Assembly: GCF_030389965.1 (NCBI RefSeq)
Contig: NZ_CP128399.1
Coordinates: 1,974,934 to 2,038,933, forward strand
Length of the DNA: 64,000 nucleotides
Direction of reading: 5' to 3'
Source: Candidatus Chlorohelix allophototropha
GTDB lineage: Bacteria > Chloroflexota > Chloroflexia > Chloroheliales > Chloroheliaceae
Part shown: one piece after another, positions 1 through 64,000 of the stretch
How the letters are laid out: the number at the start of each line of letters is the position of its first letter
How positions within the stretch are numbered: position 1 is the first letter of the stretch
Made by a program: the position numbers and the translations under genes
Notes under the pieces: model-generated
The model's input: only the letters and a program-made list of their open reading frames with translations
The model's database searches: none
What the model was told of the DNA's origin: nothing

Positions 1-1
1 T

Positions 2-574
2 GTAACCTTCCCGGTGCGCGTGTTGAAAGCGTTGGGAGTTGATATTCTCATCTTAACCAATGCTGCCGGTGGGTTGAATCCCTCGTATCAAGCCGGAGAC
101 CTGATGGGCTTAAACGATCATATCTTTCTACCCGGTATGGTTGGCAATAACCCCTTGCGCGGCTTTAACGATGAGAGATTAGGGACACGTTTCCCGGCAA
201 TCAATCGCGTTTACCCTCCCGAATTTCTTGATATAGCGGTGGAAGAAGCCGAAAAACTGGAGATAAATTTCCATAGGGGCGTTTACATTATGCTGACCGG
301 ACCAAACTTTGAAACGCCCGCAGAATTGCGCTTCCTGCGTGGAATCGGTGCCGATGCAGTGGGAATGTCCACCGTCCCAGAAGTTATTGTAGCTGCCCAT
401 AGTGGAATGAGAGTTTTGGGAATAAGCACCATCACCAATATGGCAACCGGTGCGCCGGGAGTTGAACCCAATCATCTTGAAGTGCTAGAGGTAGGCAAGC
501 AGGCAGGGCCACGACTTGCCAAACTAATCAAAAATATCATTCCTCGACTTCTGGAGAGTTCAAATCAAGGATAG
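2..574 (+). CDS. punA: Purine nucleoside phosphorylase (trimeric PNP), 5' end outside window
   Basis: Phosphorolysis of purine (deoxy)nucleosides to free base plus (deoxy)ribose-1-phosphate in cytosolic purine salvage. The frame is open back to the first bases and reads VTFPVRVLKALGVD, which is internal to the family, so the N-terminal third lies upstream of the window. Visible family signatures are NAAGGLNP, the purine/phosphate pocket TGPNFETPAE, GMSTVPE and the base-recognising Asn in TNMATG. The C-terminal helix with an NHLEVLE-type segment ends normally. The next gene follows after 10 bases, suggesting an operon. The trimeric (inosine/guanosine) class is favoured over the MTAP subclass, but the missing N-terminus prevents a firm substrate call. 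Confidence 0.93.
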   Translation, partial: VTFPVRVLKALGVDILILTNAAGGLNPSYQAGDLMGLNDHIFLPGMVGNNPLRGFNDERLGTRFPAINRVYPPEFLDIAVEEAEKLEINFHRGVYIMLTGPNFETPAELRFLRGIGADAVGMSTVPEVIVAAHSGMRVLGISTITNMATGAPGVEPNHLEVLEVGKQAGPRLAKLIKNIIPRLLESSNQG

Positions 575-584
575 ATTGGCTTAA

Positions 585-1613
585 ATGAACCTGCTTGCTA
601 ACGTTATGCGCGGCAATATTATGGAAAGCCGTCATTATGGTTTTATTGCACTGGCTGACTCAAGCGGACGAGTGCTTTTGAGTAGCGGTGCGCCGACGGA
701 CGATTTTATCAGTTTCTTGCGCTCTAGCGCGAAACCGTTGCAAGCAATCCCGCTAATCGAGAGTGGCGCAGCTGATAGATACGGATTAACCGATAAGGAG
801 TTAGCGTTGGCATGCGCTTCTCATAACGGTGAGCCTGAGCATGTGGAAACCGCGCTAGGCATATTGCGAAAGGCAGGTTTAGAGCCTGAATATCTGCGCT
901 GTGGTAGCGATTACCCGCTTTATGAGGCTGCTAGAGATGCACTGTTAATACAGGGTATTGCGCCCGCTCCGCTCTTTAACAATTGCAGCGGAAAGCATGC
1001 CGGAATGTTGCTGGTATGCAAACACATGGGCTGGGAACTAGAAACCTACACCGAACCAGATCATCCGTTACAGCGCGAAATTATGGGTGTGGTGACAGAG
1101 TTTAGCGGACTTGACGCGGCGAACATTGCTACCGGAATTGACGGTTGCTCGGTAGTTTGTTTCGGAATGAGCACCGCTCGGATGGCTACCGCTTTCGCGC
1201 GACTTGCCGATGCCGCCTACTGGGAGAAACAAAATAAACCCCAACGCGCTATAGCAGTTAGGCGCATCGCAGCGGCAATGCAAGCGCATAGCTTTATGGT
1301 GGGTGGCACTGCTCGTAGCGATACCGATTTGATGAACTCGGCTGGCAGTAGTAAAATTTTCAGCAAGATAGGGGCAGAAGCAGTGTGGTGTGCCGGGTTT
1401 CCGGAACACGGAATCGGTCTTGCTTTCAAGATAGCGGATGGGGCAAGCCGGGTGCATCCGGCAATAATGGCGCGAATATTGCGACAGGCTCATTTGTTAC
1501 CGGAAGCGGACATCCAGAAGTTTGAAGAAGTACAGCTAAAACCGATAACCAACAAACGGGGAACAGTAGTTGGCGAGTATCTCCCCATGTTCAACCTTCA
1601 GGAGTGGGCTTGA
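585..1613 (+). CDS. Asparaginase II-family amidohydrolase (PF06089 type)
   Basis: 342 residues, the usual length for the asparaginase_II family (the Rhizobium-type enzyme, unrelated in fold to E. coli AnsA/AnsB). The N-terminus has the family's V-x-R-G-x-I-x-E-S opening (VMRGNIMES). RSSAKPLQA lies near residues 46-54 and NNCSGKHAGM at about 132-141. Ser and Lys residues in these blocks are typical of the family and presumably catalytic. It likely hydrolyses L-asparagine or a related amide in the cytosol, as no signal peptide is seen. The gene sits 10 bases after the nucleoside phosphorylase and 4 bases before the next ORF, so it is probably co-transcribed. The exact substrate is not provable from sequence. 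Confidence 0.9.
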   Translation: MNLLANVMRGNIMESRHYGFIALADSSGRVLLSSGAPTDDFISFLRSSAKPLQAIPLIESGAADRYGLTDKELALACASHNGEPEHVETALGILRKAGLEPEYLRCGSDYPLYEAARDALLIQGIAPAPLFNNCSGKHAGMLLVCKHMGWELETYTEPDHPLQREIMGVVTEFSGLDAANIATGIDGCSVVCFGMSTARMATAFARLADAAYWEKQNKPQRAIAVRRIAAAMQAHSFMVGGTARSDTDLMNSAGSSKIFSKIGAEAVWCAGFPEHGIGLAFKIADGASRVHPAIMARILRQAHLLPEADIQKFEEVQLKPITNKRGTVVGEYLPMFNLQEWA

Positions 1614-1617
1614 AACT

Positions 1618-1953
1618 ATGCAAGACCTTAAAGACTGGCAAGATTTGGTTATTTTCTTCTTACTCGGCTTGGTAATGGGCTTATTGGCAGAATTGGCAGC
1701 GCGTCGCAAAATCTGGATTCCCACCCTCCAGCGTTTGATGGCAGCAGTGCTGGGAATTGTAGGCGGGTTCTTAGGTTCACTTGTCTTTAATGATTTATTT
1801 GGCTTACTAAATGAGCCGATTCTGGATCATGTCTCAATTGTACCTGTTTTAATTGGAACACTACTTCTTTTAGTGCCGTGGTGGTTGATTCGCTCAGGAC
1901 GCACCAAGCTTTCCGCCAATCAGAAATGGCGTAAAAATTACTGGCGAAAGTGA
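1618..1953 (+). CDS. Small three-helix membrane protein, GlsB/YeaQ-like
   Basis: 111 residues from ATG 1618, preceded by a GGAG ribosome site inside the end of the asparaginase gene. An upstream in-frame start at 1570 would overlap that gene and is less likely. Three hydrophobic segments lie at about residues 10-27, 38-57 and 68-88, followed by a short basic tail. Glycine-rich helices of the type AVLGIVGGFLGS resemble the GlsB/YeaQ/YmgE (transglycosylase-associated) family, whose function is poorly known. It sits between two enzymes in a tightly packed run of genes, so it is probably translated from the same mRNA. The family assignment is an inference from pattern only. Confidence 0.7.
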   Translation: MQDLKDWQDLVIFFLLGLVMGLLAELAARRKIWIPTLQRLMAAVLGIVGGFLGSLVFNDLFGLLNEPILDHVSIVPVLIGTLLLLVPWWLIRSGRTKLSANQKWRKNYWRK

Positions 1954-1960
1954 GCTTTTC

Positions 1961-2602
1961 TTGAATTTTAACAAGCTCTACGATGTAAGTGTACCGATCC
2001 ATCCCGGCTTGAAAGTGTGGCCCGGAGACCCTTTGCTTGAGATTGAGCAAGCCGATAAAATCTCGGAAGGGGCAACTGCCAACGTTTCGCGGATAAAAAT
2101 GAGCGTGCATACCGGAACGCATCTGGATGCGCCTGTTCATTTTATTGAAGGGGCTACCGGAATTGATACTCTCCCGCTTGAGGCGTTGGTCGGTACTGTG
2201 CTGGTGGTTGAAATTAACCCTAGCGGGGCACACATCGAAGCAACTGACCTTGAGAAATTAGACTTGCCCGATACGTTTGAGCGTATCATCTTCAAAACCC
2301 GCAACTCTGAGTTCTGGAATGATAACACTTATTTCAGGCGCGATTTCGTAGCGATTAACCCTAGTGGCGCAGAATGGTTGCTGCAACACGGGGTAAAGCT
2401 TATCGGGATTGATTATCTCAGTATTGAACGGTTTGATTGTGAAGATTATCGCACCCATCACCTGCTACTCTCAAACAGGGTAGTTATTGTGGAGGGGTTA
2501 GACTTACGCGCTATCGAACCGGGCGAATATACCCTAATGGCGCTTCCTCTTAAAATCGAAAATGCCGATGGCGCACCTGCGCGAGTTTTGCTGGCAAAAT
2601 AG
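1961..2602 (+). CDS. Cyclase-family metal-dependent hydrolase (kynurenine formamidase-like)
   Basis: 213 residues, near the normal length of PF04199 enzymes. The metal-binding signature HTGTHLDAP is at residues 50-58, followed by the HF of the same site, and GIDYLSIE lies in the C-terminal half. Members hydrolyse amide or lactone bonds in small molecules (N-formylkynurenine, isatin, and others) using Mn or Zn. No signal peptide is seen, so it is cytosolic. The start used is a TTG at 1961, with only a weak purine-rich stretch upstream. No good ATG occurs before the conserved D-V-S-V-P-I segment. The position directly before a ThDP enzyme suggests a small catabolic operon. The substrate cannot be read from sequence. 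Confidence 0.87.
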   Translation: MNFNKLYDVSVPIHPGLKVWPGDPLLEIEQADKISEGATANVSRIKMSVHTGTHLDAPVHFIEGATGIDTLPLEALVGTVLVVEINPSGAHIEATDLEKLDLPDTFERIIFKTRNSEFWNDNTYFRRDFVAINPSGAEWLLQHGVKLIGIDYLSIERFDCEDYRTHHLLLSNRVVIVEGLDLRAIEPGEYTLMALPLKIENADGAPARVLLAK

Positions 2603-2652
2603 AGCGACCTGATTAAAATTTAAATCTGCTTTACCCTTCAAAGGAGAAGATT

Positions 2653-4368
2653 ATGGCAAAAGAGCATGAACAAGCCCTAATTGCTGAGTTCGGCGCAGAA
2701 ACTATACATGGCGGGCGATTGGTAGCTCGTATGCTTAAACGTGAAGGTGTGGAAGTAGTATTCACTCTCAGCGGCGGGCATATTGCGGCGATTTACGAGG
2801 GTTGCAAGCATGAAGGCATCCGGGTAGTGGATGTTCGGCACGAGCAAAGCGCGGTTATGGCTGCCGAAGGTTGGGCGCGAGTCACCGGAAAAATCGGGGT
2901 CGCGCTGGTCACTGCCGGACCCGGTGTAACCAACGCTATGACCGGAATTGCCAACGCTTTCCAAGCAGGTAGCCCTGTAATAATTATTGCCGGACGCGCT
3001 CCTCTGTCACAGGATGGGATGGGTGGGCTTCAGGAATTGGATCATATCGGAATGGTACGCCCTGTTACCAAATATGCCCGCACCGTTTATGAGACTCGCC
3101 GCATCGCCCAATATGTAGGGGATGCCTTTCGCGCTGCTCTGAGCGGCAAGCCCGGTCCGGCTTTTCTCGATATTCCGTTTGATTTACTCAACAACCTGAT
3201 ACCGGTTACAGATGCGGTCATTCCTGCTCCCGGTTATCGTGCCATATACGGGAGTGAAGCGCATCCGCAAATCGTGGAAGAGGCTGCGGAGTTGCTGGCG
3301 CAAGCAGAACGTCCGGCTATAATGGCGGGTGGGGCAGTATGGTGGTGTCGGGGGGTTGCGCCCTTCCGCCAACTGGTTGAAAATCTTCAGATTCCCACTT
3401 ATTTGAACGGCATGGGGCGCGGTTTGCTACCGAGCGACCATCCTCTTTTCTTTTCACTGAGCCGCAAGCATGCCCTTAAAAATGCCGATGTGTTGCTGAT
3501 TATCGGAACACCGCTGGATTTCCGGTTGAATTTTGGTGAGGGTATCGGCGCGGACACAAAAATAATCTGGATGGATGTTGAACCGCGCGAAGTGGGCGTA
3601 AACAAAAGCCCAACGCTTGCTATTGCAGCGGATGTAGGCTTAGCGTTGGATCAGATAATAAGAGCCTTAAACCTTCCCGGCTGGCGCAATAAAGGTGAAA
3701 GCAACGCGCGACATGATTGGTTGAAAACTCTGCATGAAAATGAAGCCAAGCAACTGGCAAAAGATGAGCCATTGATGAACAGCGATGCAGTACCGATTCA
3801 TCCGTTGCGTTTGTGTCGCGAAATCCGCGATTTTCTTGATCGAGATGCAACTGTTATCGGAGATGGTGGCGATATTGTAACGTTTGGGGCGCGGGTGATT
3901 CGAGTAAATGAACCTGCCCACTGGCTCGACCCCGGAGCAATGGGTACTTTAGGAGTGGGACCCGGCTATGCCATTGCCGCCAAATTGGCACGTCCTGATA
4001 AGCAAGTGCTATTGCTATTTGGAGATGGTAGCTTCGGCTTAAACGGGATGGATCTGGAAGCAATGGCGCGACAGAATATTCCGGTTGTATGTGTAATTGG
4101 CAATGACGGCGCATGGGGGCAGATAAAACATCCACAAAAGATGTTTTTCGGTAACAGCATCGCCGCCGAACTTTCTCAAACGGTACAGTATGAGAAAATG
4201 GCAGAAGGCTTGGGCGGTTACGGTGAGCGGGTGGAACGTCCTGAAGATATTTGCCCTGCTCTAGAACGAGCTTTTGAGTTTGCCAAACAACGGCAAAAAC
4301 CGGCGCTGATTAATGTAATTACCGACCCAACCGTAGCTTACGGGCGTAGTTCAGTAGTAGGCTTGTAG
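2653..4368 (+). CDS. Thiamine diphosphate-dependent enzyme, acetolactate synthase / 2-hydroxyacyl-CoA lyase-like
   Basis: 571 residues with the three-domain layout of the POX/AHAS superfamily. The N-terminal PYR domain has the conserved cofactor-activating Glu (E64 in VRHEQSA). A middle domain follows, then a C-terminal PP domain with the ThDP/Mg motif GDGSFGLNG at about 457-465 and the distal Asn in IGNDGAW. It catalyses carboligation or decarboxylation of a 2-keto or 2-hydroxyacyl substrate. No partner small subunit (ilvN) is nearby and the gene lies behind a hydrolase and an asparaginase. A catabolic or ILVBL/HACL-like role is therefore at least as likely as valine biosynthesis. A strong AGGAGA site sits 7 bases before the ATG, and a terminator follows at 4439. 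Confidence 0.85.
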   Translation: MAKEHEQALIAEFGAETIHGGRLVARMLKREGVEVVFTLSGGHIAAIYEGCKHEGIRVVDVRHEQSAVMAAEGWARVTGKIGVALVTAGPGVTNAMTGIANAFQAGSPVIIIAGRAPLSQDGMGGLQELDHIGMVRPVTKYARTVYETRRIAQYVGDAFRAALSGKPGPAFLDIPFDLLNNLIPVTDAVIPAPGYRAIYGSEAHPQIVEEAAELLAQAERPAIMAGGAVWWCRGVAPFRQLVENLQIPTYLNGMGRGLLPSDHPLFFSLSRKHALKNADVLLIIGTPLDFRLNFGEGIGADTKIIWMDVEPREVGVNKSPTLAIAADVGLALDQIIRALNLPGWRNKGESNARHDWLKTLHENEAKQLAKDEPLMNSDAVPIHPLRLCREIRDFLDRDATVIGDGGDIVTFGARVIRVNEPAHWLDPGAMGTLGVGPGYAIAAKLARPDKQVLLLFGDGSFGLNGMDLEAMARQNIPVVCVIGNDGAWGQIKHPQKMFFGNSIAAELSQTVQYEKMAEGLGGYGERVERPEDICPALERAFEFAKQRQKPALINVITDPTVAYGRSSVVGL

Positions 4369-4438
4369 AGGGTCTTGCGTTCGGTCAATGGGTAAGAACG
4401 AAACCTCTTTTTCCATGTTGACAGGCATAAAGCAGTTG

Positions 4439-4472
4439 AAAGCCAACTTACTCGTGGGTAAGCTGGCTTTTT
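4439..4472 (+). terminator. Rho-independent terminator after the ThDP-enzyme gene
   Basis: AAAGCCAACTTAC pairs with GTAAGCTGGCTTT (one mismatch) around a 6-base loop, followed by a T run. It separates the plus-strand operon from the convergent polysaccharide genes. Confidence 0.85.
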
Positions 4473-4554
4473 GACTAAATCGCACAATTTCCATGTAGAT
4501 GGCACACAATTCAAAGGACATTTTGCCATCCCATAGTAAAAGTTCTAACTCCGA

Positions 4555-5529
4555 TTAGACATTCTCGTTGTCGCGAAAATGGTCTATTACGCGCCTCAAA
4601 ATTTCATCCAGTGATACTTTAGGTTCAAATCCGATCATCTTTTGAACCTTAGTGATGTCCGGCACGCGCTCTCGGATATCTTCAAATCCTTCGGTATAGG
4701 CGTTGATATAAGGCACATATTCGATGGTGGATTTACTGCCGGTAAGCTCAATCACCCGACGAGCAAGATTTTCGATTGTTACCGGTTCTGGATTTCCGAT
4801 ATTATAAATCTTTCCTGCTGTATCTGGATGCGCCATTAGTTTTTCTAGCGCCCCTACAATATCGCCCACATAGGAGAAAGCGCGTACCATTTGACCATCA
4901 TCATATACGGTGATATGCGAACCGGATAGCGCCTGCTTTACGAAACGCGGAATTACCATACCATATTGCCCGGTTTGGCGAGGTCCTACAGTATTAAATA
5001 GCCGAGCAACAAGCACCGGAGTACCCATTTCTCGGTAGTAAGCCAACCCAAGAAACTCATCCAATAATTTAGAGCAGGCATAACTCCAACGCCCTTTATA
5101 ACTGGGACCGAGCAACAGGTCATCCGTCTCTGTAAATGGGATTTTTGTACTCTTGCCATAAACTTCGCTGGTAGAGGCAATTATGACTTTCTTCTTTTTC
5201 TTAGCTGCCCACTTCAAAACCAGTTCAGTTCCTTTGGTGTTGGTTTCGATGGTGCGAATGGGCGACTCGACAATTAGGCGGACACCCACTGCCGCCGCCA
5301 AATGATAAACCACATCGCAACTATCAATTAATTCCGCCAGCACCGGTTCGTGCATCATAGTATCAATCACATAATGAAAGCGTGGGTTCTCCTTGAGATG
5401 TTGGATATTATAAATGCTGCCGGTGGATAAGTCATCAATTATGTAAACTTCTTGACCCAAATTTAGCAAATACTCAGCCAGATGAGAGCCGATAAAGCCC
5501 GCGCCACCGGTTATCAGTGCTTTGGTCAT
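4555..5529 (-). CDS. NAD-dependent epimerase/dehydratase (extended SDR)
   Basis: 324 residues. The Rossmann nucleotide-binding motif GGAGFIG is at 8-14, the acidic DDLSTG turn at 32-37 selects NAD, the catalytic ASTSE strand lies at 118-122, and the active-site Y-x3-K is Y150/K154 (YACSK). The layout suits nucleotide-sugar epimerases, decarboxylases or 4,6-dehydratases (UDP-glucuronate decarboxylase-like). Its ATG overlaps the stop of the upstream glycosyltransferase by 4 bases, so translation is coupled. It is the last gene of the polysaccharide run and probably supplies an activated sugar to the transferases before it. The exact sugar cannot be told. Confidence 0.9.
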   Translation of the reverse strand: MTKALITGGAGFIGSHLAEYLLNLGQEVYIIDDLSTGSIYNIQHLKENPRFHYVIDTMMHEPVLAELIDSCDVVYHLAAAVGVRLIVESPIRTIETNTKGTELVLKWAAKKKKKVIIASTSEVYGKSTKIPFTETDDLLLGPSYKGRWSYACSKLLDEFLGLAYYREMGTPVLVARLFNTVGPRQTGQYGMVIPRFVKQALSGSHITVYDDGQMVRAFSYVGDIVGALEKLMAHPDTAGKIYNIGNPEPVTIENLARRVIELTGSKSTIEYVPYINAYTEGFEDIRERVPDITKVQKMIGFEPKVSLDEILRRVIDHFRDNENV

Positions 5530-6590
5530 GCTTTCCTCTTCAATAGTTTATCTATTCTTGTTCTAAGGTGAACCGCCTTACTTTTCAGCTGAAATTCCAG
5601 ACTAGAGGAGTGTTCACTATCTAATCGCTGGAACTGCTCTTCCAGCTTTTGAATATGCTCGTTTTTGCGAGAAACTTCACTTTCTAGAAATTGGATATAG
5701 TCGGCGGGTGTCGTTGGTTGATCTGCAACAGACTTATTACCCTCAGCATAGGAATGTAGTAATGCTTGCAAGGTTTTATTGTCTTCTTCAAGGTGATTTG
5801 CCCACGCACGCACATCATCTGCCATTTTAAGTAACCTGCGAATGGCAAAATCTGTGGATTTCCCCACTTTATCGGGAAATTGTGCTGCAATTAATTGGCG
5901 GGCTTTAATCAGGCTGGTTCTCATGCGTTCTTCTTTACGACTGTTGTTGGAATCATGCATGCGGTAATATGCCCCTCTAAAATCGAGGTAGTGCACCTGA
6001 CAGCCCAAACCGACTATACGCAGCCAATATTCCCAGTCTTCATTGGCTGCCAGCAAGTCTTTGTTAAAGTATCCGGCTTTTTGTATCCATTCACGCCGAA
6101 CCAACGCGGTATGGATTGGGAATACGCCTTGTAACCACAAACTATCGAATATATCACCTTCCGCTGGTCCAAGGCATCGCCGCTTGCAAGAGTCCCACTC
6201 TTCAATTTCATCTTCACTCTTGGCAGCATAAAATTCAGAGTAAGACAACCCGTATTGAGGCTCATTTTCCAGTATTTCCACTTGGAGTTCTATTTTTTGG
6301 GGATGAAGCCAATCATCGCCATCCAGAAACTGCACATAGTCACCTGTTATAGCCGCGATTCCAGTGTTACGGGCAGTTTCAACCCCCGAGTTTTGCTGGT
6401 GTATTATTTTGATACGGGGGTTATCTTTATAACATGAGAGTATTTCAGGTGTCTGATCGGTAGAACCATCGTCTACAACTATAATTTCAAGATTATCGTA
6501 GGTTTGCTCCAAAACACAGCCGATTGTTTGGGTGATAAAATTTGCTTGGTTATAAACTGGAATAATAACACTGACCAACGGTTTGCTCAT
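5526..6590 (-). CDS. Family 2 glycosyltransferase with C-terminal coiled coil
   Basis: 354 residues. The GT-A fold opens with VSVIIPVYNQ, has VVDDGSTD near 38-45 and the metal/nucleotide-sugar site FLDGDDW near 93-99. After about residue 270 the protein turns into a predicted coiled coil and ends in a short basic tail (RTRIDKLLKRKA). It transfers a sugar from an NDP-sugar to a growing surface glycan or lipid carrier at the inner face of the membrane. It overlaps the downstream epimerase by 4 bases. The catalytic half closely resembles the GT at 8735-9826, as both share the WLHPxK and VYD/CYN patterns, so the two look like old paralogues. Confidence 0.9.
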   Translation of the reverse strand: MSKPLVSVIIPVYNQANFITQTIGCVLEQTYDNLEIIVVDDGSTDQTPEILSCYKDNPRIKIIHQQNSGVETARNTGIAAITGDYVQFLDGDDWLHPQKIELQVEILENEPQYGLSYSEFYAAKSEDEIEEWDSCKRRCLGPAEGDIFDSLWLQGVFPIHTALVRREWIQKAGYFNKDLLAANEDWEYWLRIVGLGCQVHYLDFRGAYYRMHDSNNSRKEERMRTSLIKARQLIAAQFPDKVGKSTDFAIRRLLKMADDVRAWANHLEEDNKTLQALLHSYAEGNKSVADQPTTPADYIQFLESEVSRKNEHIQKLEEQFQRLDSEHSSSLEFQLKSKAVHLRTRIDKLLKRKA

Positions 6591-6625
6591 TTATTATTTT
6601 ACCTTTTATTTAATTGTAGATTTCC

Positions 6626-7807
6626 TCATTTTTTAAGCAAAGCTCTGGCTTTTGTAACAAGCCTTGAGATATTATCGGCGATAATTTTGGAACCACGGAC
6701 AGTTTTGGAATTTTGCAACCTATTCAATTCTTGCTCTAGTCCTTGTGACCAATGTTGTAACTCCTCGAAATTTCTCTGCCAGATATGATACTGTTCATCG
6801 AGTTTGAGTTTTGCTTCTTTAATCTCCAGCTTTGCCAATTCCCGGTATTCTTTTTTTTCTTCCAACACTTGCCGAATAGTGCTAACCTCAGTCAGAATAG
6901 ACCAACTTTTTAACCAAGCCAACCGCTGCAATAAGGCTGTTTCCTTATCACTTCCCTGTTCTGTAGCAATAAAATTTATACTTATAGTTATTTCAGAGGC
7001 AGTTTCCACCTGAATGAAATTGGCAAGACGCATCAGAAAGACCCAATCAAATGGTACTTCGAGTTCTTCCCTGAATCGCAGTTTTGTGTCCTTAAAAATA
7101 ACCCGTGGGATTACCAGACAAGCCAGCGGTACATTTGGGTGGTAGGCATAATGAAAAGAGTTAAAAGGGGTTGTATAACTAGGGTCAATATTTTCGACAG
7201 TATATGAAAAATGCTCGAGCGTATTATTTAATAGTTTTACCGTACGCGAAACTCCCAGAACCTGCATTATCTTCCGCGAACCATGCTCGGTTAGAGCTTT
7301 CTTAATAACTTCAACATGGTGTTCAAATAATAAGGTATTCTCATCAATAAAATTCAAAAAGATTCCATTTGCCGCTTCAGCCAGCGCATTAAATCTCAAC
7401 GCGGGTTCTTGTTGCTCAATACCAACAATTCTGATTCTGTTAGCCAGAGAAACGGGTAAATATTGAAGCAAACTACTTATTTCCGGTTTGCAAGCTTCTG
7501 AAGTACCAATTATTACTTCGTAATCATCTGAGGATTGCACAAAGATGGAGAAAAGAGTTTCTTCCAAAAGTTCCGGACATAGTCCTGAATAATTGATTAA
7601 TATTGAAATAACGGGGTAACTTAAAGCCTCATTCTCAATTTGATTAGTTAAAATCCCGGGATTATTCAGCCATTCAATCAAATCTGCTAAAGATTGAGAG
7701 GGAAATACTGACTCAAGTTCAGTAAGCCAGTTTGCTATGGGTATCTGATTTTCAGCTTGATTAATTTTACTGGTAGCAGATTGTGCGGTAGTTATAGGAT
7801 CACTCAT
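6626..7807 (-). CDS. Divergent glycosyltransferase-like protein with C-terminal coiled coil
   Basis: 393 residues. The segment from about residue 65 (PVISILINYSG, then a LEETLFSIFVQ helix and YEVIIGTS) has the shape of a GT2 Rossmann strand order. FLNFIDENTLL at about 150-160 sits where the D-x-D is normally found, but no clean DXD is present. Near residue 300 it becomes charged and helical (a coiled coil of about 70 residues) and ends in the basic tail LVTKARALLKK. It lies between two true GTs with gaps of 2 and 35 bases, so it belongs to the same operon. It may be a non-canonical transferase or a catalytically dead partner. Confidence 0.72.
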   Translation of the reverse strand: MSDPITTAQSATSKINQAENQIPIANWLTELESVFPSQSLADLIEWLNNPGILTNQIENEALSYPVISILINYSGLCPELLEETLFSIFVQSSDDYEVIIGTSEACKPEISSLLQYLPVSLANRIRIVGIEQQEPALRFNALAEAANGIFLNFIDENTLLFEHHVEVIKKALTEHGSRKIMQVLGVSRTVKLLNNTLEHFSYTVENIDPSYTTPFNSFHYAYHPNVPLACLVIPRVIFKDTKLRFREELEVPFDWVFLMRLANFIQVETASEITISINFIATEQGSDKETALLQRLAWLKSWSILTEVSTIRQVLEEKKEYRELAKLEIKEAKLKLDEQYHIWQRNFEELQHWSQGLEQELNRLQNSKTVRGSKIIADNISRLVTKARALLKK

Positions 7808-7809
7808 TA

Positions 7810-8733
7810 TTAAAGTTGATCGCTCCTTCCAAACTTGTCACGGAACGAATCATATTTCCAACGGTGGTGGGCGTAGAAACCAGAACCTTCAAACCTAGCT
7901 ACTTTCCGTTCCTCCGGCGTGGCAGGAGTCATATTTTCCAGCGCTTTTTCATAACCCTCAAGAATAGCTTTATTTATAGGTTCGGTATTTCGCTTCAGCC
8001 AGGCTAAGGCATTTTCGTTTAAATCTTCGCGCCCATATTTCGCTTGAAGCATAAGGCTATATATCGGCGAATAAAACAGCTCACTTTTGGAAGCAACTAA
8101 ACCCGTTTGATTAAGTCGCTTTACATGATAAAACCAGCCATTCGGGCAATAATATATCTTGTAACCTAATGCTCGAATACGCCAGCTAATATCGGTATCT
8201 TCCGCATATAGAAAAATGTTCTCGTCAAAGCCATTACAGCGTTTAAATGCTTCATATTTTACAAGACTACACGCCATGCTTGCCCATGCACCCTCATAAG
8301 TTTGGTAATCAAAGGCTTTAGGATGTTCAAGAGGGTATTGACGTGCCTCAATAATGCCGTAATCGGGGTGAGTCTCTGCCATTGCAACCAAGCGTGAGAA
8401 AAAGTGATAGGGGAAAACTGTATCGGGGTTGAGAATTATTACCGCTTCGCAATCGGGTAATTCCTGAAACAGTCTGTTATGTCCTTTGCCAAAACCGAGG
8501 TTCTCATTAAAAAAAGTATATTTAAATGAGACATCCGAAACAGAGAGTTCCGCCTCAATTTGTGCAAGTTGCTCTTTATCCAATAGCGGTTCTACCGAGC
8601 AATCGCCCAGATGGAAAAATAATTGCCAGCCCACCGGAACTTGAATAACTTTTAGACACTCGATGAACTTACGGATACTGTGTGCTTCATTATGGTAGAG
8701 CAAAGTCTGGAGTTTAAGTAATTTCAATGGCAT
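7810..8733 (-). CDS. Family 2 glycosyltransferase (rhamnosyltransferase-like)
   Basis: 307 residues from ATG 8733. A longer form from 8769 would overlap the upstream GT by 35 bases, whereas 8733 starts right after that gene's stop. The DXD-type site is in VIILNPDTVF (residues about 95-104). The acceptor/catalytic block is FLYAEDTDISWR, followed by the family's YHVKR element. This order is typical of WcaA/rhamnosyltransferase-like GT2 enzymes that act on surface polysaccharides. Unlike its neighbours it lacks a long coiled-coil tail. It is 2 bases upstream of the next gene in the operon. The sugar donor is not deducible. Confidence 0.88.
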   Translation of the reverse strand: MPLKLLKLQTLLYHNEAHSIRKFIECLKVIQVPVGWQLFFHLGDCSVEPLLDKEQLAQIEAELSVSDVSFKYTFFNENLGFGKGHNRLFQELPDCEAVIILNPDTVFPYHFFSRLVAMAETHPDYGIIEARQYPLEHPKAFDYQTYEGAWASMACSLVKYEAFKRCNGFDENIFLYAEDTDISWRIRALGYKIYYCPNGWFYHVKRLNQTGLVASKSELFYSPIYSLMLQAKYGREDLNENALAWLKRNTEPINKAILEGYEKALENMTPATPEERKVARFEGSGFYAHHRWKYDSFRDKFGRSDQL

Positions 8734-8734
8734 A

Positions 8735-9826
8735 TTATTTTCTACGCACTCGCTCAATACCATTTTCAACCTTTAAGGCTAACCTTATGTAGCGATTGCT
8801 TTCCAACTCCTCCAATTTTTCTTTGAGTGTTAAGGCATAATTTTTGGTTTCTGACAAATCTTGTTCAAGCTTACGCACATATCTAGTTTGAGCATGATAA
8901 ACTTCGTCTAGCTCAGAATAAGCATTCTCTAGAATATCATGATTTTCTTTTAGTTCATTGAAAGATTCCGATAAAGAATTGAAAGATTCCGATAAAGAAT
9001 TGATAGATGCTCTCAACTCGACAATATTATAATCCTGACGTTGTTCCCAATTATTTTTTTCTTGAAAATATTCGGCAAAAAACCTGATCATTTCGACCGT
9101 TGTTGCTGCTACTTTTTCCGGGAAATCTTGAGCAATCGCGGTTCTTGCTCCAAGATAAGCATGCTTCATGCGCTCTTCATTTTTGCTTAAGCTCTCCGGG
9201 AAATCACGATAATAGACCAGTTTGCGGTTTAAAAGATACATTTTGCAACCGAGCGCCGCCAACCGCAACCACATTTCATAATCTTCGCAGCCTTCAACAC
9301 CAACCCGAAAGCCCGGAGTTTGTATCAACCATTCACGCCGTAACAGCGCAGACAGCGGGGAAAACACATTACCAACCCAAAGAGCAGTTAAAAGCTCTTC
9401 CTGCAATGGCATTATATGACGGGTTATAGGTAGCTCTTCCGTAATACCCCGATCAGGATAGACTACATACCAGTCGCAATATACCAATCCAATATCAGGA
9501 CGCGCTTCCATCACTTCCATTTGAAGTGCGGTTTTTTCAGGATGCAACCAATCATCCGCATCTACAAACTGAAAATATTCCCCTTGTGCCAGAGCAATTC
9601 CGGCATTACGCGCTTTAGATACTCCCTGATTTTCCTGATCAATTATTTTCACTCGCGGGTTTTCTGAATACGCCTGCAATACTTCCAGCGTATTATCCAA
9701 TGACCCATCATTTATGACTATTACTTCAATTTCCGGGTAAGTCTGATTAAGTGCGCTATCTATTGTCTGAGCCAAATACTGCGCTTTGTTGTAGCAAGGA
9801 ATGATAACACTGACGAGGGGTTTCAT
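8735..9826 (-). CDS. Family 2 glycosyltransferase with C-terminal coiled coil
   Basis: 363 residues. The GT-A domain has VSVIIPCYNK at the start, VINDGSLD near residue 40 and the donor site FVDADDW near 92-98. From about residue 255 the chain is a heptad-like coiled coil containing a near-perfect tandem repeat of SLSESFN (a 21-base DNA duplication at about 8960-9004), ending with VENGIERVRRK. It presumably acts on NDP-sugars at the membrane. The gene overlaps the methyltransferase by 4 bases upstream and abuts the next GT downstream, so it is within one transcript. The duplicated heptads suggest a recent slippage or expansion of the coiled coil. Confidence 0.9.
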   Translation of the reverse strand: MKPLVSVIIPCYNKAQYLAQTIDSALNQTYPEIEVIVINDGSLDNTLEVLQAYSENPRVKIIDQENQGVSKARNAGIALAQGEYFQFVDADDWLHPEKTALQMEVMEARPDIGLVYCDWYVVYPDRGITEELPITRHIMPLQEELLTALWVGNVFSPLSALLRREWLIQTPGFRVGVEGCEDYEMWLRLAALGCKMYLLNRKLVYYRDFPESLSKNEERMKHAYLGARTAIAQDFPEKVAATTVEMIRFFAEYFQEKNNWEQRQDYNIVELRASINSLSESFNSLSESFNELKENHDILENAYSELDEVYHAQTRYVRKLEQDLSETKNYALTLKEKLEELESNRYIRLALKVENGIERVRRK

Positions 9827-10857
9827 TTTATTATTTTCCTCTTAATACCACTGGCAAGTGAGGTTGCTTTCCCAGCCAAACCATTTAACCCGGAAGCATT
9901 AGCCTGTTCCATATTTTTGATTTGCTCTTCTAGGCTGGTTATATATTGAGTCTTATTTTGCCAATCCAATTCCAGTTGTTCATTGCGTTTTTGTAATTGT
10001 TCCAACTTCGAGAGCATGGTTACTCTTTCAGAATTCAGAGTATCATATTGTCCTTTTAGCCAGTCATGACCTTCTTGCAGAGAGGTGTTTTGCTGTTTCA
10101 ACCAATCTATGCTCTCCACAAATTCTTTTTCGCGGCGAGACATAAAGCTTACTATTTCAGCGATATGGGTGGCATGAAAATTTTCAGCCTTGAGTAAAAG
10201 CTCGTCCCATTCAAGAATACGTGCAGCATCGCCAAGATAATCAATTGCCCAGTTTTGGGGCTTGCCCATCCAACCTTCAGGCTTACGATAGCAAAACCAA
10301 ACCAGATAATCCGGTACATTTTTATAAAAAGACTCTTCTAGCTCAGGCAAGTGAATCAAACCTTGCGCACTAAAAGCGGCTCGCCACCATTCTTTGGGTT
10401 TAAGCGAAATATGCGACTCTATTCCGGCATGGGCAATGGAGATGCTAAGACAGATATATTGGCGTGAAATTCTAATAGTTTCATTTATTAAAAGTGGTAG
10501 TTGTGAGCGCGGCACATGTTCGAAGGCTTCAGAACTAAACACAAGGTCAAATGAATTATCTTCGAAGGGAAGTAGACTATCAGAAAATTGAATAAAACGC
10601 GCTTTTGGAGCTGCTTTTGTGGCTTGATCGAGCGCAAATTGGCTGACATCTACTCCGGTAACATTATAATTCTCATCTTCTGAGAGTAATTTGCATACTT
10701 GCCCTAGACCACAACCAATATCCAATACCGATTCCAAACCGCTGATTGCTCTGATTGTGGTGACTTGACCTCCATATAGAGCCTTGCTTTGATACCAATC
10801 GTTATTAAAAAATTCTTGGTCGTAGTATTCGCTATCAAAATTAGGCTTTACGGTCAT
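9823..10857 (-). CDS. SAM-dependent methyltransferase with C-terminal coiled coil
   Basis: 344 residues. The class I methyltransferase fold is shown by VLDIGCGLGQ (motif I, about 41-50), GVDVSQFALD (motif II) and the FDLVFSSEAFEHVP block of Methyltransf_11 enzymes. After residue 230 a long coiled coil follows, with the WLK-Q repeat common in polysaccharide-biosynthesis methyltransferases, then a basic tail (SGIKRKIIK). It likely O-methylates a glycan or caps chain growth. It is translationally coupled (ATGA) to both the LysR gene upstream and the GT downstream. The shared tail architecture with three neighbouring proteins hints at a common scaffold. Confidence 0.88.
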   Translation of the reverse strand: MTVKPNFDSEYYDQEFFNNDWYQSKALYGGQVTTIRAISGLESVLDIGCGLGQVCKLLSEDENYNVTGVDVSQFALDQATKAAPKARFIQFSDSLLPFEDNSFDLVFSSEAFEHVPRSQLPLLINETIRISRQYICLSISIAHAGIESHISLKPKEWWRAAFSAQGLIHLPELEESFYKNVPDYLVWFCYRKPEGWMGKPQNWAIDYLGDAARILEWDELLLKAENFHATHIAEIVSFMSRREKEFVESIDWLKQQNTSLQEGHDWLKGQYDTLNSERVTMLSKLEQLQKRNEQLELDWQNKTQYITSLEEQIKNMEQANASGLNGLAGKATSLASGIKRKIIK

Positions 10858-11804
10858 TTTTGAATTTTCTCCTCAACCAATTGAGTACGTAGGTATTCCC
10901 AAAGTCTGTCTTGTGCAGGGGAGGGTTGGCGATCCAGATTTGCTGCAAGTTTTACTAGGGTTAATTCACGACACAAGGCAGCGCCTGCTGCCTGTTCCTG
11001 CACTGAGAGTTCAATTCTCGCAATAGCTAACGAACCACCTACTGCAAAACGAGTAACTACCGATTCGCTAATTAACCCAACCCCTAGCCCATTTTCAACT
11101 GCCAGCGCAACCCCTTCACCGCTATCCATTTCAGCTACAACCTGTAAGTCACTATAAGTCATACCGGCAGAGCGCAGCGCTAATTCACCCATTCGGCGTG
11201 TCTCCGAACCGGTAGAGCGTAAGATGAAAGGAACACCTTTTAAATCAGTTATTTTAATTTGCTTACCTTCCCACTTATGCCCAATGGGAACTGCCAACAC
11301 AACCTGATCTTTAGTTAGCATCAGAGAATCAAGACCACGTTGACGTGTCACACCGGTAATAATACCAAAGTTAATTTCTCTTTCCAGCACCATATTCTGG
11401 ATGGTTTCTTCGTTCATTTCGTGGAAAGAAAACTGTACTTTATCATAGCGTTCGCGGAAAGATGTAAGTAATTTAAGAAAGGAATAAAGTGCCGCAGCAC
11501 TATTACGCCCATAACTAATATTAAGCCGACCTCGCAAATCGCCCAATCCAGCGCTAAAGTGTTCTTCTACCAAATAAGCTTGGGATAATAATTTGCGAGC
11601 GGGTTCTAGCAGGCTTCTACCCGCTTCGGTCAGTTCGATTCGTTGCCCGATTCGGGAAAATAGCTTCACACCATAGCGTTCTTCGAGGGTACGCACTTGC
11701 ATACTGACTGCGGGTTGAGTCAGATGTAATTCTTCGGCAGCAGCAGAAAAGCTTCCCTGCTCCACCACCGATAGAAATATTTGCAATTGGTACATACTTA
11801 TCAT
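10854..11804 (-). CDS. LysR-family transcriptional regulator
   Basis: 316 residues. The N-terminal winged helix (residues about 4-63) contains the classic SFSAAAEELHLTQPAVSMQ recognition helix, followed by the linker helix and a periplasmic-binding-like effector domain. LysR proteins sense a small molecule and usually control a divergent or adjacent promoter. Here the gene is not divergent: it lies inside a minus-strand run, with its start adjacent to the MazG-like gene and its stop overlapping the methyltransferase ATG by 4 bases. It may therefore autoregulate the polysaccharide block. The effector domain somewhat resembles CysB/CbbR-type regulators, and the inducer is unknown. M4 (11795) is an alternative start. 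Confidence 0.9.
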   Translation of the reverse strand: MISMYQLQIFLSVVEQGSFSAAAEELHLTQPAVSMQVRTLEERYGVKLFSRIGQRIELTEAGRSLLEPARKLLSQAYLVEEHFSAGLGDLRGRLNISYGRNSAAALYSFLKLLTSFRERYDKVQFSFHEMNEETIQNMVLEREINFGIITGVTRQRGLDSLMLTKDQVVLAVPIGHKWEGKQIKITDLKGVPFILRSTGSETRRMGELALRSAGMTYSDLQVVAEMDSGEGVALAVENGLGVGLISESVVTRFAVGGSLAIARIELSVQEQAAGAALCRELTLVKLAANLDRQPSPAQDRLWEYLRTQLVEEKIQK

Positions 11805-12179
11805 TTAAAAACCCATTCCCTCAAACTGGTCAAGAGGAAATTTAGCATGATTGCGTGCGAGTTTGTGGATGAATGCTTCTGACAACTCCAACCCATAAGC
11901 ATCGGCTAACTTTAGCATGTGAAAATATACGTCCGCCAGTTCGTCCGCCAATTCTTCGAGAGTGGAGACTGCCGCACCACGCATTTCTTGCACTTCAGCG
12001 CGGCGACTTTCTAGATGGGTAATACTGCGGGCTACTTCTCCTAATTCTTCCATCGCGTGAATTACAGTGTAATAGCGCCCCTCGGTGTCGCGCGGCGACC
12101 AACCCCGTTCTTCAAGGAATTTACGCACTTCACGTTGACACTGCGCCACTGTCAGGTTTTCAGGCTCAAGTTCTTCCAT
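11805..12179 (-). CDS. MazG-like nucleotide pyrophosphohydrolase
   Basis: 124 residues, the size of single-domain all-alpha NTP pyrophosphatases. The two metal-binding motifs are visible: EELGEVARS (about 44-52) and EELADELADVYFHM (about 75-88), giving the E-x2-E and E-x3-D pattern that binds Mg. It probably hydrolyses non-canonical or excess NTPs to NMP plus PPi. It is 5 bases downstream of tatD, and its stop abuts the start of the LysR gene. It may be a house-cleaning enzyme that merely shares the transcript. The substrate cannot be predicted. Confidence 0.85.
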   Translation of the reverse strand: MEELEPENLTVAQCQREVRKFLEERGWSPRDTEGRYYTVIHAMEELGEVARSITHLESRRAEVQEMRGAAVSTLEELADELADVYFHMLKLADAYGLELSEAFIHKLARNHAKFPLDQFEGMGF

Positions 12180-12184
12180 GTAAT

Positions 12185-12994
12185 TTATTGTATCCCAAAT
12201 AGCTCTTTTACATTTCCCCCGGTGATCTGAACCACCTCATCATAACTGATTGCCTTTATTTCGGCAATTTTTTCAGCTACAAATCTTACATAAGCGGGTT
12301 CGTTCCTTCTTCCCCGAAAGGGATGAGGAGTCAGGAAAGGACAATCGGTTTCTACCAGTAACCTGTTCATAGGTACAATGCTGGCAACCTGATGACGTTC
12401 ATGTGCATTTTTATAGGTGACAGGTCCTGCCAGAGAAATATATACGTTTTCGCCTAATTTAAGACAGTCCATTGCCTCTTGGGGTGTACCTGTAAAACAA
12501 TGCATCATAATTGGCAATTGGCTAGCATAGCGGCGAAGAAGGGCAATGGTATCAGCCATCGCATCTCGGCAATGGATTACAAGCGGTAGCTTTACCCGCC
12601 GCGCCAACTCGATTTGCTTCAAAAAATATTCTTCTTGTAGTTCGGGAGTGGTATCTTTGTGATAATAATCCAGTCCTGTTTCGCCAATCGCTACGATTAT
12701 ATTAGGGTTGTCAATAGCCAGCTTTTCTAAATAAAGCAAGGCTTCATCAGGGTTTTGCTCTCGATTAATATCGTTAGGATGTAAACCTAACGCCAAATAA
12801 ATATAGCCTTGATTCTGTCGCGCTAGTTCGAGCGAATTTTGCCAGCGCGAAGATTCAATCCCTACATTTATGATTCGCTCAATCCCATTTGCCTTAGCGC
12901 GTTCTATGGTTTGATCACGGTCATGATCATAATGTTCGAGATCAAGATGTGCATGCGCATCAATTAGCACTGTCTGATTTTTTCCTTGAAACAC
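12185..12994 (-). CDS. tatD: TatD-family metal-dependent hydrolase
   Basis: 269 residues, typical for TatD (PF01026). All metal ligands are in view: HAHLD near residue 13, E in AIGETGLDYY, H in VIHCRDA, H in MMHCFTG, and D in LVETDCPFLTPHP. The family comprises 3'-5' DNA exonucleases/deoxyribonucleases (often annotated YcfH/YabD) with a TIM-barrel fold acting in the cytosol. Its location just downstream of the DnaD/DnaI/DnaB replication genes agrees with a DNA-repair role. A hairpin lies in the 47-base gap before it. Confidence 0.95.
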   Translation of the reverse strand: MFQGKNQTVLIDAHAHLDLEHYDHDRDQTIERAKANGIERIINVGIESSRWQNSLELARQNQGYIYLALGLHPNDINREQNPDEALLYLEKLAIDNPNIIVAIGETGLDYYHKDTTPELQEEYFLKQIELARRVKLPLVIHCRDAMADTIALLRRYASQLPIMMHCFTGTPQEAMDCLKLGENVYISLAGPVTYKNAHERHQVASIVPMNRLLVETDCPFLTPHPFRGRRNEPAYVRFVAEKIAEIKAISYDEVVQITGGNVKELFGIQ

Positions 12995-12997
12995 TAA

Positions 12998-13024
12998 TTC
13001 CCCCTACCTGTTCGGAAGGGGGAA
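12998..13024 (-). other. Inverted repeat between the helicase-loader gene and tatD
   Basis: TTCCCCC at 12998-13004 pairs with GGGGGAA at 13018-13024. No clean T run follows on either strand, so it could be a weak attenuator or an mRNA-processing or stability hairpin rather than a full terminator. Confidence 0.45.
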
Positions 13025-13041
13025 ACTAAATTCTTTAGTTA

Positions 13042-14184
13042 TTAGCGGTGGTCGCGGCGTGTAGGTGGCGTGTTATTTCCAACACGAGTATTGTTTTGCG
13101 GCTTATTCCCCCTAGACTCAACGCCCTGATTTGTTCTTGTCCAATCACGGTGTTCAGGAGGCAACTGTCTATAGTCATCTGCTTGGTTAAACAAAACCAA
13201 ACGACATAGAGCCGCATCGCCTATACGTGAACGAATCCGACCATCCAACATATCCATATCCACATTAGTGGTGAATACTGTTGGTAGCTTCAGATTATAG
13301 CGGTGATTGATAAGTTGGTAAAGCTTTTCACGCGCCCAAGGGCTGGCATTTTCTGTACCTAAATCGTCCAAAATTAACAAAGGCACATTTTTGATTTCTT
13401 CAAAGCGATCATCATAGCTACCGCCGGTAGAATTGGGGTCAAAAGAGGCACGGAGATAATCGAGCAAATCAGGGACAGCCGTGAAATATACCTTCATTTT
13501 GAGGTTGCGTAGCGCATAATTGGCAATTGCAGCGGCAAGGTGGGTTTTCCCGGTGCCAAAGTTGCCAAAGAAAAGCAACCATCCGTTGGGGTCACGGGCA
13601 TATTGCACAGAGATTTCGAAATTTTCGCGCACGCCCCTAAGGCGATTAAAATTTTCAAAGGTCATATTGCGGAAAGCATCGAGGTTACTGAGCTTCTTCA
13701 GCCTCTCAAATTCGCCCGCAAGTTGTTCGTCTATTTTACAACCGCAAGGAATAATCCTCCCAAAGTTGGGGTCACCAACCTGCGCATCCATTCGTAACCA
13801 GCCAGTTCCTCTGCAAACCGGACAAGAACCCGGCTCTGGCGGAAGCTCAGGGTAGATTTCCTGTTGAGGTGTAACTACGCGCCAACCTTGTGGAATCCGC
13901 CTTTGGGGAAAATCATTGTTTGTCTTTGGAGTCTGGTCTGGTTCGGCGTTGGGCGTTGAGATAGGCGTATTTGCCGGTGGTATATTTGGAGTAGTCGATT
14001 GCTGCATCGCCCGGCGCATGTCTAGACCCAGATCTTCCAGACCGATTCGGCGTGGCATGTCTTCGCGATCCCGACGTGGCTTCTGACTCTTGGGGCTGCG
14101 TTCCAGGCGTTCCTGTTCCGCTGCCTGCCAGATCAGATCTTCCATTTCTTCCGCGGGCTGCTTGTCCTTCTCGTTCATATCCAT
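13042..14184 (-). CDS. DnaI/DnaC-type helicase-loader AAA+ ATPase
   Basis: 380 residues. A low-complexity N-terminal 110 residues is followed by a zinc-finger-like module (CPVCRGTGW ... CGCK, about 121-152). The AAA+ core has Walker A GNFGTGKTH (about 206-214), Walker B LLILDDLG (about 267-274), a sensor TTN and an R-x-R-S-R-I arginine element. These proteins load the hexameric DnaB helicase onto ssDNA; dnaB lies two genes upstream. The N-terminal region is encoded in another frame over the last 272 bases of the DnaD-like gene. The start at 14184 has GGAAGGG upstream, but a later start near residue 44 cannot be excluded. A phage-derived loader is possible. Confidence 0.9.
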   Translation of the reverse strand: MDMNEKDKQPAEEMEDLIWQAAEQERLERSPKSQKPRRDREDMPRRIGLEDLGLDMRRAMQQSTTPNIPPANTPISTPNAEPDQTPKTNNDFPQRRIPQGWRVVTPQQEIYPELPPEPGSCPVCRGTGWLRMDAQVGDPNFGRIIPCGCKIDEQLAGEFERLKKLSNLDAFRNMTFENFNRLRGVRENFEISVQYARDPNGWLLFFGNFGTGKTHLAAAIANYALRNLKMKVYFTAVPDLLDYLRASFDPNSTGGSYDDRFEEIKNVPLLILDDLGTENASPWAREKLYQLINHRYNLKLPTVFTTNVDMDMLDGRIRSRIGDAALCRLVLFNQADDYRQLPPEHRDWTRTNQGVESRGNKPQNNTRVGNNTPPTRRDHR

Positions 14185-14977
14185 AATTCTCGCGCCCTTC
14201 CGTAGCCCAATTTTCCAATATTCTAGAGATATAAGCCCAGTTTCGCCGATTATATGTTACTGCTTGTTGGAAAGCATCTTCCAACCATTCTATCGGGTAA
14301 AGCTTTGTAGCTTCTCCAAGTCGCTCACTCAACATAGGGGTTAATACCCCAATATTTTGCTCGTAAAGAGTATATACGTCAGGTCGGGCAGATTGCAAAC
14401 GCACTTCCTGCCAGCGATTGATTGCATTCCGTGCGCCTTCCACAGAGTCATATGAAGCATTTGAGGCAGTATTCCATTCAGGAAAATCAATCCCGCTCAC
14501 CAAATTGGTGTTTTCCAGCGCAACTTTGCCGCTTTCGAGGTCTGCTATAAAAGTACGGTTACCGGAGGTATTTAATAGAAACCATGTCACAGCGCTAGGC
14601 TCGGTCAAAGGCTCGAAATCATTCCCTTCGGCAAAATCGTTGGGGGCAGGCGCAACCATCAAACGCAAGAGCGAACCACGAGTAACTGCCAATTCTAGAC
14701 CTTCGCGTAATAGCTCAACAGTGGGACGAGGGTCTCCCGGACGCTTCAGCCCTTCCAAAAGCTCTTCATTGCGCGCCAATTCCCAGTAGCCAACCCATTT
14801 GGGTTCGCCCCGTTTTTGACCTGCTAAGTAGAGAATATAAAGCACAACTTTTAGTTCGCTAAGATTATTGATGCTAGGCAGCAAGCGGGTAAAAAAACTG
14901 GCAGGAACTCCGGTCAGGCGTAAATCCCCTGACTTCCCACTATCAAAACCATTAAAAAGATTAGATGGCAAAGCCAT
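13913..14977 (-). CDS. DnaD-like replication-initiation protein
   Basis: 354 residues. The N-terminal 110 residues have a winged-helix look (SINNLSELKVVLYILYL, then WVGYWELA). Residues about 210-275 match the DnaB_2/DnaD C-terminal pattern, with helix YEQNIGVLTPML and the terminal YISRILENWATEG (family YI-x2-IL-x2-W). The last 80 residues are Gly/Ser/Arg-rich and disordered, and overlap the next gene. DnaD-type proteins remodel DNA and recruit the DnaB loader during initiation and restart. The gene is 17 bases after dnaB and directly before the loader, so the three form a primosome operon. The assignment rests on motif pattern and context. Confidence 0.78.
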   Translation of the reverse strand: MALPSNLFNGFDSGKSGDLRLTGVPASFFTRLLPSINNLSELKVVLYILYLAGQKRGEPKWVGYWELARNEELLEGLKRPGDPRPTVELLREGLELAVTRGSLLRLMVAPAPNDFAEGNDFEPLTEPSAVTWFLLNTSGNRTFIADLESGKVALENTNLVSGIDFPEWNTASNASYDSVEGARNAINRWQEVRLQSARPDVYTLYEQNIGVLTPMLSERLGEATKLYPIEWLEDAFQQAVTYNRRNWAYISRILENWATEGRENYGYEREGQAARGRNGRSDLAGSGTGTPGTQPQESEATSGSRRHATPNRSGRSGSRHAPGDAAIDYSKYTTGKYAYLNAQRRTRPDSKDKQ

Positions 14978-14994
14978 TAAACACCTACTTTGCC

Positions 14995-16431
14995 CTATTG
15001 GCGCATGGTTTCAAGGTCAGTAAAGCGCGTGGTCTTATTATGGAAGAAGAGTTGGACTGTTCCAACCGGGCCGTTGCGATGTTTGGCAACATGGACTTCA
15101 GCAATATTCTTTTTCTCAGTTTCCGGGTTGTATAGTTCATCGCGATAGATAAACATTACAATATCTGCGTCCTGCTCAATCGAGCCTGACTCACGCAAGT
15201 CGCTTAGCTGTGGTACATGGCTGGTGCGGCTTTCCACTGCGCGGCTCAACTGGCTCAAGCATATAACCGGAATATTGAGTTCGCGGGCAAGCGCTTTAAG
15301 ATTGCGGGAAATTTCCGAGACTTCTTGCACCCGGTTCTCATTGCGAGAGCCGATCATCAATTGGAGGTAGTCAATTACCAAACACTCGATACCGTATTCT
15401 GCATGAAGGCGGCGCGCTTTGCTACGCAATTCCATAATGGTTATGCCCGCCGAGTCATCTATGTAGATAGGCGCAGTGGCAAGCCGTCCAAATGAGCGGG
15501 TTAATCTATCCCATTCGCTTTCATCGACATATCCGGTGCGTAAACGTTGCGAGTCAACGCCCGTTTCCATTGCCAGCATACGCTGTACTAACTGCTCTCG
15601 CGACATTTCAAGGCTGAAAACGCCAACCGGACGATTATTTTTCATCGCCATGTTATAGGCAAAACCTAACGCAAGGCTAGTTTTACCGACAGCAGGGCGG
15701 GCAGCAAGGATAATGAGGTCAGAGTTCTGGAAACCTCCGGTCAAGCGGTCGAGGTCGGCATAGCCGCTCGGCACTCCGATGATTTCACCCCGATGCTCAT
15801 GGAGATACGCCAAGCGGTCAAAATATTCTTCTAGAATCGAGCCGACTTTTACAGCGTCACGTTTAACCCCGTCTTGTACTACACCAAATACGAGTTCTTG
15901 CGCCTTATCCAGCATTTCCTGCGTTTCGATACGATCATCGAAACCGAGGGCAGTTACCTGCGCTCCGGCAGCAATCAAGCGGCGCATAATAGCGAAGCGA
16001 AGCACAATTCGTGAGTAATATTCGACATGCACCGGAGTAGCGGTGGCGCGAATCAGGTTTATCAGGTAACTCGACTTAACCTGACCGTCCCCTTCACCAA
16101 GCCTTCCACTCCGCCGCAATTCATCACGTAACGTAATAATGTCGCCGGGAGCGCGCTGTTGGTAAAGACTCATGATAGCCTCATAGATAGAGGCGCGTTC
16201 TTCTCCAAAGAAATCGGTAGGCTTAAGGATGGGGGCAACTTTTATGACTGCATCTCTATCAATCAGCAGCGAGCCAATTACTGCCTCTTCCGCTTCAGGG
16301 CTATGGGGAATTTGCTTCTCAACAGGGGCAGAAGCTTGGATATTTGTATTGAAGCGGCCTCTAGGGTTTTGCCCTCTCAGGCTATCGCGGTTATATTCAG
16401 GGTTGGGGGAGTAAACTTGCTCAACGGTCAT
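14995..16431 (-). CDS. dnaB: Replicative DNA helicase DnaB
   Basis: 478 residues without an intein. The N-terminal helical domain (about 40-145, IPHSPEAEEAVIGSLL) is followed by the RecA-like C-terminal motor: Walker A AARPAVGKTSLALG (about 243-256), Walker B LVIDYLQLM, and SQLSRAVESR plus DLRESGSIEQDAD near the end. This hexameric 5'-3' helicase unwinds the fork. Downstream genes encode the DnaD-like protein and the loader, so a complete helicase-loading set is co-transcribed. rplI lies upstream on the same strand but is separated by a terminator, as rplI and dnaB are in many bacteria. Confidence 0.97.
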   Translation of the reverse strand: MTVEQVYSPNPEYNRDSLRGQNPRGRFNTNIQASAPVEKQIPHSPEAEEAVIGSLLIDRDAVIKVAPILKPTDFFGEERASIYEAIMSLYQQRAPGDIITLRDELRRSGRLGEGDGQVKSSYLINLIRATATPVHVEYYSRIVLRFAIMRRLIAAGAQVTALGFDDRIETQEMLDKAQELVFGVVQDGVKRDAVKVGSILEEYFDRLAYLHEHRGEIIGVPSGYADLDRLTGGFQNSDLIILAARPAVGKTSLALGFAYNMAMKNNRPVGVFSLEMSREQLVQRMLAMETGVDSQRLRTGYVDESEWDRLTRSFGRLATAPIYIDDSAGITIMELRSKARRLHAEYGIECLVIDYLQLMIGSRNENRVQEVSEISRNLKALARELNIPVICLSQLSRAVESRTSHVPQLSDLRESGSIEQDADIVMFIYRDELYNPETEKKNIAEVHVAKHRNGPVGTVQLFFHNKTTRFTDLETMRQ

Positions 16432-16573
16432 AGCCAGACCACCCTTTTAAACTTGATAGCCCGACTACAATATAAAAGCTGAAGCGTGCGCAAATAAACC
16501 TTTTCGGTAAAGCACAGACAACAGCCTTTGCTTACAACCGTCCAGAAGCGCCACAGAGTCTGTTTATATACGC

Positions 16574-16600
16574 AAAAAGGGTGTCTTCTTTCAGACACCC
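16574..16600 (-). terminator. Rho-independent terminator downstream of rplI
   Basis: On the minus strand GGGTGTC, an 8-base loop and GACACCC are followed directly by TTTTT. It lies between rplI and dnaB, so dnaB should have its own promoter within 16432-16573. I see no strong -35/-10 pair there. Confidence 0.88.
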
Positions 16601-16744
16601 GACACGTAAATATACATAACTCCGCGCTTTGCAACGCGCTACAAATGAGCGCCATTAATGAAATGGCTAGACTCACTTTGAGGATTATTACCTTGCGTCG
16701 GGGACAAGGCGTAACCCATAAATTATTATGTTTTTAGAATGGCT

Positions 16745-16764
16745 GGCAAGGCTTGCACCTTGCC
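16745..16764 (-). other. Inverted repeat just 3' of rplI
   Basis: GGCAAGG (16745-16751) pairs perfectly with CCTTGCC (16758-16764) around a 6-base loop. No T run follows. It is probably a 3'-end stem protecting or processing the rplI message ahead of the true terminator at 16574. Confidence 0.5.
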
Positions 16765-16798
16765 GATTACATAAATTCTAACTCTCGGTTGAAACGGG

Positions 16799-17266
16799 TT
16801 ATTCGGCAGTCTGTTCTTCTGCCTCGCCCACCACTTTTACCGTTACCTTAGGTGCGAGTTTGCCTACTAATTTGATAGCAACCTCATAAGAACCGGTAGT
16901 GTGAATGTTTTCGGTGAGTTCAACCTTGCGGCGATCAATTTCATGACCGATTTTTGCACTCAAAACTTCAGCAATTTGAGCAGCAGTTACCGAGCCATAA
17001 AGGCGACCCTCTCGCCCAACCTTGGCAGTGATGGTGAGAGTTTGCTTAGCAATAAGTTCTGCCAGCGACTTGTTTTCTTCTTCAAGCTGAGTTATACGGC
17101 GTTCTTCCGCAGCTCTTTTGCGTTCAACTACCTTTACTGCGCCTACAGTAGCAGGTCTTGCCAATCCGCGAGGCAACAAAAAGTTGCGCGCGTAACCGTT
17201 TGCTACTTCTTTAATCTCACCGGTGTTTCCCAGGTGAGCAATCTCCTGGGTCAAAATGACCTTCAT
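16799..17266 (-). CDS. rplI: 50S ribosomal protein L9
   Basis: 155 residues. The N-terminal RNA-binding domain has the conserved MKVILTQEIAHLGNTGEI start and the NGYARNFLLPRGLA signature of L9. A long central helix (about 50-75) links it to the C-terminal domain with GRLYGSVTAAQIAE. It binds 23S rRNA at the base of the L1 stalk. A near-consensus promoter lies at 17332-17360 and a terminator at 16574, so it is essentially a single-gene transcript. A short extended Glu-rich tail (GEAEEQTAE) is unremarkable. No rpsF/ssb/rpsR genes accompany it, unlike in many other bacteria. Confidence 0.97.
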   Translation of the reverse strand: MKVILTQEIAHLGNTGEIKEVANGYARNFLLPRGLARPATVGAVKVVERKRAAEERRITQLEEENKSLAELIAKQTLTITAKVGREGRLYGSVTAAQIAEVLSAKIGHEIDRRKVELTENIHTTGSYEVAIKLVGKLAPKVTVKVVGEAEEQTAE

Positions 17267-17331
17267 TGTATCTAGATTTCTCCGCGTTTCTTTGAATTAC
17301 GAATATAAGTTCCAATATCGGTTTACACTTT

Positions 17332-17360
17332 ATTATACCATTGACCTACAGACATGGCAA
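17332..17360 (-). promoter_or_regulatory. Sigma70-type promoter of rplI
   Basis: On the minus strand -35 TTGCCA (17355-17360) is separated by 17 bases from a perfect -10 TATAAT (17332-17337). It predicts transcription start near 17325 and a leader of about 60 bases before the ATG at 17266. Confidence 0.75.
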
Positions 17361-17498
17361 GGTGAAAACGTGGTCTGAATTTAGCCTCGTTGCTTTTTTG
17401 CACGAGGTGCGGGAGCAGCAGGTTATTGCCCTAAAAACGTTTCTTGTAACAGTCCTGAAACCGTAACATCACAGTTGAGAAGGCTACTAGGCTAACTG

Positions 17499-18752
17499 TT
17501 ATAACTTATTTTCGGGGTCTGGTCTTTTGGAGTTCACTCCAGATTCTCTAAAAAGCATAAGCCAAAGTAGCAGCATAATTGCAGTCAGAACTAATAGGTA
17601 CGGTAGTAAACTCCATAAGCCCAGTTTTTCTGCTAGATTGCCCGCCAGCCAAGGGAAAAAAGCCGCGCCCATACTACCCAAACTTACCAGAAGCCCTACT
17701 GCACTGGCAAGTAATCTTTCGGGAACAATGTTGGAAATAAGCGCTATAGTGGTGGGAAATATAGGACCCAAACTGTAGCCGCATAGGGCTAAACCAATGG
17801 CAAGCCAAACTCCCGAAGTACCTGCCAAAAAGATTAGTATTAAAATACCACTAACTGTCCCAGCCAAACAACCCCAGATTAAACGTTGCGTACCAACCCA
17901 TTGCGAAACTCTAGCCAGCGTTAGCCTACCCAATGTCAGCCCCATCCAGTAGCCGCTTACCAACCAACCCGCAAACCAAGCAACTTGTTCTCTCTGTTGG
18001 GTGAGCCAACTGTAGCCCCAATTTCCCAGACTTACTTCACTTCCAACATACAGGAACAAGAATAGCGCAGTTAGCCAAACAACTTTTAGCTTTAAAGCTG
18101 CCAGCAAAACATTTTCACCTGATGTTTGTGCCTCTTTAGTATGTAATTCTTGTTTTGCTGTTTCGAGCGGCTTGCTGAAAACCAACCGGAAGCTAATCAA
18201 TACTAGCGCTGCCAGAAAACACCATACATAGTAAGTGTTATTCCAACTCCAGCCGTTGTTAATCACGAATGAGGCAGCTAATGGTCCTGAGAGCGCCCCT
18301 ACCCCGTAAAAGCCATGCAAATAATTCAAAATAGCCGAGTTGTGGGGCCAACTGGCGACATAGGAATTGACTCCAGAATCGAGGGAGGCTATTCCAAATC
18401 CAAGACTAAGCCATACCAGCATCAACAAAACGAAGGGAGGTTGTAGAGTTACCAGAAAAGCTCCGGCAAAGATTATAGCAGTTCCAAAGAGAATAAAGTT
18501 TCGATGCCCGAATTTTTCAACCAGCAAGCCACTGAGTATTGCTGCCGTCAAATACCCGCTAGTACCTGCCAGAAATAAGAGGCTGACAACTGCTTTATCA
18601 AGACCATAACTTAGCTGGATGGAAGGAATCAGTACCCCTACACCACCTTCAGTAGCGCCAATCAGAATAAATGCCAGAAAAAGCAGTGCAATTTGCAGTC
18701 TTTGAAGCGGTTTCATACTTGAGGCGCTAACAGGGTTACCTTCAATTACCAT
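17499..18752 (-). CDS. Major facilitator superfamily transporter
   Basis: 417 residues with twelve hydrophobic segments in two halves of six. The cytoplasmic loop between helices 2 and 3 carries the MFS-like GLLVEKFGHRN signature, and the matching loop in the second half reads LTLARVSQWVGTQR. The overall shape resembles the FucP/YfkF-like branch (sugar or drug permeases) of inner-membrane secondary transporters. The substrate cannot be told. It stands alone: a 230-base gap separates it from rplI, and about 290 AT-rich bases without a gene precede it. Confidence 0.87.
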   Translation of the reverse strand: MVIEGNPVSASSMKPLQRLQIALLFLAFILIGATEGGVGVLIPSIQLSYGLDKAVVSLLFLAGTSGYLTAAILSGLLVEKFGHRNFILFGTAIIFAGAFLVTLQPPFVLLMLVWLSLGFGIASLDSGVNSYVASWPHNSAILNYLHGFYGVGALSGPLAASFVINNGWSWNNTYYVWCFLAALVLISFRLVFSKPLETAKQELHTKEAQTSGENVLLAALKLKVVWLTALFLFLYVGSEVSLGNWGYSWLTQQREQVAWFAGWLVSGYWMGLTLGRLTLARVSQWVGTQRLIWGCLAGTVSGILILIFLAGTSGVWLAIGLALCGYSLGPIFPTTIALISNIVPERLLASAVGLLVSLGSMGAAFFPWLAGNLAEKLGLWSLLPYLLVLTAIMLLLWLMLFRESGVNSKRPDPENKL

Positions 18753-19042
18753 AATTTATATTTCTTCGTGTTTCTGCCCGTTATAATTCGTTTTATAGCT
18801 AATATTAATCCTTATACACGTATAAACACGAAATGTCAAGATGATATAAGAATTACTGTGAGGATATTTGGTATTTGGATAGCAATTTAGCTTTAATTAT
18901 TGATTATATTGTAGCTACTATCGGCAACCATGAGTATAATACATACGAAACAAATTATTTGGATAATCAGTTTGTACCAACCTACAATCCGAGATTATAA
19001 CCTATTGTCGCATAATTGAAAGGCTTTCCGGGAAATTTTATA

Positions 19043-19192
19043 ATGCTAGAACCGTCAGAGAATACTCCTGAAGTATCGAACGAACAGCCAAAAGTCGGTC
19101 TGGGCTTAGGCTTCTGGATAATTATTATACTTTTTTATCTTAGTTTGGTAATTATGCTTTTCACTGTTTTACTTATAATTGCTTTGAAGTAA
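19043..19192 (+). CDS. 49-residue single-pass membrane protein (hypothetical)
   Basis: Open from ATG 19043 to TAA 19192, giving a polar N-terminus of about 17 residues, then a Gly-rich turn (VGLGLGFW) and a strongly hydrophobic helix of about 27 residues ending in Leu-Lys. A GGGAAA stretch sits 9 bases before the ATG. It ends 4 bases before the ATG of the histidine-phosphatase gene, so the two are probably co-translated. It has no recognisable family. The clean topology and tight spacing are the reasons for calling it. It could be a small regulatory or anchor protein, or a spurious ORF in an AT-rich leader. Confidence 0.55.
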   Translation: MLEPSENTPEVSNEQPKVGLGLGFWIIIILFYLSLVIMLFTVLLIIALK

Positions 19193-19196
19193 AAAT

Positions 19197-19724
19197 ATGA
19201 ATTCAGCAAATAGTGAAACACTTGTAGTACTTATCAGACATGCCGAGTACGAATTGCCCTACCCTGCCGGGGACTCTATGCGCCCACTGACACAGCATGG
19301 GAAAAGGAGTGTGCAAATTCTGGGCAATGGTCTGGTCAAAAATCTTCCACCTATCCACTTCGAAGATACTCTAGCTTATACCAGAATCATTTTTACCAGC
19401 CCCTTCCTGAGAGCAGCAACAACTGCTAGGCTACTTTCGACTCAATTAAACCCTATTGCCGGGGTGCATGAAGTGGATGAACTGGCGTTGCAATCTCCAA
19501 ATGTAGTCAATTGGAGTCTTAAAACAATTGTTGCTAACCTCGGAGTAGAAAGCCTAGTATTTGTAAGCCACATGCCTGAGTTAAACGCTATCGGACAACG
19601 TTTGAAAACCGACCTCAAACTGGATTTACAGCTATGCGAAGCTGCTTGCCTGAGTATTTCCCCTAATGCTTTAGGTTTCTGGCAAGTCGGTAGCGCTCAA
19701 TTACTGTGGAAAATCAAAGGGTAA
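19197..19724 (+). CDS. SixA-like histidine phosphatase
   Basis: 175 residues, the size of SixA-type members of the histidine phosphatase (phosphoglycerate-mutase-like) superfamily. The phosphohistidine-forming RHAEYE motif is near residue 14, the conserved Arg lies in SPFLRAATTA, and the second catalytic His is in FVSHMPEL. Such enzymes dephosphorylate phosphohistidine on signalling proteins or small phosphoesters in the cytosol. It follows a small membrane ORF by 4 bases and no kinase is nearby. The substrate is not predictable. Confidence 0.85.
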   Translation: MNSANSETLVVLIRHAEYELPYPAGDSMRPLTQHGKRSVQILGNGLVKNLPPIHFEDTLAYTRIIFTSPFLRAATTARLLSTQLNPIAGVHEVDELALQSPNVVNWSLKTIVANLGVESLVFVSHMPELNAIGQRLKTDLKLDLQLCEAACLSISPNALGFWQVGSAQLLWKIKG

Positions 19725-19849
19725 TCCGACAATCTAGGGAAATTTTTCCGGAACAATCCTATAATCGTATCTAGATAAATATAGAGCATTTTTATTGCTT
19801 GTTTCGGTTTGCCTTTAATTGTCTAATCTGTCTGGAGAGGAATTATAAA

Positions 19850-20866
19850 ATGATATACCGCCAACGTGAGGAATTTTCCCTTGACCGATTAAACCAGATG
19901 CAATGCTATCTGGCGGAAGAAACTATTGATGATTATCGTGCAGGACACATGAGTCGGAGGCGAATGCTAAGACGCTTGATATATATTTGTGGCAGTAGCG
20001 CCGCAGCAATGTCTTTGCTGGCAGCCTGCGGGGATTCTACCGCAACCAACGTTCCAGCAACCTCTACTGCTACAACTACCATAGCAACTACTACCACTGC
20101 TGCTACCACCACTACCTCGGTGGCAGCTACTACGGCAGTCGCTGTAAAAAGTCCGCTCAGTGTCGCTGCAAATGACCCTGCGGTGGATACCAGCGAAGTT
20201 ACATTCCAAAGCGATACTCAGATGTTCGGGTATCTGGCAAAACCAAAAGCGTCCGGCACTTATCCGGGAATCATTGTCATACACGAAAATAGGGGATTGA
20301 CAGACCACATTCGTGATGTAGCGCGGCGATTGGCAAAAGCGGGATATATTGCATTAGCGCCTGATCTGGTATCCAGAGCGGGTGGTACTGGCAAACTTTC
20401 CGCCGACCAAATTCCCGGATTCCTCTCTCAAGCTAAAATTGAAGATTTGGTGAAAGATTTAAACGCCGGGGTAACCTTTCTGGAGAAACAGCAAGGGGTA
20501 AAAGCTGATAAATTAGGAGTGGTAGGTTTTTGTTTCGGGGGGTCTTACACCCTCCAATTAGCTGCTGCTAACCCTAAAATCTTAGCGGCAGTGCCCTATT
20601 ATGGTGTAACCCCTAATCCTGCTAGCATAATGAGCAAGACCAACGCGGCAATTCTGGGGAACTACGGAGCAACAGATACTCGTGTGGACAGCACAATACC
20701 TGATCTAGAAAAAGTCATGAAGGACAACGGCAAGATTTACGAAAAGAAATTATATGATGGAGCAGGTCATGCCTTTAATAATGACACAGGCGCAAGCTAT
20801 AACGAACCTGCGGCACTGGCAGCATGGCAGGCAACCCTCGACTGGTTTGGCAAATATCTCAAGTAA
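19850..20866 (+). CDS. Tat-exported lipoprotein, dienelactone hydrolase family
   Basis: 338 residues from ATG 19850, chosen for its GAGAGG ribosome site; an earlier in-frame start at 19799 has none. A polar N-region ends in the twin-arginine motif SRRRML (about 35-40), followed by a hydrophobic stretch and the lipobox LLAAC, so it should be folded, exported and lipid-anchored outside. A Thr/Ala-rich linker of about 45 residues follows. The alpha/beta-hydrolase domain has the DLH triad: nucleophile Cys in GFCFGG, Asp in GATDTRVD and His in GAGHAF. It hydrolyses lactones or esters; the natural substrate is unknown. A terminator follows at 20900. Confidence 0.9.
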   Translation: MIYRQREEFSLDRLNQMQCYLAEETIDDYRAGHMSRRRMLRRLIYICGSSAAAMSLLAACGDSTATNVPATSTATTTIATTTTAATTTTSVAATTAVAVKSPLSVAANDPAVDTSEVTFQSDTQMFGYLAKPKASGTYPGIIVIHENRGLTDHIRDVARRLAKAGYIALAPDLVSRAGGTGKLSADQIPGFLSQAKIEDLVKDLNAGVTFLEKQQGVKADKLGVVGFCFGGSYTLQLAAANPKILAAVPYYGVTPNPASIMSKTNAAILGNYGATDTRVDSTIPDLEKVMKDNGKIYEKKLYDGAGHAFNNDTGASYNEPAALAAWQATLDWFGKYLK

Positions 20867-20899
20867 ATTTCATCAAACCGTTTATGAGTAAGTCAGTAT

Positions 20900-20926
20900 G
20901 GGTGAGTAGAAGACTCACCCTTTTTA
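20900..20926 (+). terminator. Rho-independent terminator after the dienelactone hydrolase gene
   Basis: GGGTGAGT and ACTCACCC pair perfectly around a 5-base loop, followed by TTTTTAT. Confidence 0.88.
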
Positions 20927-21026
20927 TATGCTTTTGCTCTAAAAAATGTGCGGAAATAGGCTATAATACCCCTTACATTTTCCTGAAAGAATACATGATT
21001 TAATTGAAAGGGGAATATAGATAAAT

Positions 21027-22832
21027 ATGCAATCACTATCAAAACGCGCCGAAATAGATGAGAAATACAGGTGGAATCTAGAAAGCATTTATGCTACTGA
21101 GGCTGATTGGGAAAAGGATTTTATTGCGGTAGCTGAAAGCTTACCGGGGTTGGAAGCTTTCAAGGGCAAATTGGGCGAATCAGGTAAAGTTTTGTTTTCT
21201 TGTTTGCAAAGACAGGATAAGCTTATGCTCCAAATGGAGCAAGTGGGGGTTTATGCTCACATGCGCCGCGATGAAGATACCACAAACACCCCCTACCAAG
21301 CATTATACGATCGGGCGATGGGCTTATGGTCACAACTTGGGGCAGCCGCATCATTCATAACCCCCGAAATTGTAGAACTTTCCGATGAAAAATTGGCGGA
21401 CTTCTTCAAGCAAGAGCCTCAGCTAGAGCTATATCGTTTTGCATTAGAACAGATAATGAAAATGAAACAGCATACGCGCTCTGCAGAAGTTGAAGAAGTA
21501 TTAGCTCAAACTTGGGAAGTTATGAGTGGACCAAGTAACATCTACGATATGCTGACCGATGCTGACTTCAAGTTCGGCACTATTTTGAACGAGAAAGATG
21601 AAGAGGTAGAAGTAACTCACGGTCGTTATATCAGCTATCTCGAAAGCCAGAACCGCAGAGTTCGGCAGGATGCTTTCAAAACCCTATATGCTACCTACGC
21701 GAAATATAGTAACACGCTTGCTTCAGTCTATGCCACCTCCGTTAAAGCGGATATTTTTGGAGCAAAGGTGCGAGGCTATAAAAGCAGCCTTGAATCCAGT
21801 CTGAAGCCGTTAAACGTACCGCTTGAAGTTTATTCAAACTTATTAGAAACGGTAAATAAAAATCTGCCCACGCTTCACCGCTATTTACGGGTACGTAAAC
21901 GCATGCTAGGGCTAGATGATTTGCATATGTACGACCTTTACGTGCCGTTGGTAGCCCAAGCAGATCGCAAAATTCCATACGAAGAAGCAGTCGAAACGGT
22001 AGTCAAAGGGTTGAATAGGTTGGGAGAAACATATGTGCGCGAAATGGCAACAGGTATAAACTCGCGCTGGATAGATGTTTACGAGACTCCGGGAAAATCT
22101 AGCGGTGCTTACAGCAGCGGAAGCTATACAACCCAACCCTTTATCCTGTTAAACTATCAGAATAATTTGGATGGTATGTACACCTTGGCGCACGAACTCG
22201 GTCATTCCATGCACTCTTTCTATACCAACAAAAACCAGCCATTTCCCTATGCCAACTATAGCCTGTTTGTAGCTGAGGTAGCTTCTATCACCAACGAAGC
22301 GTTGCTGACTGACCATTTGCTTGGGCAAACCACCGATTCGGCGCTGCGTATGTACCTAATTAACGCTGAATTGGAAAAATTCCGCACTACTCTTTTCCGC
22401 CAAACCATGTTTGCTGAATTCGAGTACGAAACTCACCGGCGTGCTGAGGAAGGTGAAGCCCTTACACCTGATTTGCTCAATAGCATTTACAAGGAATTGA
22501 ATGTCAAGTATTATGGCGCAGAAACAGTAGTGGATGAAGAAATAGCCTACGAATGGTCGCGTATTCCGCATTTCTATCGCGCTTTCTATGTGTACCAGTA
22601 TTCTACCGGAATTTCAGCGGCTGCCGCACTTTCAAAACAGATTATAGAAGAAGGCGACCCGGCGGTTGAGCGATATTTACAATTCCTCAAAAGTGGTTCT
22701 AGCAAATATCCTACCGATCTACTGAAAATGGCAGGGGTAGATATGACTACACCACGCCCGGTACAACAGGCGCTTGATCATTTTGCTGATATGGTGGATA
22801 AATTTGAGCAGATGTCTCTGCAAACTGTTTAG
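21027..22832 (+). CDS. pepF: Oligoendopeptidase F (M3B metallopeptidase)
   Basis: 601 residues, normal for PepF. The zinc motif HExxH appears as LAHELGHSMHSF (about residues 386-397), with the third ligand Glu about 28 residues later in AEVASITNEALL. The N-terminal M3_N-like helical domain and the YQYSTGISAA block near the C-terminus match the family. It is a cytosolic enzyme cleaving short peptides for amino-acid recycling. A TATAAT element lies at 20962-20967 and an AAGGGG ribosome site just before the ATG, so it probably starts a new transcript with argJ downstream. Confidence 0.96.
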   Translation: MQSLSKRAEIDEKYRWNLESIYATEADWEKDFIAVAESLPGLEAFKGKLGESGKVLFSCLQRQDKLMLQMEQVGVYAHMRRDEDTTNTPYQALYDRAMGLWSQLGAAASFITPEIVELSDEKLADFFKQEPQLELYRFALEQIMKMKQHTRSAEVEEVLAQTWEVMSGPSNIYDMLTDADFKFGTILNEKDEEVEVTHGRYISYLESQNRRVRQDAFKTLYATYAKYSNTLASVYATSVKADIFGAKVRGYKSSLESSLKPLNVPLEVYSNLLETVNKNLPTLHRYLRVRKRMLGLDDLHMYDLYVPLVAQADRKIPYEEAVETVVKGLNRLGETYVREMATGINSRWIDVYETPGKSSGAYSSGSYTTQPFILLNYQNNLDGMYTLAHELGHSMHSFYTNKNQPFPYANYSLFVAEVASITNEALLTDHLLGQTTDSALRMYLINAELEKFRTTLFRQTMFAEFEYETHRRAEEGEALTPDLLNSIYKELNVKYYGAETVVDEEIAYEWSRIPHFYRAFYVYQYSTGISAAAALSKQIIEEGDPAVERYLQFLKSGSSKYPTDLLKMAGVDMTTPRPVQQALDHFADMVDKFEQMSLQTV

Positions 22833-22891
22833 TAGTAACCTGCAATAAAGTAGCGTTCACAAGCCAACAAAGTCTATGGAGACAAACACGA

Positions 22892-24133
22892 ATGCCAGAT
22901 TTTGAATTCGATTTCTTACCTAACCATCCGGCGGGAGTTTGCGCTCCTGCTGGTTGGCGTTCCGGTAATACCTATTGCGGTTTGAAAACTTATGGAGCGG
23001 GAAAGCTCGATCTCGGTTTGCTAGTTTCAGATGTTCCCGCCGCTGCTGCCGGGGTTTTCACTACCAACGTGGTGAGGGCAGCCCCGGTTTTCCTGTGTGA
23101 AGAAGTAGTTAAAAGAGGTCAGGCGCAAGCGGTAATTTATAACGCCGGAATTGCCAACGCTTGTACGGGCGAACAAGGTATGCTTGATGCGCGCGAAATG
23201 ACACGCATTGCAGCGTTAAAGCTAGACATTGACCCTAAGTTGGTACTGGTAACCTCAACTGGAGTTATTGGGCATTTACTGCCAATAGAAAAAATCCAAT
23301 CCGGGGTATCGAACATTGAACTTCAATATGGCGAACCAGCAGGTGCAAGTGCTTCCTTTTGTATCATGACCACCGATACCCGCCCGAAACGCTGCGTCGT
23401 ACGCCTCAAACTAGATGGTAAAACGGTTCATATCGGCGGTATGTGTAAGGGCGCAGGTATGATTCATCCCAATATGGCTACGATGCTCTGCTATTTAACC
23501 ACCGATGCCGCCGCCACTTCCGACTATTTGCAAAAAGTGGTACGTGACTTGGTAGATGATAGTTTTAATTCCATAACGGTGGATGGCGATACCAGCACGA
23601 ATGACAGCGTTCTGTTACTGGCAAACGGGTTAGCGGGTAACACTACCCTCGGAGCGGGAGCAACACCGGAAGAGGAACAACACTTTAAAGCTGCTTTGCG
23701 CGAGGTGATGGTATATTTGGCTAAAGAAATCGCCAGAGATGGTGAGGGTGCTACTAAACTGATAGAGGTTCGGGTGAGGGGTGCGCAAAACAAACAGGAA
23801 GCGCGCTTAGCTGCTCGTACCGCTGCCGGGAGCAGTCTTCTTAAATCGGCGGTTTATGGTAGTGACCCAAACTGGGGGCGGGTTATAGCCGCAATGGGGC
23901 GCAGTGGCGCAATTTTTGACTCGAACAAAACCGACATTTGGATTGGAGAAGTACCGCTGATGTTGAGCGGCACACCCCAGAAATTTGAGAAAGCCTCGGC
24001 GCAAGCTGCCCTAAAAGGTCCAAACGTCATAATTACGGTGGATATGCACACCGGGAATGAGGGCGAAGCAATTGCTTGGGGCTGCGATTTAACCGAGCAG
24101 TATGTGGTAATTAACAGCGAATACGAGACTTAA
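22892..24133 (+). CDS. argJ: Bifunctional glutamate N-acetyltransferase / ornithine acetyltransferase ArgJ
   Basis: 413 residues. The autocatalytic cleavage site is visible as KGAGMIHPNMATML, where the Thr of MATML becomes the N-terminal nucleophile of the beta chain. The oxyanion-type Thr-Gly pair occurs earlier in TSTGVIG, and the protein ends with NSEYET as in other ArgJ. It transfers the acetyl group from N-acetylornithine to glutamate in the cyclic arginine pathway, which uses argD (a homologue is at 61450). A GGAG ribosome site precedes the ATG, the gene is 59 bases after pepF, and a terminator follows at 24159. Confidence 0.96.
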   Translation: MPDFEFDFLPNHPAGVCAPAGWRSGNTYCGLKTYGAGKLDLGLLVSDVPAAAAGVFTTNVVRAAPVFLCEEVVKRGQAQAVIYNAGIANACTGEQGMLDAREMTRIAALKLDIDPKLVLVTSTGVIGHLLPIEKIQSGVSNIELQYGEPAGASASFCIMTTDTRPKRCVVRLKLDGKTVHIGGMCKGAGMIHPNMATMLCYLTTDAAATSDYLQKVVRDLVDDSFNSITVDGDTSTNDSVLLLANGLAGNTTLGAGATPEEEQHFKAALREVMVYLAKEIARDGEGATKLIEVRVRGAQNKQEARLAARTAAGSSLLKSAVYGSDPNWGRVIAAMGRSGAIFDSNKTDIWIGEVPLMLSGTPQKFEKASAQAALKGPNVIITVDMHTGNEGEAIAWGCDLTEQYVVINSEYET

Positions 24134-24158
24134 TTTCAAATCCTATTAGAAAAGCAAG

Positions 24159-24187
24159 GAGCCTATTTTATCGGATAGGCTCTTTTT
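24159..24187 (+). terminator. Rho-independent terminator after argJ
   Basis: GAGCCTAT and ATAGGCTC pair perfectly around an 8-base loop and are followed by TTTTT. Confidence 0.9.
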
Positions 24188-24337
24188 AAATCAGAAGGCT
24201 AATTGCTACCTAAAGCAGCCAGCAAAAAAAGGATGTTTATAGTTTATCCAAATTTTTACTCAGCGAGTATTGAGCTAAAAGTTAATCATTATTATAATGG
24301 AGAAAATAAGTAGTTATTTTCTAATCAAGCAGTATCT

Positions 24338-25000
24338 ATGGCTGAACAAAACAAACATACTTCAAATAAGACTCAACAGCGACCCGGAATTATTAATGCC
24401 ACAATGGTGATTACTTTCTTACTCATGGCGGCAATCGGAATTGGCATATTTTTCTCTGCCAAAACCGACACTCAAATCCACGCCTCAAGTAAACAAGTCA
24501 CACCGACTACCGATTCCAGCAATATTAATTCTCCTTTGGATAGTGTTATAAAAGTTCATATCGCAGGGGCTGTGCGTAATCCCGGAGTTTATCGGCTAAA
24601 GGAAGGTGACCGGGTGGAGGACGCGATAAATGCTGCTGGAGGCATAACTGATGAGGCGGATTTGCTGAAAATAGATTTGGCACGCAGAATAGTGGATGAG
24701 ATGCAGATAATTGTACCTAGTTGGACACCTACCGCTGCCCCACTCACTACTACTACAACCATTCCGCTACAAAATACTCCTTCACCACCTCTCGAAAATG
24801 GGAGTGATGGGAAAATAAACGTAAATTCTGCCAGTGCCACGGAGTTAGATAAATTGCCTGGAATCGGTACGGTGCTTTCCGCCCGCATTGTGGAATATCG
24901 TTCCAAAATCGGGCTTTATCGCAATATTGAAGATTTGCGTAAGATTCCCGGCATAACCAACAGCGTTATAGAAAAAATCAAAGACCTTATAGCCTTCTAG
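24338..25000 (+). CDS. comEA: ComEA-like DNA-binding protein (SLBB plus helix-hairpin-helix)
   Basis: 220 residues. One N-terminal membrane helix (about 19-40) anchors the protein outside. A SLBB-type domain follows (VHIAGAVRNPGVYRL to about residue 127), then a Thr/Pro linker. Two helix-hairpin-helix motifs lie in the last 60 residues (NVNSASATELDKLPGIG and LRKIPGITNSVIEKIKD). This is the order of Gram-positive-type ComEA, the dsDNA receptor of natural transformation. No comEC or comF is present in the window. It could also act in cell-surface DNA binding without competence. Confidence 0.9.
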   Translation: MAEQNKHTSNKTQQRPGIINATMVITFLLMAAIGIGIFFSAKTDTQIHASSKQVTPTTDSSNINSPLDSVIKVHIAGAVRNPGVYRLKEGDRVEDAINAAGGITDEADLLKIDLARRIVDEMQIIVPSWTPTAAPLTTTTTIPLQNTPSPPLENGSDGKINVNSASATELDKLPGIGTVLSARIVEYRSKIGLYRNIEDLRKIPGITNSVIEKIKDLIAF

Positions 25001-25201
25001 TTGAGCTTAAACTTTCTATTCGTACAAATTGCACATAGTCTTTATGTATAAATTATGCAATGTGCCCTTGATTTTCAATTATCATTTTGGTAACAATAAT
25101 GTAGGATTATAGAGATAATAGGTAAAACCTATAACTCCTGAAACTTACGCCTTGGTATTAAAATTGGGCGATCTGCTCATACTATTCGGGAGATAAGAAC
25201 A

Positions 25202-25417
25202 ATGGAAAAATCTAAGAACAACGAAATTAACAATCAGATTGATGATTTAATCAACTATGATGGTGAGCCGTTGAAAGGTGATTCCTCTGGCAGCAAAGAT
25301 TCATTCCGCTATCGTGGCACAATGGAAGAAACTGTTACCCCTATCGCTCCTTTTGTGGTGAGTGACGATGATTCTGAGGACGAACATTTCTCCTTCCGCG
25401 ATTACACCGCCGGTTAG
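25202..25417 (+). CDS. Small acidic hypothetical protein (71 aa)
   Basis: A hydrophilic, strongly acidic 71-residue protein (runs of Asp/Glu near the C-terminus, such as SDDDSEDEHFSF), with no membrane segment and no Cys. A GGGAGA ribosome site lies 7 bases before the ATG and a good terminator follows within 35 bases, which supports a real, separately transcribed gene. I do not recognise a family. It looks disordered and could be a binding partner of a basic protein. Confidence 0.65.
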   Translation: MEKSKNNEINNQIDDLINYDGEPLKGDSSGSKDSFRYRGTMEETVTPIAPFVVSDDDSEDEHFSFRDYTAG

Positions 25418-25451
25418 TCTTTAGCCATATCCACGAGAGTTTGAATTTATG

Positions 25452-25477
25452 CCGGACAATGCTGAGTCCGGTTTTTT
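25452..25477 (+). terminator. Rho-independent terminator after the small acidic gene
   Basis: CCGGAC and GTCCGG pair around an 8-base loop, then six T. The T run overlaps the last bases of the convergent lytic transglycosylase gene. Confidence 0.85.
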
Positions 25478-27956
25478 ATTTGCTCTTATAAAGTTCGCGA
25501 TACACCGCATAATTGGTATAAACGATTCTTACATACTGGCGAGTTTCCCCGTAAGTGATACCATCCACGAACAGGTCGAAATCTTTCTCCGGTGGGTTTG
25601 CCTTTAACCAATCCCCCACATTGCCGGGTCCGCCGTTATAACCGGCAAGCGCGGCATAAGGGTTGCCGTTGAAATTATCCAACTGCCGATTGAGGAAGTA
25701 AGCCCCAAAGCGGATTGCGGTATAGGGTTGGTATAAATCTTCAGGGCTGAAATCGCTAATCCCTAATGTTGTGGCAATACTTCGCCCGGTAGCGGGTATT
25801 ACCTGAGATAAACCACGCGCCTCTGCTCCCGAAGTAGCGGTGGGGTCAAATGCGCTCTCCTGCTTGATAAGTCCTGCCAACAAAAGAGGATCGAAGTCAT
25901 ATTGCTTTGAAAACTCAAGGATAATATCCTGAAAATCCAACGGATAGATTAATTTTTGCAGTAGAGTCGGTGTGCTGCGTAAGCCCGTGGCAAGGCTTTG
26001 CTTCTGGTATAGCGCGAATACTTCCTTAGCGGCAAGAATGGATTGGCTATACTGACGATTGTCATTGAAAAGCAGCGCCAGACAATATAATTCGAGCGGC
26101 TTACCTGAAAAACGAGCTTGCGCTTCCATAGCTTCCCGATTAGCTTGCTCAGTTTTGCTCAGTCGGGTTAATTCTATCATTCGTTTTATGCCGCTATCTT
26201 CCCTTACAGCCTTGAGCGCTGCTTCTAGCGAAGGACTAGAGGGCGTAGCCATATTTGGGGTTGTTTTTGTTGCCCAACCCGACAACCATGTTTCCAATTC
26301 CTTGCGTTCTCGCTCGAAATCGGCTGCAAATTTTTGCGGGTTAAAAACTGCCGGATGTGTTTCGGGAGTGGCTTTTACAGGCGCAAGGGGATTAACTCCG
26401 GCGAGTATTTCAGCCGCCCTTATAGAATAATAATCGTCAAATTTGGCGGCTGCCAGTTTTTGGTAAAGGGGACGCGCTTTATCGGGGGCTTGTGCGCTAT
26501 AAGCCTCTGCCACTCTAAAGAGCGCTTCTCTGCCGCTGGATGAGTTGCTATTGAATAATTTCGTAGCCGATTCCAATGCGCCGTCTGCGCCATCTTTTTG
26601 CAAAATCAGACTGAAACTATTGAATTGTGCCTCTACTCCATAGCGGGGACTGCCTGAGAGCTTGGCAAACTCGGTAATTGCTTCATCCGCCTTGTTTTGC
26701 TGGCGTAGCAACGTTGCCAGTTGCCATTGGGCATCCTCTCCAGCTTCGTTAGTGGGGAAGCGGGCAGCAAGTTGCTTGTATTCGCTAATTGCTCTATCCG
26801 AGTTGTTGAGCCGCTCATAGCTAACCGCTTCCCAGTACCATGCGCGGGCGAACCGCAATTGCTCAGCCGCTAACACTTCGGCGGATATTGCGGGAACGGG
26901 CTGTGTTGGGGCAGGACGTTTCAGGAACTTATCCAAAATAACGAGCGTATTGGTAGAATCGCCTTTTCGATAAGCGTTATATCCCTTGAAATAATCATCC
27001 ATACCGGAGTCATCCCGGTCAATTAATATTTGCAAGGCATTTCCGGCTGCGCTAGTTCCAAAATACTGGTCAATCACTACCCGATAAGCGGCGTTAGCTT
27101 GCTCTACCATCTTGGCTTTATCGTATGCTGTCGCGATTTTAAATGCCACATCGGCGCGATAGCTTTGTACTTTCGCAAAATCAAGAATACGCTTGTAAAA
27201 CGCTACCGCTTCTTCGGCTTTACCCTGCGCTGCGTAGTAATCGCCATTTTTCTCAAGCGCCTGTGCTTGTAATAGGTTCGAGCTACTTTCCTTTAAATCC
27301 GCCGCTTTTTTGTAACTATCCAACGCTTCTACCTGCTTGCCACCCTTAATATAGGCTTCGGCGATAGCGTAGTTTACATAACCTTCGATTACTTTAGCGT
27401 TTTCCTTGCCTTCCGCCAGATACTGTTGATATGACGCAATTGCCTGTTCCCACTGACCCAGATTCGCCTGCGCTTCGCCAATTCCGAAGTAAGCTAGGTA
27501 GCGGCGAGGGTCGCTTGGAAATTCAAGCTGGAACTTGAGATAGTCATCTATCGCTTCTTTGTATTTTCCCAAACGGAATTCGGCTTGGGCAAGTCCATAC
27601 CGCGCCGACCCTGCGCCTGTACCGTTAGGATAACTTTGTAGCACAAAACGATAGCGTGAAACTGCCTCGCTATACTGCCCGTTGTAATAGGGCACATCGG
27701 CAATAGCTGCCAGTCGCGCCGAATCGTCTTGTGACTGTGTAGCTTTGGGGGAAGTATTAAGGCTGAAATCATCTGTAGATGGGTTAGACGAGGTATTTGT
27801 GCTGGATGTAGTATTAGTGGTTATGGTTTTTTGCCCACCTTGTTGCCCAAGTTGGAAACCGACCCAGATTGAACCAGCGATTATAAAGATTATACCCCCG
27901 CTTATCAGCAACCAAATTTTAAGGCGCTGTGGCGAGGGTTTACCCGATTTTAGCAT
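25476..27956 (-). CDS. Membrane-anchored lytic transglycosylase with TPR repeats (Slt70-like)
   Basis: 826 residues. The membrane anchor lies at about 13-35, then a Thr/Ser/Asn-rich linker, then many TPR-like helical pairs (about 85-640). The C-terminal SLT goose-lysozyme-like domain (about 670-800) has the catalytic Glu in LIKQESAFDP, the GLSQVIPATG element, AALAGYNGGPG, and the final Y-R-x-L-Y. It cleaves the beta-1,4 MurNAc-GlcNAc bond of peptidoglycan to anhydro-muropeptides outside the membrane. Its ATG overlaps the stop of the upstream gene by one base (TAATG), so the two are translationally coupled, an odd pairing with a DNA-annealing-like protein. Confidence 0.9.
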   Translation of the reverse strand: MLKSGKPSPQRLKIWLLISGGIIFIIAGSIWVGFQLGQQGGQKTITTNTTSSTNTSSNPSTDDFSLNTSPKATQSQDDSARLAAIADVPYYNGQYSEAVSRYRFVLQSYPNGTGAGSARYGLAQAEFRLGKYKEAIDDYLKFQLEFPSDPRRYLAYFGIGEAQANLGQWEQAIASYQQYLAEGKENAKVIEGYVNYAIAEAYIKGGKQVEALDSYKKAADLKESSSNLLQAQALEKNGDYYAAQGKAEEAVAFYKRILDFAKVQSYRADVAFKIATAYDKAKMVEQANAAYRVVIDQYFGTSAAGNALQILIDRDDSGMDDYFKGYNAYRKGDSTNTLVILDKFLKRPAPTQPVPAISAEVLAAEQLRFARAWYWEAVSYERLNNSDRAISEYKQLAARFPTNEAGEDAQWQLATLLRQQNKADEAITEFAKLSGSPRYGVEAQFNSFSLILQKDGADGALESATKLFNSNSSSGREALFRVAEAYSAQAPDKARPLYQKLAAAKFDDYYSIRAAEILAGVNPLAPVKATPETHPAVFNPQKFAADFERERKELETWLSGWATKTTPNMATPSSPSLEAALKAVREDSGIKRMIELTRLSKTEQANREAMEAQARFSGKPLELYCLALLFNDNRQYSQSILAAKEVFALYQKQSLATGLRSTPTLLQKLIYPLDFQDIILEFSKQYDFDPLLLAGLIKQESAFDPTATSGAEARGLSQVIPATGRSIATTLGISDFSPEDLYQPYTAIRFGAYFLNRQLDNFNGNPYAALAGYNGGPGNVGDWLKANPPEKDFDLFVDGITYGETRQYVRIVYTNYAVYRELYKSK

Positions 27957-28840
27957 TATGAACGAGGTCTGGAATTAATTATCAATTCCAGAAATTCCTC
28001 CGCTTCCTCCAAATTTAGCTCGTAGGTCATTTTGCCATAGCGACGCTGACTACGTTTGTCCACAATATCCGGCGCAATGTTATGACGGGTGCGGGCTTCA
28101 TTGTAAATCTGTTTTAACGCCAAACGGGTTTGGACATCCTGTACATTATTTAGCCTATCCTCAATCACCGGATCGATTAATTGAGGTCCACCGCTAAAGC
28201 CCGGCTTACGAACGGTCGGTACGTCAGGAACACGCTCAAGCGGTGTAAGGATAGGGGCAGAATCAAGTTCTTCCGTGCGTGGAACGGGGCGTAAACGTGG
28301 AGCTTCTTCTCTAATTAATCGCACCTCTCCCAAGCGTGGTTCATCCAGTTCATTCGTCTCTTCCGGTTCTTCTTCTTCGCTGAGAAGTTCTAGCGGCAAT
28401 TCAATGGAAGCCGGTTCGTCCGTTTCGTCATATTCTGCATCATTATCACCGGGCAGTGTAATCGGCGCATATTCAAGGGGTGGGTCAAAATCGGTGGCAT
28501 ATTCCAATCCGAAGCCAAGCATCGAAAGCGCCCTTGATAACGCTAGGTTTTCAGCAGCGATAAGATAGGATAAATCGTTCCGATTGTCCTCAATAGGAGA
28601 TTCTGCACCCCATCCGGTAGCCACTGCGCCATTGGGTAGTTTAATTTCAGCTTGAAAAATCGCCATCCCACTATCTCGGCTAATCAATTGAGTACGGATT
28701 TCTGCTTGGGGTTGCTCAAGTCGAAGCCACGCAAGCTGCCATTTTAGCGGTAAATACTGGCTATTGCCACGTGGCTGTAGATATTGGGTAGGGTCAAATT
28801 CTGTTTTGTTGCCGGTACGATTGCCGCCCGTTGAAGCCAT
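27956..28840 (-). CDS. Putative RAD52/ERF-like single-strand annealing protein
   Basis: 294 residues. Residues about 14-120 show the layout of phage-type ERF/DUF1071/RAD52-like annealing proteins: a YLPLKWQLAWLR start, alternating strands with a FQAEIKLPNGAVATGWG hairpin, then an AE-x-LALSRALSMLGFG helix. An acidic, Pro-rich linker (about 130-225) follows. A small helical C-terminal domain has RRYGKMTYELNLEEAEEFL, as often seen behind such cores. If correct it would anneal complementary ssDNA in repair or in phage-like recombination. The evidence is pattern only. No exonuclease partner is adjacent; the transglycosylase is coupled downstream. Confidence 0.5.
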   Translation of the reverse strand: MASTGGNRTGNKTEFDPTQYLQPRGNSQYLPLKWQLAWLRLEQPQAEIRTQLISRDSGMAIFQAEIKLPNGAVATGWGAESPIEDNRNDLSYLIAAENLALSRALSMLGFGLEYATDFDPPLEYAPITLPGDNDAEYDETDEPASIELPLELLSEEEEPEETNELDEPRLGEVRLIREEAPRLRPVPRTEELDSAPILTPLERVPDVPTVRKPGFSGGPQLIDPVIEDRLNNVQDVQTRLALKQIYNEARTRHNIAPDIVDKRSQRRYGKMTYELNLEEAEEFLELIINSRPRS

Positions 28841-28886
28841 TTTTCCACCGAATCCTGCTGATTTAGGTAAATAATAGGTAACTATT

Positions 28887-28987
28887 CACCCCCTGCCCCC
28901 TCAAGGGGAAAAGAGAGAGGAGTAATAGGGGACACCCCTATGACCCCGCACAGGGGTTGCCACCCCTAAGAACCCCGCTCGGAGTTT
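28887..28987. repeat. Cluster of small G4/C4 palindromes in an intergenic gap
   Basis: Within 100 bases there are CCCCTCAAGGGG, AGGGGACACCCCT, CCCCGCACAGGGG and AGGGGTTGCCACCCCT in series. The strings overlap so that alternative stems are possible. It lies between two minus-strand genes, 3' of the IMPase-family gene and upstream of the RAD52-like gene. It may serve as a complex terminator or be a REP-like mobile repeat. Confidence 0.5.
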
Positions 28988-29068
28988 CTAGGTCTATTTT
29001 CTATCTAGCTGAATTGTTACAATAATTGTTCAATTAGCCGAATTTTACCACAAATTGTCAACTTATTT

Positions 29069-29821
29069 CTACTTTACCAATTCCATAACTTGCTCAAATA
29101 ACCAACCGTTAGTAGAAATCCCGCATTGCCCGTAAATTGTAGCTTCTCCCTTATAATCGGTAAAAGTTCCGACGGCTTCCCGCAAAATCGGCAACAGCGC
29201 GGCACAATCCCAGATAGAAAGCTCTGGGTCAAGCATAATTTCGGCGCGTCCGGTTGCTACCAGCATATGGGCGTAGCAATCGCCCCAGCCTCTGAAATTC
29301 TTGACACGCTGCCTGACCTTCCAGAAAGACTCATCGGGAGTTGCCGGAACGTTACCTGCCACCAGCATCGCCTCGTCCAGTCGCTTTACCTCAGATACTC
29401 TGGTAAGTCTGCCGTTGAAGAAACAACCCAATCCTTTGGCAGCATATACAATTTCATTTATGGCGGGCATATTTACTACCCCCAACACAGCTTCCCCCTC
29501 AATTTCCAGCCCCATCATCACCCCATAAAGAGGTACACCATGTATGAATGAAACGGTACCATCAATAGGGTCAAGAATCCAGCGATAACTGGAACCGGCG
29601 TTAATTTCGCCAAATTCTTCACCTAGAATGCCATGCTCTGGAAAGCGATCTTTAATAAGGCGGCGTAACATCTTTTCAGATTCACGATCGGCTATTGTAA
29701 CGGGGGAAGTATCAGCTTTAGTTTCAATTTCAAGATTGGTTTTAAAATAATGGCTGGTAATATCGCCTGCCTGTTTTGATGCCCACACTGCAAATTCAAG
29801 GGTGCTTTTCAGATTCTGCAT
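29069..29821 (-). CDS. Inositol monophosphatase-family phosphatase (possibly histidinol-phosphatase HisN)
   Basis: 250 residues. The metal-binding signatures of the lithium-sensitive phosphatase family are present: GEEFG (about 62-66), DPIDGTVSFIHG (about 82-93) and the C-terminal WDCAALLPI. The family dephosphorylates inositol phosphates, fructose-1,6-bisphosphate, PAP or histidinol phosphate with Mg. The short length and the GVVNMPAINEIVYAA segment resemble HisN-type members, but no his genes are nearby, so the substrate is open. Downstream is a palindrome-rich gap. Upstream lies the terminator of the phasin-like gene, so it has its own promoter. Confidence 0.85.
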   Translation of the reverse strand: MQNLKSTLEFAVWASKQAGDITSHYFKTNLEIETKADTSPVTIADRESEKMLRRLIKDRFPEHGILGEEFGEINAGSSYRWILDPIDGTVSFIHGVPLYGVMMGLEIEGEAVLGVVNMPAINEIVYAAKGLGCFFNGRLTRVSEVKRLDEAMLVAGNVPATPDESFWKVRQRVKNFRGWGDCYAHMLVATGRAEIMLDPELSIWDCAALLPILREAVGTFTDYKGEATIYGQCGISTNGWLFEQVMELVK

Positions 29822-29913
29822 GTTTTACTCTCCACGCGCTATCTATATAGTAACTAGTATGACGGTTGTAATCTACCGGGAAATTGTAATAAATGCAAAT
29901 TTGCAGAGTTACC

Positions 29914-29960
29914 AAAATAAAAAAAAACAGTTCCGGCTTCATTGGGTCGAGACCGGAACT
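29914..29960 (-). terminator. Rho-independent terminator of the phasin-like transcript
   Basis: On the minus strand AGTTCCGG pairs perfectly with CCGGAACT across a 16-base loop. It is followed by G and nine T, then ATTTT. Confidence 0.85.
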
Positions 29961-30030
29961 TTGGGAGAGAAAGAATGGATGGACAGATAGATATTTGTAA
30001 AATGTGAGAGGAAAACTGGTATATACATTT

Positions 30031-30062
30031 AGTGCCCCTTGCCGGATACCGGGAGGGGCACT
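30031..30062 (-). other. Stable stem-loop directly 3' of the phasin-like gene
   Basis: AGTGCCCCT (30031-30039) and AGGGGCACT (30054-30062) form a perfect 9-bp stem. No T run follows, and the real terminator is at 29914. It probably acts as a 3' stability stem for an abundant message. Confidence 0.55.
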
Positions 30063-30074
30063 CATTACTGAAAA

Positions 30075-30434
30075 TTAGTTGTTGGAAACTTTCTTGCCGG
30101 TCGAAGTGAGTTTTTCGTTGATTGACTCAATCTTGCGATCCAGTTCAACTACTGCGGCATCGCTGGCTACGCGCAAGGCATTCATATTGGTGGTGGTGGA
30201 CTTTACGCCTTCCTGCCATACTTCCTGGATGATACCTTGGGTGCGGCGTGCGCGCTCGGTGTAATCTTCAAGCAACTTCTTGCCTTCGTGCTGGTTGGCT
30301 TCAACTTGAGCAACAATTGACTTGGTCAGTGCGAGGGATTTCTCGGTGCCCCATAGTACACTGTTTACCGCGCCGTAGAAATATTCGTTTGCCAGATCCA
30401 TCATTTTGTTAGTAGTGGTTATCCAATCGTTCAT
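30075..30434 (-). CDS. Phasin-like helical protein
   Basis: 119 residues, entirely helical and amphipathic with no Cys or signal peptide. A hydrophobic/aromatic N-terminal third (DLANEYFYGAVNSVLWGTEK) is followed by a long coiled-coil-like stretch with E/K/R repeats and a Lys-rich end. This is the usual look of phasins, which coat polyhydroxyalkanoate granules. The gene lies 20 bases downstream of a PhaQ-like repressor gene, an arrangement known from Bacillus pha clusters. PHA synthase (phaC/phaR) is not in the window. Two stem-loops after it suggest strong expression. A different helical stress protein is possible. Confidence 0.6.
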   Translation of the reverse strand: MNDWITTTNKMMDLANEYFYGAVNSVLWGTEKSLALTKSIVAQVEANQHEGKKLLEDYTERARRTQGIIQEVWQEGVKSTTTNMNALRVASDAAVVELDRKIESINEKLTSTGKKVSNN

Positions 30435-30454
30435 TTGTTTTAGCCTCCTGCAAG

Positions 30455-31081
30455 CTACTTAGTATTTTTATCGTTATTTTCCCCGATAATGGGGTTAAAA
30501 CTAAAGGGACTAGGAACCATTCCACCAGTGTATAGTTTGAAAAAAAAGTCTAAAGTCTTTCTATATTGATCCAGGCCATTAGCCCAAACGTTCAAGAATT
30601 CTTCGCCTGCATCAGTCAGGGTGTAAATGCGACGGGCTGGACCTTCTGCATTGGTGTCCCACTCGCTTTTTACTTTGCCTTCCTTTTCAAGCTGCCTCAG
30701 CGCTCGGTACACAGTAGCGCGATCGTTCTGGTCGAAACCTGGGAAACCCATTCGCATCAACCGCTCCCACACCTCATACCCGTGCATACTCCATTGCTTT
30801 AACAGAAGTAGCATATAAGGTTGCAGAAAAGTTTTTGGGGCAAAGCTAAAACTTGATTCCTCACTTTTAGCTTTTGGTGGAATTTCATTTTCAGGAACAG
30901 GATTTTTATCCTCTTCCTCCCGTACACTCTTGATGCCTTTGGCGGGTCCTCCACCATTTCGGTGGGGTTTTAAAACCTCTGCCTGAAAAGTATCTTTCAG
31001 AGTGTTTTCGCTGTTTTCTTTACCAGCAGTGTCTTTAGTATTCATATTTTTACTGCTATCTGTCCTTGGGTTAGCATTCAT
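30455..31081 (-). CDS. PadR-family repressor, PhaQ-like (poly-beta-hydroxybutyrate-responsive type)
   Basis: 208 residues. The first 85 residues are a charged, disordered extension. From there a PadR winged helix is clear: FLQPYMLLLLKQWSMHGYEV, DRATVYRALRQLEKEGKV, a wing with GPARRIYTLTDAG, and a dimerisation helix ending FFFKLYTGG. The last elements resemble PhaQ-type repressors, which in Bacillus control phasin and PHA-synthesis genes and release DNA when polymer is made. The phasin-like gene follows by 20 bases, supporting such a pair. IS copy A lies 140 bases upstream. The PhaQ assignment is a family inference. Confidence 0.7.
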   Translation of the reverse strand: MNANPRTDSSKNMNTKDTAGKENSENTLKDTFQAEVLKPHRNGGGPAKGIKSVREEEDKNPVPENEIPPKAKSEESSFSFAPKTFLQPYMLLLLKQWSMHGYEVWERLMRMGFPGFDQNDRATVYRALRQLEKEGKVKSEWDTNAEGPARRIYTLTDAGEEFLNVWANGLDQYRKTLDFFFKLYTGGMVPSPFSFNPIIGENNDKNTK

Positions 31082-31220
31082 CTTTAATCTCTACCTATGT
31101 GCATTATACACCTATATACAAATATGTCAAGGGGTTTAAATCGAATTGATAAAATTCCGCTGAAATCGCGCTTTGGCTAACATAAGCGGGTAGCTAAAAC
31201 AAAAACCGCGATTTCCCTTT

Positions 31221-32437
31221 TTTGCTACCGTACAGATATAAAGGAGAGGAAAAGGAGGAGAAGGTTGAGGCAGAGTGGTAAACTGTAGTTTTCTTACCGA
31301 CCAAAGTAGAAAGCAAAAGGATACCAAAATGAGTGACAACCTTCGCCGACATCGTGCCATAAAACAGCAATTGTTGCAACTCCACCCACAAGCGCAGGGG
31401 CGCGAATTACAATATTTAACAATTCTAGCGATGGTGATCAGTGGGATTGTAGGTAGTCGGCATAGTGCGTTGCCTAATATCGCCGCCAAAGTGCCAGATA
31501 AAACTAAACGGGAAAGCCGCATCATCCGAATGCGCCGATTGCTCAAAAATGATAACTTTAACCAAAAAGTGGTGTATGCTCCTTTCGCCAAACAATTGCT
31601 GAGTAGCCTGTGTCATTGTCCACTGGTACTGGTGATAGATGGCAGTCAGGTTGGTGCTGGTGGAATGGGCTTAGTAATCAGTGTAGTATATCAGGGGCGG
31701 GCTTTACCTTTGGGTTGGTTGGTGGTTAAGGCTAAAAAGGGACATTTAGCTCAAGCTTTGCACATCAGATTGTTAAAGCAAGTTCACTCGTTGGTTCCGT
31801 CTGGTAGCCAAGTAGTCTTTTTGGGTGATGGTGAATTCGATGGCTGTCGTTTGTTAAGACGGTTAGATTATTACGGTTGGCAGTATGTCTGTCGTACTGC
31901 TAAAAATAGCCAGGTCTGGTTGGATGAACAAGCTCATTATGCCATCAGTAAGTTAGGGGTTCAGCCTGGTCAGGTAGTGAGTCAGAGCGGCGTAGCATTC
32001 AGCAAACACGAGTACGGACCAGTACTGGTCATAGCGGTCTGGCAAAAGCCTTACCGTGAGCCACTTTATCTGGTGAGTAATTTGGCTCTAGCCCAGGAAG
32101 CAATCCGGTACTACAAAAAGAGGTTTAGGATTGAAACCTTCTTTTCCGATAGCAAGAGCCGAGGGTTTCGGCTGGACAAGAGCCATTTGGATGACCCTAA
32201 ACGGCTAGAAAGGTTATTGTTAGCGGCTTGTCTGGCTTATCTTTGGATTGTACATCTGGGTACGATAGCTTTAGCTGAAGGCTGGAACCGGGTCATTCAT
32301 CGCACCGAACGACTGGATTTGAGCCTGTTCAATTTAGGTTTGAACCTGCTTGAGCATTTTTTGAATGAACATTTACCCTTACCAGTCGCCTTTATCCCTT
32401 TTCTTTTAGAGGATTTCTAATTGTGTACGGTAGCAAA
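31221..32437 (+). mobile_element. Complete IS4-family insertion sequence, copy A
   Basis: 1217 bp. Both ends carry the inverted repeat TTTGCTACCGTACA (second copy in inverse orientation). It is flanked by the 8-bp direct repeat TTCCCTTT (31213-31220 and 32438-32445), the target-site duplication. It carries one transposase gene. Copy B at 56116-57332 has exactly the same length, ends and encoded protein. The intact ends, TSD and reading frame imply recent transposition. Confidence 0.95.
31329..32420 (+). CDS. IS4-family transposase (copy A)
   Basis: 363 residues from ATG 31329, which has an AAGGA site 7 bases upstream; a GTG at 31275 is in frame but lacks a site. A DDE transposase: first Asp in LVLVIDGSQVG, second in VFLGDGEFDG, and the Y-x2-R-x3-E-x6-K (YREK) signature of IS4-family enzymes in YKKRFRIETFFSDSK, which holds the catalytic Glu. 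The N-terminal helical part is presumably DNA-binding. The 8-bp duplications fit the IS4Sa-like subgroup. The frame is intact and the protein is identical to that of copy B, so both are probably active or recently so. Confidence 0.93.
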   Translation: MSDNLRRHRAIKQQLLQLHPQAQGRELQYLTILAMVISGIVGSRHSALPNIAAKVPDKTKRESRIIRMRRLLKNDNFNQKVVYAPFAKQLLSSLCHCPLVLVIDGSQVGAGGMGLVISVVYQGRALPLGWLVVKAKKGHLAQALHIRLLKQVHSLVPSGSQVVFLGDGEFDGCRLLRRLDYYGWQYVCRTAKNSQVWLDEQAHYAISKLGVQPGQVVSQSGVAFSKHEYGPVLVIAVWQKPYREPLYLVSNLALAQEAIRYYKKRFRIETFFSDSKSRGFRLDKSHLDDPKRLERLLLAACLAYLWIVHLGTIALAEGWNRVIHRTERLDLSLFNLGLNLLEHFLNEHLPLPVAFIPFLLEDF

Positions 32438-32492
32438 TTCCCTTTTAGAAGATGCGCGGTTTTGTAATCAACTTTTCTATTCAGGCTATTTT

Positions 32493-32813
32493 TTAGGCAA
32501 AGGCAGGCGATTGGAAGTTTCCAATGTAATTGTCTAGGCTGAGTATTCTGATTATGTGTCGCTGGGTGTGATAGTTTGAGAAGCGGTAACCCGCCGCTAC
32601 TTGCTCAAGCGCATTTTCATCCAGTTCCAATACTATTCCAAATACTGCATGAATTGCTGATCGCCAGTCATTGGAAGTAAAAGCATAGCCATCTCTGGTG
32701 GCAAATCTGACCAATCCGGGTATATCATTTACATCAGATTCAAACAGTTTCTGCTGAGTAATGGGATCGTTAAGCATCTTATCCAAGTAAGAAAGCGCTC
32801 TAACCTTAGACAT
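32493..32813 (-). CDS. Nif11-leader RiPP precursor-like peptide 1
   Basis: 106 residues from ATG 32813; a longer frame exists, but AGAGAGG sits 8 bases before this ATG and the M-S-K start matches its neighbours. Residues 1-72 form a Nif11-like leader: helical, with a LVRFATRDGYAF...DWRSAI core and LDENALEQV before the cleavage-type motif AAG. The 31-residue core after it (starting YRFSN) is aromatic and basic, has no Cys, and differs from the others. It is the most divergent of five tandem members. Such leaders guide modifying enzymes or C39-type export at a double-Gly-like site. No such enzyme is adjacent, so function is open. Confidence 0.78.
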   Translation of the reverse strand: MSKVRALSYLDKMLNDPITQQKLFESDVNDIPGLVRFATRDGYAFTSNDWRSAIHAVFGIVLELDENALEQVAAGYRFSNYHTQRHIIRILSLDNYIGNFQSPAFA

Positions 32814-33136
32814 ACTCATACCTCTCTCTCCGATTGCCCAATAGGGCAATTTAATACTAATTTTCAGCTATCATTCATTTCAGGTAATCTTCCAAATTTG
32901 TGGGATGTGCGTTTTGCTTGTCTGTGCTAATTCTAGCCAATACTCTTGCATTTTACAGTTAGGGTAATCACCTGAAATACGAATTATTCGTCACAGTATT
33001 TGTGTGACCTGAATAACATTATGAGGAGGATTGAGTTTTGGGCTACTTAACCTAATTATTTTGGTTTGGTTATTTGGCTTTTCAAATAAAGAACCGGAAG
33101 AGCAAACCTTCTATCCGGTTCTCTATTAATAATTAT

Positions 33137-33454
33137 CTAGAAACGACCACCTACGATAATGATGCCTTGCGCAGCTATTGGGTTTGTCCATTTCAAATAT
33201 TGGTCTAGGTAGCGAGGGGTTAGCGGTTGGGGGTTGATACCACCTGCGACCTGCTCAAGGACGTTCTCATCTAGTTCGCCATAGGAAGATTCAACGGCAT
33301 CCCGCCAATTTTGGTGGTTGAACACATAGCCCTGCTGGGCTGCGAAATTAATCAAGCTTTCAATGTCCATATTCCCCAATTTTTCCAGCTTATGCTGTAG
33401 GGTGACATCACTGTTCATTTTCTGAATAAAAGCCGCCGCATTGATTTTAGACAT
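33137..33454 (-). CDS. Nif11-leader RiPP precursor-like peptide 2
   Basis: 105 residues. The leader starts MSKINAAAFIQKMNSD and continues with the conserved IESLINFAAQQGYVF...W segment, ending LDENVLEQVAGG (the double-Gly cleavage site). The 33-residue core begins INPQPLTPRYL and ends GIIIVGGRF. It is almost the same as that of member 5, differing at about 9 positions, and has no Cys. A GGAGG site lies 7 bases before the ATG. The hydrophobic I-I-I-V tail and aromatic YLKW segment are preserved between the two, which argues for selection on the core rather than decay. Confidence 0.85.
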   Translation of the reverse strand: MSKINAAAFIQKMNSDVTLQHKLEKLGNMDIESLINFAAQQGYVFNHQNWRDAVESSYGELDENVLEQVAGGINPQPLTPRYLDQYLKWTNPIAAQGIIIVGGRF

Positions 33455-33541
33455 TAGGATACCTCCAAACTATTTTGACTAGTAAAGATAATTTTATTTA
33501 CCGGATCTCTCTGCTTATGCTAGGTGGTGCAATAATCACAT

Positions 33542-33808
33542 TTATGGAGTTGCTTTATTGACCTTGATAACGAAGTGGAAATCCTGAAATGATACTTTCC
33601 CACCAGTGATTTGATCAAGTGAGTTATCATCTAGTTCTCCGTCAGAAGATTCAACTGTATCATACCAATCTTGGGAACTGAAAACATAACCCTGTTGGGC
33701 TGCGAAATTAACCAGCGATTCTATATCTCCTAAGTTTTCGAGCTTGTGCTGTAAGGTAACCTCGCTGTTCATTTTCTGAATAAAAGCTGTCACATTGATT
33801 TTAGACAT
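33542..33808 (-). CDS. Nif11-leader RiPP precursor-like peptide 3
   Basis: 88 residues from ATG 33808 (MSKINVTAF), the start homologous to the other members. An in-frame upstream start at 33835 is less likely, as the AGAGAT ribosome site lies just before 33808. The leader is 85-90 percent like its neighbours and ends LDDNSLDQITGG. The core is a different, short 20-residue sequence (begins KVSFQDF, ends NKATP) without the N-P-Q-P-L motif and without Cys. A conserved leader with a swapped core is the usual mark of precursor diversification. Its upstream region is homologous to that of member 5. Confidence 0.83.
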   Translation of the reverse strand: MSKINVTAFIQKMNSEVTLQHKLENLGDIESLVNFAAQQGYVFSSQDWYDTVESSDGELDDNSLDQITGGKVSFQDFHFVIKVNKATP

Positions 33809-33915
33809 CTGGATATCTCTATTTACTATCGCCACACAAGGGCAAACTATATGTTTCTTGAATTCAATTTGCTAAAACGTATTGATTTAGCACTACAGAA
33901 TTGGAGAGAAGCGTC

Positions 33916-34218
33916 TCAGATCTTATTATCTTCCCTCGACTCCTTGTTAGTTATTTTCGACAATACGCCTGTGAAGTCCGGCGGCAATGGTTGTGGGTTT
34001 ATACCGCCAGCGACCTGATCAAGCGCATTCTCATCCAACTCGCCGAGAGATGATTCAATCGCCTCATGCCAATCCTGCGCGCTAAAAATATAACCCTGTT
34101 GGGCTGCGAAATTAACCAGCGATTCTATATCTATGTTTCCCAATTTTTCGAGCTTGTGTTGTAGGGTGACATCACTGTTCATTTTCTGAATAAAAGTCGA
34201 TGCGTTGATTTTAGACAT
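33916..34218 (-). CDS. Nif11-leader RiPP precursor-like peptide 4
   Basis: 100 residues. Leader MSKINASTFIQKMNSD through LDENALDQVAGG. The 28-residue core begins INPQPLPPDF and then diverges into a charged tail (KESREDNKI), unlike the YLKW...GRF cores of members 2 and 5. There is no Cys. A GGAGGTG ribosome site lies 7 bases before the ATG. The core may be a frameshifted or recombined version of the 2/5 type, since the shared part stops after N-P-Q-P-L-P-P. The same orientation and spacing suggest one transcript with the rest. Confidence 0.83.
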   Translation of the reverse strand: MSKINASTFIQKMNSDVTLQHKLEKLGNIDIESLVNFAAQQGYIFSAQDWHEAIESSLGELDENALDQVAGGINPQPLPPDFTGVLSKITNKESREDNKI

Positions 34219-34305
34219 CAGGACACCTCCACTTTTTACTTACTCGGTTTAAAAACAAGAATGGGTCAGGCATTTCACCCGACCGATTCTCCAAAAATTG
34301 TTGGA

Positions 34306-34623
34306 TTAGAAGCGACCGCTTACGATAATGATGCCTCGTGCGGATAATGGGTTTGTCCATTTCAAATAATGCGCAAGGTAGCCAGGAGGCAGGGGTTGGG
34401 GATTTAGCCCTCCGGCAACTTGTTCAAGCGAGCTTTCATCGAGTTCGCTATAAGAGGACTCTACTGCTTCTTTCCAATCCTGCGCACTGAAAACATAACC
34501 CTGCTGGGCTGCGAAATTAACCAGTGATTCTATATCCATGTTTCCCAATTTTTCGAGCTTGTGCTGTAATGTGACATCACTGTTCATTTTCTGAATAAAA
34601 GTTGATGCGTTGATTTTAGACAT
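34306..34623 (-). CDS. Nif11-leader RiPP precursor-like peptide 5
   Basis: 105 residues, first gene of the minus-strand array. The Nif11-type leader (MSKINASTFIQKMNSD, then LVNFAAQQGYVFSAQDW) ends LDESSLEQVAGG. The 33-residue core starts LNPQPLPPGYL and ends GIIIVSGRF; the part in between keeps the YLKWTNP block of member 2. A GGAGGT ribosome site precedes the ATG. About 210 gene-free bases lie upstream and should hold the array promoter; I see no confident -35/-10 pair. A fragment of an unrelated membrane-protein gene follows on the far side. Confidence 0.86.
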   Translation of the reverse strand: MSKINASTFIQKMNSDVTLQHKLEKLGNMDIESLVNFAAQQGYVFSAQDWKEAVESSYSELDESSLEQVAGGLNPQPLPPGYLAHYLKWTNPLSARGIIIVSGRF

Positions 34624-34627
34624 CAGG

Positions 34628-34705
34628 ATACCTCCACTATATTATCGCCACATAAGGACGAGTTATACGTTTCTTGATTTCAATTTTGCTAGTGTGTATT
34701 GGTGT
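34628..34705. repeat. Duplicated leader region upstream of precursors 3 and 5
   Basis: About 78 bases here match 33815-33890 at roughly three quarters of positions (TATCGCCACA, then TTTCTTGA and TTCAATTT blocks in the same order). It shows that precursor units with their upstream regions were copied in tandem. The shared TATCGCCACA block could also be a regulatory site. Confidence 0.55.
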
Positions 34706-34835
34706 AATGATGTGCTAATTATATTAATACTGCTGTCCATATACTGTAATAGCGCACACATCTATAAGGCGACCTATATCACATTAAAAAGCATATTAGA
34801 TAACACAAATATTATTTATTACACAAGGAATGATT

Positions 34836-35186
34836 TTATTGTGGGTGCGGGGTAGTAAATTCAAGTGCGGCTGCCAACAGCGCAAATACTAGGTCGTTTG
34901 CTACCTGTAAAATCCGGTTGAGCGCTACAATTAGTAATAATGTGGGTGTAATTGGCACTACCAAACCAAGCAATGCTAACAGACTCAGTTCTATTGCACC
35001 CAAACCTAGCGGTATAAAAAAGAGTAGGTTGGCGGCTATGCTGGTGATTGATGAAGCCCAAATGCAGTAAGCTAAAAGAAAAAACCAGTGTGTATAATCC
35101 GGTTGGAGATTAAAAGCATATAACAAGATTACCAAGCGCAGCCCGTTTAATCCCCACACCCCCAATGAAGTAAGCCCCTCCAGCGG
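34836..35186 (-). pseudogene. C-terminal fragment of an LPG-synthase/flippase-type membrane protein (UPF0104-like)
   Basis: The open frame encodes about 116 residues with three to four membrane helices. It contains the family's GLRLVILLYAF helix and the FFIPLGLGAIELSLLALLG block that follows the conserved proline-glycine loop of lysylphosphatidylglycerol synthase TM regions. The family is normally over 300 residues, so two thirds of the N-terminus is missing. Immediately upstream (35187) a stop codon and then an IS1-type remnant begin, so a transposon joined or deleted the 5' part. Expression is unlikely. Confidence 0.7.
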
Positions 35187-35189
35187 TCA

Positions 35190-35697
35190 AATTAAATCCT
35201 GGTAAGTCGAAAAACCATCGGTACAATAGAAAATCGCTGGGGGCAATTCGTCAGCAAATTCTTGCATTTTTTCCTGGCTGCGCTCTTCCATTACCGCACA
35301 ACCCGTGATTAGAAGAGTGTCTCGGCATACACCCATTACGACGCAGACTTGTTTTTTTTTGGCTTCTACAAAGCTAAAAAGCTATCTACCTCAATGTAAT
35401 CAGTGCGCTCCTGGTCGCTTACCTGGTCGGGTAAAAGCTTTTGGGCGGCTTCGACCCAGTTAATAACGCTTTGATTGTGGACGTTTAGCAACCGACCAAT
35501 CGCCCGATAAGAAGTGCCTTCCAAATAAAGTTGAACGGCTAGCTTACGGGTCGGGGGTCGTAGCCTAGCGGTTTAGGCTGGGGTGTAAAATAGCGAGCGC
35601 AGTCCTGACAGCGATAACGCTGGGTACGGCTGCGATTGAGACCAGCTTTAATGACATAGTGATTATGTTGGCAAGTCGGGCAGTTTGGGTGACTCAT
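35190..35697 (-). pseudogene. IS1-family transposase remnant, frameshifted
   Basis: Starts at ATG 35697 behind an AAAGGAG site with the InsA zinc-finger pattern C-P-T-C ... C-Q-D-C (NCPTCQHNHYV, then RYRCQDCARYF). A first frameshift near 35540 (a C-rich run) leads into the helix-turn-helix LAVQLYLEGTSYRAIGRLL. A second one near 35378, apparently a short AGCTTT duplication, precedes the InsB-like catalytic part (FVEAKKKQVCVVMG ... YCTDGFSTYQDL). The frame then ends at the flippase fragment. At least two disruptions and a truncated 3' end make it non-functional. Confidence 0.75.
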
Positions 35698-35739
35698 TGC
35701 TTCTCCTTTTTCTTCTGGGCTTCTCGAAGCAATTATATC

Positions 35740-36809
35740 CTACTCTGCTAGTATAGGCACTCCCAGAGGGGTAGTAACCGCCTGACTATTAGGGTGTGTT
35801 GTTTCTAACAGTTTATCCAATCGTTTCTGATCTGCCAAGTGCTTGCTATCTCGAAAGGTTTGAAGAGGGGTCTTGCCGTAACAGTACCGCCCACTATGCG
35901 ACCGCTCCCGATTGTAATACTCCAGCCATTCATCCAGATCGGCCTGAACATCCTCCACACTTTGATACAGCTTCTTGCGAAAAGCAATCGCATAAAACTC
36001 TTCCTGCATTGTTTTTTGTAAGCGCTCTACGATCCCGTTCGTTTGGGGCGAATATGCCTTCGTCTTCGTATGGTCGATGTCCTCGATTGCCAGATATAAC
36101 TCGTATTCGTGGTGAGCCAGATTGCCGCAGTACTCCGTTCCGCGATCGGTCAGCACCCCGCAACACCTCCACCTCCTGCTGCTCGAACCAGGGCAGCACA
36201 CGGTCATTGAGCATATCCGCCGCCGCCAGGGCATTCTTGCAATCATACAGCTTGGCGAAGACCACCCGCGAGTAGGTATCGATCACAGTTTGTTGATAGA
36301 TACGCCCCACCCCCTTAATGGTTCCAACATAGTAGGTGTCCTGGGCAATCAGGTAACCGGGATGCTCAGTTTCAATCTCCCCGTGAGCTTCCTTCTCTTC
36401 TTTAGCTTTTTCCAGAGCCTTAAGCCGAGACTCAGTCAAAACCAGGTTTTCCTGAGCTGATTTTGCTTCCAGAGCTTTTAGTCGCTTTTTGAAGGTTTCA
36501 AGGTGAAACGAAAATCCCACGCTTTTTAAGTTCATTGCTAACCCGCAACTGACCGAAGGCGGGCTGGTCGTAGGCGAAGGTGACCACGGCTTCTTCGATA
36601 TGGGGTTCGACCCGATTAGCCGGGAGGGGCTTTTTGCGGCTAATATCTTGAAGCGCCTGATCGCTCCCGGTATCGTACAGTTCACGGTAGCGATAGAAAG
36701 TATCGCGGGAATAGCCGAGGACTTTGCAGGCCTGGCTGACATTGCCTAACTCCTCGGCTAGCTTCAGCAGTCCTACTCGCCCTTTGATGATTTTTCGTTC
36801 GACTGACAT
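35740..36809 (-). pseudogene. IS481-like transposase pseudogene
   Basis: Three frames must be joined to read it. First is an N-terminal helix-turn-helix part (36498-36809, SVERKIIKGRVGLLKLAEEL, then GYSRDTFYRYREL). A catalytic segment follows in a second frame (AQDTYYVGTIKGVGRIYQQ, first Asp). The third frame (35740-36170) holds VLTDRGTEYCG (second Asp) and TNGIVERLQKTMQEEF (Glu). The first break, near 36500, is probably a small deletion; the second, near 36165, looks like a one-base insertion. The order and D-D-E spacing fit the IS481 family. GTGTCCGA repeats near 36807 and 36862 mark one end; the other end is lost. Confidence 0.8.
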
Positions 36810-37091
36810 CGGACACTCCTTCTGATAATGCTTGTGTTGATTTTACCATACGTGTCCGATCTAGTCCTAATCATTACAACTTAATAGCTGTTTTTATTTT
36901 CGGCTATCTTACTATCAGCTTTTTCCATTTACACACACAATTTTACACTCTCGAAGGTCTCCAATTGTTTTCGCAGCAAGCAAGGTGTATGGTGGGTTAC
37001 CTTGTCAAGACAATCGGTTAAGATAGTTTAAGGTCGTTAGCTCCTTACTAATTGAATAAGGTCGAAGTCGTCATTCCCTTTGTCAGTGTTT

Positions 37092-37931
37092 TTAACCGAA
37101 GTAAACCCTACTTGGAGTCTGGTAATCCAGCGACTGATGCGGTCGGCGATTATTATAGAAATCGAAATATTCGCCTAACCCAACAGTAGCTTCAGCGGTA
37201 TTTGCGTAATCGGCTAAATAAACATTTTCCCACTTTGCTGAACGCCAAAGCCTTTCGGTGAAAATATTATCTAAGGCCCGACCTTTACCGTCCATGCTGA
37301 CCTTGCTGCCGGCTGCTTCTACCAACCGGGTGTAGTGCGGGCTGGTAAAGTGACTGCCCTGATCGCTATTAAAAATCACAGGTTGAGCTCTATTCAAAGC
37401 TCGCTCAACCGCCCGTGTCACAAAAGGTTGTTCTAAAGTTTCGCTTACTTCCCAACTTACAACATAGCGGCTGTACCAATCAATGATCGCAACCAGGTAG
37501 GCCCAACTCTTACGCAACGGCAAATAGGTTATGTCAATGCCCCAAACGTGATTGGCATAGCTGGCTTCAATGTTGCGTAACAGGTACGGATAAACCTTAT
37601 GCTCGTGATTACGCTTCGATAAATTTGGTCCGGGAGCAATGGCTTCCAGGCCCATTTCTCGCATATAACGCTGGACTGTCCGGCGATTAACCGCAAAGCC
37701 AGTCTGGCCGAGCTGACAGGTAATGCGCCGTGAACCGTAAAAAGGATAGTCGGTATAGATCAGGTCAATACGTCGCTTGAGCTCGATTTCAAAATCGCCA
37801 GGTTCAGTTTTCTGGTAATAAAGGCTCGACCGTGCCACTTGTAGCAAGTGGGCCTGAGTGGAAAGGGCCAATTCACTTTCTTCCCGTTCGACCAGGCTCA
37901 GACGGTTCGGTCGAGATACCGACACTTTCAA
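37092..37931 (-). CDS. IS3-family transposase OrfB (rve integrase core)
   Basis: 279 residues. The HTH_21-like N-terminal part (YPFYGSRRITCQLGQTG) is followed by a DDE core: VWGIDITYLPLR (Asp), VIFNSDQGSHFTS (Asp) and the Glu in DNIFTERLWRSAKWENV, with the terminal YNNRRPHQSLDYQTP block. The DDE triad is complete. It begins at a TTG inside orfA and is normally made as an OrfAB fusion by frameshifting at the A9 tract 37933-37941. Here the two frames are offset by +1 (equivalently -2), not the usual -1, so fusion would need slippage or the element may be damaged. Confidence 0.9.
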   Translation of the reverse strand: MKVSVSRPNRLSLVEREESELALSTQAHLLQVARSSLYYQKTEPGDFEIELKRRIDLIYTDYPFYGSRRITCQLGQTGFAVNRRTVQRYMREMGLEAIAPGPNLSKRNHEHKVYPYLLRNIEASYANHVWGIDITYLPLRKSWAYLVAIIDWYSRYVVSWEVSETLEQPFVTRAVERALNRAQPVIFNSDQGSHFTSPHYTRLVEAAGSKVSMDGKGRALDNIFTERLWRSAKWENVYLADYANTAEATVGLGEYFDFYNNRRPHQSLDYQTPSRVYFG

Positions 37932-38223
37932 CTTTTTTTTTCAGCCAGTTAAGCTGGATAGTTAGCTTACCGATTTCAGCGTAAAGTTTTTCTTTTTCTT
38001 TGTCGTGTTGCTCATTGATGGCTGCCAGATGCTTCTGAAACTGGGCTTCATCTGCAAAATTAGCAGGCATCGCCGTTAATGCTGCTTCGCGCCAGCGTCT
38101 CAACTGGGTGGGATGAACCCCATGTTTCGAAGCAATCTGGGTTAGAGTTTGCTCCTCTTTGAGGAGTTCCTGGACAATTTGAGCCTTAAAAGTCGGCGAG
38201 TATTTCTTTCTGGGTGTAGTCAT
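37873..38223 (-). CDS. IS3-family transposase OrfA (helix-turn-helix)
   Basis: 116 residues. A transposase_8-type helix-turn-helix lies in the first 55 residues (YSPTFKAQIVQELLKE, HGVHPTQLRRWREAA), and a leucine-zipper-like helix (about 70-105) runs up to the A9 tract. It binds the element ends. It overlaps orfB by 59 bases. A truncated second copy of the same OrfA type lies at 38509-38724, showing that relatives of this element have inserted here before. Confidence 0.9.
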   Translation of the reverse strand: MTTPRKKYSPTFKAQIVQELLKEEQTLTQIASKHGVHPTQLRRWREAALTAMPANFADEAQFQKHLAAINEQHDKEKEKLYAEIGKLTIQLNWLKKKVESVGISTEPSEPGRTGRK

Positions 38224-38508
38224 AGTTTTTAGTATACACCTTCCTTAATCCTCACCGATTGTCCGGATTTGCTACGCCATTATAGTGCGACTTTCTTCTG
38301 TCGCATTCGCAGTTACATTTCCACGCTGCGTAAGCAGGGGATGCGTGCTTTTTATGCTTTGCTCCAATCCTTCTTGGGTCGTCCGATTATCCCTGTCTAC
38401 CACTCCTGAGTAATTACATTCAAACTCCCTTTTCAGTGTGGCTTGTATTTTTCTTTTCTCCACTTATATACGAAAAAGGGTTTCATTTTTCTTTTTCCCA
38501 CTTTACCA

Positions 38509-38724
38509 CTAAATTTTACTGAGATCCTGATCCTTCTTAATTACTAATCTAATACCAAAATGCTTGGGCATCGCTTTAAGAGCCGCATCCCTCCAACGGC
38601 GTAGTTGGGTAGGATGAACGCCATTTTTTGAAGCAATTTGTGTCATAGTTTGCCCCTCTTTAAGGAGCTCTTGCACGATCTGGGCTTTAAAAGCCGGTGA
38701 ATATGCTTTTCGAGTAGTTGTCAT
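38509..38724 (-). pseudogene. Truncated IS3-family OrfA
   Basis: From ATG 38724 the first 55 residues match the neighbouring OrfA at about 80 percent (YSPAFKAQIVQELLKEGQT, GVHPTQLRRWRDAALKAMP). The frame then departs (KHFGIRLVIKKDQDLSKI) and stops, with no orfB after it. It is a decayed IS3 remnant of the same subgroup. Confidence 0.75.
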
Positions 38725-39190
38725 AGTTATCAAGATTTCCACCGTTCTTCTAGACTTTGGGTTAAGTAATATTGGTCTATTCCATGTACGATTCACGGTT
38801 TCGTTACTTTTAGCACTAGAGTTGCGGCTGAACCGAAGAACTGAACAACGAAAAAGGGTTTGGTAAGGCCTTAACTTTATCCCATCCAAAAATTTGTTAA
38901 AAGCCATCTTGCTTCCTTTCGCTATTTTGGTTTATTTGGTCACTACCTTTAGCGAATCGAAGCTTTTGCTTGTTTTGTTATTCTCTGAAACGCCCTGTCC
39001 TGTTTATCCATCGATACGCATCTTCCCGTTTTAAAAGTGATATAATTCTAAGTAAGCTTGTAAAAGCTCAGAACTTTCGTCTGGAACAATAATGATTCTA
39101 GAATAGATACAAAGAGCTTATGTCTCTTGCCTAAAGCGAAAGTACAAAAGCTATTAAATAGATAACATATATAGAGGAGAATATATAATT

Positions 39191-40279
39191 GTGATGCCTA
39201 TTATAAATGACGAAATTGTGCTGAAAGCCCTTAGTACTGTGCAAGAGCCTGAATTGGGTGGTGATTTGGTGAGCCGTAAGATGATACGTAACCTAAAAAT
39301 CGAGGGAAGCAATATCACCTTTACCATTATGCTTACTACTCCCGCTTGCCCTCTAAAGGATGTTATGGAAAAACAAAGCACGGCTGCTATTCGGAGCATG
39401 GTTCCCGACGCAGGTGCAATAAAGATAAACTTTGACTCCGATGTACGAATGAATCGCCAGAATCCCAATGGCCAACAGGAACAGTTGTTGCCTATGGTTA
39501 AGAATATTATCGCAATATCAAGCGGTAAGGGTGGAGTTGGCAAGTCTACCGTGAGCGTAAACCTTGCGGTGGCGTTAGCTCAGGATGGAGCTAGAGTCGG
39601 CTTGCTTGATGCAGATGTTTATGGTCCAAATATTCCCATGATGATGGGCAGTAGCGAAAAGCCAAAGCAAGTTTCGGCTGATAAAATCGGCGCATTGGAA
39701 GCGCATGGCGTAAAAATGATGTCAATCGGGTTTCTTGTACCACCGGGCAGCAGTATGACTTGGCGCGGGCCGATGGTTCATGGTGCTTTGCAGCAATTAA
39801 TGCGTGAGGTAGAATGGGGTACGCTTGATTATTTTATCGTGGATATGCCTCCCGGAACTGGCGATGCCCAATTGACCATGACCCAATCGGTGCAGTTGAG
39901 TGGTGCGGTAATTGTCAGCACTCCTCAAGATGTAGCATTGGGTGATGCAGTGCGTGGAATTGCGATGTTCCAGCAAATGCGCGTGCCCATTTTAGGTATT
40001 GTTGAAAATATGAGTTATTTCAACTGCCCTCATTGCGGTATGCGTACCGAGATTTTTGATCACGGCAAGGCTGAAATAGAGGCGAAAAAACGCAACATCC
40101 CATTTTTGGGTAATATCCCGATTGATACCAATATTCGAATCGGTGGTGATAATGGCGTTCCGATAGTAGTTTCTGAACCTGATTCAGCAGTAGCACAAGC
40201 TTTCAAGCACGCAGCTCGGCAAATGGCAGCCCGTATCTCGGTACTGGCAACTCGCACCCTGCCTGTTATCAAAGGTTAA
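39191..40279 (+). CDS. mrp: Mrp/NBP35-type iron-sulfur carrier ATPase
   Basis: 362 residues. The N-terminal MIP18/DUF59 domain (about 5-90, LSTVQEPELGGDLVS) is followed by the deviant Walker A SSGKGGVGKSTVSVNLA (about 114-130) and the DADVYGPNIPMMMG switch. The Fe-S-binding C-x2-C appears as YFNCPHCGM. It binds and transfers [4Fe-4S] clusters to target apoproteins in the cytosol. Start GTG 39191 is favoured because AGGAGA lies about 11 bases upstream; ATG 39194 is also possible. It is a single gene on the right edge of the IS region. Confidence 0.95.
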   Translation: MMPIINDEIVLKALSTVQEPELGGDLVSRKMIRNLKIEGSNITFTIMLTTPACPLKDVMEKQSTAAIRSMVPDAGAIKINFDSDVRMNRQNPNGQQEQLLPMVKNIIAISSGKGGVGKSTVSVNLAVALAQDGARVGLLDADVYGPNIPMMMGSSEKPKQVSADKIGALEAHGVKMMSIGFLVPPGSSMTWRGPMVHGALQQLMREVEWGTLDYFIVDMPPGTGDAQLTMTQSVQLSGAVIVSTPQDVALGDAVRGIAMFQQMRVPILGIVENMSYFNCPHCGMRTEIFDHGKAEIEAKKRNIPFLGNIPIDTNIRIGGDNGVPIVVSEPDSAVAQAFKHAARQMAARISVLATRTLPVIKG

Positions 40280-40564
40280 TTCTTATAACACTGTCGATGT
40301 TGTTAAGGGCTGCAAGTAGTTTGTGTTATATTGAGCTTAGATAGGGGAACTAAAAATAATTAAGTACCCGTACCAAGACAAGAGGGGTGGATGGTAGGGT
40401 AGCTTAGTGTACCTGTGAAATGACAATAAGAGCGGCAAAAATCAAGTTATGAAAGGCTCTGTGAAATAGTTAATACCATAATAACGCTCTATTTCCACAA
40501 ATAATAGCCATATTTGGGCTATAATATGCAAGGTGTTGTGAAAATTTTATAGAACGGATAAGTA

Positions 40565-41326
40565 ATGAATATCAAGCGATTTAAAGCGGCTGGCTTGAAT
40601 TGTATTGAAGTATCGCCCTTATTTGCGCGAGAAGATTTGCCTATTGTGGTGATTTTGCATGGATGGGGCGAGTGGGGCGAAAATTATTCTCTGTATGCCC
40701 CCTTAATTAATAGCTTAGAATATCGCTTTATATTTCCGAACGCTCCGTTTAAAGTTCCCGGTGCATTATTTAGCTGGTTCAAACTTAAATACGAGGGGTT
40801 TTTTCTCTCAAATCTGGCTCCCCAAGTTGCTACCGCCCGTTCTTATATCACTTCCTTGCTGGATGAACTCAAAGCACGTTATAACTTACCGGCGAATCGT
40901 ATGGCTCTTGGTGGCTTTAGCGTCGGTGCGATGACTGCGTTGGATACCGGTATTAGTTATCAAGATAAATTGGCAGGGCTTTTTTCTCTCAGCGGTTTTA
41001 TGGTAGCCGATACCCCATTTGAATCATCCAATATGTTGAATCTGGACAATTATTACGCGAATGACCGGGGCACATTAGAAAAGGATCTTCGGAATTTTGC
41101 AATTAGCAACACGCCGGTGTTGATTGCGCATGGCATTTATGATTTTATGATACCCTCGCAAGCCGGACGTGCTGTATATAAACAGCTAAAAGCTGCTGGT
41201 GTTCCGACCCAACTTTATGAATTCATCGGAAGCCACCAGTTTACCATTGATGAATTTGTAACTCTGAATTATTTTTTGAAAAATGCTTTTAAAACTGCCC
41301 TACTACAGGAAGCACCGATAAAATAA
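40565..41326 (+). CDS. Alpha/beta-hydrolase (phospholipase/carboxylesterase family)
   Basis: 253 residues. The fold opens with VVILHGWGEWGENY (oxyanion H-G). The nucleophile Ser is in ALGGFSVGAM (about 117-126), the acid Asp in AHGIYDFMIP, and the His in IGSHQFTIDE. These match the PF02230 carboxylesterase/phospholipase group. No signal peptide is seen, so it is cytosolic. A TATAAT-type -10 element lies about 40 bases before the ATG. It is flanked by gene-free stretches of 285 and 760 bases. The natural ester is unknown. Confidence 0.87.
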   Translation: MNIKRFKAAGLNCIEVSPLFAREDLPIVVILHGWGEWGENYSLYAPLINSLEYRFIFPNAPFKVPGALFSWFKLKYEGFFLSNLAPQVATARSYITSLLDELKARYNLPANRMALGGFSVGAMTALDTGISYQDKLAGLFSLSGFMVADTPFESSNMLNLDNYYANDRGTLEKDLRNFAISNTPVLIAHGIYDFMIPSQAGRAVYKQLKAAGVPTQLYEFIGSHQFTIDEFVTLNYFLKNAFKTALLQEAPIK

Positions 41327-42089
41327 AGGAGAGAATTCCAAATTATGATTTTACATAACTATTGATTACACACAAAATAAGGAGCAGAAAAGTTGATGCG
41401 CCTGTGCTACAACATCCTCGCCTTTTGCCGTATTCTTCTCTAACGCTTGTTTTACGTGCGTTCGCCAGCGGCAAAGATAAAGCCGTGTTGGTGCTCTCTG
41501 ATACGCTCTCTAATTCTGCTAGGATAGCCTTCAGTTGTTCGAATCCTGCTAACCTCTCCCCATTACCAACCCTCTATGGTTGTATCTGACTACAAGCATT
41601 GCGAGTCTTTTATATTTTATTACCAGAGCAAATCAATAATTTACTTTCATTCTAGAAACGTGGGAAAGAAAACAGTTAGGTAGTTTGAACAAATTTGGTC
41701 GCAAAACCCAAGAGCCAGATAGTGATCAAGAATCAAAGTTATTTATAGTATGAATAGATGCCGATAGAAAGTTTCGGCGCTTTATCATTCAGTTGTAGAT
41801 TTCACTTTTTTTGCTTTCACCTACCACCTACATTTTTCTAAAAGATGGGTCAAAATAGCCTATAAGTTTAAGTTATACCCATTTTAGTTTTCAAACCACT
41901 TGACATTTTATAGGCAGACTCTTAGAATTATTTCAACTAAGCCAGCAGATGTTTCCAATTATATAATCAGTTGTTTCTGAATAAACTAGTTTGCAAAACT
42001 TACTGGCGTTTTAATTCTTGTGCAACTTTACCTCCTTCAACCTACTCGCACAATCTGCTTTTTAGACCTATTACTCGAAAGCTAAAAAT
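41327..42089. other. Gene-poor stretch with a possible decayed coding fragment
   Basis: About 760 AT-rich bases without a supported gene. On the minus strand 41380-41560 reads openly as a helical stretch (LKAILAELESVSEST, then SLPLANARKTSV) but lacks a start, an end and any recognised family, so it may be the remains of a gene. The right part (41800-42089) should contain the promoter of the lipid-system operon. No good consensus pair was found. Confidence 0.35.
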
Positions 42090-42914
42090 ATGTTCCCGGT
42101 GTTATGGCAGAGCGATGGTCTGGTACTTTATACGCACGATTTTTTTACAGTATTGGGTTTGGTAGTAGGTCTGGGAGTTTACTACTATGAACTCCGCCGT
42201 AGAGCGATGCTTTCCTACAAAATCTTTTGGATTTCGCTTATAGCGATATTGGGTGGTGGGCTTGGTTGTCGACTTATTACAGCCTGGGAACATCTTTCTT
42301 ACTATACTAATCAGGGAGGCGTGCCATTTACATGGCTGGTAGCACATAGCGGGAAAAGCATTATAGGCGGGATTGCAGGAGGCTATCTGGCTATCAAGAT
42401 AAGCAAAAAGGCGTTTAACTACAGGATTTCTACCGGGGATTGTTACGCCCCCGCTATCCCTTTGGCAATGGCAATCGGTCGAATAGGCTGTTTTCTAGCA
42501 GAATTACCGCTTGGAAAACCTACCGAGCTTCCATGGGGTATTGCTGCTACCGCTGATTCAGCCTCGCATTTTGTCAGTTGTCCCTACTGCCTACAGAATA
42601 TGCATCCTAGTATGATCTATGAAATTATCTTTCACCTCATAGCTTTTGTCGTGATTTTAAGATTCCGACACCTCGTCATAGTACAGGGTGACACCTTAAA
42701 ACTTTATCTGCTGGCGGCAGCGCTTTTTCGCTTCCTAGTTGAATTTGTACGTGCCAATCCTGAGCAGTTCTGGGGACTTACCGGACCGCAGATTGTATTA
42801 ATTCCGCTTACCGGACTACTACTTTGGTATTTTATCAGGCAATTGAGAAAAGGGGTTTACCGGATGCCCCCTGCCCCGCCTTATGAACTTACTATTGAAG
42901 AAAAGGTTGGTTGA
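42090..42914 (+). CDS. Lgt-like membrane protein (prolipoprotein diacylglyceryl transferase family, divergent)
   Basis: 274 residues with about seven membrane helices, the Lgt layout (PF01790). The conserved Arg/Gly loop is IGRIGCFLAELPLG (Lgt: GRLGNFINGE) and the C-terminal signature is MHPSMIYEI (Lgt: HPSQLYE). Instead of the Lgt W-x-G-G-L-S-F-H-G-G loop it has HSGKSIIGGIAGG, and a C-P-Y-C pair precedes the HPS box. Canonical Lgt moves diacylglyceryl from phosphatidylglycerol to a lipobox Cys. This variant may use another acceptor. It is the first gene of a six-gene run: 2 bases separate it from the next ORF, and a Tes-like radical SAM enzyme follows. Confidence 0.78.
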   Translation: MFPVLWQSDGLVLYTHDFFTVLGLVVGLGVYYYELRRRAMLSYKIFWISLIAILGGGLGCRLITAWEHLSYYTNQGGVPFTWLVAHSGKSIIGGIAGGYLAIKISKKAFNYRISTGDCYAPAIPLAMAIGRIGCFLAELPLGKPTELPWGIAATADSASHFVSCPYCLQNMHPSMIYEIIFHLIAFVVILRFRHLVIVQGDTLKLYLLAAALFRFLVEFVRANPEQFWGLTGPQIVLIPLTGLLLWYFIRQLRKGVYRMPPAPPYELTIEEKVG

Positions 42915-42916
42915 GG

Positions 42917-43390
42917 ATGAGCGAATATTACCAGATAAAAGGCTATATTAGGCACAATCGGAATACCTATACTCGTGAGGCAATTACAGAGGAACTTTTG
43001 AAACGAGGGTATTCACAAAGTGACATTGATGATGCCTGGAAATCCCTGTTGGAAGAGGAACATATTTTAGAAAATGCCAGTAAGGAGTCCGTAACTGAAT
43101 CGGGTAAATTCTGGTGGGCATTTGCAGCTTATTTTTTTATTCTTCCTGTAATAATCGGTATTCTAGCCAGAATAGTCAGAGAAAAATCTTATTACATTAT
43201 GTCTAACAATTCTTTTAATGTGTTTCTTATTGGTGGGGTTATTACAATTCTATCGGGCATTATTCTCAGTTTAATTTTTTGGGATAGCGATAAGCCTCTG
43301 TCGAGAGGCGTTTTTTACGGTTGCCTGTTTACTACTGTAACTCCAGTTATATCCCTTGGAGTAATCATAGGTATCTGTAGCGCTGGTTGA
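42917..43390 (+). CDS. Membrane protein paralogue 1 (T-Y-T-R-E-A-I domain plus three helices)
   Basis: 157 residues from ATG 42917; the TTG 42911 overlaps the Lgt-like stop. The N-terminal 45 residues form a small helical domain (TYTREAITEELLKRGYSQSD, then IDDAWK) resembling a UBA/winged-helix-like adaptor. Three hydrophobic helices follow at about 65-83, 100-118 and 134-154, with the conserved FWDSDKPLSRGVFYGC loop before the last. It is closely related to the genes at 43427 and 43991, so the trio arose by tandem duplication. I recognise no named family. Position between an Lgt-like protein and a radical SAM enzyme suggests an accessory membrane role. Confidence 0.85.
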   Translation: MSEYYQIKGYIRHNRNTYTREAITEELLKRGYSQSDIDDAWKSLLEEEHILENASKESVTESGKFWWAFAAYFFILPVIIGILARIVREKSYYIMSNNSFNVFLIGGVITILSGIILSLIFWDSDKPLSRGVFYGCLFTTVTPVISLGVIIGICSAG

Positions 43391-43426
43391 TAAAGCCACA
43401 CAGGAAATAAACTGAGATAAAAGAAA

Positions 43427-43918
43427 ATGGCAAGCAAAAGAATCGAAGAAATAATTGAATATATTCGGCAAACCGATGCCACCTATACCAGAGAAGCAAT
43501 TAATCAGGCTCTTAAAGAGCGTGGTTATAGCGCCGAAGAAATTTCAAATGGCTGGAAGGACGCGGAAAAGTTAAAAGAACCGAGAGCAGAACCTAGAATT
43601 AGTTTGGTAAAGGCAAAGAGCTTTTGGCTAGCCCTATTCGGTTTTTTGCTAGGCGTTCCTATCTTTACAGCCCTATTCGCTATACTGGGTGCGCTTTTAT
43701 CAAATAATTCACCCTACAGTATTATGGCACCGCTTCTCGGTGCATTATTTGTTTTGATAGTGCTGATTTGGGTCGTTTCTTATATAACCGGACACTGGAA
43801 GGATAATATGGTTGTTTCCAGAGGACTATTGACAGGCTTGGTGTTAACCATAGTATTGCCATTTATCCCTTTCTTTATAGTGGCGGGTATTTGCACTACT
43901 TATAGCAATTGGAAATAA
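43427..43918 (+). CDS. Membrane protein paralogue 2
   Basis: 163 residues. It has the same design as its neighbours: an N-terminal domain with TYTREAINQALKERGYSAEE, a short basic linker, then three membrane helices (about 64-85, 95-117, 137-158). This middle copy is the most diverged. The loop before the third helix reads KDNMVVSRGLLTG, keeping only S-R-G of paralogue 1, and the Trp-Asp of that loop is lost. It lies 36 bases after paralogue 1. Divergence of one copy in three hints at a hetero-oligomer rather than simple dosage. Confidence 0.83.
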   Translation: MASKRIEEIIEYIRQTDATYTREAINQALKERGYSAEEISNGWKDAEKLKEPRAEPRISLVKAKSFWLALFGFLLGVPIFTALFAILGALLSNNSPYSIMAPLLGALFVLIVLIWVVSYITGHWKDNMVVSRGLLTGLVLTIVLPFIPFFIVAGICTTYSNWK

Positions 43919-43990
43919 TCTTACCAGGATTTGGTATGACTGCCCGTTTCTACTATAACCCGATTGCAATGCTATCAGATAAGGTAAAAG

Positions 43991-44482
43991 ATGAGAGACT
44001 TTTCAGAAGCGAGAAAGTTTATAGAGAAATACCAAGAGATTTATACCCGTGAAGCTATAACCAAGGAGCTTTTGAAACGCGGTTACTCAGAAACAGATAT
44101 TGAGGAAGCCTGGTTATTGGTTACGAAGGAGGAAGAGCAGCTCATGTATTACTCTTCTTCCAACTCTTCCGGAAGTAGTAGTACTTTCGAAAGTATTACT
44201 ACTTCCGGCAAATTCTGGGTAAGTTTTTTAATCTATTTCTTGGTAATACCAGTAATCATTGGTATTATCTCCCGAATACTTGGAGGTTCAAATTACTCCG
44301 AAGCATTTACCGCTTTTTCAATTAGCGCATTTGTTGCAGTAATATCTGGAATTATTCTCAGTATCATTTTTTGGGAAACTGACAAACCTTTAGCGCGAGG
44401 GGTATTTTACGGTTGCTTTTTCTCTACCATAACTCCAGTGATTTCTCTGCTAATTATAATTGGAATTTGTAACGCCGGTTGA
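43991..44482 (+). CDS. Membrane protein paralogue 3
   Basis: 163 residues. The N-terminal TREAITKELLKRGYSETDIE domain is followed by a Ser-rich linker (about 54-70, SSNSSGSSS) and three membrane helices. The FWETDKPLARGVFYGC loop is nearly the same as in paralogue 1, as is the final helix ending IGICNAG. It ends 13 bases before the radical SAM start. Because copies 1 and 3 resemble each other more than copy 2, the middle gene has either been under different selection or is older. The function is unknown. Confidence 0.84.
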   Translation: MRDFSEARKFIEKYQEIYTREAITKELLKRGYSETDIEEAWLLVTKEEEQLMYYSSSNSSGSSSTFESITTSGKFWVSFLIYFLVIPVIIGIISRILGGSNYSEAFTAFSISAFVAVISGIILSIIFWETDKPLARGVFYGCFFSTITPVISLLIIIGICNAG

Positions 44483-44495
44483 AGGAAATAATAGG

Positions 44496-46055
44496 ATGGA
44501 TTTACGACCTTTTACGCCACTACAAATGGTACTCACGGTATGTGGTAAATGCTTCTCTGAGGATCCGGGTCGCAAGATAGAATATGAAAGGGATGTGCTA
44601 CAAGGTAATCTCATCTTGATGGATGGTAAAGTCTATCTGCGCCGTCATTGCCGCCGTGGTCATGGTGAGGTAATCAGTTTGTATGAGGAAGATTACGGAC
44701 TCTGGGAATATTTGCAGCAGTGGCGGGTACCGACAAAATACCATATCTCCGATACTGTGGGTAATAACCTGCCTATACCGATGGGTTACTTGAATGGTCT
44801 AGGTGAGTTGCAGACTCAGCATAGTTGTATTTTTTTGCTAGATATAACTGAGAACTGTAACCTGAAATGCCCAACCTGTTTTGCCGACAGTGGTCCTTCA
44901 ATAAACCGTTTTGTACGGCTCGACCATATTATGCGTTCTCTTGACGCTGTGATAGAGCGCGAGGGGGGCAGAATCGATGTGCTGATGCTGAGTGGCGGTG
45001 AGCCCACTGTCCATCCTGATATCATCGAGATTATCAAGGAAGCCACTCGCCGTAATGTGACCAGAGTTTTGCTTAACACTAACGGGATACGAATTGCCCG
45101 TGAGGATAAATTGCTTTCTGCCTTGGCAAAACTGCGAAACCGGGTGGAAGTGTATCTGCAATTTGATGGGTTTTCGCTAGAATCCCATCTGTACCACCGG
45201 GGTGAGGATCTGCGGGAAGTCAAGAAGGAAGCGGTTCGACGTTTGGCGGAAGCCCGTATTTTCACAACTTTAGTAATGGCGGTTGCACAGGGAGTAAACG
45301 ATCATGAGGTTGGTCAAGTAGCAGAATTCGCTTTCCAGACCGATTATATCGGCGGGGTTTCCTTCCAACCGATATTTGGGTCTGGTCGTGCCAATACTAT
45401 AGACCCAATGAAAAGAGTTACTACTACTGGAGTATTGCGACTTCTGGAACAGCAAACTGGCGGAAGCTTGGTACCACAAGATTTTATTGCATTACCGTGT
45501 AGCCACCCTGATTGTTGTACCCTCACCTATTTTATTAAGGGAGATGAAGGTCAGCTAACTTCGATACCGAGCCTGTTGGGACACGATAGGCTAAAAGCTA
45601 ACCTGAGTCTGGTTTCAAATCGGGTTGCTTATCCCGATGCCAATCCGGCTATTCAGGCTGCCCTCACGGGAATGATGAGCGAAACCACCACTATAACCCG
45701 CCCGGAATTAGTAGATTATGTGCTGAATATCTGCGAAAATTGCGAATTGGGTCTGAGCAGTTTTGTAAAAAGTGTGACTAACCTATTGCTCAAACGCGAA
45801 GACCCGGTTGAAACAATCGCTAAAAGGATGAAACGAATTACTATTAAATCTTTTATGGATGGTTGGACTATGAATGTTGAAAGGTTGCAGCAATGCTGTG
45901 TGCATGTGGGAACTACGGAGGGCGACTCTAACCCTATCCGTATCCCTTTTTGCGCCCGGCAGCTTTTCCAAGAAGCGCGAGACAAAACTCTAACCGGAAG
46001 AGTTAGGGCTGATGAACTAATTCAGGTAAAACGTAACAAGGAGGTAAGAATATGA
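44496..46055 (+). CDS. Radical SAM enzyme, tetraether-synthase (Tes/MJ0619)-like
   Basis: 519 residues from ATG 44496, behind an AAGGA site. An N-terminal metal-binding domain has C-x2-C (VCGKCF) and later RRHCRRGHGE. The radical SAM core has CNLKCPTC (the CX3CX2C cluster ligands) followed by MLSGGEPTVHPD and LNTNGIRIA. A C-terminal part has more Cys groups: CSHPDCCTLTYF, CENCELG and QQCC. This order (rubredoxin-like start, SGGEPTVHPD, YLQFDG, GVNDHEVG, HPDC) matches the archaeal Tes family, which joins two lipid alkyl chains by C-C bonds. Bacterial homologues are suspected in membrane-spanning lipid synthesis. It shares an operon with an Lgt-like protein. The product chemistry is inferred. 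Confidence 0.85.
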   Translation: MDLRPFTPLQMVLTVCGKCFSEDPGRKIEYERDVLQGNLILMDGKVYLRRHCRRGHGEVISLYEEDYGLWEYLQQWRVPTKYHISDTVGNNLPIPMGYLNGLGELQTQHSCIFLLDITENCNLKCPTCFADSGPSINRFVRLDHIMRSLDAVIEREGGRIDVLMLSGGEPTVHPDIIEIIKEATRRNVTRVLLNTNGIRIAREDKLLSALAKLRNRVEVYLQFDGFSLESHLYHRGEDLREVKKEAVRRLAEARIFTTLVMAVAQGVNDHEVGQVAEFAFQTDYIGGVSFQPIFGSGRANTIDPMKRVTTTGVLRLLEQQTGGSLVPQDFIALPCSHPDCCTLTYFIKGDEGQLTSIPSLLGHDRLKANLSLVSNRVAYPDANPAIQAALTGMMSETTTITRPELVDYVLNICENCELGLSSFVKSVTNLLLKREDPVETIAKRMKRITIKSFMDGWTMNVERLQQCCVHVGTTEGDSNPIRIPFCARQLFQEARDKTLTGRVRADELIQVKRNKEVRI

Positions 46056-46330
46056 GTTATCCGGGGGTAGAAACGCTGAGTCGAACTCAGAAATATGATC
46101 GCTTAGCCTTTACTTTCTGTAGGATGGGTACCACCGGGTTGATTTGCTGGTTCTTTACCCCACCCATCTTTATTTTGTTGGTCGGTATAATAACTATTCT
46201 ACTCTACATTAAGGCTGTATATGAGGGAGTAAGGCGTAGTCGCTGTTTCCTGCGCAAACCCTTTTTGATCATGGGTTTCTGGAGCTTGGCAGTTATAGCA
46301 GATGCAGGCTGGTTCTTTTTTCTGCGATAG
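46052..46330 (+). CDS. Small membrane protein at the end of the radical SAM operon
   Basis: 92 residues with two or three hydrophobic segments (about 27-52 and 72-90) and a basic stretch between them (GVRRSRCFLRKP). It starts with an ATGA overlap on the radical SAM stop and has an AAGGAGG ribosome site, so it is clearly translated with it. It has no recognised family. The tight coupling suggests an anchor or subunit for the enzyme. About 270 gene-free bases follow. Confidence 0.83.
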   Translation: MSYPGVETLSRTQKYDRLAFTFCRMGTTGLICWFFTPPIFILLVGIITILLYIKAVYEGVRRSRCFLRKPFLIMGFWSLAVIADAGWFFFLR

Positions 46331-46548
46331 AAGGCTTGCTTTGGTTGCGGTCTTCGATTAATAAATGAGAAAGATCAGTACCAGAGAGTAACTCGCTGGA
46401 GATCTATCTCACCCCAAAGCAGATAGAAGTTAGCTCGCTTTAATAAGAATGGCGAGAGGTGATAGGATTGCCTACTCAAATCCTGGCTATCCTCATTTCT
46501 GACAAAACCTTCTTTTCTGTACGCTAGCAAATTGCGAAAAACAAAGAT

Positions 46549-46580
46549 TAAAAAATTTGGGGTAGCGCTTGCCTACCCCG
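46549..46580 (-). terminator. Rho-independent terminator of the GGDEF-EAL gene
   Basis: On the minus strand GGGGTAG, a 7-base loop and CTACCCC are followed by AAATTTTTTAAT. It lies 20 bases after the stop of the gene at 46603. Confidence 0.8.
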
Positions 46581-46602
46581 AAACCTTTCTGAAATTTTGA
46601 AA

Positions 46603-47910
46603 TTACTTACTCCTAGCGCTTACCTGAGTTTCGAGCCAGTTATTGGAATCTTCTGCTGAAAGGGGGAATGATAAAAAATTGCCTTGAAAGTAATCAAATT
46701 TCAGATTACCAAATTTTTTAACTTGCTCTTCGGTTTCTATGCCCTTTACAACAACTTTCATGCCTAGATTACGGGCGGTATTTACAACCGATTCTGCCAG
46801 TGCAATGGTTTTACGGTTTTCGAGTAGTTGATACAAAAAGCTCCGGTCAAACTTAATTTCATCCAATTGGAAACGACTGAGCCAGCCTAGAGAAGACTTA
46901 CCAATCCCGAACCCATCCAATACCGCTTTAACACCCAATACTTTTAGATTAAGTAACTGTCGCGCTGCCAATTCTGGGTTGACCATTAATGAATCCTCAC
47001 TGATTTCAAGGTGAAGGCTAAAGGCTTCAAGCCCGGTTTGTATTAGCGCTTTTTCAACTTCCATTACTAGGTTCGGATCCAATATTTGTCCGGTGGAAAG
47101 GTTTACACTAACCGAAAGCATTGGATACAAACCGAACTTTGCTTTCCATTCTCTGGTTTGATTGCATGCGCGTTTTAAAACCGTATAGCTGATTGCTTCT
47201 AGCAACTTGGCTTCTTCTGCCACTTCCAAGAATTGCGTGGCGGTCAATATCCCTCTCGTAGGATGCTTCCAACGTGCCAGCGCTTCAAATCCCTTGAACT
47301 CATTGCTACCAAAAGCTACAATCGGCTGATAATATACCAAGAATTCGTTATTGAAAATTGCCCTTCTTAGCTCTAGTTCCATTTCAAAGCGCTGGGTAAA
47401 ATTTGTACGGATTTCAGTTTGGTATATTTCAAAGTTACCACGCCCATGTGATCTAGCATAGAACATAGCAATTTCGGCATTTCTAAGCAGTTCTTCAGGG
47501 GTTTCCAGTTCCTTCTTTTGACTTACGGCTACTCCCATTGTGGCGCTTACACTGATGGCTTTACCTTTAACGGTAAACGGTCGAGCGAGTTCCTCTTGAA
47601 TTTTTTCTATAAGCGTTAAGGTGCGAGACCCGTCAGCAATAAAGGCTACAAAATTATCGAAATATAAATGTTCAACAAATTCATCAATTCCAAAGCAGGA
47701 AATTAGCCGACGAAAAATATCTGAAATTAATTGGTTGCCATTTATATATCCCAATTCTATATTAGCTAGTCTGAAAAAATCGATATTGATATAAATGATT
47801 GCAAGTGGTTCTTTAACATGCGGGTTATCCAAAGAGTTACCCACTTTACTTAAAAAACCCGATCGCCTTGCTGCTTCTTCCATTGTCACCGGGTCAAGAA
47901 TTTTTTTCAT
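46603..47910 (-). CDS. Degenerate GGDEF-EAL protein
   Basis: 435 residues, cytosolic. The GGDEF-like domain (about 20-170) has YFDNF at the signature position, so it should not make c-di-GMP. The EAL domain (about 180-430) keeps FEALARWKHP (the EAL motif) and E-I-S-E. However, the metal motif is LDGFGIG instead of DDFGTG, and the usual V-A-E-G-V-E-T is VVKGIET, replacing the catalytic Glu by Lys. Phosphodiesterase activity is therefore doubtful and a c-di-GMP sensor or regulatory role is more likely. It is a lone gene with its own terminator, and no partner is obvious. Confidence 0.88.
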   Translation of the reverse strand: MKKILDPVTMEEAARRSGFLSKVGNSLDNPHVKEPLAIIYINIDFFRLANIELGYINGNQLISDIFRRLISCFGIDEFVEHLYFDNFVAFIADGSRTLTLIEKIQEELARPFTVKGKAISVSATMGVAVSQKKELETPEELLRNAEIAMFYARSHGRGNFEIYQTEIRTNFTQRFEMELELRRAIFNNEFLVYYQPIVAFGSNEFKGFEALARWKHPTRGILTATQFLEVAEEAKLLEAISYTVLKRACNQTREWKAKFGLYPMLSVSVNLSTGQILDPNLVMEVEKALIQTGLEAFSLHLEISEDSLMVNPELAARQLLNLKVLGVKAVLDGFGIGKSSLGWLSRFQLDEIKFDRSFLYQLLENRKTIALAESVVNTARNLGMKVVVKGIETEEQVKKFGNLKFDYFQGNFLSFPLSAEDSNNWLETQVSARSK

Positions 47911-48107
47911 ATGCCTGCGCTTTCGATTTACCAGCTACGTAATACCATATTGTCATAATTATTATAAATTTACTACATTACAATATATATATCTATAGTC
48001 TTAAAGATTATTAATCATCTTAAATAATACAAATATGGAATTTTCTTGATTCTTATGTTAAGATGAATACTTGAGCGGGTGTTCTATATAAGAGTTAAAT
48101 CGGGGAC

Positions 48108-51100
48108 ATGCTAAATTCGCTTTTGTTCATAATTTTGCTACCAGTGATTGTTACGTTGCTTGTTGTAGCCTTGCTAATTTTCAGGCGCAGACGTAAGGTT
48201 TTGGCTCGCCCAGAACTGGAAATTGAAGATAATCCGCTTCTTGAAAATGATAATACTACCGATATACCCCGCAATACCCAGCAATTAAATCCTACTCTGG
48301 TAAATCGCTCTGCCACGCAACTGACCGGAATGTTTGGCACTATCCGGGGTCGCGCTACCCGCCCCCGCCGAATTCGTCCAGAAGTCCGTCCCCGCGACCC
48401 CGACCGTAATGTTCCTAAGTTGACTCCTCGCGCTTTACGCCGTGCCGGGTTACGTTCTAGGGTATTCAAGATAACCGATGAGCAAATCTTGGCTACTTCT
48501 GGTTATGCCATTACCGACGATGTGCAGAAATTACCCACTATAGATCCCCAATTCAGCTTTGAATCAACCGGGTTTGATTTGCCGCAAAGCCTTAACGAAT
48601 TTGGGGCTGTTGTGTCTCCCTCTGTGATTACCGGTAGGTTATATACCGGTGGTAGCCAATTCGGAAAGGCTACTTTCCAGACCACCGCCGGACGAGAGTT
48701 CGTAGAACGTGGAACTGATGTTGGCTTCGACTATGAATCAATACCATCGCTTGATTATGAAAAATTCGCTGACAAATCGGTTCACAAAGAGCTTGATTTC
48801 GAACTAGAATATGCCTCCCACCCATACACCAGCTTTTTTTCAGGGGTTTCGGGTTCTGGTATGCTTCCTTTCAGTGGACGTTTATTTGAGCGGACTGAGC
48901 AGGGTAGGGATTTTGTAATTAGCGGTGGCTCAAACGGTAACGGTCATTACCAAAACGGTAAGAATGGTAATGGGTTGCACGTAGTTGGCGAACCAGCTTT
49001 AGAAATGGATATTCAGGACTTCTTTTACCGTATGGGAAAAGGCATCGTACTTGATGAGCCTCTCCCGCCTGAAGAAGTAGAAGTTGCGCCAGCTTATGAG
49101 CCTATGGTACGAGAGCCGCTATTTAACTATGGCTACACCGGAACAATAGGTTTTTTCACCCGCCCTACTGCCGAACGTCGCCGCTTGCGCCGCTTGATAA
49201 GCCGTGACCCACTCGCGCCTTTCCGCGCCTTATTTCGCCAACGCAACCGCAAATCAATAGTAACTGTGTTCTTGGGTAGCCTTTTTGTAATTTTCACTAT
49301 TATTTTCGGGCTTGTGTTTTTGAGCAAGCAAATCGACCGTGCGCCACTTGATACTTTCTCGGTGGTATTAGGTCCGTTGGGGCAAGGTGAAACTTATCGC
49401 TCATTTCAGGTAGGGCGTGAGATTTCGGTCAGTTTGCAAAAAGCGTTGGTGACTTCGGCAGGTGCAGACGTGCGTTTTGCCGATAATACCGTAGAAAATG
49501 AGCAGCAGGCGCTCCGAGAACTGCAACGCACTAAGGCTGACACCGCGCTCTATGGTTATCTCGATGATGCAAATCAGGTTCACATGCAAGTTTTACTCGC
49601 TCCCAATGGGCCCTTTGATCCCGGTGGGGGAGGACGGATTGCAGTAGAGCTGTATTCGTTTGAACCCACACGCTTGTCATTCATATTTCCGCTCGATTCT
49701 AAAGCAGTAGAGCAATTGGTGATGGCTCTTTCAAATTACTACAGTGGAAATTATGACCTTGCAGGGGCGCAGTTCCAAGCTACCTCACAAACATTAGGAC
49801 AGCAAGATATACCTGAATTGCATATGCTGGCAGGGATTTCATTCCAGTTATTACGGAGTTTCGATGGTGCGGTAAGGGAATATGATACCGCATTGACAAT
49901 GATACGGGAAAAACGCAATCCGCTTAATCTCGATCCAGATCAAGTTACTAGTAACCGTGCTTTTGCTTTGCTGAACCTGCCCGACCATCTGCCCGAGGTC
50001 ACTAATACCTTGCTCCAACTTTCTACCAATCACCCCGATAATCCCCATATGCTGTCTAATTATTTCTATCTACAATTAGATAGAGCTAACGGATTGAATA
50101 ACGAGCAGCTTTTACTAGATATGAGCGCGAAGTTGAGCGCTGCGTTAGTTAAATACCCCGATTTTTGGGCAGGGTATTATTATCTCGGCGTAGCCTACTA
50201 TGGTTTGAAGGATTACAATCAGGCTGAGGCAGCTTTCACCACTGTTGAGAAATTAAAGCCGGAGTACCCGCCTGCCTATAATATGTTGGGAATGGTTTTG
50301 CTTGATCGCTATTACCAATTCTACTTGGGGCGTACTACTTCTGAAAGCGCCGTGCTGCTGGACAATGCCCGTACTCAACTTCAGAGCGGGTTTGATCGTG
50401 CCAATACCCGCCGCGAGCGTACCAGCGCCTATGCCAACGCAGTGCGTCAGACTCAGGATCGAAATAAACTTGTACCCGCGTTGGAAGAATTCGCTAGAAT
50501 TGCCAGCGGTGAAGCCGATCAAGCCAAATTCGGGCTGGCGCGTGATATTCTGGAACGCGGTCGAATAGAGGGTAACAAAGTTGGCAATGTCTTTGACCAA
50601 GCTTTACGCTGGCTTAAGAGTGAAAAAACCGCTTTGGAAGATGCACGCGAACGCTTCCAACAAATAACCAACGACCGCAAAGAGTTTGGTGATGGTTATT
50701 TCTATCTTGGCGAAGCTTATTATTTGCTAGGGGATGTCAATAATGCCAACGCTAATTATGAGCTTGCCAAAAGTAAACCAAATCCGCGTGTATTATATTA
50801 TTCCACTGTTGCCGAGCACTTGGTGAAACAAGACAAAAAGCAAGAGGCAGTGGCACAGATTCAAGACTATACCAAGAAATATCCCAACTCATCAGAAGGC
50901 TATGTGGCTTTAGCGGATTTGTATCTCAAGATTAGCCAACCGCAAGATGCCCTTAATGCTGCTGCTGAGGCGGTGCGTCGCAATAATCGTGATCCTTACA
51001 CTTATCTGGTACAAGCACGCGCACAAATCGCAGTTGGTCGCAATAAGGATGCCGATACCAGTTTCCAACGCGCTTCGCAGCTAGAGCCAAATAACCCGGA

Positions 51101-52487
51101 TATACCTTATGAACAGGGTTTGGCTTTCTATAATCTCGGTCAACCTGCCGAAGCGTTGAAAGCCTTGCAGCAGGTTGCCAAACTTAAGCCTGATGCTTAC
51201 CCTTATGCCCACTACTTGATAGGGCGTATTCTTCAGGATAGTTATAGCAACCCGTCCCAAGCGGTAACTGAATATCTGAATACGGTTAAGCAGGATGATG
51301 GGCAATTTCAAGCGTGGCTAAAATTGGCGCAATATTATAGCCAGGTAAATAATCTGGATGAAGCCATAAAAGCTTATGAAAAAGTGTTAAAGTATGACCC
51401 CAAGAACTATGTTGCTGCTTATAGCGAAGGTTTGTTGTGGGAGGTTAAGAAGCAGAGTGATACTGCCGAACGCTACTATCGGCAAGCAATTGAGCTACAA
51501 CCCGGTTTGGTAAACGCCTATACCCAATTATCTCGTCTTTTGGCGAGTAAAAATAGCGGCAATTCTCAGCAAGAGGCTATTACGATGGCTCAAGTTGCTT
51601 CACGTTTGGATGCTAACAACCCTCAAACCTATGACGCGCTTGGCTATGCTTATCTCCAAACAGGGGATTATCGCAACGCTATTCAAGCGTTTGATAAAAC
51701 CGTGTCGCTGAATGCGAACTATCTTGAAGGATATTATCTTCGTGCCACTGCTTATATCGCCTTGAAACAATATGACCGTGCCCAGACAGATATTAATCAG
51801 GTAATCCGTTTGAAACCGGAAGACCCTAACTATTATTTAATTCTAGGGCAAATTGTGGAGGCGCGTGGTAATGGCGAAGAAGCGCTGGTGGCTTATGATA
51901 AGGCTTTGAACCTTAAATTAACTAATCCCTCCCCCGCTTATGTCGGTATCGGCAATGTATATCTTGCCAGAGGTCAGATGGCGGTTGCTCGTACCAATTA
52001 TCAGAAAGCAGTAGCTGCCGATCCCAATAATCTTGATGCAAATTACCAACTTGCCAGCGCATACTTTTTGGAGGGTAAATTTGACCAAGCTACCACCGAG
52101 TTTGAAAAAGTGGTTAAACGCCAGAATGATCGTGGGCTTGCTTGGTATTATCTAGGGCTATTGTATTCACGCCAGAATAGAGTTGACAATGCGCTGCAAG
52201 CCTTTAAGAACGCCGTTCAATTCGACCCTAACCGGGTAGAAGCCCATTACGAATTGGGAAATGCTTTCCGGGTCAAAGATCAGCGTGAACAGGCTCAGGC
52301 AGAATATGATGCCACCCTTAAATTGAACCCAACTTTTTACCCTGCTTATCTGCAAAAAGGCTTGGTACTTGAAAGCTTTGGTCACTATGATGATGCCCGC
52401 ACCGCTTTAAGTCAGGCTTTGAGAAGTAGCGACCCAATAATCAACCAGCAAGCCCGCGATGCACTTACTCGTATTGGTAATCAATAA
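48108..52487 (+). CDS. Giant TPR-repeat membrane protein (1459 aa)
   Basis: The N-terminal membrane helix at about 3-26 is followed by an Arg-rich cytosolic stretch and a long disordered region (to about 375) with a Gly/Asn-rich run near 275-295. A second membrane helix lies at about 384-405. A mixed domain (410-530, LGPLGQGETYRSFQVG, then LQRTKADTALYGYL) is followed by about 20 TPR-like units to the end, with the usual A-x3-Y/F-x-A-L...P spacing (KAYEKVLKYDPKNYVAAY). TPR arrays mediate protein contacts, here probably on the outer face, in envelope assembly. I recognise no specific partner. An IS701-like element begins 44 bases after the stop. Confidence 0.87.
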   Translation: MLNSLLFIILLPVIVTLLVVALLIFRRRRKVLARPELEIEDNPLLENDNTTDIPRNTQQLNPTLVNRSATQLTGMFGTIRGRATRPRRIRPEVRPRDPDRNVPKLTPRALRRAGLRSRVFKITDEQILATSGYAITDDVQKLPTIDPQFSFESTGFDLPQSLNEFGAVVSPSVITGRLYTGGSQFGKATFQTTAGREFVERGTDVGFDYESIPSLDYEKFADKSVHKELDFELEYASHPYTSFFSGVSGSGMLPFSGRLFERTEQGRDFVISGGSNGNGHYQNGKNGNGLHVVGEPALEMDIQDFFYRMGKGIVLDEPLPPEEVEVAPAYEPMVREPLFNYGYTGTIGFFTRPTAERRRLRRLISRDPLAPFRALFRQRNRKSIVTVFLGSLFVIFTIIFGLVFLSKQIDRAPLDTFSVVLGPLGQGETYRSFQVGREISVSLQKALVTSAGADVRFADNTVENEQQALRELQRTKADTALYGYLDDANQVHMQVLLAPNGPFDPGGGGRIAVELYSFEPTRLSFIFPLDSKAVEQLVMALSNYYSGNYDLAGAQFQATSQTLGQQDIPELHMLAGISFQLLRSFDGAVREYDTALTMIREKRNPLNLDPDQVTSNRAFALLNLPDHLPEVTNTLLQLSTNHPDNPHMLSNYFYLQLDRANGLNNEQLLLDMSAKLSAALVKYPDFWAGYYYLGVAYYGLKDYNQAEAAFTTVEKLKPEYPPAYNMLGMVLLDRYYQFYLGRTTSESAVLLDNARTQLQSGFDRANTRRERTSAYANAVRQTQDRNKLVPALEEFARIASGEADQAKFGLARDILERGRIEGNKVGNVFDQALRWLKSEKTALEDARERFQQITNDRKEFGDGYFYLGEAYYLLGDVNNANANYELAKSKPNPRVLYYSTVAEHLVKQDKKQEAVAQIQDYTKKYPNSSEGYVALADLYLKISQPQDALNAAAEAVRRNNRDPYTYLVQARAQIAVGRNKDADTSFQRASQLEPNNPDIPYEQGLAFYNLGQPAEALKALQQVAKLKPDAYPYAHYLIGRILQDSYSNPSQAVTEYLNTVKQDDGQFQAWLKLAQYYSQVNNLDEAIKAYEKVLKYDPKNYVAAYSEGLLWEVKKQSDTAERYYRQAIELQPGLVNAYTQLSRLLASKNSGNSQQEAITMAQVASRLDANNPQTYDALGYAYLQTGDYRNAIQAFDKTVSLNANYLEGYYLRATAYIALKQYDRAQTDINQVIRLKPEDPNYYLILGQIVEARGNGEEALVAYDKALNLKLTNPSPAYVGIGNVYLARGQMAVARTNYQKAVAADPNNLDANYQLASAYFLEGKFDQATTEFEKVVKRQNDRGLAWYYLGLLYSRQNRVDNALQAFKNAVQFDPNRVEAHYELGNAFRVKDQREQAQAEYDATLKLNPTFYPAYLQKGLVLESFGHYDDARTALSQALRSSDPIINQQARDALTRIGNQ

Positions 52488-52531
52488 GTAGTTTCCACTC
52501 ATCAGAATCCCCCAATTGTGGCTGTATTAAT

Positions 52532-54031
52532 TTTGACGTTTAGATAAACCAAAGGGCAAGCAGTGTTGGCACAACTTGCCCAGACGAGTAATGTTCTAAT
52601 TGAGAAAGGACACTACTCGTATGAACCTTAACACACTTAAAGAATTTCGGCACGAAATCTATGACTGCTTTGAATACGCCAGTGACGCATTGTTTAATCT
52701 GGCGGATGCCCTTATGACAGAAAGCCAGGCTCAATCGGTACTGGAACTGACCCTTTCGCCCAATTTTGAGCGAAAATGGCCCAGTTTGTATGAGGCTTTG
52801 CAAATGGGTCAAGTTAACCAAACTCGCTTCGAGCAAACCATGGTGCGCTACGCCCCTCATCCCTTCGATGGTGAAAGATTGGTACTGGCAGTGGATGCTA
52901 CCAATATCGAGCGACCCTTTAGCACTACATCTGCAGATCGTGGCTGGCTTTACAAACACAATCTGCCCAATTGTGATAAGCCCGTGACCGTGGGTTGGCA
53001 ATTCTCGACCGTGGTGGTGGTGCCGGCTCAAACCAGTAGCCATACATACATTGTCTCCAACCGCAGGATCAAAACCAGTCAAACACCAGCAGAGGTAGCC
53101 AGCCAGCAACTGAGCGAATTGCGCCCATATTTTGCTGAAAGACCGCTCAATCTGGGAGACCGGTACTACCCCACCAAAGCATTTATTCAAAATAGCAGTA
53201 AGGACTATGACTTGCTGCTGCGGCTCAAGTCTAACCGAGTATTCTATCGAAAAGTGGTGAGAGATGAGCAGAAACGAGGTCGCGGCGCTCCCGCTAAACA
53301 CGGTGCTCGTTTCCAATGTAATGATCCCAATACGCACGGTTTGCCGCAGCGAGTGTGGGTTGGGACGGACGAAAATGGACACAAACTGGTAGTAAGCGCA
53401 TGGACTGAGCTGCATTTGAGGGAAGCACCTGAACTGGCACTGAGCATAATCCGAATACAGCGTGAGGCAGCCAGTGGTAAAACCCATGACCCTCTGGAAA
53501 GTTGGTATGTGTGGTCGGGTCAAACTGAGCTTGACCTGACGCAAGTCTGGTCGTATTACAAGAGGCGTTACTCGATAGAACACGGCTATCGTTTTGACAA
53601 ACAAGATTTGTTGTGGGAAAAACCACGCTTGCGCTATCCGAGCCAGTTTGAGTTGTGGACGGCGATAGTCAGTTTGGTACACGACGAATTGCAAATCGCT
53701 CAAGGCTTGGGCTTGGAAGTGTTGCGACCTTGGGAAAATAGTCAACGACAGCCAAGCCCTCAGCAAATTCGACGAGGCTTGTCCGGAATAATTGTGCAGT
53801 TGGGCAGTCCGGCCAAAGCCAGCAAAGTGCGAGGAAATGGGAAGGGTCGAGCGGTTGGCACCAAAGTAAGACCGGCTACCCGCTATAAGGTGGTCAAAAA
53901 GGGGTTTTCTACCTCTAATTTGACGAATATTCGCTGTTAAATTTGCTGGTAACTGGCTACAAACTGTCATTCTTTTGTAAGTTCCGATACGGGTTTCTAT
54001 TTCCTATAGCCCCGTTTATCTAAACGTCAAA
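52532..54031 (+). mobile_element. IS701-like insertion sequence
   Basis: 1500 bp with perfect 18-bp terminal inverted repeats TTTGACGTTTAGATAAAC. It is flanked by TTAAT on each side (52527-52531 and 54032-54036), a likely 5-bp duplication, though AT-rich flanks leave a base of doubt. It carries one intact transposase. It inserted between the giant TPR gene and a hypothetical gene without disrupting either coding region. Confidence 0.88.
52621..53940 (+). CDS. Transposase, IS701-like DDE type
   Basis: 439 residues from ATG 52621. The DDE core is visible: Asp in LVLAVDATNIERP, a second in LNLGDRYYPTK, and the Glu in KRRYSIEHGYRFDKQDLLW, where Y-x-R-x2-IE precedes F-D-K. The ends are basic and suited to DNA binding. 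The family is assigned by pattern; IS701-like is the best fit, with some likeness to other D-D-E families that share the GYRF-x-KQ block. The frame is intact. The long antisense reading frame through this gene is an artefact of its codon usage. Confidence 0.85.
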   Translation: MNLNTLKEFRHEIYDCFEYASDALFNLADALMTESQAQSVLELTLSPNFERKWPSLYEALQMGQVNQTRFEQTMVRYAPHPFDGERLVLAVDATNIERPFSTTSADRGWLYKHNLPNCDKPVTVGWQFSTVVVVPAQTSSHTYIVSNRRIKTSQTPAEVASQQLSELRPYFAERPLNLGDRYYPTKAFIQNSSKDYDLLLRLKSNRVFYRKVVRDEQKRGRGAPAKHGARFQCNDPNTHGLPQRVWVGTDENGHKLVVSAWTELHLREAPELALSIIRIQREAASGKTHDPLESWYVWSGQTELDLTQVWSYYKRRYSIEHGYRFDKQDLLWEKPRLRYPSQFELWTAIVSLVHDELQIAQGLGLEVLRPWENSQRQPSPQQIRRGLSGIIVQLGSPAKASKVRGNGKGRAVGTKVRPATRYKVVKKGFSTSNLTNIRC

Positions 54032-54189
54032 TTAATTAATAAGTGCAAAATATATATGAGTTAAATTTGCGTAGGGGTTGCGTTAACCTTGAAGTTCCGC
54101 TATATTTGTTAAAACATCCTTATCACTAAGTTTAATAATGACAAGGGGTAAAGCTAACTTTACTGAGGTTTGGGGTAGAGAATTAAAAA

Positions 54190-54681
54190 ATGCAATATGC
54201 TAATGATTCTTCAGGATTGCCTTCTCGCCTTGAAAGGCATACCGGTAATCTTCGACGCTTAGACTCAAGCGATTCTTCTGCGGGGAGTTGGCTGGCTGAG
54301 ATAAAAGCCGAATTAGAAGCCAAGAGACAGGCTGATGCTGTTTTACAGTACAGACGAGATGCGATGGTTACCCGTTTGATGTTTGAATTAAATCGGGTAC
54401 ATTGTGTTGAACTGCTTGAGGAAATGAATCGTGAATTGCTTAATCGCGAGGGTAGGGTTGAGCCGGTTTATAATGAACGGCACGAATTATCACTAACTTG
54501 GCCCGTTCCGGGTGGCAGAAACCATATTAATGTAGGGGCTGATTTTGATGATGCTTCTGAGAGAATTTACTTGGTGGTTACCGGAAACCACATAAAGCAT
54601 ATACCCGTTGACGAAGCCGAGCTTAAAGCAGCCCTAATAGGCGCTTTCCGCAATCCTCAATTTGAGGTGTATCGCTGGTAA
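54190..54681 (+). CDS. Hypothetical protein (163 aa)
   Basis: 163 residues, soluble, acidic. A Ser-rich N-terminus (about 1-35) is followed by a charged helix (WLAEIKAELEAKRQAD), another helix with LMFELNRVHCVELL, then a beta-rich C-terminal half (LSLTWPVPGGRNHIN, RIYLVVTGNH). I recognise no family. The gene stands between the IS701-like element and a bidirectional terminator shared with bchF. A purine-rich stretch GGGGTAGAG lies 10-15 bases before the ATG. Confidence 0.65.
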   Translation: MQYANDSSGLPSRLERHTGNLRRLDSSDSSAGSWLAEIKAELEAKRQADAVLQYRRDAMVTRLMFELNRVHCVELLEEMNRELLNREGRVEPVYNERHELSLTWPVPGGRNHINVGADFDDASERIYLVVTGNHIKHIPVDEAELKAALIGAFRNPQFEVYRW

Positions 54682-54736
54682 TTAAGAACAGAAACCTGTT
54701 TAACGATAATTAAAAGCAAAATCCCATAAAAATAAA

Positions 54737-54781
54737 CGAAAGTGGCTAGCCCTACTCTAGGGGTTAGCCACTTTCGTTTTT
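54737..54781. terminator. Bidirectional terminator between the hypothetical gene and bchF
   Basis: A long stem (CGAAAGTGGCTA ... TAGCCACTTTCG with CCC/GGG inside) is followed by TTTTT to the right and preceded by AAAAATAAA to the left, so it serves both convergent genes. Confidence 0.9.
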
Positions 54782-54806
54782 ATACCTTGTAGAACTGATT
54801 TTTACT

Positions 54807-55274
54807 TCAGTCTTGCGCTAATGCCGGAACGCTTTGCTTGTTAGCCCGATTCTTCAGGGCTTTAATAATATACTGAATAGCGTTAACCAGCACTGTAAAG
54901 TAGGCGACCAATATCAGTATCAACAGAGCCTTGTGATCTACACCAGTTACTAGCGCCATTACATAAAGAGTATGCAATATAAGAACAATGGTTGATACTA
55001 CATCTTCCCAGAAAAACTCGCGGGATAGGTAGTAAGCCCCAATAACTTCTTTCTCCCAGAACATTCCGGTTATGAACATGAAATACAGGAATGCAGTTTT
55101 GAAGATAATGGTAAAGTTGGTTACATCAAACAGTTTATCGGTAGTGAGCGTATAGATTACAAATCCCAAGCTGATGAAAAGTATCAACACCTGTATCGGC
55201 GCACCGATATACTGCACAATAGTCCATTTGCTTTTAGCTTTGCGTTCCATTTGTTCGGCAGAATAACGACTCAT
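54807..55274 (-). CDS. bchF: Bacteriochlorophyllide C3-vinyl hydratase (BchF/BchV family)
   Basis: 155 residues from ATG 55274, with an AAGGAG site 5 bases upstream; an upstream start at 55307 lacks one. Four membrane helices and the family's invariant segments are present: KWTIVQYIGAPIQVLIL, MFWEKEVIGAYYL, FFWEDVVSTIVL and the terminal NAIQYI. BchF/BchV (PF07284) hydrates the C3 vinyl group of chlorophyllide to hydroxyethyl in bacteriochlorophyll a or c synthesis, an inner-membrane step. This is the only photosynthesis gene in the window and is apparently monocistronic. Whether it is the BchF or the BchV paralogue cannot be told. The presence of this enzyme points to a phototrophic lineage. 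Confidence 0.88.
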   Translation of the reverse strand: MSRYSAEQMERKAKSKWTIVQYIGAPIQVLILFISLGFVIYTLTTDKLFDVTNFTIIFKTAFLYFMFITGMFWEKEVIGAYYLSREFFWEDVVSTIVLILHTLYVMALVTGVDHKALLILILVAYFTVLVNAIQYIIKALKNRANKQSVPALAQD

Positions 55275-55433
55275 AGCATCTCCTTCGGTTGAATTTTCAA
55301 ATCTCACAACTTATTGTGATGAATATACAACTAACAAAGACCTTAGAATGTAGCTGAGATTACAATTAATTGTTTGCTCGGTTTGTCGTTTGAGGAAAGA
55401 GGCGAGGAATGCACGGGGACTAGTTGATATGGA

Positions 55434-56114
55434 TTAATCTTTATACCCTGCTTTGTGTTTGAGCCGTTTTAATAAAAGCGCCGCTTCTCTCATTTTAGTA
55501 TCTCCGGCTTCAAACAGGATTTTTCGGTATTCTTCGATGGCGGTAATTGCTTCGGGTAACATGCTGGCTTTCTCGTATGCTATTCCGAGATTTGCCAAAG
55601 TATCAGCTACTGCTACCAATTCATCGGGTTGTACGCGCGCCAACATCAGTGCTTTCTGATAGTATTGCACCGCTTCAAGGGATTTGTTCTCATTTGAAAG
55701 TAATACGCCAAGCGTGTTCAAAGTAGAGTATGCTGTTTCGAAATCTAGCCCATCGAGGTTATTTGCGGCAGCAGCCAGATATTTAACCGCTTCTTCATTA
55801 TCTGCTATTCCCGCGTAGGCAAAACCGAGGGTGATGTACAAAGTCTGTATATTTCCCGATTCACCTAATTGTATAGCAAGCTCAAGGGCGCACTGAAAAT
55901 CCTCGATTGCTCCGCTCAGGTCATTGCTTTCTTGGCGCACTAACCCGGCGTAATAGTGGGCTTCTAGTTCTTTCTCAAACCATCCTTCGGCGGCTGCCAT
56001 TGCTGCCGCTTCGTGGTACAGGGCTGTGGCAGATTTAAATTGCTTTTTGGCACGCAATTCTTCCGCCTTTTTGTACTTTTCTTCAAGATATTTATTGAGA
56101 ACTTCCTTTTCCAT
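55434..56114 (-). CDS. TPR-repeat protein, 5' region displaced by IS copy B
   Basis: 226 residues from the native ATG 56114, rich in TPR-like helix pairs (YKKAEELRAKKQFKSATALY, then AIEDFQCALELAIQLG and AVQYYQKALMLA). It is a cytosolic scaffold-type protein with no other domain. The IS inserted so that the target duplication contains this ATG, and its upstream promoter now lies beyond the element. The frame continues 6 codons into the IS to a TTG (56132) directly after the transposase stop, with AGAGGA about 7 bases upstream. Translation could restart there on the transposase message. The gene is probably misexpressed rather than null. Confidence 0.8.
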   Translation of the reverse strand: MEKEVLNKYLEEKYKKAEELRAKKQFKSATALYHEAAAMAAAEGWFEKELEAHYYAGLVRQESNDLSGAIEDFQCALELAIQLGESGNIQTLYITLGFAYAGIADNEEAVKYLAAAANNLDGLDFETAYSTLNTLGVLLSNENKSLEAVQYYQKALMLARVQPDELVAVADTLANLGIAYEKASMLPEAITAIEEYRKILFEAGDTKMREAALLLKRLKHKAGYKD

Positions 56115-56115
56115 A

Positions 56116-57332
56116 TTTGCTACCGTACACAATTAGAAATCCTCTAAAAGAAAAGGGATAAAGGCGACTGGTAAGGGTAAATGTTCATTCAAAAAATGCT
56201 CAAGCAGGTTCAAACCTAAATTGAACAGGCTCAAATCCAGTCGTTCGGTGCGATGAATGACCCGGTTCCAGCCTTCAGCTAAAGCTATCGTACCCAGATG
56301 TACAATCCAAAGATAAGCCAGACAAGCCGCTAACAATAACCTTTCTAGCCGTTTAGGGTCATCCAAATGGCTCTTGTCCAGCCGAAACCCTCGGCTCTTG
56401 CTATCGGAAAAGAAGGTTTCAATCCTAAACCTCTTTTTGTAGTACCGGATTGCTTCCTGGGCTAGAGCCAAATTACTCACCAGATAAAGTGGCTCACGGT
56501 AAGGCTTTTGCCAGACCGCTATGACCAGTACTGGTCCGTACTCGTGTTTGCTGAATGCTACGCCGCTCTGACTCACTACCTGACCAGGCTGAACCCCTAA
56601 CTTACTGATGGCATAATGAGCTTGTTCATCCAACCAGACCTGGCTATTTTTAGCAGTACGACAGACATACTGCCAACCGTAATAATCTAACCGTCTTAAC
56701 AAACGACAGCCATCGAATTCACCATCACCCAAAAAGACTACTTGGCTACCAGACGGAACCAACGAGTGAACTTGCTTTAACAATCTGATGTGCAAAGCTT
56801 GAGCTAAATGTCCCTTTTTAGCCTTAACCACCAACCAACCCAAAGGTAAAGCCCGCCCCTGATATACTACACTGATTACTAAGCCCATTCCACCAGCACC
56901 AACCTGACTGCCATCTATCACCAGTACCAGTGGACAATGACACAGGCTACTCAGCAATTGTTTGGCGAAAGGAGCATACACCACTTTTTGGTTAAAGTTA
57001 TCATTTTTGAGCAATCGGCGCATTCGGATGATGCGGCTTTCCCGTTTAGTTTTATCTGGCACTTTGGCGGCGATATTAGGCAACGCACTATGCCGACTAC
57101 CTACAATCCCACTGATCACCATCGCTAGAATTGTTAAATATTGTAATTCGCGCCCCTGCGCTTGTGGGTGGAGTTGCAACAATTGCTGTTTTATGGCACG
57201 ATGTCGGCGAAGGTTGTCACTCATTTTGGTATCCTTTTGCTTTCTACTTTGGTCGGTAAGAAAACTACAGTTTACCACTCTGCCTCAACCTTCTCCTCCT
57301 TTTCCTCTCCTTTATATCTGTACGGTAGCAAA
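56116..57332 (-). mobile_element. Complete IS4-family insertion sequence, copy B
   Basis: 1217 bp, identical in length, terminal repeats (TTTGCTACCGTACA) and encoded protein to copy A, in opposite orientation. It is flanked by the 8-bp duplication TTTCCATA (56108-56115 and 57333-57340). It sits at the start codon of the TPR gene. The intact protein and clean duplications indicate recent movement. Confidence 0.95.
56133..57224 (-). CDS. IS4-family transposase (copy B)
   Basis: 363 residues, identical in translation to copy A (start ATG 57224). The catalytic Asp residues are in LVLVIDGSQVG and VFLGDGEFDG, and the YREK block is complete. Its stop TAA directly precedes a TTG in frame with the following TPR gene, which could give re-initiation. 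Outward transcription from the element may therefore drive the neighbour. Confidence 0.93.
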   Translation of the reverse strand: MSDNLRRHRAIKQQLLQLHPQAQGRELQYLTILAMVISGIVGSRHSALPNIAAKVPDKTKRESRIIRMRRLLKNDNFNQKVVYAPFAKQLLSSLCHCPLVLVIDGSQVGAGGMGLVISVVYQGRALPLGWLVVKAKKGHLAQALHIRLLKQVHSLVPSGSQVVFLGDGEFDGCRLLRRLDYYGWQYVCRTAKNSQVWLDEQAHYAISKLGVQPGQVVSQSGVAFSKHEYGPVLVIAVWQKPYREPLYLVSNLALAQEAIRYYKKRFRIETFFSDSKSRGFRLDKSHLDDPKRLERLLLAACLAYLWIVHLGTIALAEGWNRVIHRTERLDLSLFNLGLNLLEHFLNEHLPLPVAFIPFLLEDF

Positions 57333-57345
57333 TTTCCATAACCAT

Positions 57346-57351
57346 ATTATA
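57346..57351 (-). promoter_or_regulatory. Displaced -10 element of the TPR gene
   Basis: Minus-strand TATAAT lies 6 bases before the duplicated ATG-containing TSD (57337-57339 reads ATG). Before insertion the -10 box would have ended 6 bases before the start codon, implying a leaderless message. No convincing -35 is seen 17 bases further up. The IS now separates it from its gene. Confidence 0.45.
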
Positions 57352-57428
57352 CACCTTACTAATGATTGACAGCACGCTCAAGGATGGTATCATTTCCATA
57401 TTGTTGTATTGGAGAAAGGAAAGCTACA

Positions 57429-59294
57429 ATGTCTCGACCCCTCTGGCTAGCTAGTGTCCATCATGATGGTTCGTCCATGTATCTATTTGCTGATAAACCT
57501 AAAATCGGCGATAGCGTTACAGTACGACTACGCGCCGGGCTGACTGCACCTATAGAGAAAGTTTATCTGCGTACTGCTCCAGATGGTGAGCAGGAAATTG
57601 TGCCTATGCATTTGGTGACAGCAACCGACAATTGTCGTTGGTGGGAAGTAACCTTAAAACTGCGAATGCCTCGCACCGGCTACCGCTTTTTGATTAGCAC
57701 TGCGGAGGGTGGTTGGTGGTACAACGCCGCCGGAATTACGCGCTATAATCCTACTGATATTCGCGATTTCAAACTCATTGCCGGTTACCATGCGCCCGCT
57801 TGGGTTCGACACTCAACTTTTTATCAGATATTTCCCGACCGCTTTTATGATGGTGACTCCACCAGCAATGTACATTCCGGTGAATATACTGCACAGGGTA
57901 AACCTGTTGTCGCCAGAGTATGGGGAGAGCGCCCCCACACGCATCAAGAAGGGGGCGGCTACGAGTTTTTCGGGGGCGATTTACAAGGAATTGCGCAACG
58001 TTTGGATTATTTGCAAGATTTAGGTATTACCGCGCTGTATTTGAACCCCATTTTCACCTCGCCGAGCAACCACAAATACGATGTGGCAGATTATTATGAG
58101 GTGGACAAACACTTCGGCGGCAATGCGGCGCTGGTAGCTTTGCGGCGCGCTCTAGATGAACGTGGGATGCGTCTTATGCTGGATATAGTGCCAAACCATG
58201 TCAGCGCCACCCATCCTTGGTTTCTGGCGGCACAGACTAATCTACAAGCCGATACCGCCGAGTTTTTCACCTTTCGCCGCCATCCCAATGAATACGAGTC
58301 GTGGTTGGGGGTAAGAACCTTGCCTAAGCTAAATTATAATAGCTCTAAGCTGCGCCGCCTTATGTTTGAGAGTAAGGAGGCGATAATGCGCTACTGGTTG
58401 CGCAAACCATACCGTATTGATGGTTGGCGGGTGGATGTAGCAAATATGATGGGTCGGCAAGGCGAAATACAGCTTGGCAACAAAATCGGCAGAGCAATGC
58501 GCCGCGCTGTTAAACAAGAATCGCCGGAGATGTATCTGCTGGGCGAACATTTCTTTGACGGTACGTCCCACCTTCAGGGTGATGAACTTGATGCCAGCAT
58601 GAATTATCAGGGCTTTACTTTTCCGCTTTGGCATTGGCTGGCTGCTTTTGAAACTCCTTCAATTTGGAGGCGGGAGTGGGAAGATAATGTGCCGCTGCCT
58701 GCCGCTGAAATGGCGGCTCAATGGCTTGAATTTATGTCGGCTGTGCCTTGGCAAATTGTAGCGCAGCAATTCAATCTGCTCGACAGCCACGATACGCCCC
58801 GCATACTCTCTATAGTAGGCAATGATCCGGTGCGTGTGAAAATTGCTTCCACCCTCCAATTTACCTTTCCCGGTACACCCTGCCTGTACTATGGCGATGA
58901 GATCGGGTTGGAGGGAGCAGGTGATCCTGATAACCGCCGTTGTATGGTCTGGGATGAGAGCAAATGGAATCTTGATTTGCGTGAACATTATCGCCAGTTA
59001 ACCAGATTGCGCAAAGAATCGACTGCATTACAAGCGGGCGGTTTTCAGATAATCTATGCTCAAGATGAGACGGTGGCATATCAGCGTGAGGCTGAAGCTG
59101 AAGGTTTGCTGGTGGTAGCGCGGCGCAGCGATGATGGGCTGAAAGCGTTGCCTGTTGCTCATACTAATCTGACAGATGGCATGCAACTGGTAGAATATTT
59201 CAGTGGCGCGAGCGCAATGGTCGGTGAAGGGCTGTTACCGCTAACTACTTTGCCGAGCGTAGGGGCGCAGATTTGGATTTATAAGTCAAAGTAA
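57429..59294 (+). CDS. GH13 alpha-amylase-family enzyme (neopullulanase/maltogenic-amylase-like)
   Basis: 621 residues from ATG 57429, with GGAGAAAGG before it. The N-terminal beta domain (about 1-110) resembles CBM34. The TIM barrel then has all four conserved regions: LDIVPNHV (I), GWRVDVANMM with the nucleophile Asp near 333 (II), LLGEHFFDG with the acid Glu near 372 (III), and NLLDSHDTP near 451 (IV). YQIFPDRF starts the catalytic domain. It cleaves alpha-1,4 (and perhaps alpha-1,6) bonds of maltodextrins, glycogen or pullulan, inside the cell as no signal peptide is seen. It stands alone, about 100 bases from the IS. Confidence 0.93.
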   Translation: MSRPLWLASVHHDGSSMYLFADKPKIGDSVTVRLRAGLTAPIEKVYLRTAPDGEQEIVPMHLVTATDNCRWWEVTLKLRMPRTGYRFLISTAEGGWWYNAAGITRYNPTDIRDFKLIAGYHAPAWVRHSTFYQIFPDRFYDGDSTSNVHSGEYTAQGKPVVARVWGERPHTHQEGGGYEFFGGDLQGIAQRLDYLQDLGITALYLNPIFTSPSNHKYDVADYYEVDKHFGGNAALVALRRALDERGMRLMLDIVPNHVSATHPWFLAAQTNLQADTAEFFTFRRHPNEYESWLGVRTLPKLNYNSSKLRRLMFESKEAIMRYWLRKPYRIDGWRVDVANMMGRQGEIQLGNKIGRAMRRAVKQESPEMYLLGEHFFDGTSHLQGDELDASMNYQGFTFPLWHWLAAFETPSIWRREWEDNVPLPAAEMAAQWLEFMSAVPWQIVAQQFNLLDSHDTPRILSIVGNDPVRVKIASTLQFTFPGTPCLYYGDEIGLEGAGDPDNRRCMVWDESKWNLDLREHYRQLTRLRKESTALQAGGFQIIYAQDETVAYQREAEAEGLLVVARRSDDGLKALPVAHTNLTDGMQLVEYFSGASAMVGEGLLPLTTLPSVGAQIWIYKSK

Positions 59295-59443
59295 ATCATT
59301 TATATGGATAAGCCTTATCTAAAAGATGGATAAAACCGAAATGTGCTAACCGAGCTTGTGAAATCGCTAAAATGCGGCAGCTTTCGAGGCTTTGCAACTA
59401 TGGGCGCAATATCGCCCTAAATTTTAACAAGGGATAAAGCAAA

Positions 59444-60061
59444 ATGCCCTCATTTCACGAATTGTACCAATTGGCGGACGAGTTACGAGCTATTGGAGCG
59501 CAGGGATTGCATTTCAATCATCTTGAATATGATGTTCATCGCTACCGACGTGTTCTGGAAATTAGCGCTCGCTTGTTAGCCGCCTTGGAGCAACGTGAGG
59601 TTAATGAGGTATTGGCTGAGTTTCATGGGATTATGCAGCAGGTAAGCCCACGTATTGGTGCGGATGCAGTGGTTGTACGCGAGAACAAAATATTATTGAT
59701 ACAGCGGCGTGATAGCGGCTTATGGTGCTTGCCGGGTGGCGGGGTTGAAATCGGTGAAAGCCTGACCGAAGCAGCGCAGCGCGAGTTGCGCGAAGAAACC
59801 GGGCTTCAGGGTAAAGTGGTGCGCTTGTTGGGATTGCTCGACTCACGGCATTGGAAAGCCCTGAGCAAGTTCCAAAATTACTATGCCATGTTTCAGGTAG
59901 AAGTTGAACCGGATCAGGAACCTACTCCAACCCTTGAAGCCTGTGCTTTTGGTTACTTCGGTGAGGATGAATTGCCCCCTTTATTTTCCAGCCACAGTAC
60001 CAGATTGCCTTTTATTTTCCGGCAATTGCGCGGGGAAGAAACAATCCCTTATGTTGATTAG
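59444..60061 (+). CDS. Nudix hydrolase with N-terminal helical domain
   Basis: 205 residues. The Nudix box GGGVEIGESLTEAAQREL with REETGL is complete (about 100-122, consensus GX5EX7REUXEEXGU), so metal-dependent pyrophosphohydrolysis is expected. The first 65 residues (ELYQLADELRAIGAQGLHF) match the Nudix_N extension of ADP-ribose/NADH-type pyrophosphatases in Firmicutes. The substrate is not certain; ADP-ribose or a modified nucleotide is likely. A gap of 149 bases separates it from the amylase gene. Confidence 0.9.
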   Translation: MPSFHELYQLADELRAIGAQGLHFNHLEYDVHRYRRVLEISARLLAALEQREVNEVLAEFHGIMQQVSPRIGADAVVVRENKILLIQRRDSGLWCLPGGGVEIGESLTEAAQRELREETGLQGKVVRLLGLLDSRHWKALSKFQNYYAMFQVEVEPDQEPTPTLEACAFGYFGEDELPPLFSSHSTRLPFIFRQLRGEETIPYVD

Positions 60062-60085
60062 TCCGGCACAGGTTTGAAAAATCTA

Positions 60086-61291
60086 CTACTGCGCAATAAT
60101 TTCTTCGTTTTCTTCCGTGCGCTTTAACTGGCGGCGCGCGCGCCTTTGCCGTTCAGCTAGAAGCGCATCCCGCCGACCGGGTGTTTTAATTTCGGCTTCT
60201 TCTGGACTGACCCCTAGGACGGTGCGTTGGTAAAGGTAAACGAAAACGTCCCGTATCAGTGCAGTAAACGGCACGCTGACAATCGCACCCGGTAACCCTC
60301 CGATTTCGCTGCCGATAATGATGACCAACATCACCACTGCCGGGTGCAATTTGGTGCTATCCCCGGCAATTTTGGGAACCAGAATGTTACCTTCAATTTG
60401 TTGGACGATGATGTACAGGATTACAACTTTAAGTACCAAATCGACATTGCCGGTACTACCATAGAAGAAGGAAACCACTATTGCCGGAATTGCGCCAAGA
60501 ATTGGTCCGATAATGGGCAAAACTTCGAACATCCCGGCTATAAAGCCAAGAAATATTGAGGTTGAAGTATCAAAACCAACAATTAGCAAACCGATTGAAC
60601 AGAGTATTGCTACAGAACCAGCCAGTATTAATTGTCCCCGGATGTAATCGTTCAAGTCAAAGCTGATGATATTAATCACTCGCCGGGCATCGTCACGCAA
60701 GTTAGGCGCAACAATGTTAAACAGGGTTTGCATACCTTTTGATTTATCTTTCAACACGAAAAATAGCCAGAAAGGTACAATTAATACCCCCACTACAAAG
60801 CCGATAGTGCCAAATACCAGCGAAAAAGTGCCGCCGATTAAGCCGGTAACAATGTCCCGTACAAAGTTGATGGCGTTTTTGCTGAAGTCGTTCACAAAAT
60901 CGGTCAGGGGCTGCCGATAATCGGAAGGAATTTGCTGAGCAATTTCTTTATAAGTCTGGTTCAGCCACTTTTGAACCTCGTCAATGTAGCGCGGCGTTTC
61001 CTGAATTAGCTTGTTGGATTGATCAACTATAATCGGCACAAGGTAGATAAAGAACCCCGCCAACGCCCCAATGATCATGATATAGACCAGCAGAATGGCA
61101 AGGGCGCGAGGCATTAAGCGGTTCAAAGCATCTACCAGAGGCATTAACACAAATGCCAGCACCAACCCCACGATGAAAGGGGTCAAGCCATGCTGCGCTC
61201 TTAAAAAAACCCAGCCGATAAATAGGAAAGCAATTCCCAGCAAACCGATGCGCCACCAGCGCCGCGTTTTGTCAGAAGGGTTTGGATACAT
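60086..61291 (-). CDS. AI-2E-family permease (PF01594)
   Basis: 401 residues with about eight membrane helices, the AI-2E/TqsA/YdiK topology: two at the start (IGLLGIAFLFIGWVFL), a large middle loop of amphipathic helices (about 90-140, QKWLNQTYKEIAQQIP), then a block of helices with SFFYGS and ILVPKIAGDSTKLHP. A long cytosolic, Arg-rich tail (RRDALLAERQRRARRQLK) ends it. Members export AI-2, Na+/H+ or other small molecules; the substrate is not assigned. It lies convergent to the Nudix gene. Confidence 0.9.
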   Translation of the reverse strand: MYPNPSDKTRRWWRIGLLGIAFLFIGWVFLRAQHGLTPFIVGLVLAFVLMPLVDALNRLMPRALAILLVYIMIIGALAGFFIYLVPIIVDQSNKLIQETPRYIDEVQKWLNQTYKEIAQQIPSDYRQPLTDFVNDFSKNAINFVRDIVTGLIGGTFSLVFGTIGFVVGVLIVPFWLFFVLKDKSKGMQTLFNIVAPNLRDDARRVINIISFDLNDYIRGQLILAGSVAILCSIGLLIVGFDTSTSIFLGFIAGMFEVLPIIGPILGAIPAIVVSFFYGSTGNVDLVLKVVILYIIVQQIEGNILVPKIAGDSTKLHPAVVMLVIIIGSEIGGLPGAIVSVPFTALIRDVFVYLYQRTVLGVSPEEAEIKTPGRRDALLAERQRRARRQLKRTEENEEIIAQ

Positions 61292-61411
61292 ATTTTTACA
61301 CTAGGGTTTTAAATCTGATTGGATATTGTTTTTAGTTTTGACTAAGTCCCGGTAAGTTACACGAAGTTTTATGGATGCAACTACAATGCTAATTGTAAGT
61401 TATATTTTGAC

Positions 61412-61427
61412 GGGGGACAACGCCCCC
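61412..61427 (-). other. Small GC stem-loop downstream of argD
   Basis: GGGGG and CCCCC pair around a 6-base loop. On the minus strand it is followed by GTCAAAATAT without a T run, so it is at best a weak terminator. Confidence 0.35.
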
Positions 61428-61449
61428 GCCTATTAAATCTTATCTAGTT

Positions 61450-62637
61450 TTAGAATTCGGACAAAACTTCGTCAAGAATGTCAATCGCCTCATCCACATT
61501 GTTTTCGGTGATAATTAGCGGTGGCATTAGGCGAATTGTCGTTGGGCTTACCATATTAATTAATAAGCCTTCCTCCGAACAGCGCAACATAATATCGCCC
61601 GCTACTTCTTTACTAATGTCAAAGGCACAAAGCAAGCCTAGCCCGCGCACCTCGGTAATTATCGGGTGTTTCTCCTTTAATTCACCCAAGCGCTTGACCA
61701 AATATTCACCGGTAGCGGCTGCTCGTCCAGAAATATCATTGTGCAGCACCTCATTCATTACCGCAACCCCGGCGGCGCATGCTAACGGGTTTCCGCCGAA
61801 AGTTGAACCATGGTCGCCCGGTTCAAAGACCGCACAATGTTGTTTGGACAAGAGCGCGCCGATTGATACACCGCCCCCTAACGCTTTTGCTAGGGTCATA
61901 ATGTCCGGCTCAATGCCGTAATGTTGATAGGCAAAAAGCTTGCCGGTGCGCCCGATTCCGGTTTGTACTTCATCAAGCATTAGCAAAAGCCCATTCTCAT
62001 CGCACCATTTGCGCAAGCCATGCATATATTCCTGAGTAGCTACATTTACGCCGCCTTCACCTTGCACCGGTTCAATCATAATGGCTATGGTGCGTTCGTT
62101 GGTGGCTTGTTTGATAGCCTCAAGGTCGTTGTAAGGTACGTTGAGGAAGCCTGCCGGTAGCGGTTTATATGGTTCTTGATAATGCGGTTTGCCGGTAGCG
62201 GCTACCATAGCGAGGGTGCGCCCGTGAAATGATTTCAGGGTGGTAATTACCTCGTAAGCTCCGTTTTTCTTGACTTTGCCATACTTGCGTGCCAGCTTAA
62301 CTGCGCCTTCATTTGCTTCTGCACCGCTGTTGCACAGGAATACTTTATCCAACGCCGAGTTTTCTACCAGTAAACGTCCTAATTCAATCTGGGGGATAGT
62401 ATAATACTGGTTTGAGGTGTGAATAAGCGTAGCAGCCTGTTGTTGGATGGCATTGACTACGGCAGGGTGGCAGTGTCCTAGAGCGTTTACAGCCCAGCCT
62501 CCCACAAAATCGAGATAACTTCGCCCGGTCTGATCCCACAAGCGCACGCCTTCACCCTTAACAATAACCATAGGGGGGCGTTTGATGTTAAACATCAAAT
62601 ATTTCTTTTCCAAATCGGGCCAGCTTGAGGTAATCAC
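61450..62637 (-). CDS. argD: Acetylornithine/ornithine aminotransferase-type class III aminotransferase
   Basis: 395 residues. PLP-binding elements of class III (ArgD/OAT) are present: NSGAEANEGAVKLARKYG, TFGGNPLACAAG, and the Schiff-base Lys in MTLAKALGGGVSIG (about 250). LMLDEVQTGIGRTG holds the Asp that contacts the pyridine nitrogen. The length and the HTSNQYYTIPQIEL segment fit ArgD, which makes N-acetylornithine from the semialdehyde in arginine synthesis and would work with ArgJ at 22892. A substrate switch to ornithine, succinylornithine or LysN-type use cannot be excluded. The gene is not linked to the other arg genes. Confidence 0.9.
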   Translation of the reverse strand: MITSSWPDLEKKYLMFNIKRPPMVIVKGEGVRLWDQTGRSYLDFVGGWAVNALGHCHPAVVNAIQQQAATLIHTSNQYYTIPQIELGRLLVENSALDKVFLCNSGAEANEGAVKLARKYGKVKKNGAYEVITTLKSFHGRTLAMVAATGKPHYQEPYKPLPAGFLNVPYNDLEAIKQATNERTIAIMIEPVQGEGGVNVATQEYMHGLRKWCDENGLLLMLDEVQTGIGRTGKLFAYQHYGIEPDIMTLAKALGGGVSIGALLSKQHCAVFEPGDHGSTFGGNPLACAAGVAVMNEVLHNDISGRAAATGEYLVKRLGELKEKHPIITEVRGLGLLCAFDISKEVAGDIMLRCSEEGLLINMVSPTTIRLMPPLIITENNVDEAIDILDEVLSEF

Positions 62638-62847
62638 AGGCTTTCTCCTTTTTAATACGGGCGTGTGTTACGCCCCAGATTGAAACAAATATCCAAGGAA
62701 TATGGTCTTAAAGAGTGAATGAATTGTATAATTTTTTCGGGGGATGGTCAATCTATAGTTGTAAAATTAGACGCACCCCCCCCATTTTAAAGTATACTTA
62801 AGAGAGTAATTCTAGCACCCATTGGGTGTAGTGGTTCAGGAGCCTGT

Positions 62848-63600
62848 ATGTTTTGTCCATATTGTGGCGCTCAAAATGAGGATGCAGCTAACACATGCAA
62901 AGAGTGCCAGAAGCCTTTGCCCAAGCCGGAAGAGGAGCGCAAGGAGAAAGAAAAGCCGGTTTATAATCCGCCTCCGGTGCGCCCTTTCCAGCCCGGATCG
63001 CCCGGTAGTGAGTATGTATTTGCCGCACCCGTCAACTATTCTTCCGGCTATGTATACCAACCAGCCTCAACAGTAGGTGTTGCACAGAGTGATTCAATCG
63101 CGTTGGCAAGGTTGGGTGCTTATATTATAGATAGTATAATCACCGGGGTAATTAGCCTAGTGGTGGTGGTAATACCATTAGTATTTTGGGTAACCAGTTT
63201 TGTGAGCCGTTATTACTCCGATCTGGAAGCAACCTGTAATACTTCCCGCGATACTGTGGCATGTGATAATCTGCTTGAAAATATTATGGTAGAGAAAGGT
63301 GAGCTTTGGGGGTTCCTTGGTGTGGTAGGGGGCTTTGGGTTATTGGCAACCCTCCTGTGCCTAGCCTACTCCGTATATTTCACAGCGCGGGGGGCTACAC
63401 CGGGCAAAAAGGTTTTTGGAATAAAAGTAGTGCGTCAGGACGGTTCCACGCCCGGTTTTGGGGCTGCCTTACTTCGCCAAACCGTGGGTTACTTTATCAG
63501 TAGTACAGTTTTTATGCTTGGTTTTCTTTGGGCAGTATTTGATAAATACGGGCAAGGCTGGCATGATAAGCTGGCGAAAACTTATGTGGTGAAAGCTTAA
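62848..63600 (+). CDS. RDD-family membrane protein with N-terminal zinc ribbon
   Basis: 250 residues. The N-terminal zinc-ribbon-like module (CPYCGAQNEDAANTCKEC, two C-x2-C pairs, about 3-20) is followed by a Pro/Lys/Glu linker (to about 85) and an RDD domain: RLGAYIIDSIITG with the conserved Arg and Asp, ARGATPGKKVFGIKVV, and WHDKLAKTYVVK at the end. It has three or four helices. RDD proteins are poorly known and are sometimes Na+/H+ transport-linked. No good Shine-Dalgarno sequence stands out, though GGAG occurs 10 bases upstream. Confidence 0.9.
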   Translation: MFCPYCGAQNEDAANTCKECQKPLPKPEEERKEKEKPVYNPPPVRPFQPGSPGSEYVFAAPVNYSSGYVYQPASTVGVAQSDSIALARLGAYIIDSIITGVISLVVVVIPLVFWVTSFVSRYYSDLEATCNTSRDTVACDNLLENIMVEKGELWGFLGVVGGFGLLATLLCLAYSVYFTARGATPGKKVFGIKVVRQDGSTPGFGAALLRQTVGYFISSTVFMLGFLWAVFDKYGQGWHDKLAKTYVVKA

Positions 63601-63650
63601 CATGGAAAATAATGCTTCCGATTAACAACTTTAATTCAGGAGGAACCACT

Positions 63651-64000
63651 ATGAATTATGATGTATCCAGCCCGGAATACAGAGAAGCATATCGAATGGC
63701 GGAACGCCGCGTAAAAGCCAAAATCGGGTTTTACTGGCATCTGGCTTCCTACGTCATTGTAAACGGTATGTTGATTGTTATTTACCTACTTACTACTATG
63801 CCAGTAGGCGGGCTATATTATCCCTGGTTTGTATGGCCTATGCTCGGATGGGGAATCGGGTTATTATTCCATTTTCTTGGGGTGTACGTTTTTGCCTCAA
63901 ATAACTCTCCGGCAGTACGACAGCGCATGATAGAGGAAGAGCTTCGGAAAATGGGAACGCCGGTTCCACCTCCCGGCGTACAATGGCCTAATACCGGTTA
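63651..64000 (+). CDS. 2TM-domain protein, 3' end outside window
   Basis: 116 codons from ATG 63651, with an AGGAGGA site before it, running past the window end. EAYRMAERRVKAKIGFYWHL begins a 2TM domain (PF13239 type): two membrane helices (about 27-50, 62-85) that form a hairpin, then a cytosolic tail (RQRMIEEELRKMG) and a Pro-rich end. Such domains often accompany sensor kinases or occur alone. It follows the RDD gene by 50 bases. Confidence 0.85.
   Translation, partial: MNYDVSSPEYREAYRMAERRVKAKIGFYWHLASYVIVNGMLIVIYLLTTMPVGGLYYPWFVWPMLGWGIGLLFHFLGVYVFASNNSPAVRQRMIEEELRKMGTPVPPPGVQWPNTG

Follow-up and report, generated by a model that had tools for sequence, protein, structure and literature searches.

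Five Nif11-leader double-glycine peptide precursors in 'Candidatus Chlorohelix allophototropha', probably exported in trans, and a pair of core modules that recurs outside the array

Five successive minus-strand genes at positions 32493-34623 of the window (the whole 64,000-nt stretch of DNA analyzed here) encode double-glycine precursors with Nif11-type leaders, and these intact precursors are probably trimmed and exported in trans by an NHLM system encoded on another replicon, a reading to which we assign a probability of roughly 0.6. The single NHLM exporter of the genome has a C39 peptidase, which would recognize the last helix of the leader and cut after GG (AG in w1), and the exporter would release a Cys-free peptide of 18-33 residues, for whose job the modules NPQPLPP and GIIIVSG would be needed. 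A preliminary description had placed five Nif11-leader RiPP-type precursors here, and the open reading frames found at this place, with their matches to PF07862 and TIGR03798, bear this out (Table 1). The genome comprises 6,086,194 bases in five contigs (C1, 2,961,161; C2, 2,453,413), with the array on C1; 'Ca. Chlorohelix allophototropha' L227-S17 has been described as carrying chromosomes of 2.96 and 2.45 Mb and a further 375, 241 and 55 kb (PMC10972752), and the words Nif11, RiPP, bacteriocin and lanthipeptide are absent from the main text of that paper.

Table 1. Features of the array and its flanks, in window coordinates
Feature	Position	Strand	Description	Basis
IS element	31221-32438	plus	DDE_Tnp_1 transposase (381 aa, 31275-32420), flank outside the array	repeat and Pfam
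Precursor w1	32493-32849	minus	most divergent; leader end VAAG; core YRFSNYHTQRHIIRILSLDNYIGNFQSPAFA; likely ATG start near 32816	ORF list; TIGR03798 27.1 bits (under cut-off); PF07862 at cut-off
Precursor w2	33137-33454	minus	105 aa; leader end VAGG; core INPQPLTPRYLDQYLKWTNPIAAQGIIIVGGRF; both modules	ORF list; TIGR03798; PF07862; leader-site count
GIIIVGG module of w2	33146-33166	minus		coordinates derived from ORF
NPQPLTP module of w2	33216-33235	minus		pattern match, one mismatch
Precursor w3	33542-33835	minus	leader end ITGG; core KVSFQDFHFVIKVNKATP; no module; likely start 33808 (ATG)	ORF list; TIGR03798; PF07862; leader-site count
Upstream repeat	33824-33870		47 nt, 5' of w3; 83% identity to 34640-34686, 5' of w5	repeat family D5
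Precursor w4	33916-34218	minus	100 aa; leader end VAGG; core INPQPLPPDFTGVLSKITNKESREDNKI; first module only	ORF list; TIGR03798; PF07862; leader-site count
NPQPLPP module of w4	33980-33999	minus		exact pattern match
Precursor w5	34306-34623	minus	105 aa; Nif11 leader, end VAGG; core LNPQPLPPGYLAHYLKWTNPLSARGIIIVSGRF; both modules	ORF list; TIGR03798; PF07862; leader-site count
GIIIVSG module of w5	34315-34335	minus		coordinates derived from ORF
NPQPLPP module of w5	34385-34404	minus		exact pattern match
IS remnants	35187-38223	minus	rve, HTH_29 and IS3-type pieces, other flank	Pfam

All five frames are open, and they make up five of the nine Nif11 copies that a PF07862 search found in the whole genome. 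Four of the five pass the cut-off of TIGR03798 (Nif11-like leader RiPP precursor; 40.9-50.0 bits, cut-off 32.3), which w1 misses at 27.1 bits; by hmmscan, PF07862 likewise passes four and leaves w1 at 22.9 against a cut-off of 23.8, the value that w1 reached in the genome-wide search, where it was counted over the cut-off. The leaders of w2-w5 share 77-88% of their amino acids and 77-84% of their DNA in pairwise comparison, while the w1 leader is only 39-47% identical to them at the amino acid level. The earlier statement that the leaders are near-identical and end in VAGG or TGG therefore holds for four copies and fails for w1, which ends in VAAG. Conserved leaders (77-88% among the four) are thus combined with variable cores (6-73% identity). 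Taking into consideration that four leaders share just 77-84% DNA identity, the duplications are old, and direct repeats show the array units to be tandem duplicates, in at least one pair of which (w3/w5) the upstream DNA was duplicated along with the gene.

Leu at position -12, Leu at -7 and Val or Ile at -4 before the cleavage site were found in all five leaders (with GG in four and AG in w1), and the same set is present in the four other Nif11 peptides of the genome. By comparison, of the 331 sites of the form GG, AG, GA or GS that the remaining window proteins contain, none carries this set, and 10 have hydrophobic residues of whatever kind at the three positions. As described for the Nif11 system LahT, the C39 protease has a groove that these leader residues occupy, and charged substitutions at these positions abolish or impair cleavage (PMC6363468). 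The cleavage sites given in the available text of that study are GG, GA and GS, and do not include AG as in w1. In a structure model of w5, built with 15 relatives, residues 1-58 form leader helices predicted with confidence and the C-terminal part including the core is unordered (pLDDT <50), and this predicted combination of a helical leader and a disordered core is as expected of a precursor.

The dN/dS of the w2, w4 and w5 leaders is 0.08-0.10 where dS is finite, and leader dS is near-saturated at about 1 or more, synonymous sites being saturated between w2 and w5. Because a dN/dS of about 0.1 is seen at near-saturated dS, the array is both old and under purifying selection, which argues against its being debris. 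This bears on the idea that the array is the disused remnant of a biosynthetic cluster broken by insertion sequences, for which the insertion sequence genes on both sides, a weak flippase-like fragment and the lack of an enzyme nearby could be cited. Such a remnant is quite unlikely, given five open frames, the low leader dN/dS, the retention of NPQPLPP in w4 and w5 (six of seven codons differ, all six synonymously, and the remaining core parts are dissimilar) and the GGAGG sequences that, judged by eye, resemble ribosome-binding sites 5' of w2, w4 and w5. Moreover, the flanking element at 31221-32438 is identical over 1218 bp to a second copy in the window (56115-57332, opposite orientation) and is therefore recent, so that a fresh insertion stands beside an array that is old and selected.

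A Pfam scan of 20 neighboring genes found no RiPP maturase, C39 peptidase, ABC exporter or YcaO, which agrees with the preliminary description that no LanM, radical SAM, YcaO, C39 protease or ABC transporter lies within several kb. Its "IS debris and broken flippase" can be kept for the insertion sequences, and the flippase comes down to a PF03706 match that is weak, at 15.8 bits against a cut-off of 33.4. A radical SAM gene about 10 kb from the array (44460-46055) resembles TrsS and Tes, the tetraether lipid synthase, without reaching the cut-off of either; it was considered as a maturase of the array and rejected, being TrsS/Tes-like with all of its matches below cut-off. Conserved synteny against which an excision of enzymes by IS elements could be judged was not found, the best homologues of the PadR neighbor in G002 and G004 lying in unrelated surroundings, and no observation made here supports the earlier suggestion that transposons cut the cluster.

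The preliminary description had proposed a genome-wide search for RiPP enzymes and C39 transporters, and had regarded a genome without RiPP enzymes as speaking against its reading. PF03412 gave two matches in the genome, one marginal and one a strong C39 gene on C2 (127 bits), which is an NHLM ABC1 gene (1134 bits, cut-off 853) and, with NHLM ABC2 (927, cut-off 709) and HlyD (234, cut-off 156) adjoining it, forms a complete NHLM exporter. This exporter is unlinked to the array, being on C2 and not on C1, and the 19.5 kb around it hold no Nif11 gene. A PF13575 search found one gene (C1:752494), 1.25 Mb from the array and adjoining its own Nif11 gene; its product, a DUF4135 protein of 673 aa, covers positions 2-526 of the 932 of the LanM model, that is, the dehydratase half, and has no LanC domain. 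TIGR03975 found one gene over the cut-off (C1:1606350), 0.40 Mb from the array and likewise adjoining its own Nif11 gene, and four further matches far below it; the product is of the RiPP radical SAM C-methyltransferase type (rSAM_ocin_1). The search thus located a C39 exporter and two RiPP enzymes, all away from the array, and a genome devoid of RiPP enzymes is not what was found. The two remaining non-array Nif11 genes (L039, L040) are orphans. A second small double-glycine peptide, with leader end LSDEALDNVSGG, is encoded 2 kb from the Nif11/rSAM_ocin_1 pair (L038:6892-7101; C1:1603391-1603600).

With these two enzymes in the genome, each present once over the cut-off and each adjoining a Nif11 precursor of its own, the array peptides could be modified in trans before export, by the radical SAM C-methyltransferase or by the cyclase-less LanM dehydratase, in a dispersed arrangement like that of the prochlorosins, where a single ProcM serves scattered precursors (PMC10783134). 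Nif11 genes also stand beside these two types of enzyme in relatives, and each array core offers two to four Ser and Thr residues. Against this, the w2-w5 leaders are no nearer to the two enzyme-paired Nif11 leaders of the genome (30-43% identity; w1 27-32%) than to the two orphan leaders (34-47%; w1 30-39%), which gives no sign of shared recognition; in addition, peptides that carry the same modules in other genomes (described below) have other leaders, and in the stretches read a RiPP enzyme was recognized by eye near just one of them, at the G642 locus. We therefore regard modification before export as possible, though clearly less probable than export of the trimmed peptides as such; modification in trans other than by lanthionine formation is possible, and nothing requires it. 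The earlier suggestion that distant enzymes serve the array is plausible for export, through the one NHLM system on C2, and finds no leader kinship that would favor the enzyme-paired loci. Export by the C2 system, by which the peptides would leave the cell, has against it that the exporter is on another replicon, that a promoter scan gave no more than background (11 found, 7.3 +/- 2.4 expected) and that w1 has an AG site and a TIGR03798 score under the cut-off.

In this genome and 60 relatives, a Nif11 match was found in 11 of 61 genomes, in 8 of them over the cut-off. In the stretches read from genomes of the same family, Nif11 genes adjoin these two types of enzyme (G001, G003, G004) or stand alone (two in G001), and no five-gene array was seen in those stretches. 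Three genomes of the family encode a Nif11 peptide with a short alternating core (e.g., SISITITIKF) directly beside an rSAM_ocin_1 gene with 635-650 bits to TIGR03975 (L045:6349-8696, L046:9730-12138, L049:9775-12121). In two genomes of the family, Cys-free Nif11 peptides occur with a stand-alone DUF4135 LanM dehydratase half and an aldo/keto-reductase-like gene (L037:6327-9739, that is, C1:751326-754738, and L044:7315-11082 in G004). A dehydratase and a reductase could together yield D-amino acids; the known reductases of the D-amino acid step belong to other families.

The array cores are 18-33 aa long, with two to four Ser plus Thr and with Cys in none of the five. Three of them (w2, w4 and w5) have [IL]NPQPL[PT]P directly after GG, and those of w2 and w5 close with GIIIV[SG]GRF. 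The latter stretch has the same codon at seven of nine positions in w2 and w5 and, because the codons are mostly the same, gives no grounds to infer selection within the array. The precursor diversification inferred earlier holds in part: the cores vary in length and sequence, but NPQPL[PT]P is kept in three of five and GIIIV[SG]G in two. A lanthipeptide array was rejected: with Cys absent from all five cores, lanthionine rings cannot form, and the one DUF4135 protein of the genome lacks the LanC domain expected of a class II system. Plasmid searches with the core peptides gave only TrbA-type, leader-like matches (E 6-8), a PDB search gave no match, and a literature search of limited coverage found no mention of NPQPLPP, or of QPLPP with Bradyrhizobium.

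A search of 400 genomes of the phylum for the exact pattern GG-x-NPQPLPP found it in two, the present genome and, outside the array, G357, and the backwards control had no match. The G357 peptide, from another class of Chloroflexota, has 66 aa and reads GGLNPQPLPPGAADTFKLDNKIARQGIIIVSGYQE, with both modules in the order of the array behind a double-glycine leader to which the Nif11 model gives no match. In six Bradyrhizobium-type genomes (one a Hyphomicrobiales MAG), eight peptide genes read GG-II[ILV]V[SG]G ... VALNPQPLPP, with the order of the modules reversed. The second module was no part of the patterns that found the two groups (GG-x-NPQPLPP for G357, NPQPLPP for the Bradyrhizobium type). 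A first-order module profile matched 1 of 29 genomes in the G357 family, the center itself; the reversed-order profile matched 5 of 98 genomes of the Bradyrhizobium genus and, in the order, 1 of 150, again the center itself. In shuffle tests against w5, run after the likeness had been noticed, none of 200000 shuffles of the G357 core reached the identical run; four of the eight Bradyrhizobium-type cores were strong (0-2 of 20000), one (L065) was weak (32 of 20000), and L095, L097 and L098 had no significant identical run (3347-4065 of 20000 shuffles reached it).

In G642, of the Bradyrhizobium genus, NHLM HlyD, ABC1, ABC2 and a cNMP-binding gene (similar to TIGR03896; 126 bits, cut-off 161) have the two-module precursor gene directly downstream on their strand, an arrangement that supports the export reading. 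Divergent from this NHLM operon, a radical SAM gene of the B12 type (102 bits to rSAM_ocin_1, cut-off 282) is followed by a Trp_DMAT-like, indole-prenyltransferase-like gene (PF11991; L100:16170-19494), and the locus is a possible RiPP cluster. Elsewhere, no RiPP enzyme was recognized by eye beside Bradyrhizobium-type or G357 two-module peptides in the stretches read.

NPQPLPP also stands without the second module in four further double-glycine peptides of the Bradyrhizobium-type genomes (L009, L010, L011, L012), and two DUF2189 membrane proteins (L062:625-1596, L066:511-1605) have a C-terminal tail ELNPQPLPPR that includes the octamer of the peptides. In viral contigs, NPQPLPP occurred in several unrelated ORFs, and GG-IIIV just in glycine-rich or unrelated frames. 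Because of its presence in DUF2189 tails and unrelated viral-contig ORFs, NPQPLPP alone, being short, may have arisen more than once by convergence, and what is specific is that short double-glycine peptides combine the two modules. The octamer in such non-precursor proteins could also suggest that the array proteins, with their Nif11 domain, act inside the cell in a non-RiPP role, the GG being incidental; this is highly improbable, since the C39 recognition residues mark every array leader and no background site, and since the same core is found behind other double-glycine leaders and beside an NHLM exporter.

It is doubtful, though conceivable, that a single type of secreted peptide, with NPQPLPP and GIIIVSG as its two halves, spans Chloroflexota and Bradyrhizobium, with varying leaders and tolerance of either order; the likeness across phyla is a resemblance of sequence, from which common descent does not follow. 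A free module order would fit a backbone-cyclized product, or two independent binding motifs facing one partner. The ring was weakened as a candidate because the spacing between the modules, judged by eye, differs between the two orders, so that loop lengths do not support it.

RiPP precursors are usually viewed as conserved leaders with free cores. In this array a core module is kept at the protein level despite synonymous change, while leaders and other core parts differ, and the pair of modules recurs in a further class and a further phylum, with different leaders and with the order turned round. If real, this would point to a shared target or partner of the secreted peptide and not to chemical diversification, and a short peptide that can be synthesized would be available for testing. 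Orphan Nif11 arrays, moreover, need not be broken clusters.

Among known systems, the prochlorosins and LahA (TIGR03798) share with the array the Nif11 leader, the double-glycine site, paralogues with different cores and an enzyme that is not necessarily linked (PMC10783134, PMC6363468). Unlike them, the array has cores without Cys, modules conserved in three of five copies and a stand-alone five-gene arrangement, and no LanM with a cyclase domain was found in this genome. The NHLM (NHLP bacteriocin) export set (TIGR03794/03796/03797) is complete both here, unlinked to the array, and beside the two-module gene of G642. The peptides of the Bradyrhizobium genus share both modules and a double-glycine leader with the array, and differ in the reversed order and in a short leader that is not of the Nif11 type. 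In Synechococcus elongatus, the four small GG-motif proteins EbfG1-4, exported with the aid of the C39 peptidase transporter PteB, have been reported to be required for biofilm formation and functionally redundant (PMC4997328). The array can be likened to EbfG1-4 and PteB by description; the available text of that study does not mention Nif11, and the exporter of the array would be on another replicon. By analogy, and not by membership, the EbfG/PteB system shows that GG peptides can act in a social trait without a known modifying enzyme.

Follow-up and report, generated by a model that had tools for sequence, protein, structure and literature searches.

A six-gene operon in the window (the whole stretch of 64,000 nucleotides of Candidatus Chlorohelix allophototropha DNA that was analysed) is most likely engaged in glycerolipid chemistry, as sequences and structure models suggest, because its radical SAM enzyme, which has the fold of Tes (tetraether lipid synthase, the enzyme joining archaeal lipid tails), is linked in several phyla and despite deep divergence to a variant Lgt (Lgt2) with phospholipid-binding arginines. 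We tentatively propose that the operon could be a self-contained module for the modification of membrane glycerolipids, in which Lgt2 would lipidate the cysteine of small membrane proteins ending in G-x-C (the G-x-C proteins) and the radical SAM enzyme would couple or edit the lipid tails. The original prediction had left the choice between a membrane-spanning or covalently modified lipid and a lipid-linked protein anchor. The association of a Tes fold with a variant Lgt that keeps its phosphatidylglycerol (PG) arginines agrees with a lipid or lipid-anchor function, but the two options are no longer equal: the lipobox-like C-terminal cysteine encoded by genes 2-4 makes the protein anchor preferable to the free lipid.

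By ORF calling the operon consists of six genes on the + strand at 42090-46330, separated in order by 2, 36, 72 and 13 bases and then overlapping by 4 bases, exactly as had been predicted. The first gene encodes Lgt2, a PF01790 variant membrane enzyme of 274 aa (42090..42914). It is followed by three genes for G-x-C proteins with three transmembrane (TM) helices: copy 1 (157 aa, 42917..43390) has the motif IGIC (Cys codon 43376-43378), copy 2 (163 aa, 43427..43918) AGIC (Cys156 codon 43892-43894) and copy 3 (163 aa, 43991..44482) IGIC (Cys codon 44468-44470). Gene 5 (44496..46055) encodes the Tes-fold radical SAM enzyme of 519 aa, and gene 6 (46052..46330) m6, a protein of 92 aa with 2-3 TM helices that was assigned by an HMM family. 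The four small membrane proteins that had been expected are all small and membrane-bound, but genes 2-4 are paralogous to one another and form a single family, and gene 6 belongs to another; the reading of genes 2-4 as three separate proteins was rejected because comparison placed them in a single family. A promoter-like site, TTGACA-17-TAGAAT (41900..41928, + strand), was found by a consensus scan 160 bases 5' of gene 1; its 11/12 bases are a near-consensus match that does not imply function.

The operon and its counterparts in other genomes are referred to below as the cassette. The pairing of a PF01790 gene with the radical SAM enzyme, for which a neighbourhood search had been suggested and whose absence from relatives would have counted against the original prediction, was kept across phyla: an Lgt-like gene adjoins the enzyme in 78/80 relatives from named genomes, the other two both lying at contig ends. 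In an even sample of actinobacterial genomes the Lgt variant was present in 6/6 with the enzyme type versus 0/29 without it. Linkage of enzyme and Lgt2 was seen in 5/6 Chloroflexota, the one true exception (L160) having the enzyme with the other cassette genes not nearby. The pairing is not due to chance and lies far beyond it. Many of the genomes in this comparison are MAGs. Gene content was taken from a codon-usage gene caller, all-ORF clustering being swamped by shadow frames in GC-rich loci; the reading of loci L017, L018 and L025 as lacking an Lgt was rejected, as several long ORFs there are shadow frames over lgt2. Four families make up the conserved core, i.e. Lgt2, the Tes-fold radical SAM enzyme, the three-helix membrane protein and the 2-3-helix protein of the last gene; their order is variable and the flanks are otherwise unconserved. 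Lgt-like genes also adjoin other bacterial Tes-like enzymes in 9/26 Chloroflexota genomes examined and one Tes-like class at 12/13 Acidobacteriota loci. The Lgt-like proteins of the cassette and those of the Chloroflexota Tes-like loci form one clade that excludes canonical Lgt (support 100/99). No description of the operon or of a radical SAM-Lgt pairing was found in literature searches.

Lgt2 scored 100.7 bits against Pfam LGT (PF01790; E 1e-28), above the gathering score of 24.9, and gene 1 is indeed the Lgt-family variant with an altered catalytic loop that had been proposed. It remained under every NCBIfam lgt equivalog cut-off, with 62.7 versus 118.9 bits for TIGR00544 and 74.5 bits for the best-scoring model, whose cut-off is 334. 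In alignments its signature loop GRIGCFLAELPLG (42477..42515, + strand) corresponds to GRLGNFINGELWG of E. coli, with C134 in place of N146 (residue roles from PMC4728403 and PMC13251419). The E. coli Lgt essentials Y26 and N146 are H16 and C134 in 77/77 Lgt2 relatives, among which H16, R131, C134, E138, G142, H172, R214 and R221 are invariant. The H103 position is mostly Leu or Ile in these relatives, and is itself variable (W/Y/F) among true Lgts (PMC13251419). R143 and R239, which serve PG binding and gating, and G154 are kept as R131, R214 and G142 in 77/77 relatives. Lgt2 is therefore like canonical Lgt (phosphatidylglycerol:prolipoprotein diacylglyceryl transferase, 5AZB/5AZC) in its PF01790 family and in R143, R239, R246, E243, G142, G145, G154 and HPS..YE, but unlike it in Y26H, H103 to L/I, N146C, the loss of E151 and the missed NCBIfam cut-offs. 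As judged from sequence, its acceptor and catalytic site has been remade and the PG-binding arginines have been retained. As Y26, H103 and N146, all three essential in the E. coli enzyme, are absent, Lgt2 possibly carries out no thiol transfer at all. The second Lgt of Mycolicibacterium smegmatis, MSMEG_5408, likened to Lgt2 by residues alone, shares Y26H and N146C but has been described merely as a low-activity Lgt (PMC13251419). This presumed low activity argues against Lgt2 being a second ordinary lipoprotein Lgt that happens to lie next to an unrelated enzyme, a view that would fit the common occurrence of Lgt paralogues and the three further Lgt genes in this genome. Since every member of the cassette clade has exchanges of active-site residues and the linkage to the radical SAM enzyme persists across phyla, that view is extremely improbable and was rejected.

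In each of the proteins of genes 2-4 the last helix has G-x-C at its extracytoplasmic end. This motif was present in 62/68 small proteins, picked regardless of Cys, and although relatives are only 22-36% identical to the window copy, its Gly and Cys are invariant among them. Gly stands at -2 of the Cys in 93%, but -1 is mostly F/I/V/L/T instead of the G/A/S of the lipobox [LVI][ASTVI][GAS]C, so that this pattern is not matched. The loop between TM2 and TM3 holds 153 lysines and arginines and the one between TM1 and TM2 24 (59/61 proteins, p 1e-16); this positive-inside bias would put the Cys on the outer side of the membrane, which is where Lgt acts. Positive residues, a hydrophobic helix and an outer-face G-x-C follow one another in a lipoprotein-like order, and some copies continue after the Cys into an outer domain, as is seen in lipoproteins. 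In their predicted topology the G-x-C proteins resemble lipoprotein precursors with the motif moved to the C-terminus. Up to four tandem copies occur per cassette, and beyond genes 2-4 no copy was found elsewhere in this genome. The AlphaFold2 model of copy 2 (pLDDT 81.5) has an N-terminal three-helix domain with a weak resemblance to PEX14_N (E 0.4); the fold search with the G-x-C protein gave weak matches alone, to PEX14 N-domains and RecX (E 0.4 or worse). At Chloroflexota Tes-like/Lgt loci 10/11 small TM proteins likewise bear a Cys close to the C-terminus, at a distance of 8-16 residues. The m6 family has a conserved Cys before TM1 and another in S-R-C after TM2; by HMM it was detected directly 3' of the radical SAM gene in 63/81 loci and was undetected in most mycobacterial cassettes.

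Gene 5 encodes a radical SAM enzyme (PF04055, E 1.6e-22), whose cluster motif C121-x3-C125-x2-C128 (CNLKCPTC; 44856..44879, + strand) is invariant in 22/22 relatives. Among solved structures its sequence is closest to GDGT-MAS/Tes (7tol, 1e-42). The AlphaFold2 model (pTM 0.86; residues 398-434 of low confidence) had 7tom as its top Foldseek match (E 2.6e-37, 544 columns, TM 0.75/0.78), a full-length agreement with Tes that answers the structural comparison proposed earlier, and SkfB as the next best protein other than GDGT-MAS (E 3.5e-10, 230 columns). The protein is thus predicted to have the whole Tes fold, including the N-terminal rubredoxin and C-terminal lipid-binding domains. A closer relation to an enzyme acting on a peptide or cofactor had been named as evidence against the original prediction; Tes is the nearest among known structures, and on the fold search the reading as a radical SAM enzyme for peptides or cofactors was rejected. 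It is accordingly very unlikely that the enzyme is a RiPP-like peptide maturase of the G-x-C protein, the product of which Lgt2 would anchor. A small partner with an invariant Cys in nearly every locus is the usual layout of radical SAM peptide systems, but here the enzyme is cytosolic and the conserved Cys lies across the membrane on the outer face, and fold neighbours with peptide substrates, such as SkfB, match the radical SAM core only.

The Tes cysteine layout that had been read from gene 5 was found in part: CX3CX2C and the C-terminal cysteines are there, but one auxiliary cluster lacks its ligands. The rubredoxin-like C16, C19, C52 and H56 are conserved, the last spacing being CX3H in the window protein versus CX2H in Tes. 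C335, C340, C467, C468 and C486 are invariant and align with the C-terminal auxiliary cluster region of Mj Tes as putative ligands. For the auxiliary [4Fe4S]N cluster (Tes C73, C77, C80 and His) no CX3CX2C was found in the segment (0/22 relatives); this N-terminal motif was seen in every other bacterial Tes-like included in the comparison. Met439 and Tyr459 of Tes, which are complete in 1000 archaeal homologues, are K451 and V471 in 22/22 gene 5 relatives. Gene 5 thus shares with Tes/GDGT-MAS (MJ0619, 7TOL/7TOM; NF045702) the fold, CX3CX2C and the Cys aligned with the C-terminal cluster region, and has rubredoxin-like Cys with the altered spacing, but it is bacterial, tied to Lgt2 and devoid of the [4Fe4S]N ligands, Met439 and Tyr459. 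It scored 196.6 bits against NF045702, under the cut-off of 450, and a true Tes was rejected because of the missing cluster ligands. Its top NCBIfam score, 236.6 bits for the radical SAM (seleno)protein TrsS (NF045646), is yet well under the cut-off of 490; in the literature searched TrsS was found only in a table of selenoproteins. The selenoprotein reading of a TGA flagged in G014 was rejected, as this TGA is the terminal stop.

The full-length Tes fold would also suit a free membrane-spanning or tail-coupled lipid, for which the radical SAM enzyme would condense the tails of two PGs as Tes and the membrane-spanning lipid synthase Mss do, while Lgt2 would remodel or exchange the head group and the G-x-C proteins and m6 would be assembly or docking subunits instead of acceptors. 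It is in line with this that Lgt-likes adjoin Tes-likes in Acidobacteriota, where Tes homologues have been proposed for brGDGTs (PMC8941075), and that Tes and Mss appear to act on PG-headed lipids (PMC13274423). However, a free lipid leaves the retention of Gly and Cys at the outer helix end amid divergence unexplained, and gives no reason for the tandem G-x-C copies; we consider it unlikely. Another change of the acyl chain (methylation, sulfur insertion, desaturation or cyclisation) by way of the C-terminal cluster, with Lgt2 loading the altered lipid on the acceptor, would agree with [4Fe4S]C-region cysteines being kept while Met439 and Tyr459 are replaced in every relative, and with the GDGT-MAS reaction going via a carbon-sulfur bond to a cluster (PMC9433317). 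Against this, the conserved genes of the cassette include neither a methyltransferase nor a sulfur carrier, whereas Tes-likes without an Lgt neighbour adjoin a methyltransferase (L118, L120, L121, L138, L155). Furthermore, the M439A variant of GDGT-MAS kept robust activity (PMC9433317), so that the Met change by itself does not exclude coupling. Such a change is quite unlikely.

In the preferred reading, that of a protein anchor, Lgt2 would attach diacylglyceryl, taken from PG or from PG with modified tails, to the thiol of the Cys in G-x-C. Either earlier or later, the cytosolic radical SAM enzyme, which m6 would probably hold at the membrane, would form a C-C bond in the acyl tails. This would yield a small membrane protein with a coupled, possibly membrane-spanning, lipid anchor. 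Since the radical reaction takes place in the cytosol and that of Lgt in the outer leaflet, the order of the steps must be assumed. PG-type lipids suit both enzymes (Lgt, PMC4728403; Tes/Mss, PMC13274423). That this amounts to a new protein modification, with a dedicated transferase acting on a C-terminal Cys of a multi-pass protein and a Tes-fold enzyme welding the tails, possibly across the membrane, is a further step that we regard as somewhat unlikely. Mss and the bacterial Tes homologues proposed for brGDGTs, set beside the cassette by their descriptions, are likewise radical SAM enzymes, for the coupling of tails of bacterial glycerolipids with a proposed PG head (PMC8941075, PMC11868695, PMC13274423); the available parts of these papers mention no Lgt or acceptor protein.

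Knowledge of the bacterial enzymes that make membrane-spanning lipids such as brGDGTs, the base of climate proxies, is incomplete; bacterial Tes homologues have so far been candidates without partners or assays. Many of them now have a constant partner, the variant Lgt, to which the cassette studied here adds an apparent acceptor protein. The cassette is present in cultured genera, e.g. Mycolicibacterium, Nocardia and Microbacterium. If the proposal is true, it would provide a role for the Y26H/N146C Lgt paralogues, which so far have been noted just as low-activity Lgts.

The six open reading frames at 42090-46330 of the window have the layout that the original prediction described: all lie on the plus strand, with gaps of 2, 36, 72 and 13 bases and then a 4-base overlap. 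They encode an Lgt variant (PF01790; here Lgt2), three small G-x-C proteins, a radical SAM enzyme and the protein m6. The genome containing them measures 6.09 Mb, and the closest named relative found is Candidatus Chloroheliaceae bacterium. Three more Lgt genes occur elsewhere in this genome, all clustering with canonical Lgts in the tree; the G-x-C family is confined there to the operon. Just upstream on the same strand lie genes for a NUBPL/Mrp-type Fe-S carrier (39191-40279) and an Abhydrolase_2 protein (phospholipase/carboxylesterase; 40565-41326); in other genomes neither accompanies the gene set in a conserved way. Two helix-turn-helix ORFs (37873-38223 and 38509-38907) share near-identical stretches (AQIVQELLKE...) and look like fragments of an insertion-sequence transposase.

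Relatives were sought by using a radical SAM protein alignment to scan one genome per species, which gave 80 loci in Chloroflexota, Actinomycetota (including Mycolicibacterium, Nocardia, Microbacterium, Agromyces and Dactylosporangium), Gemmatimonadota, Blastocatellia and Rhodothermales. The proposed pairing recurred at 78 of these, where an Lgt-like gene on the same strand lay no more than about 2 kb away; the two loci lacking one (L043 and L074) are both contig ends. Of 296 evenly sampled Actinomycetota genomes, six contained a cassette-type enzyme (460 bits or more; other Tes-like enzymes reached at most 280 bits). The variant Lgt adjoined it in all six, scoring 307-397 bits, whereas in the 29 comparison genomes no Lgt exceeded 152 bits (by exact counting, roughly 6 in 10 million). 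Among 301 Chloroflexota genomes six carried the enzyme, adjoined by Lgt2 in five. The sixth is a true exception, with the enzyme but no other cassette gene on a 10 kb contig (L160). The lone gene lies at 7627-9210 with Lgt2, G-x-C protein and m6 all absent nearby, and this natural exception might reveal what the radical SAM enzyme does alone. The pairing is real and old.

Once genes had been called and clustered over the 80 loci, just four families proved to recur in different lineages: the radical SAM enzyme, Lgt2, m6 and the small membrane protein, which falls into several sub-clusters. The order of the four is variable (Lgt2-small-rSAM-m6, rSAM-m6-Lgt2-small, Lgt2-rSAM-m6-small or small-Lgt2-rSAM-m6), and the flanking genes differ between lineages. 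m6 directly follows the radical SAM gene in 63 of 81 loci and was not detected in most mycobacterial ones. In several mycobacteria (L039, L049-L051, L056, L057) the cassette sits between oligopeptide-type ABC transporter genes.

The predicted structure of the radical SAM enzyme bore out the suggested kinship with Tes, the archaeal tetraether synthase: GDGT-MAS was matched over the whole length (E 2.6e-37, TM 0.75/0.78), and the next structure, SkfB, over the core only (E 3.5e-10, 230 columns). Cassette enzymes cluster together in a single clade (100/100). In all of them Lys and Val replace Met439 and Tyr459, two residues fully conserved among archaeal Tes. Fold and residues together therefore indicate a Tes-fold enzyme that is not a Tes.

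Aligned with E. coli Lgt, Lgt2 retains R143, R239, R246, E243, G142, G145 and G154. All 77 of 77 sequences have His in place of Y26 and Cys in place of N146, and the H103 position is mostly Leu or Ile. Residue roles were taken from PMC4728403 and PMC13251419: the phospholipid is acted on by R143 and R239, Y26 contacts the lipid backbone, and lipobox binding has been proposed for the region around H103. The natural reading is that Lgt2 would have kept the donor site and changed the acceptor or catalytic site. MSMEG_5408, the second Lgt of M. smegmatis with presumably low Lgt activity (PMC13251419), shares the Y26H/N146C pair and is likely a member of the Lgt2 family.

Genes 2-4 belong to a single family, present in three copies; compared with copy 2, identity is 29% for copy 1 and 24% for copy 3. 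A three-helix N-terminal domain (AlphaFold2 pLDDT above 90; only a weak PEX14-like fold match, E 0.4) precedes three membrane helices. Of 68 small proteins selected solely for their position and number of helices, 62 end in G-x-C. Among the other six, three (L031, L032, L034) carry the motif at the helix end with further residues behind, one (L028) is interrupted by unknown bases, one (L037) shows A-Y-C instead, and one is an ORF of L069 that falls outside the family. Positive residues crowd the TM2-TM3 loop (153 versus 24; 59/61 proteins), so the last helix runs inside to outside, with the Cys at the outer face. In some L115 and L116 proteins the chain runs on past the Cys, adding an outer domain of roughly 150 residues that contains two further Cys; these loci hold up to four small-protein genes in tandem (L115:4749-7654, L116:5147-6016). 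The charge-helix-Cys plan resembles that of a lipoprotein signal peptide relocated to the C-terminus, except that position -2 is Gly and position -1 is usually a bulky residue.

Beyond the conserved linkage, fold, residue changes and topology demonstrated for the cassette, a mechanism may be proposed. Phosphatidylglycerol, which serves as Lgt donor and has been proposed as a head group in tail condensation (PMC13274423), would be the substrate of both enzymes. The radical SAM enzyme would act on acyl tails at the inner leaflet, and Lgt2, at the outer face, would load a diacylglyceryl group onto the G-x-C cysteine. The cassette is almost certainly a real functional module and probably acts on a glycerolipid; chances are about even that the G-x-C cysteine is the Lgt2 acceptor, and slightly below even that the acyl tails are coupled. 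Each component is a variant of a known family, and the complete gene set appears to be undescribed: no description was found in the literature searched, which excluded most subscription papers.

The Lgt association extends outside the cassette clade. An Lgt-like gene adjoins other Tes-like genes in 9 of 26 tested Chloroflexota genomes. Of 11 small membrane proteins at these Chloroflexota loci, 10 also carry a Cys lying 8-16 residues short of the C-terminus. A maximum-likelihood tree of 52 sequences (Acidobacteriota Lgt-likes left out) joins the Lgt-likes beside Chloroflexota Tes-like enzymes and those of the cassette in one group (100/99) that holds no canonical Lgts or orphan Lgt-likes. Tes-like enzymes with no Lgt neighbour often adjoin a methyltransferase, which is a second, separate context of bacterial Tes homologues; in L118, L120, L121, L138 and L155 (also L024 and L137), from Chloroflexota and Acidobacteriota, it carries a conserved CCA.. 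motif. In Acidobacteriota, a brGDGT-associated phylum, gene coordinates placed an Lgt-like neighbour beside one Tes-like class (about 380-412 bits) in 12 of 13 genomes, directly adjoining in L143-L153. Small membrane proteins of L147, L148 and L153 likewise carry a Cys lying 8-16 residues short of the C-terminus; at other Acidobacteriota loci no such Cys was seen. Bacterial Tes homologues are often counted as brGDGT candidates, and the Acidobacteriota Lgt adjacency could help to tell which Tes homologues are true synthases of membrane-spanning lipids and which are not.
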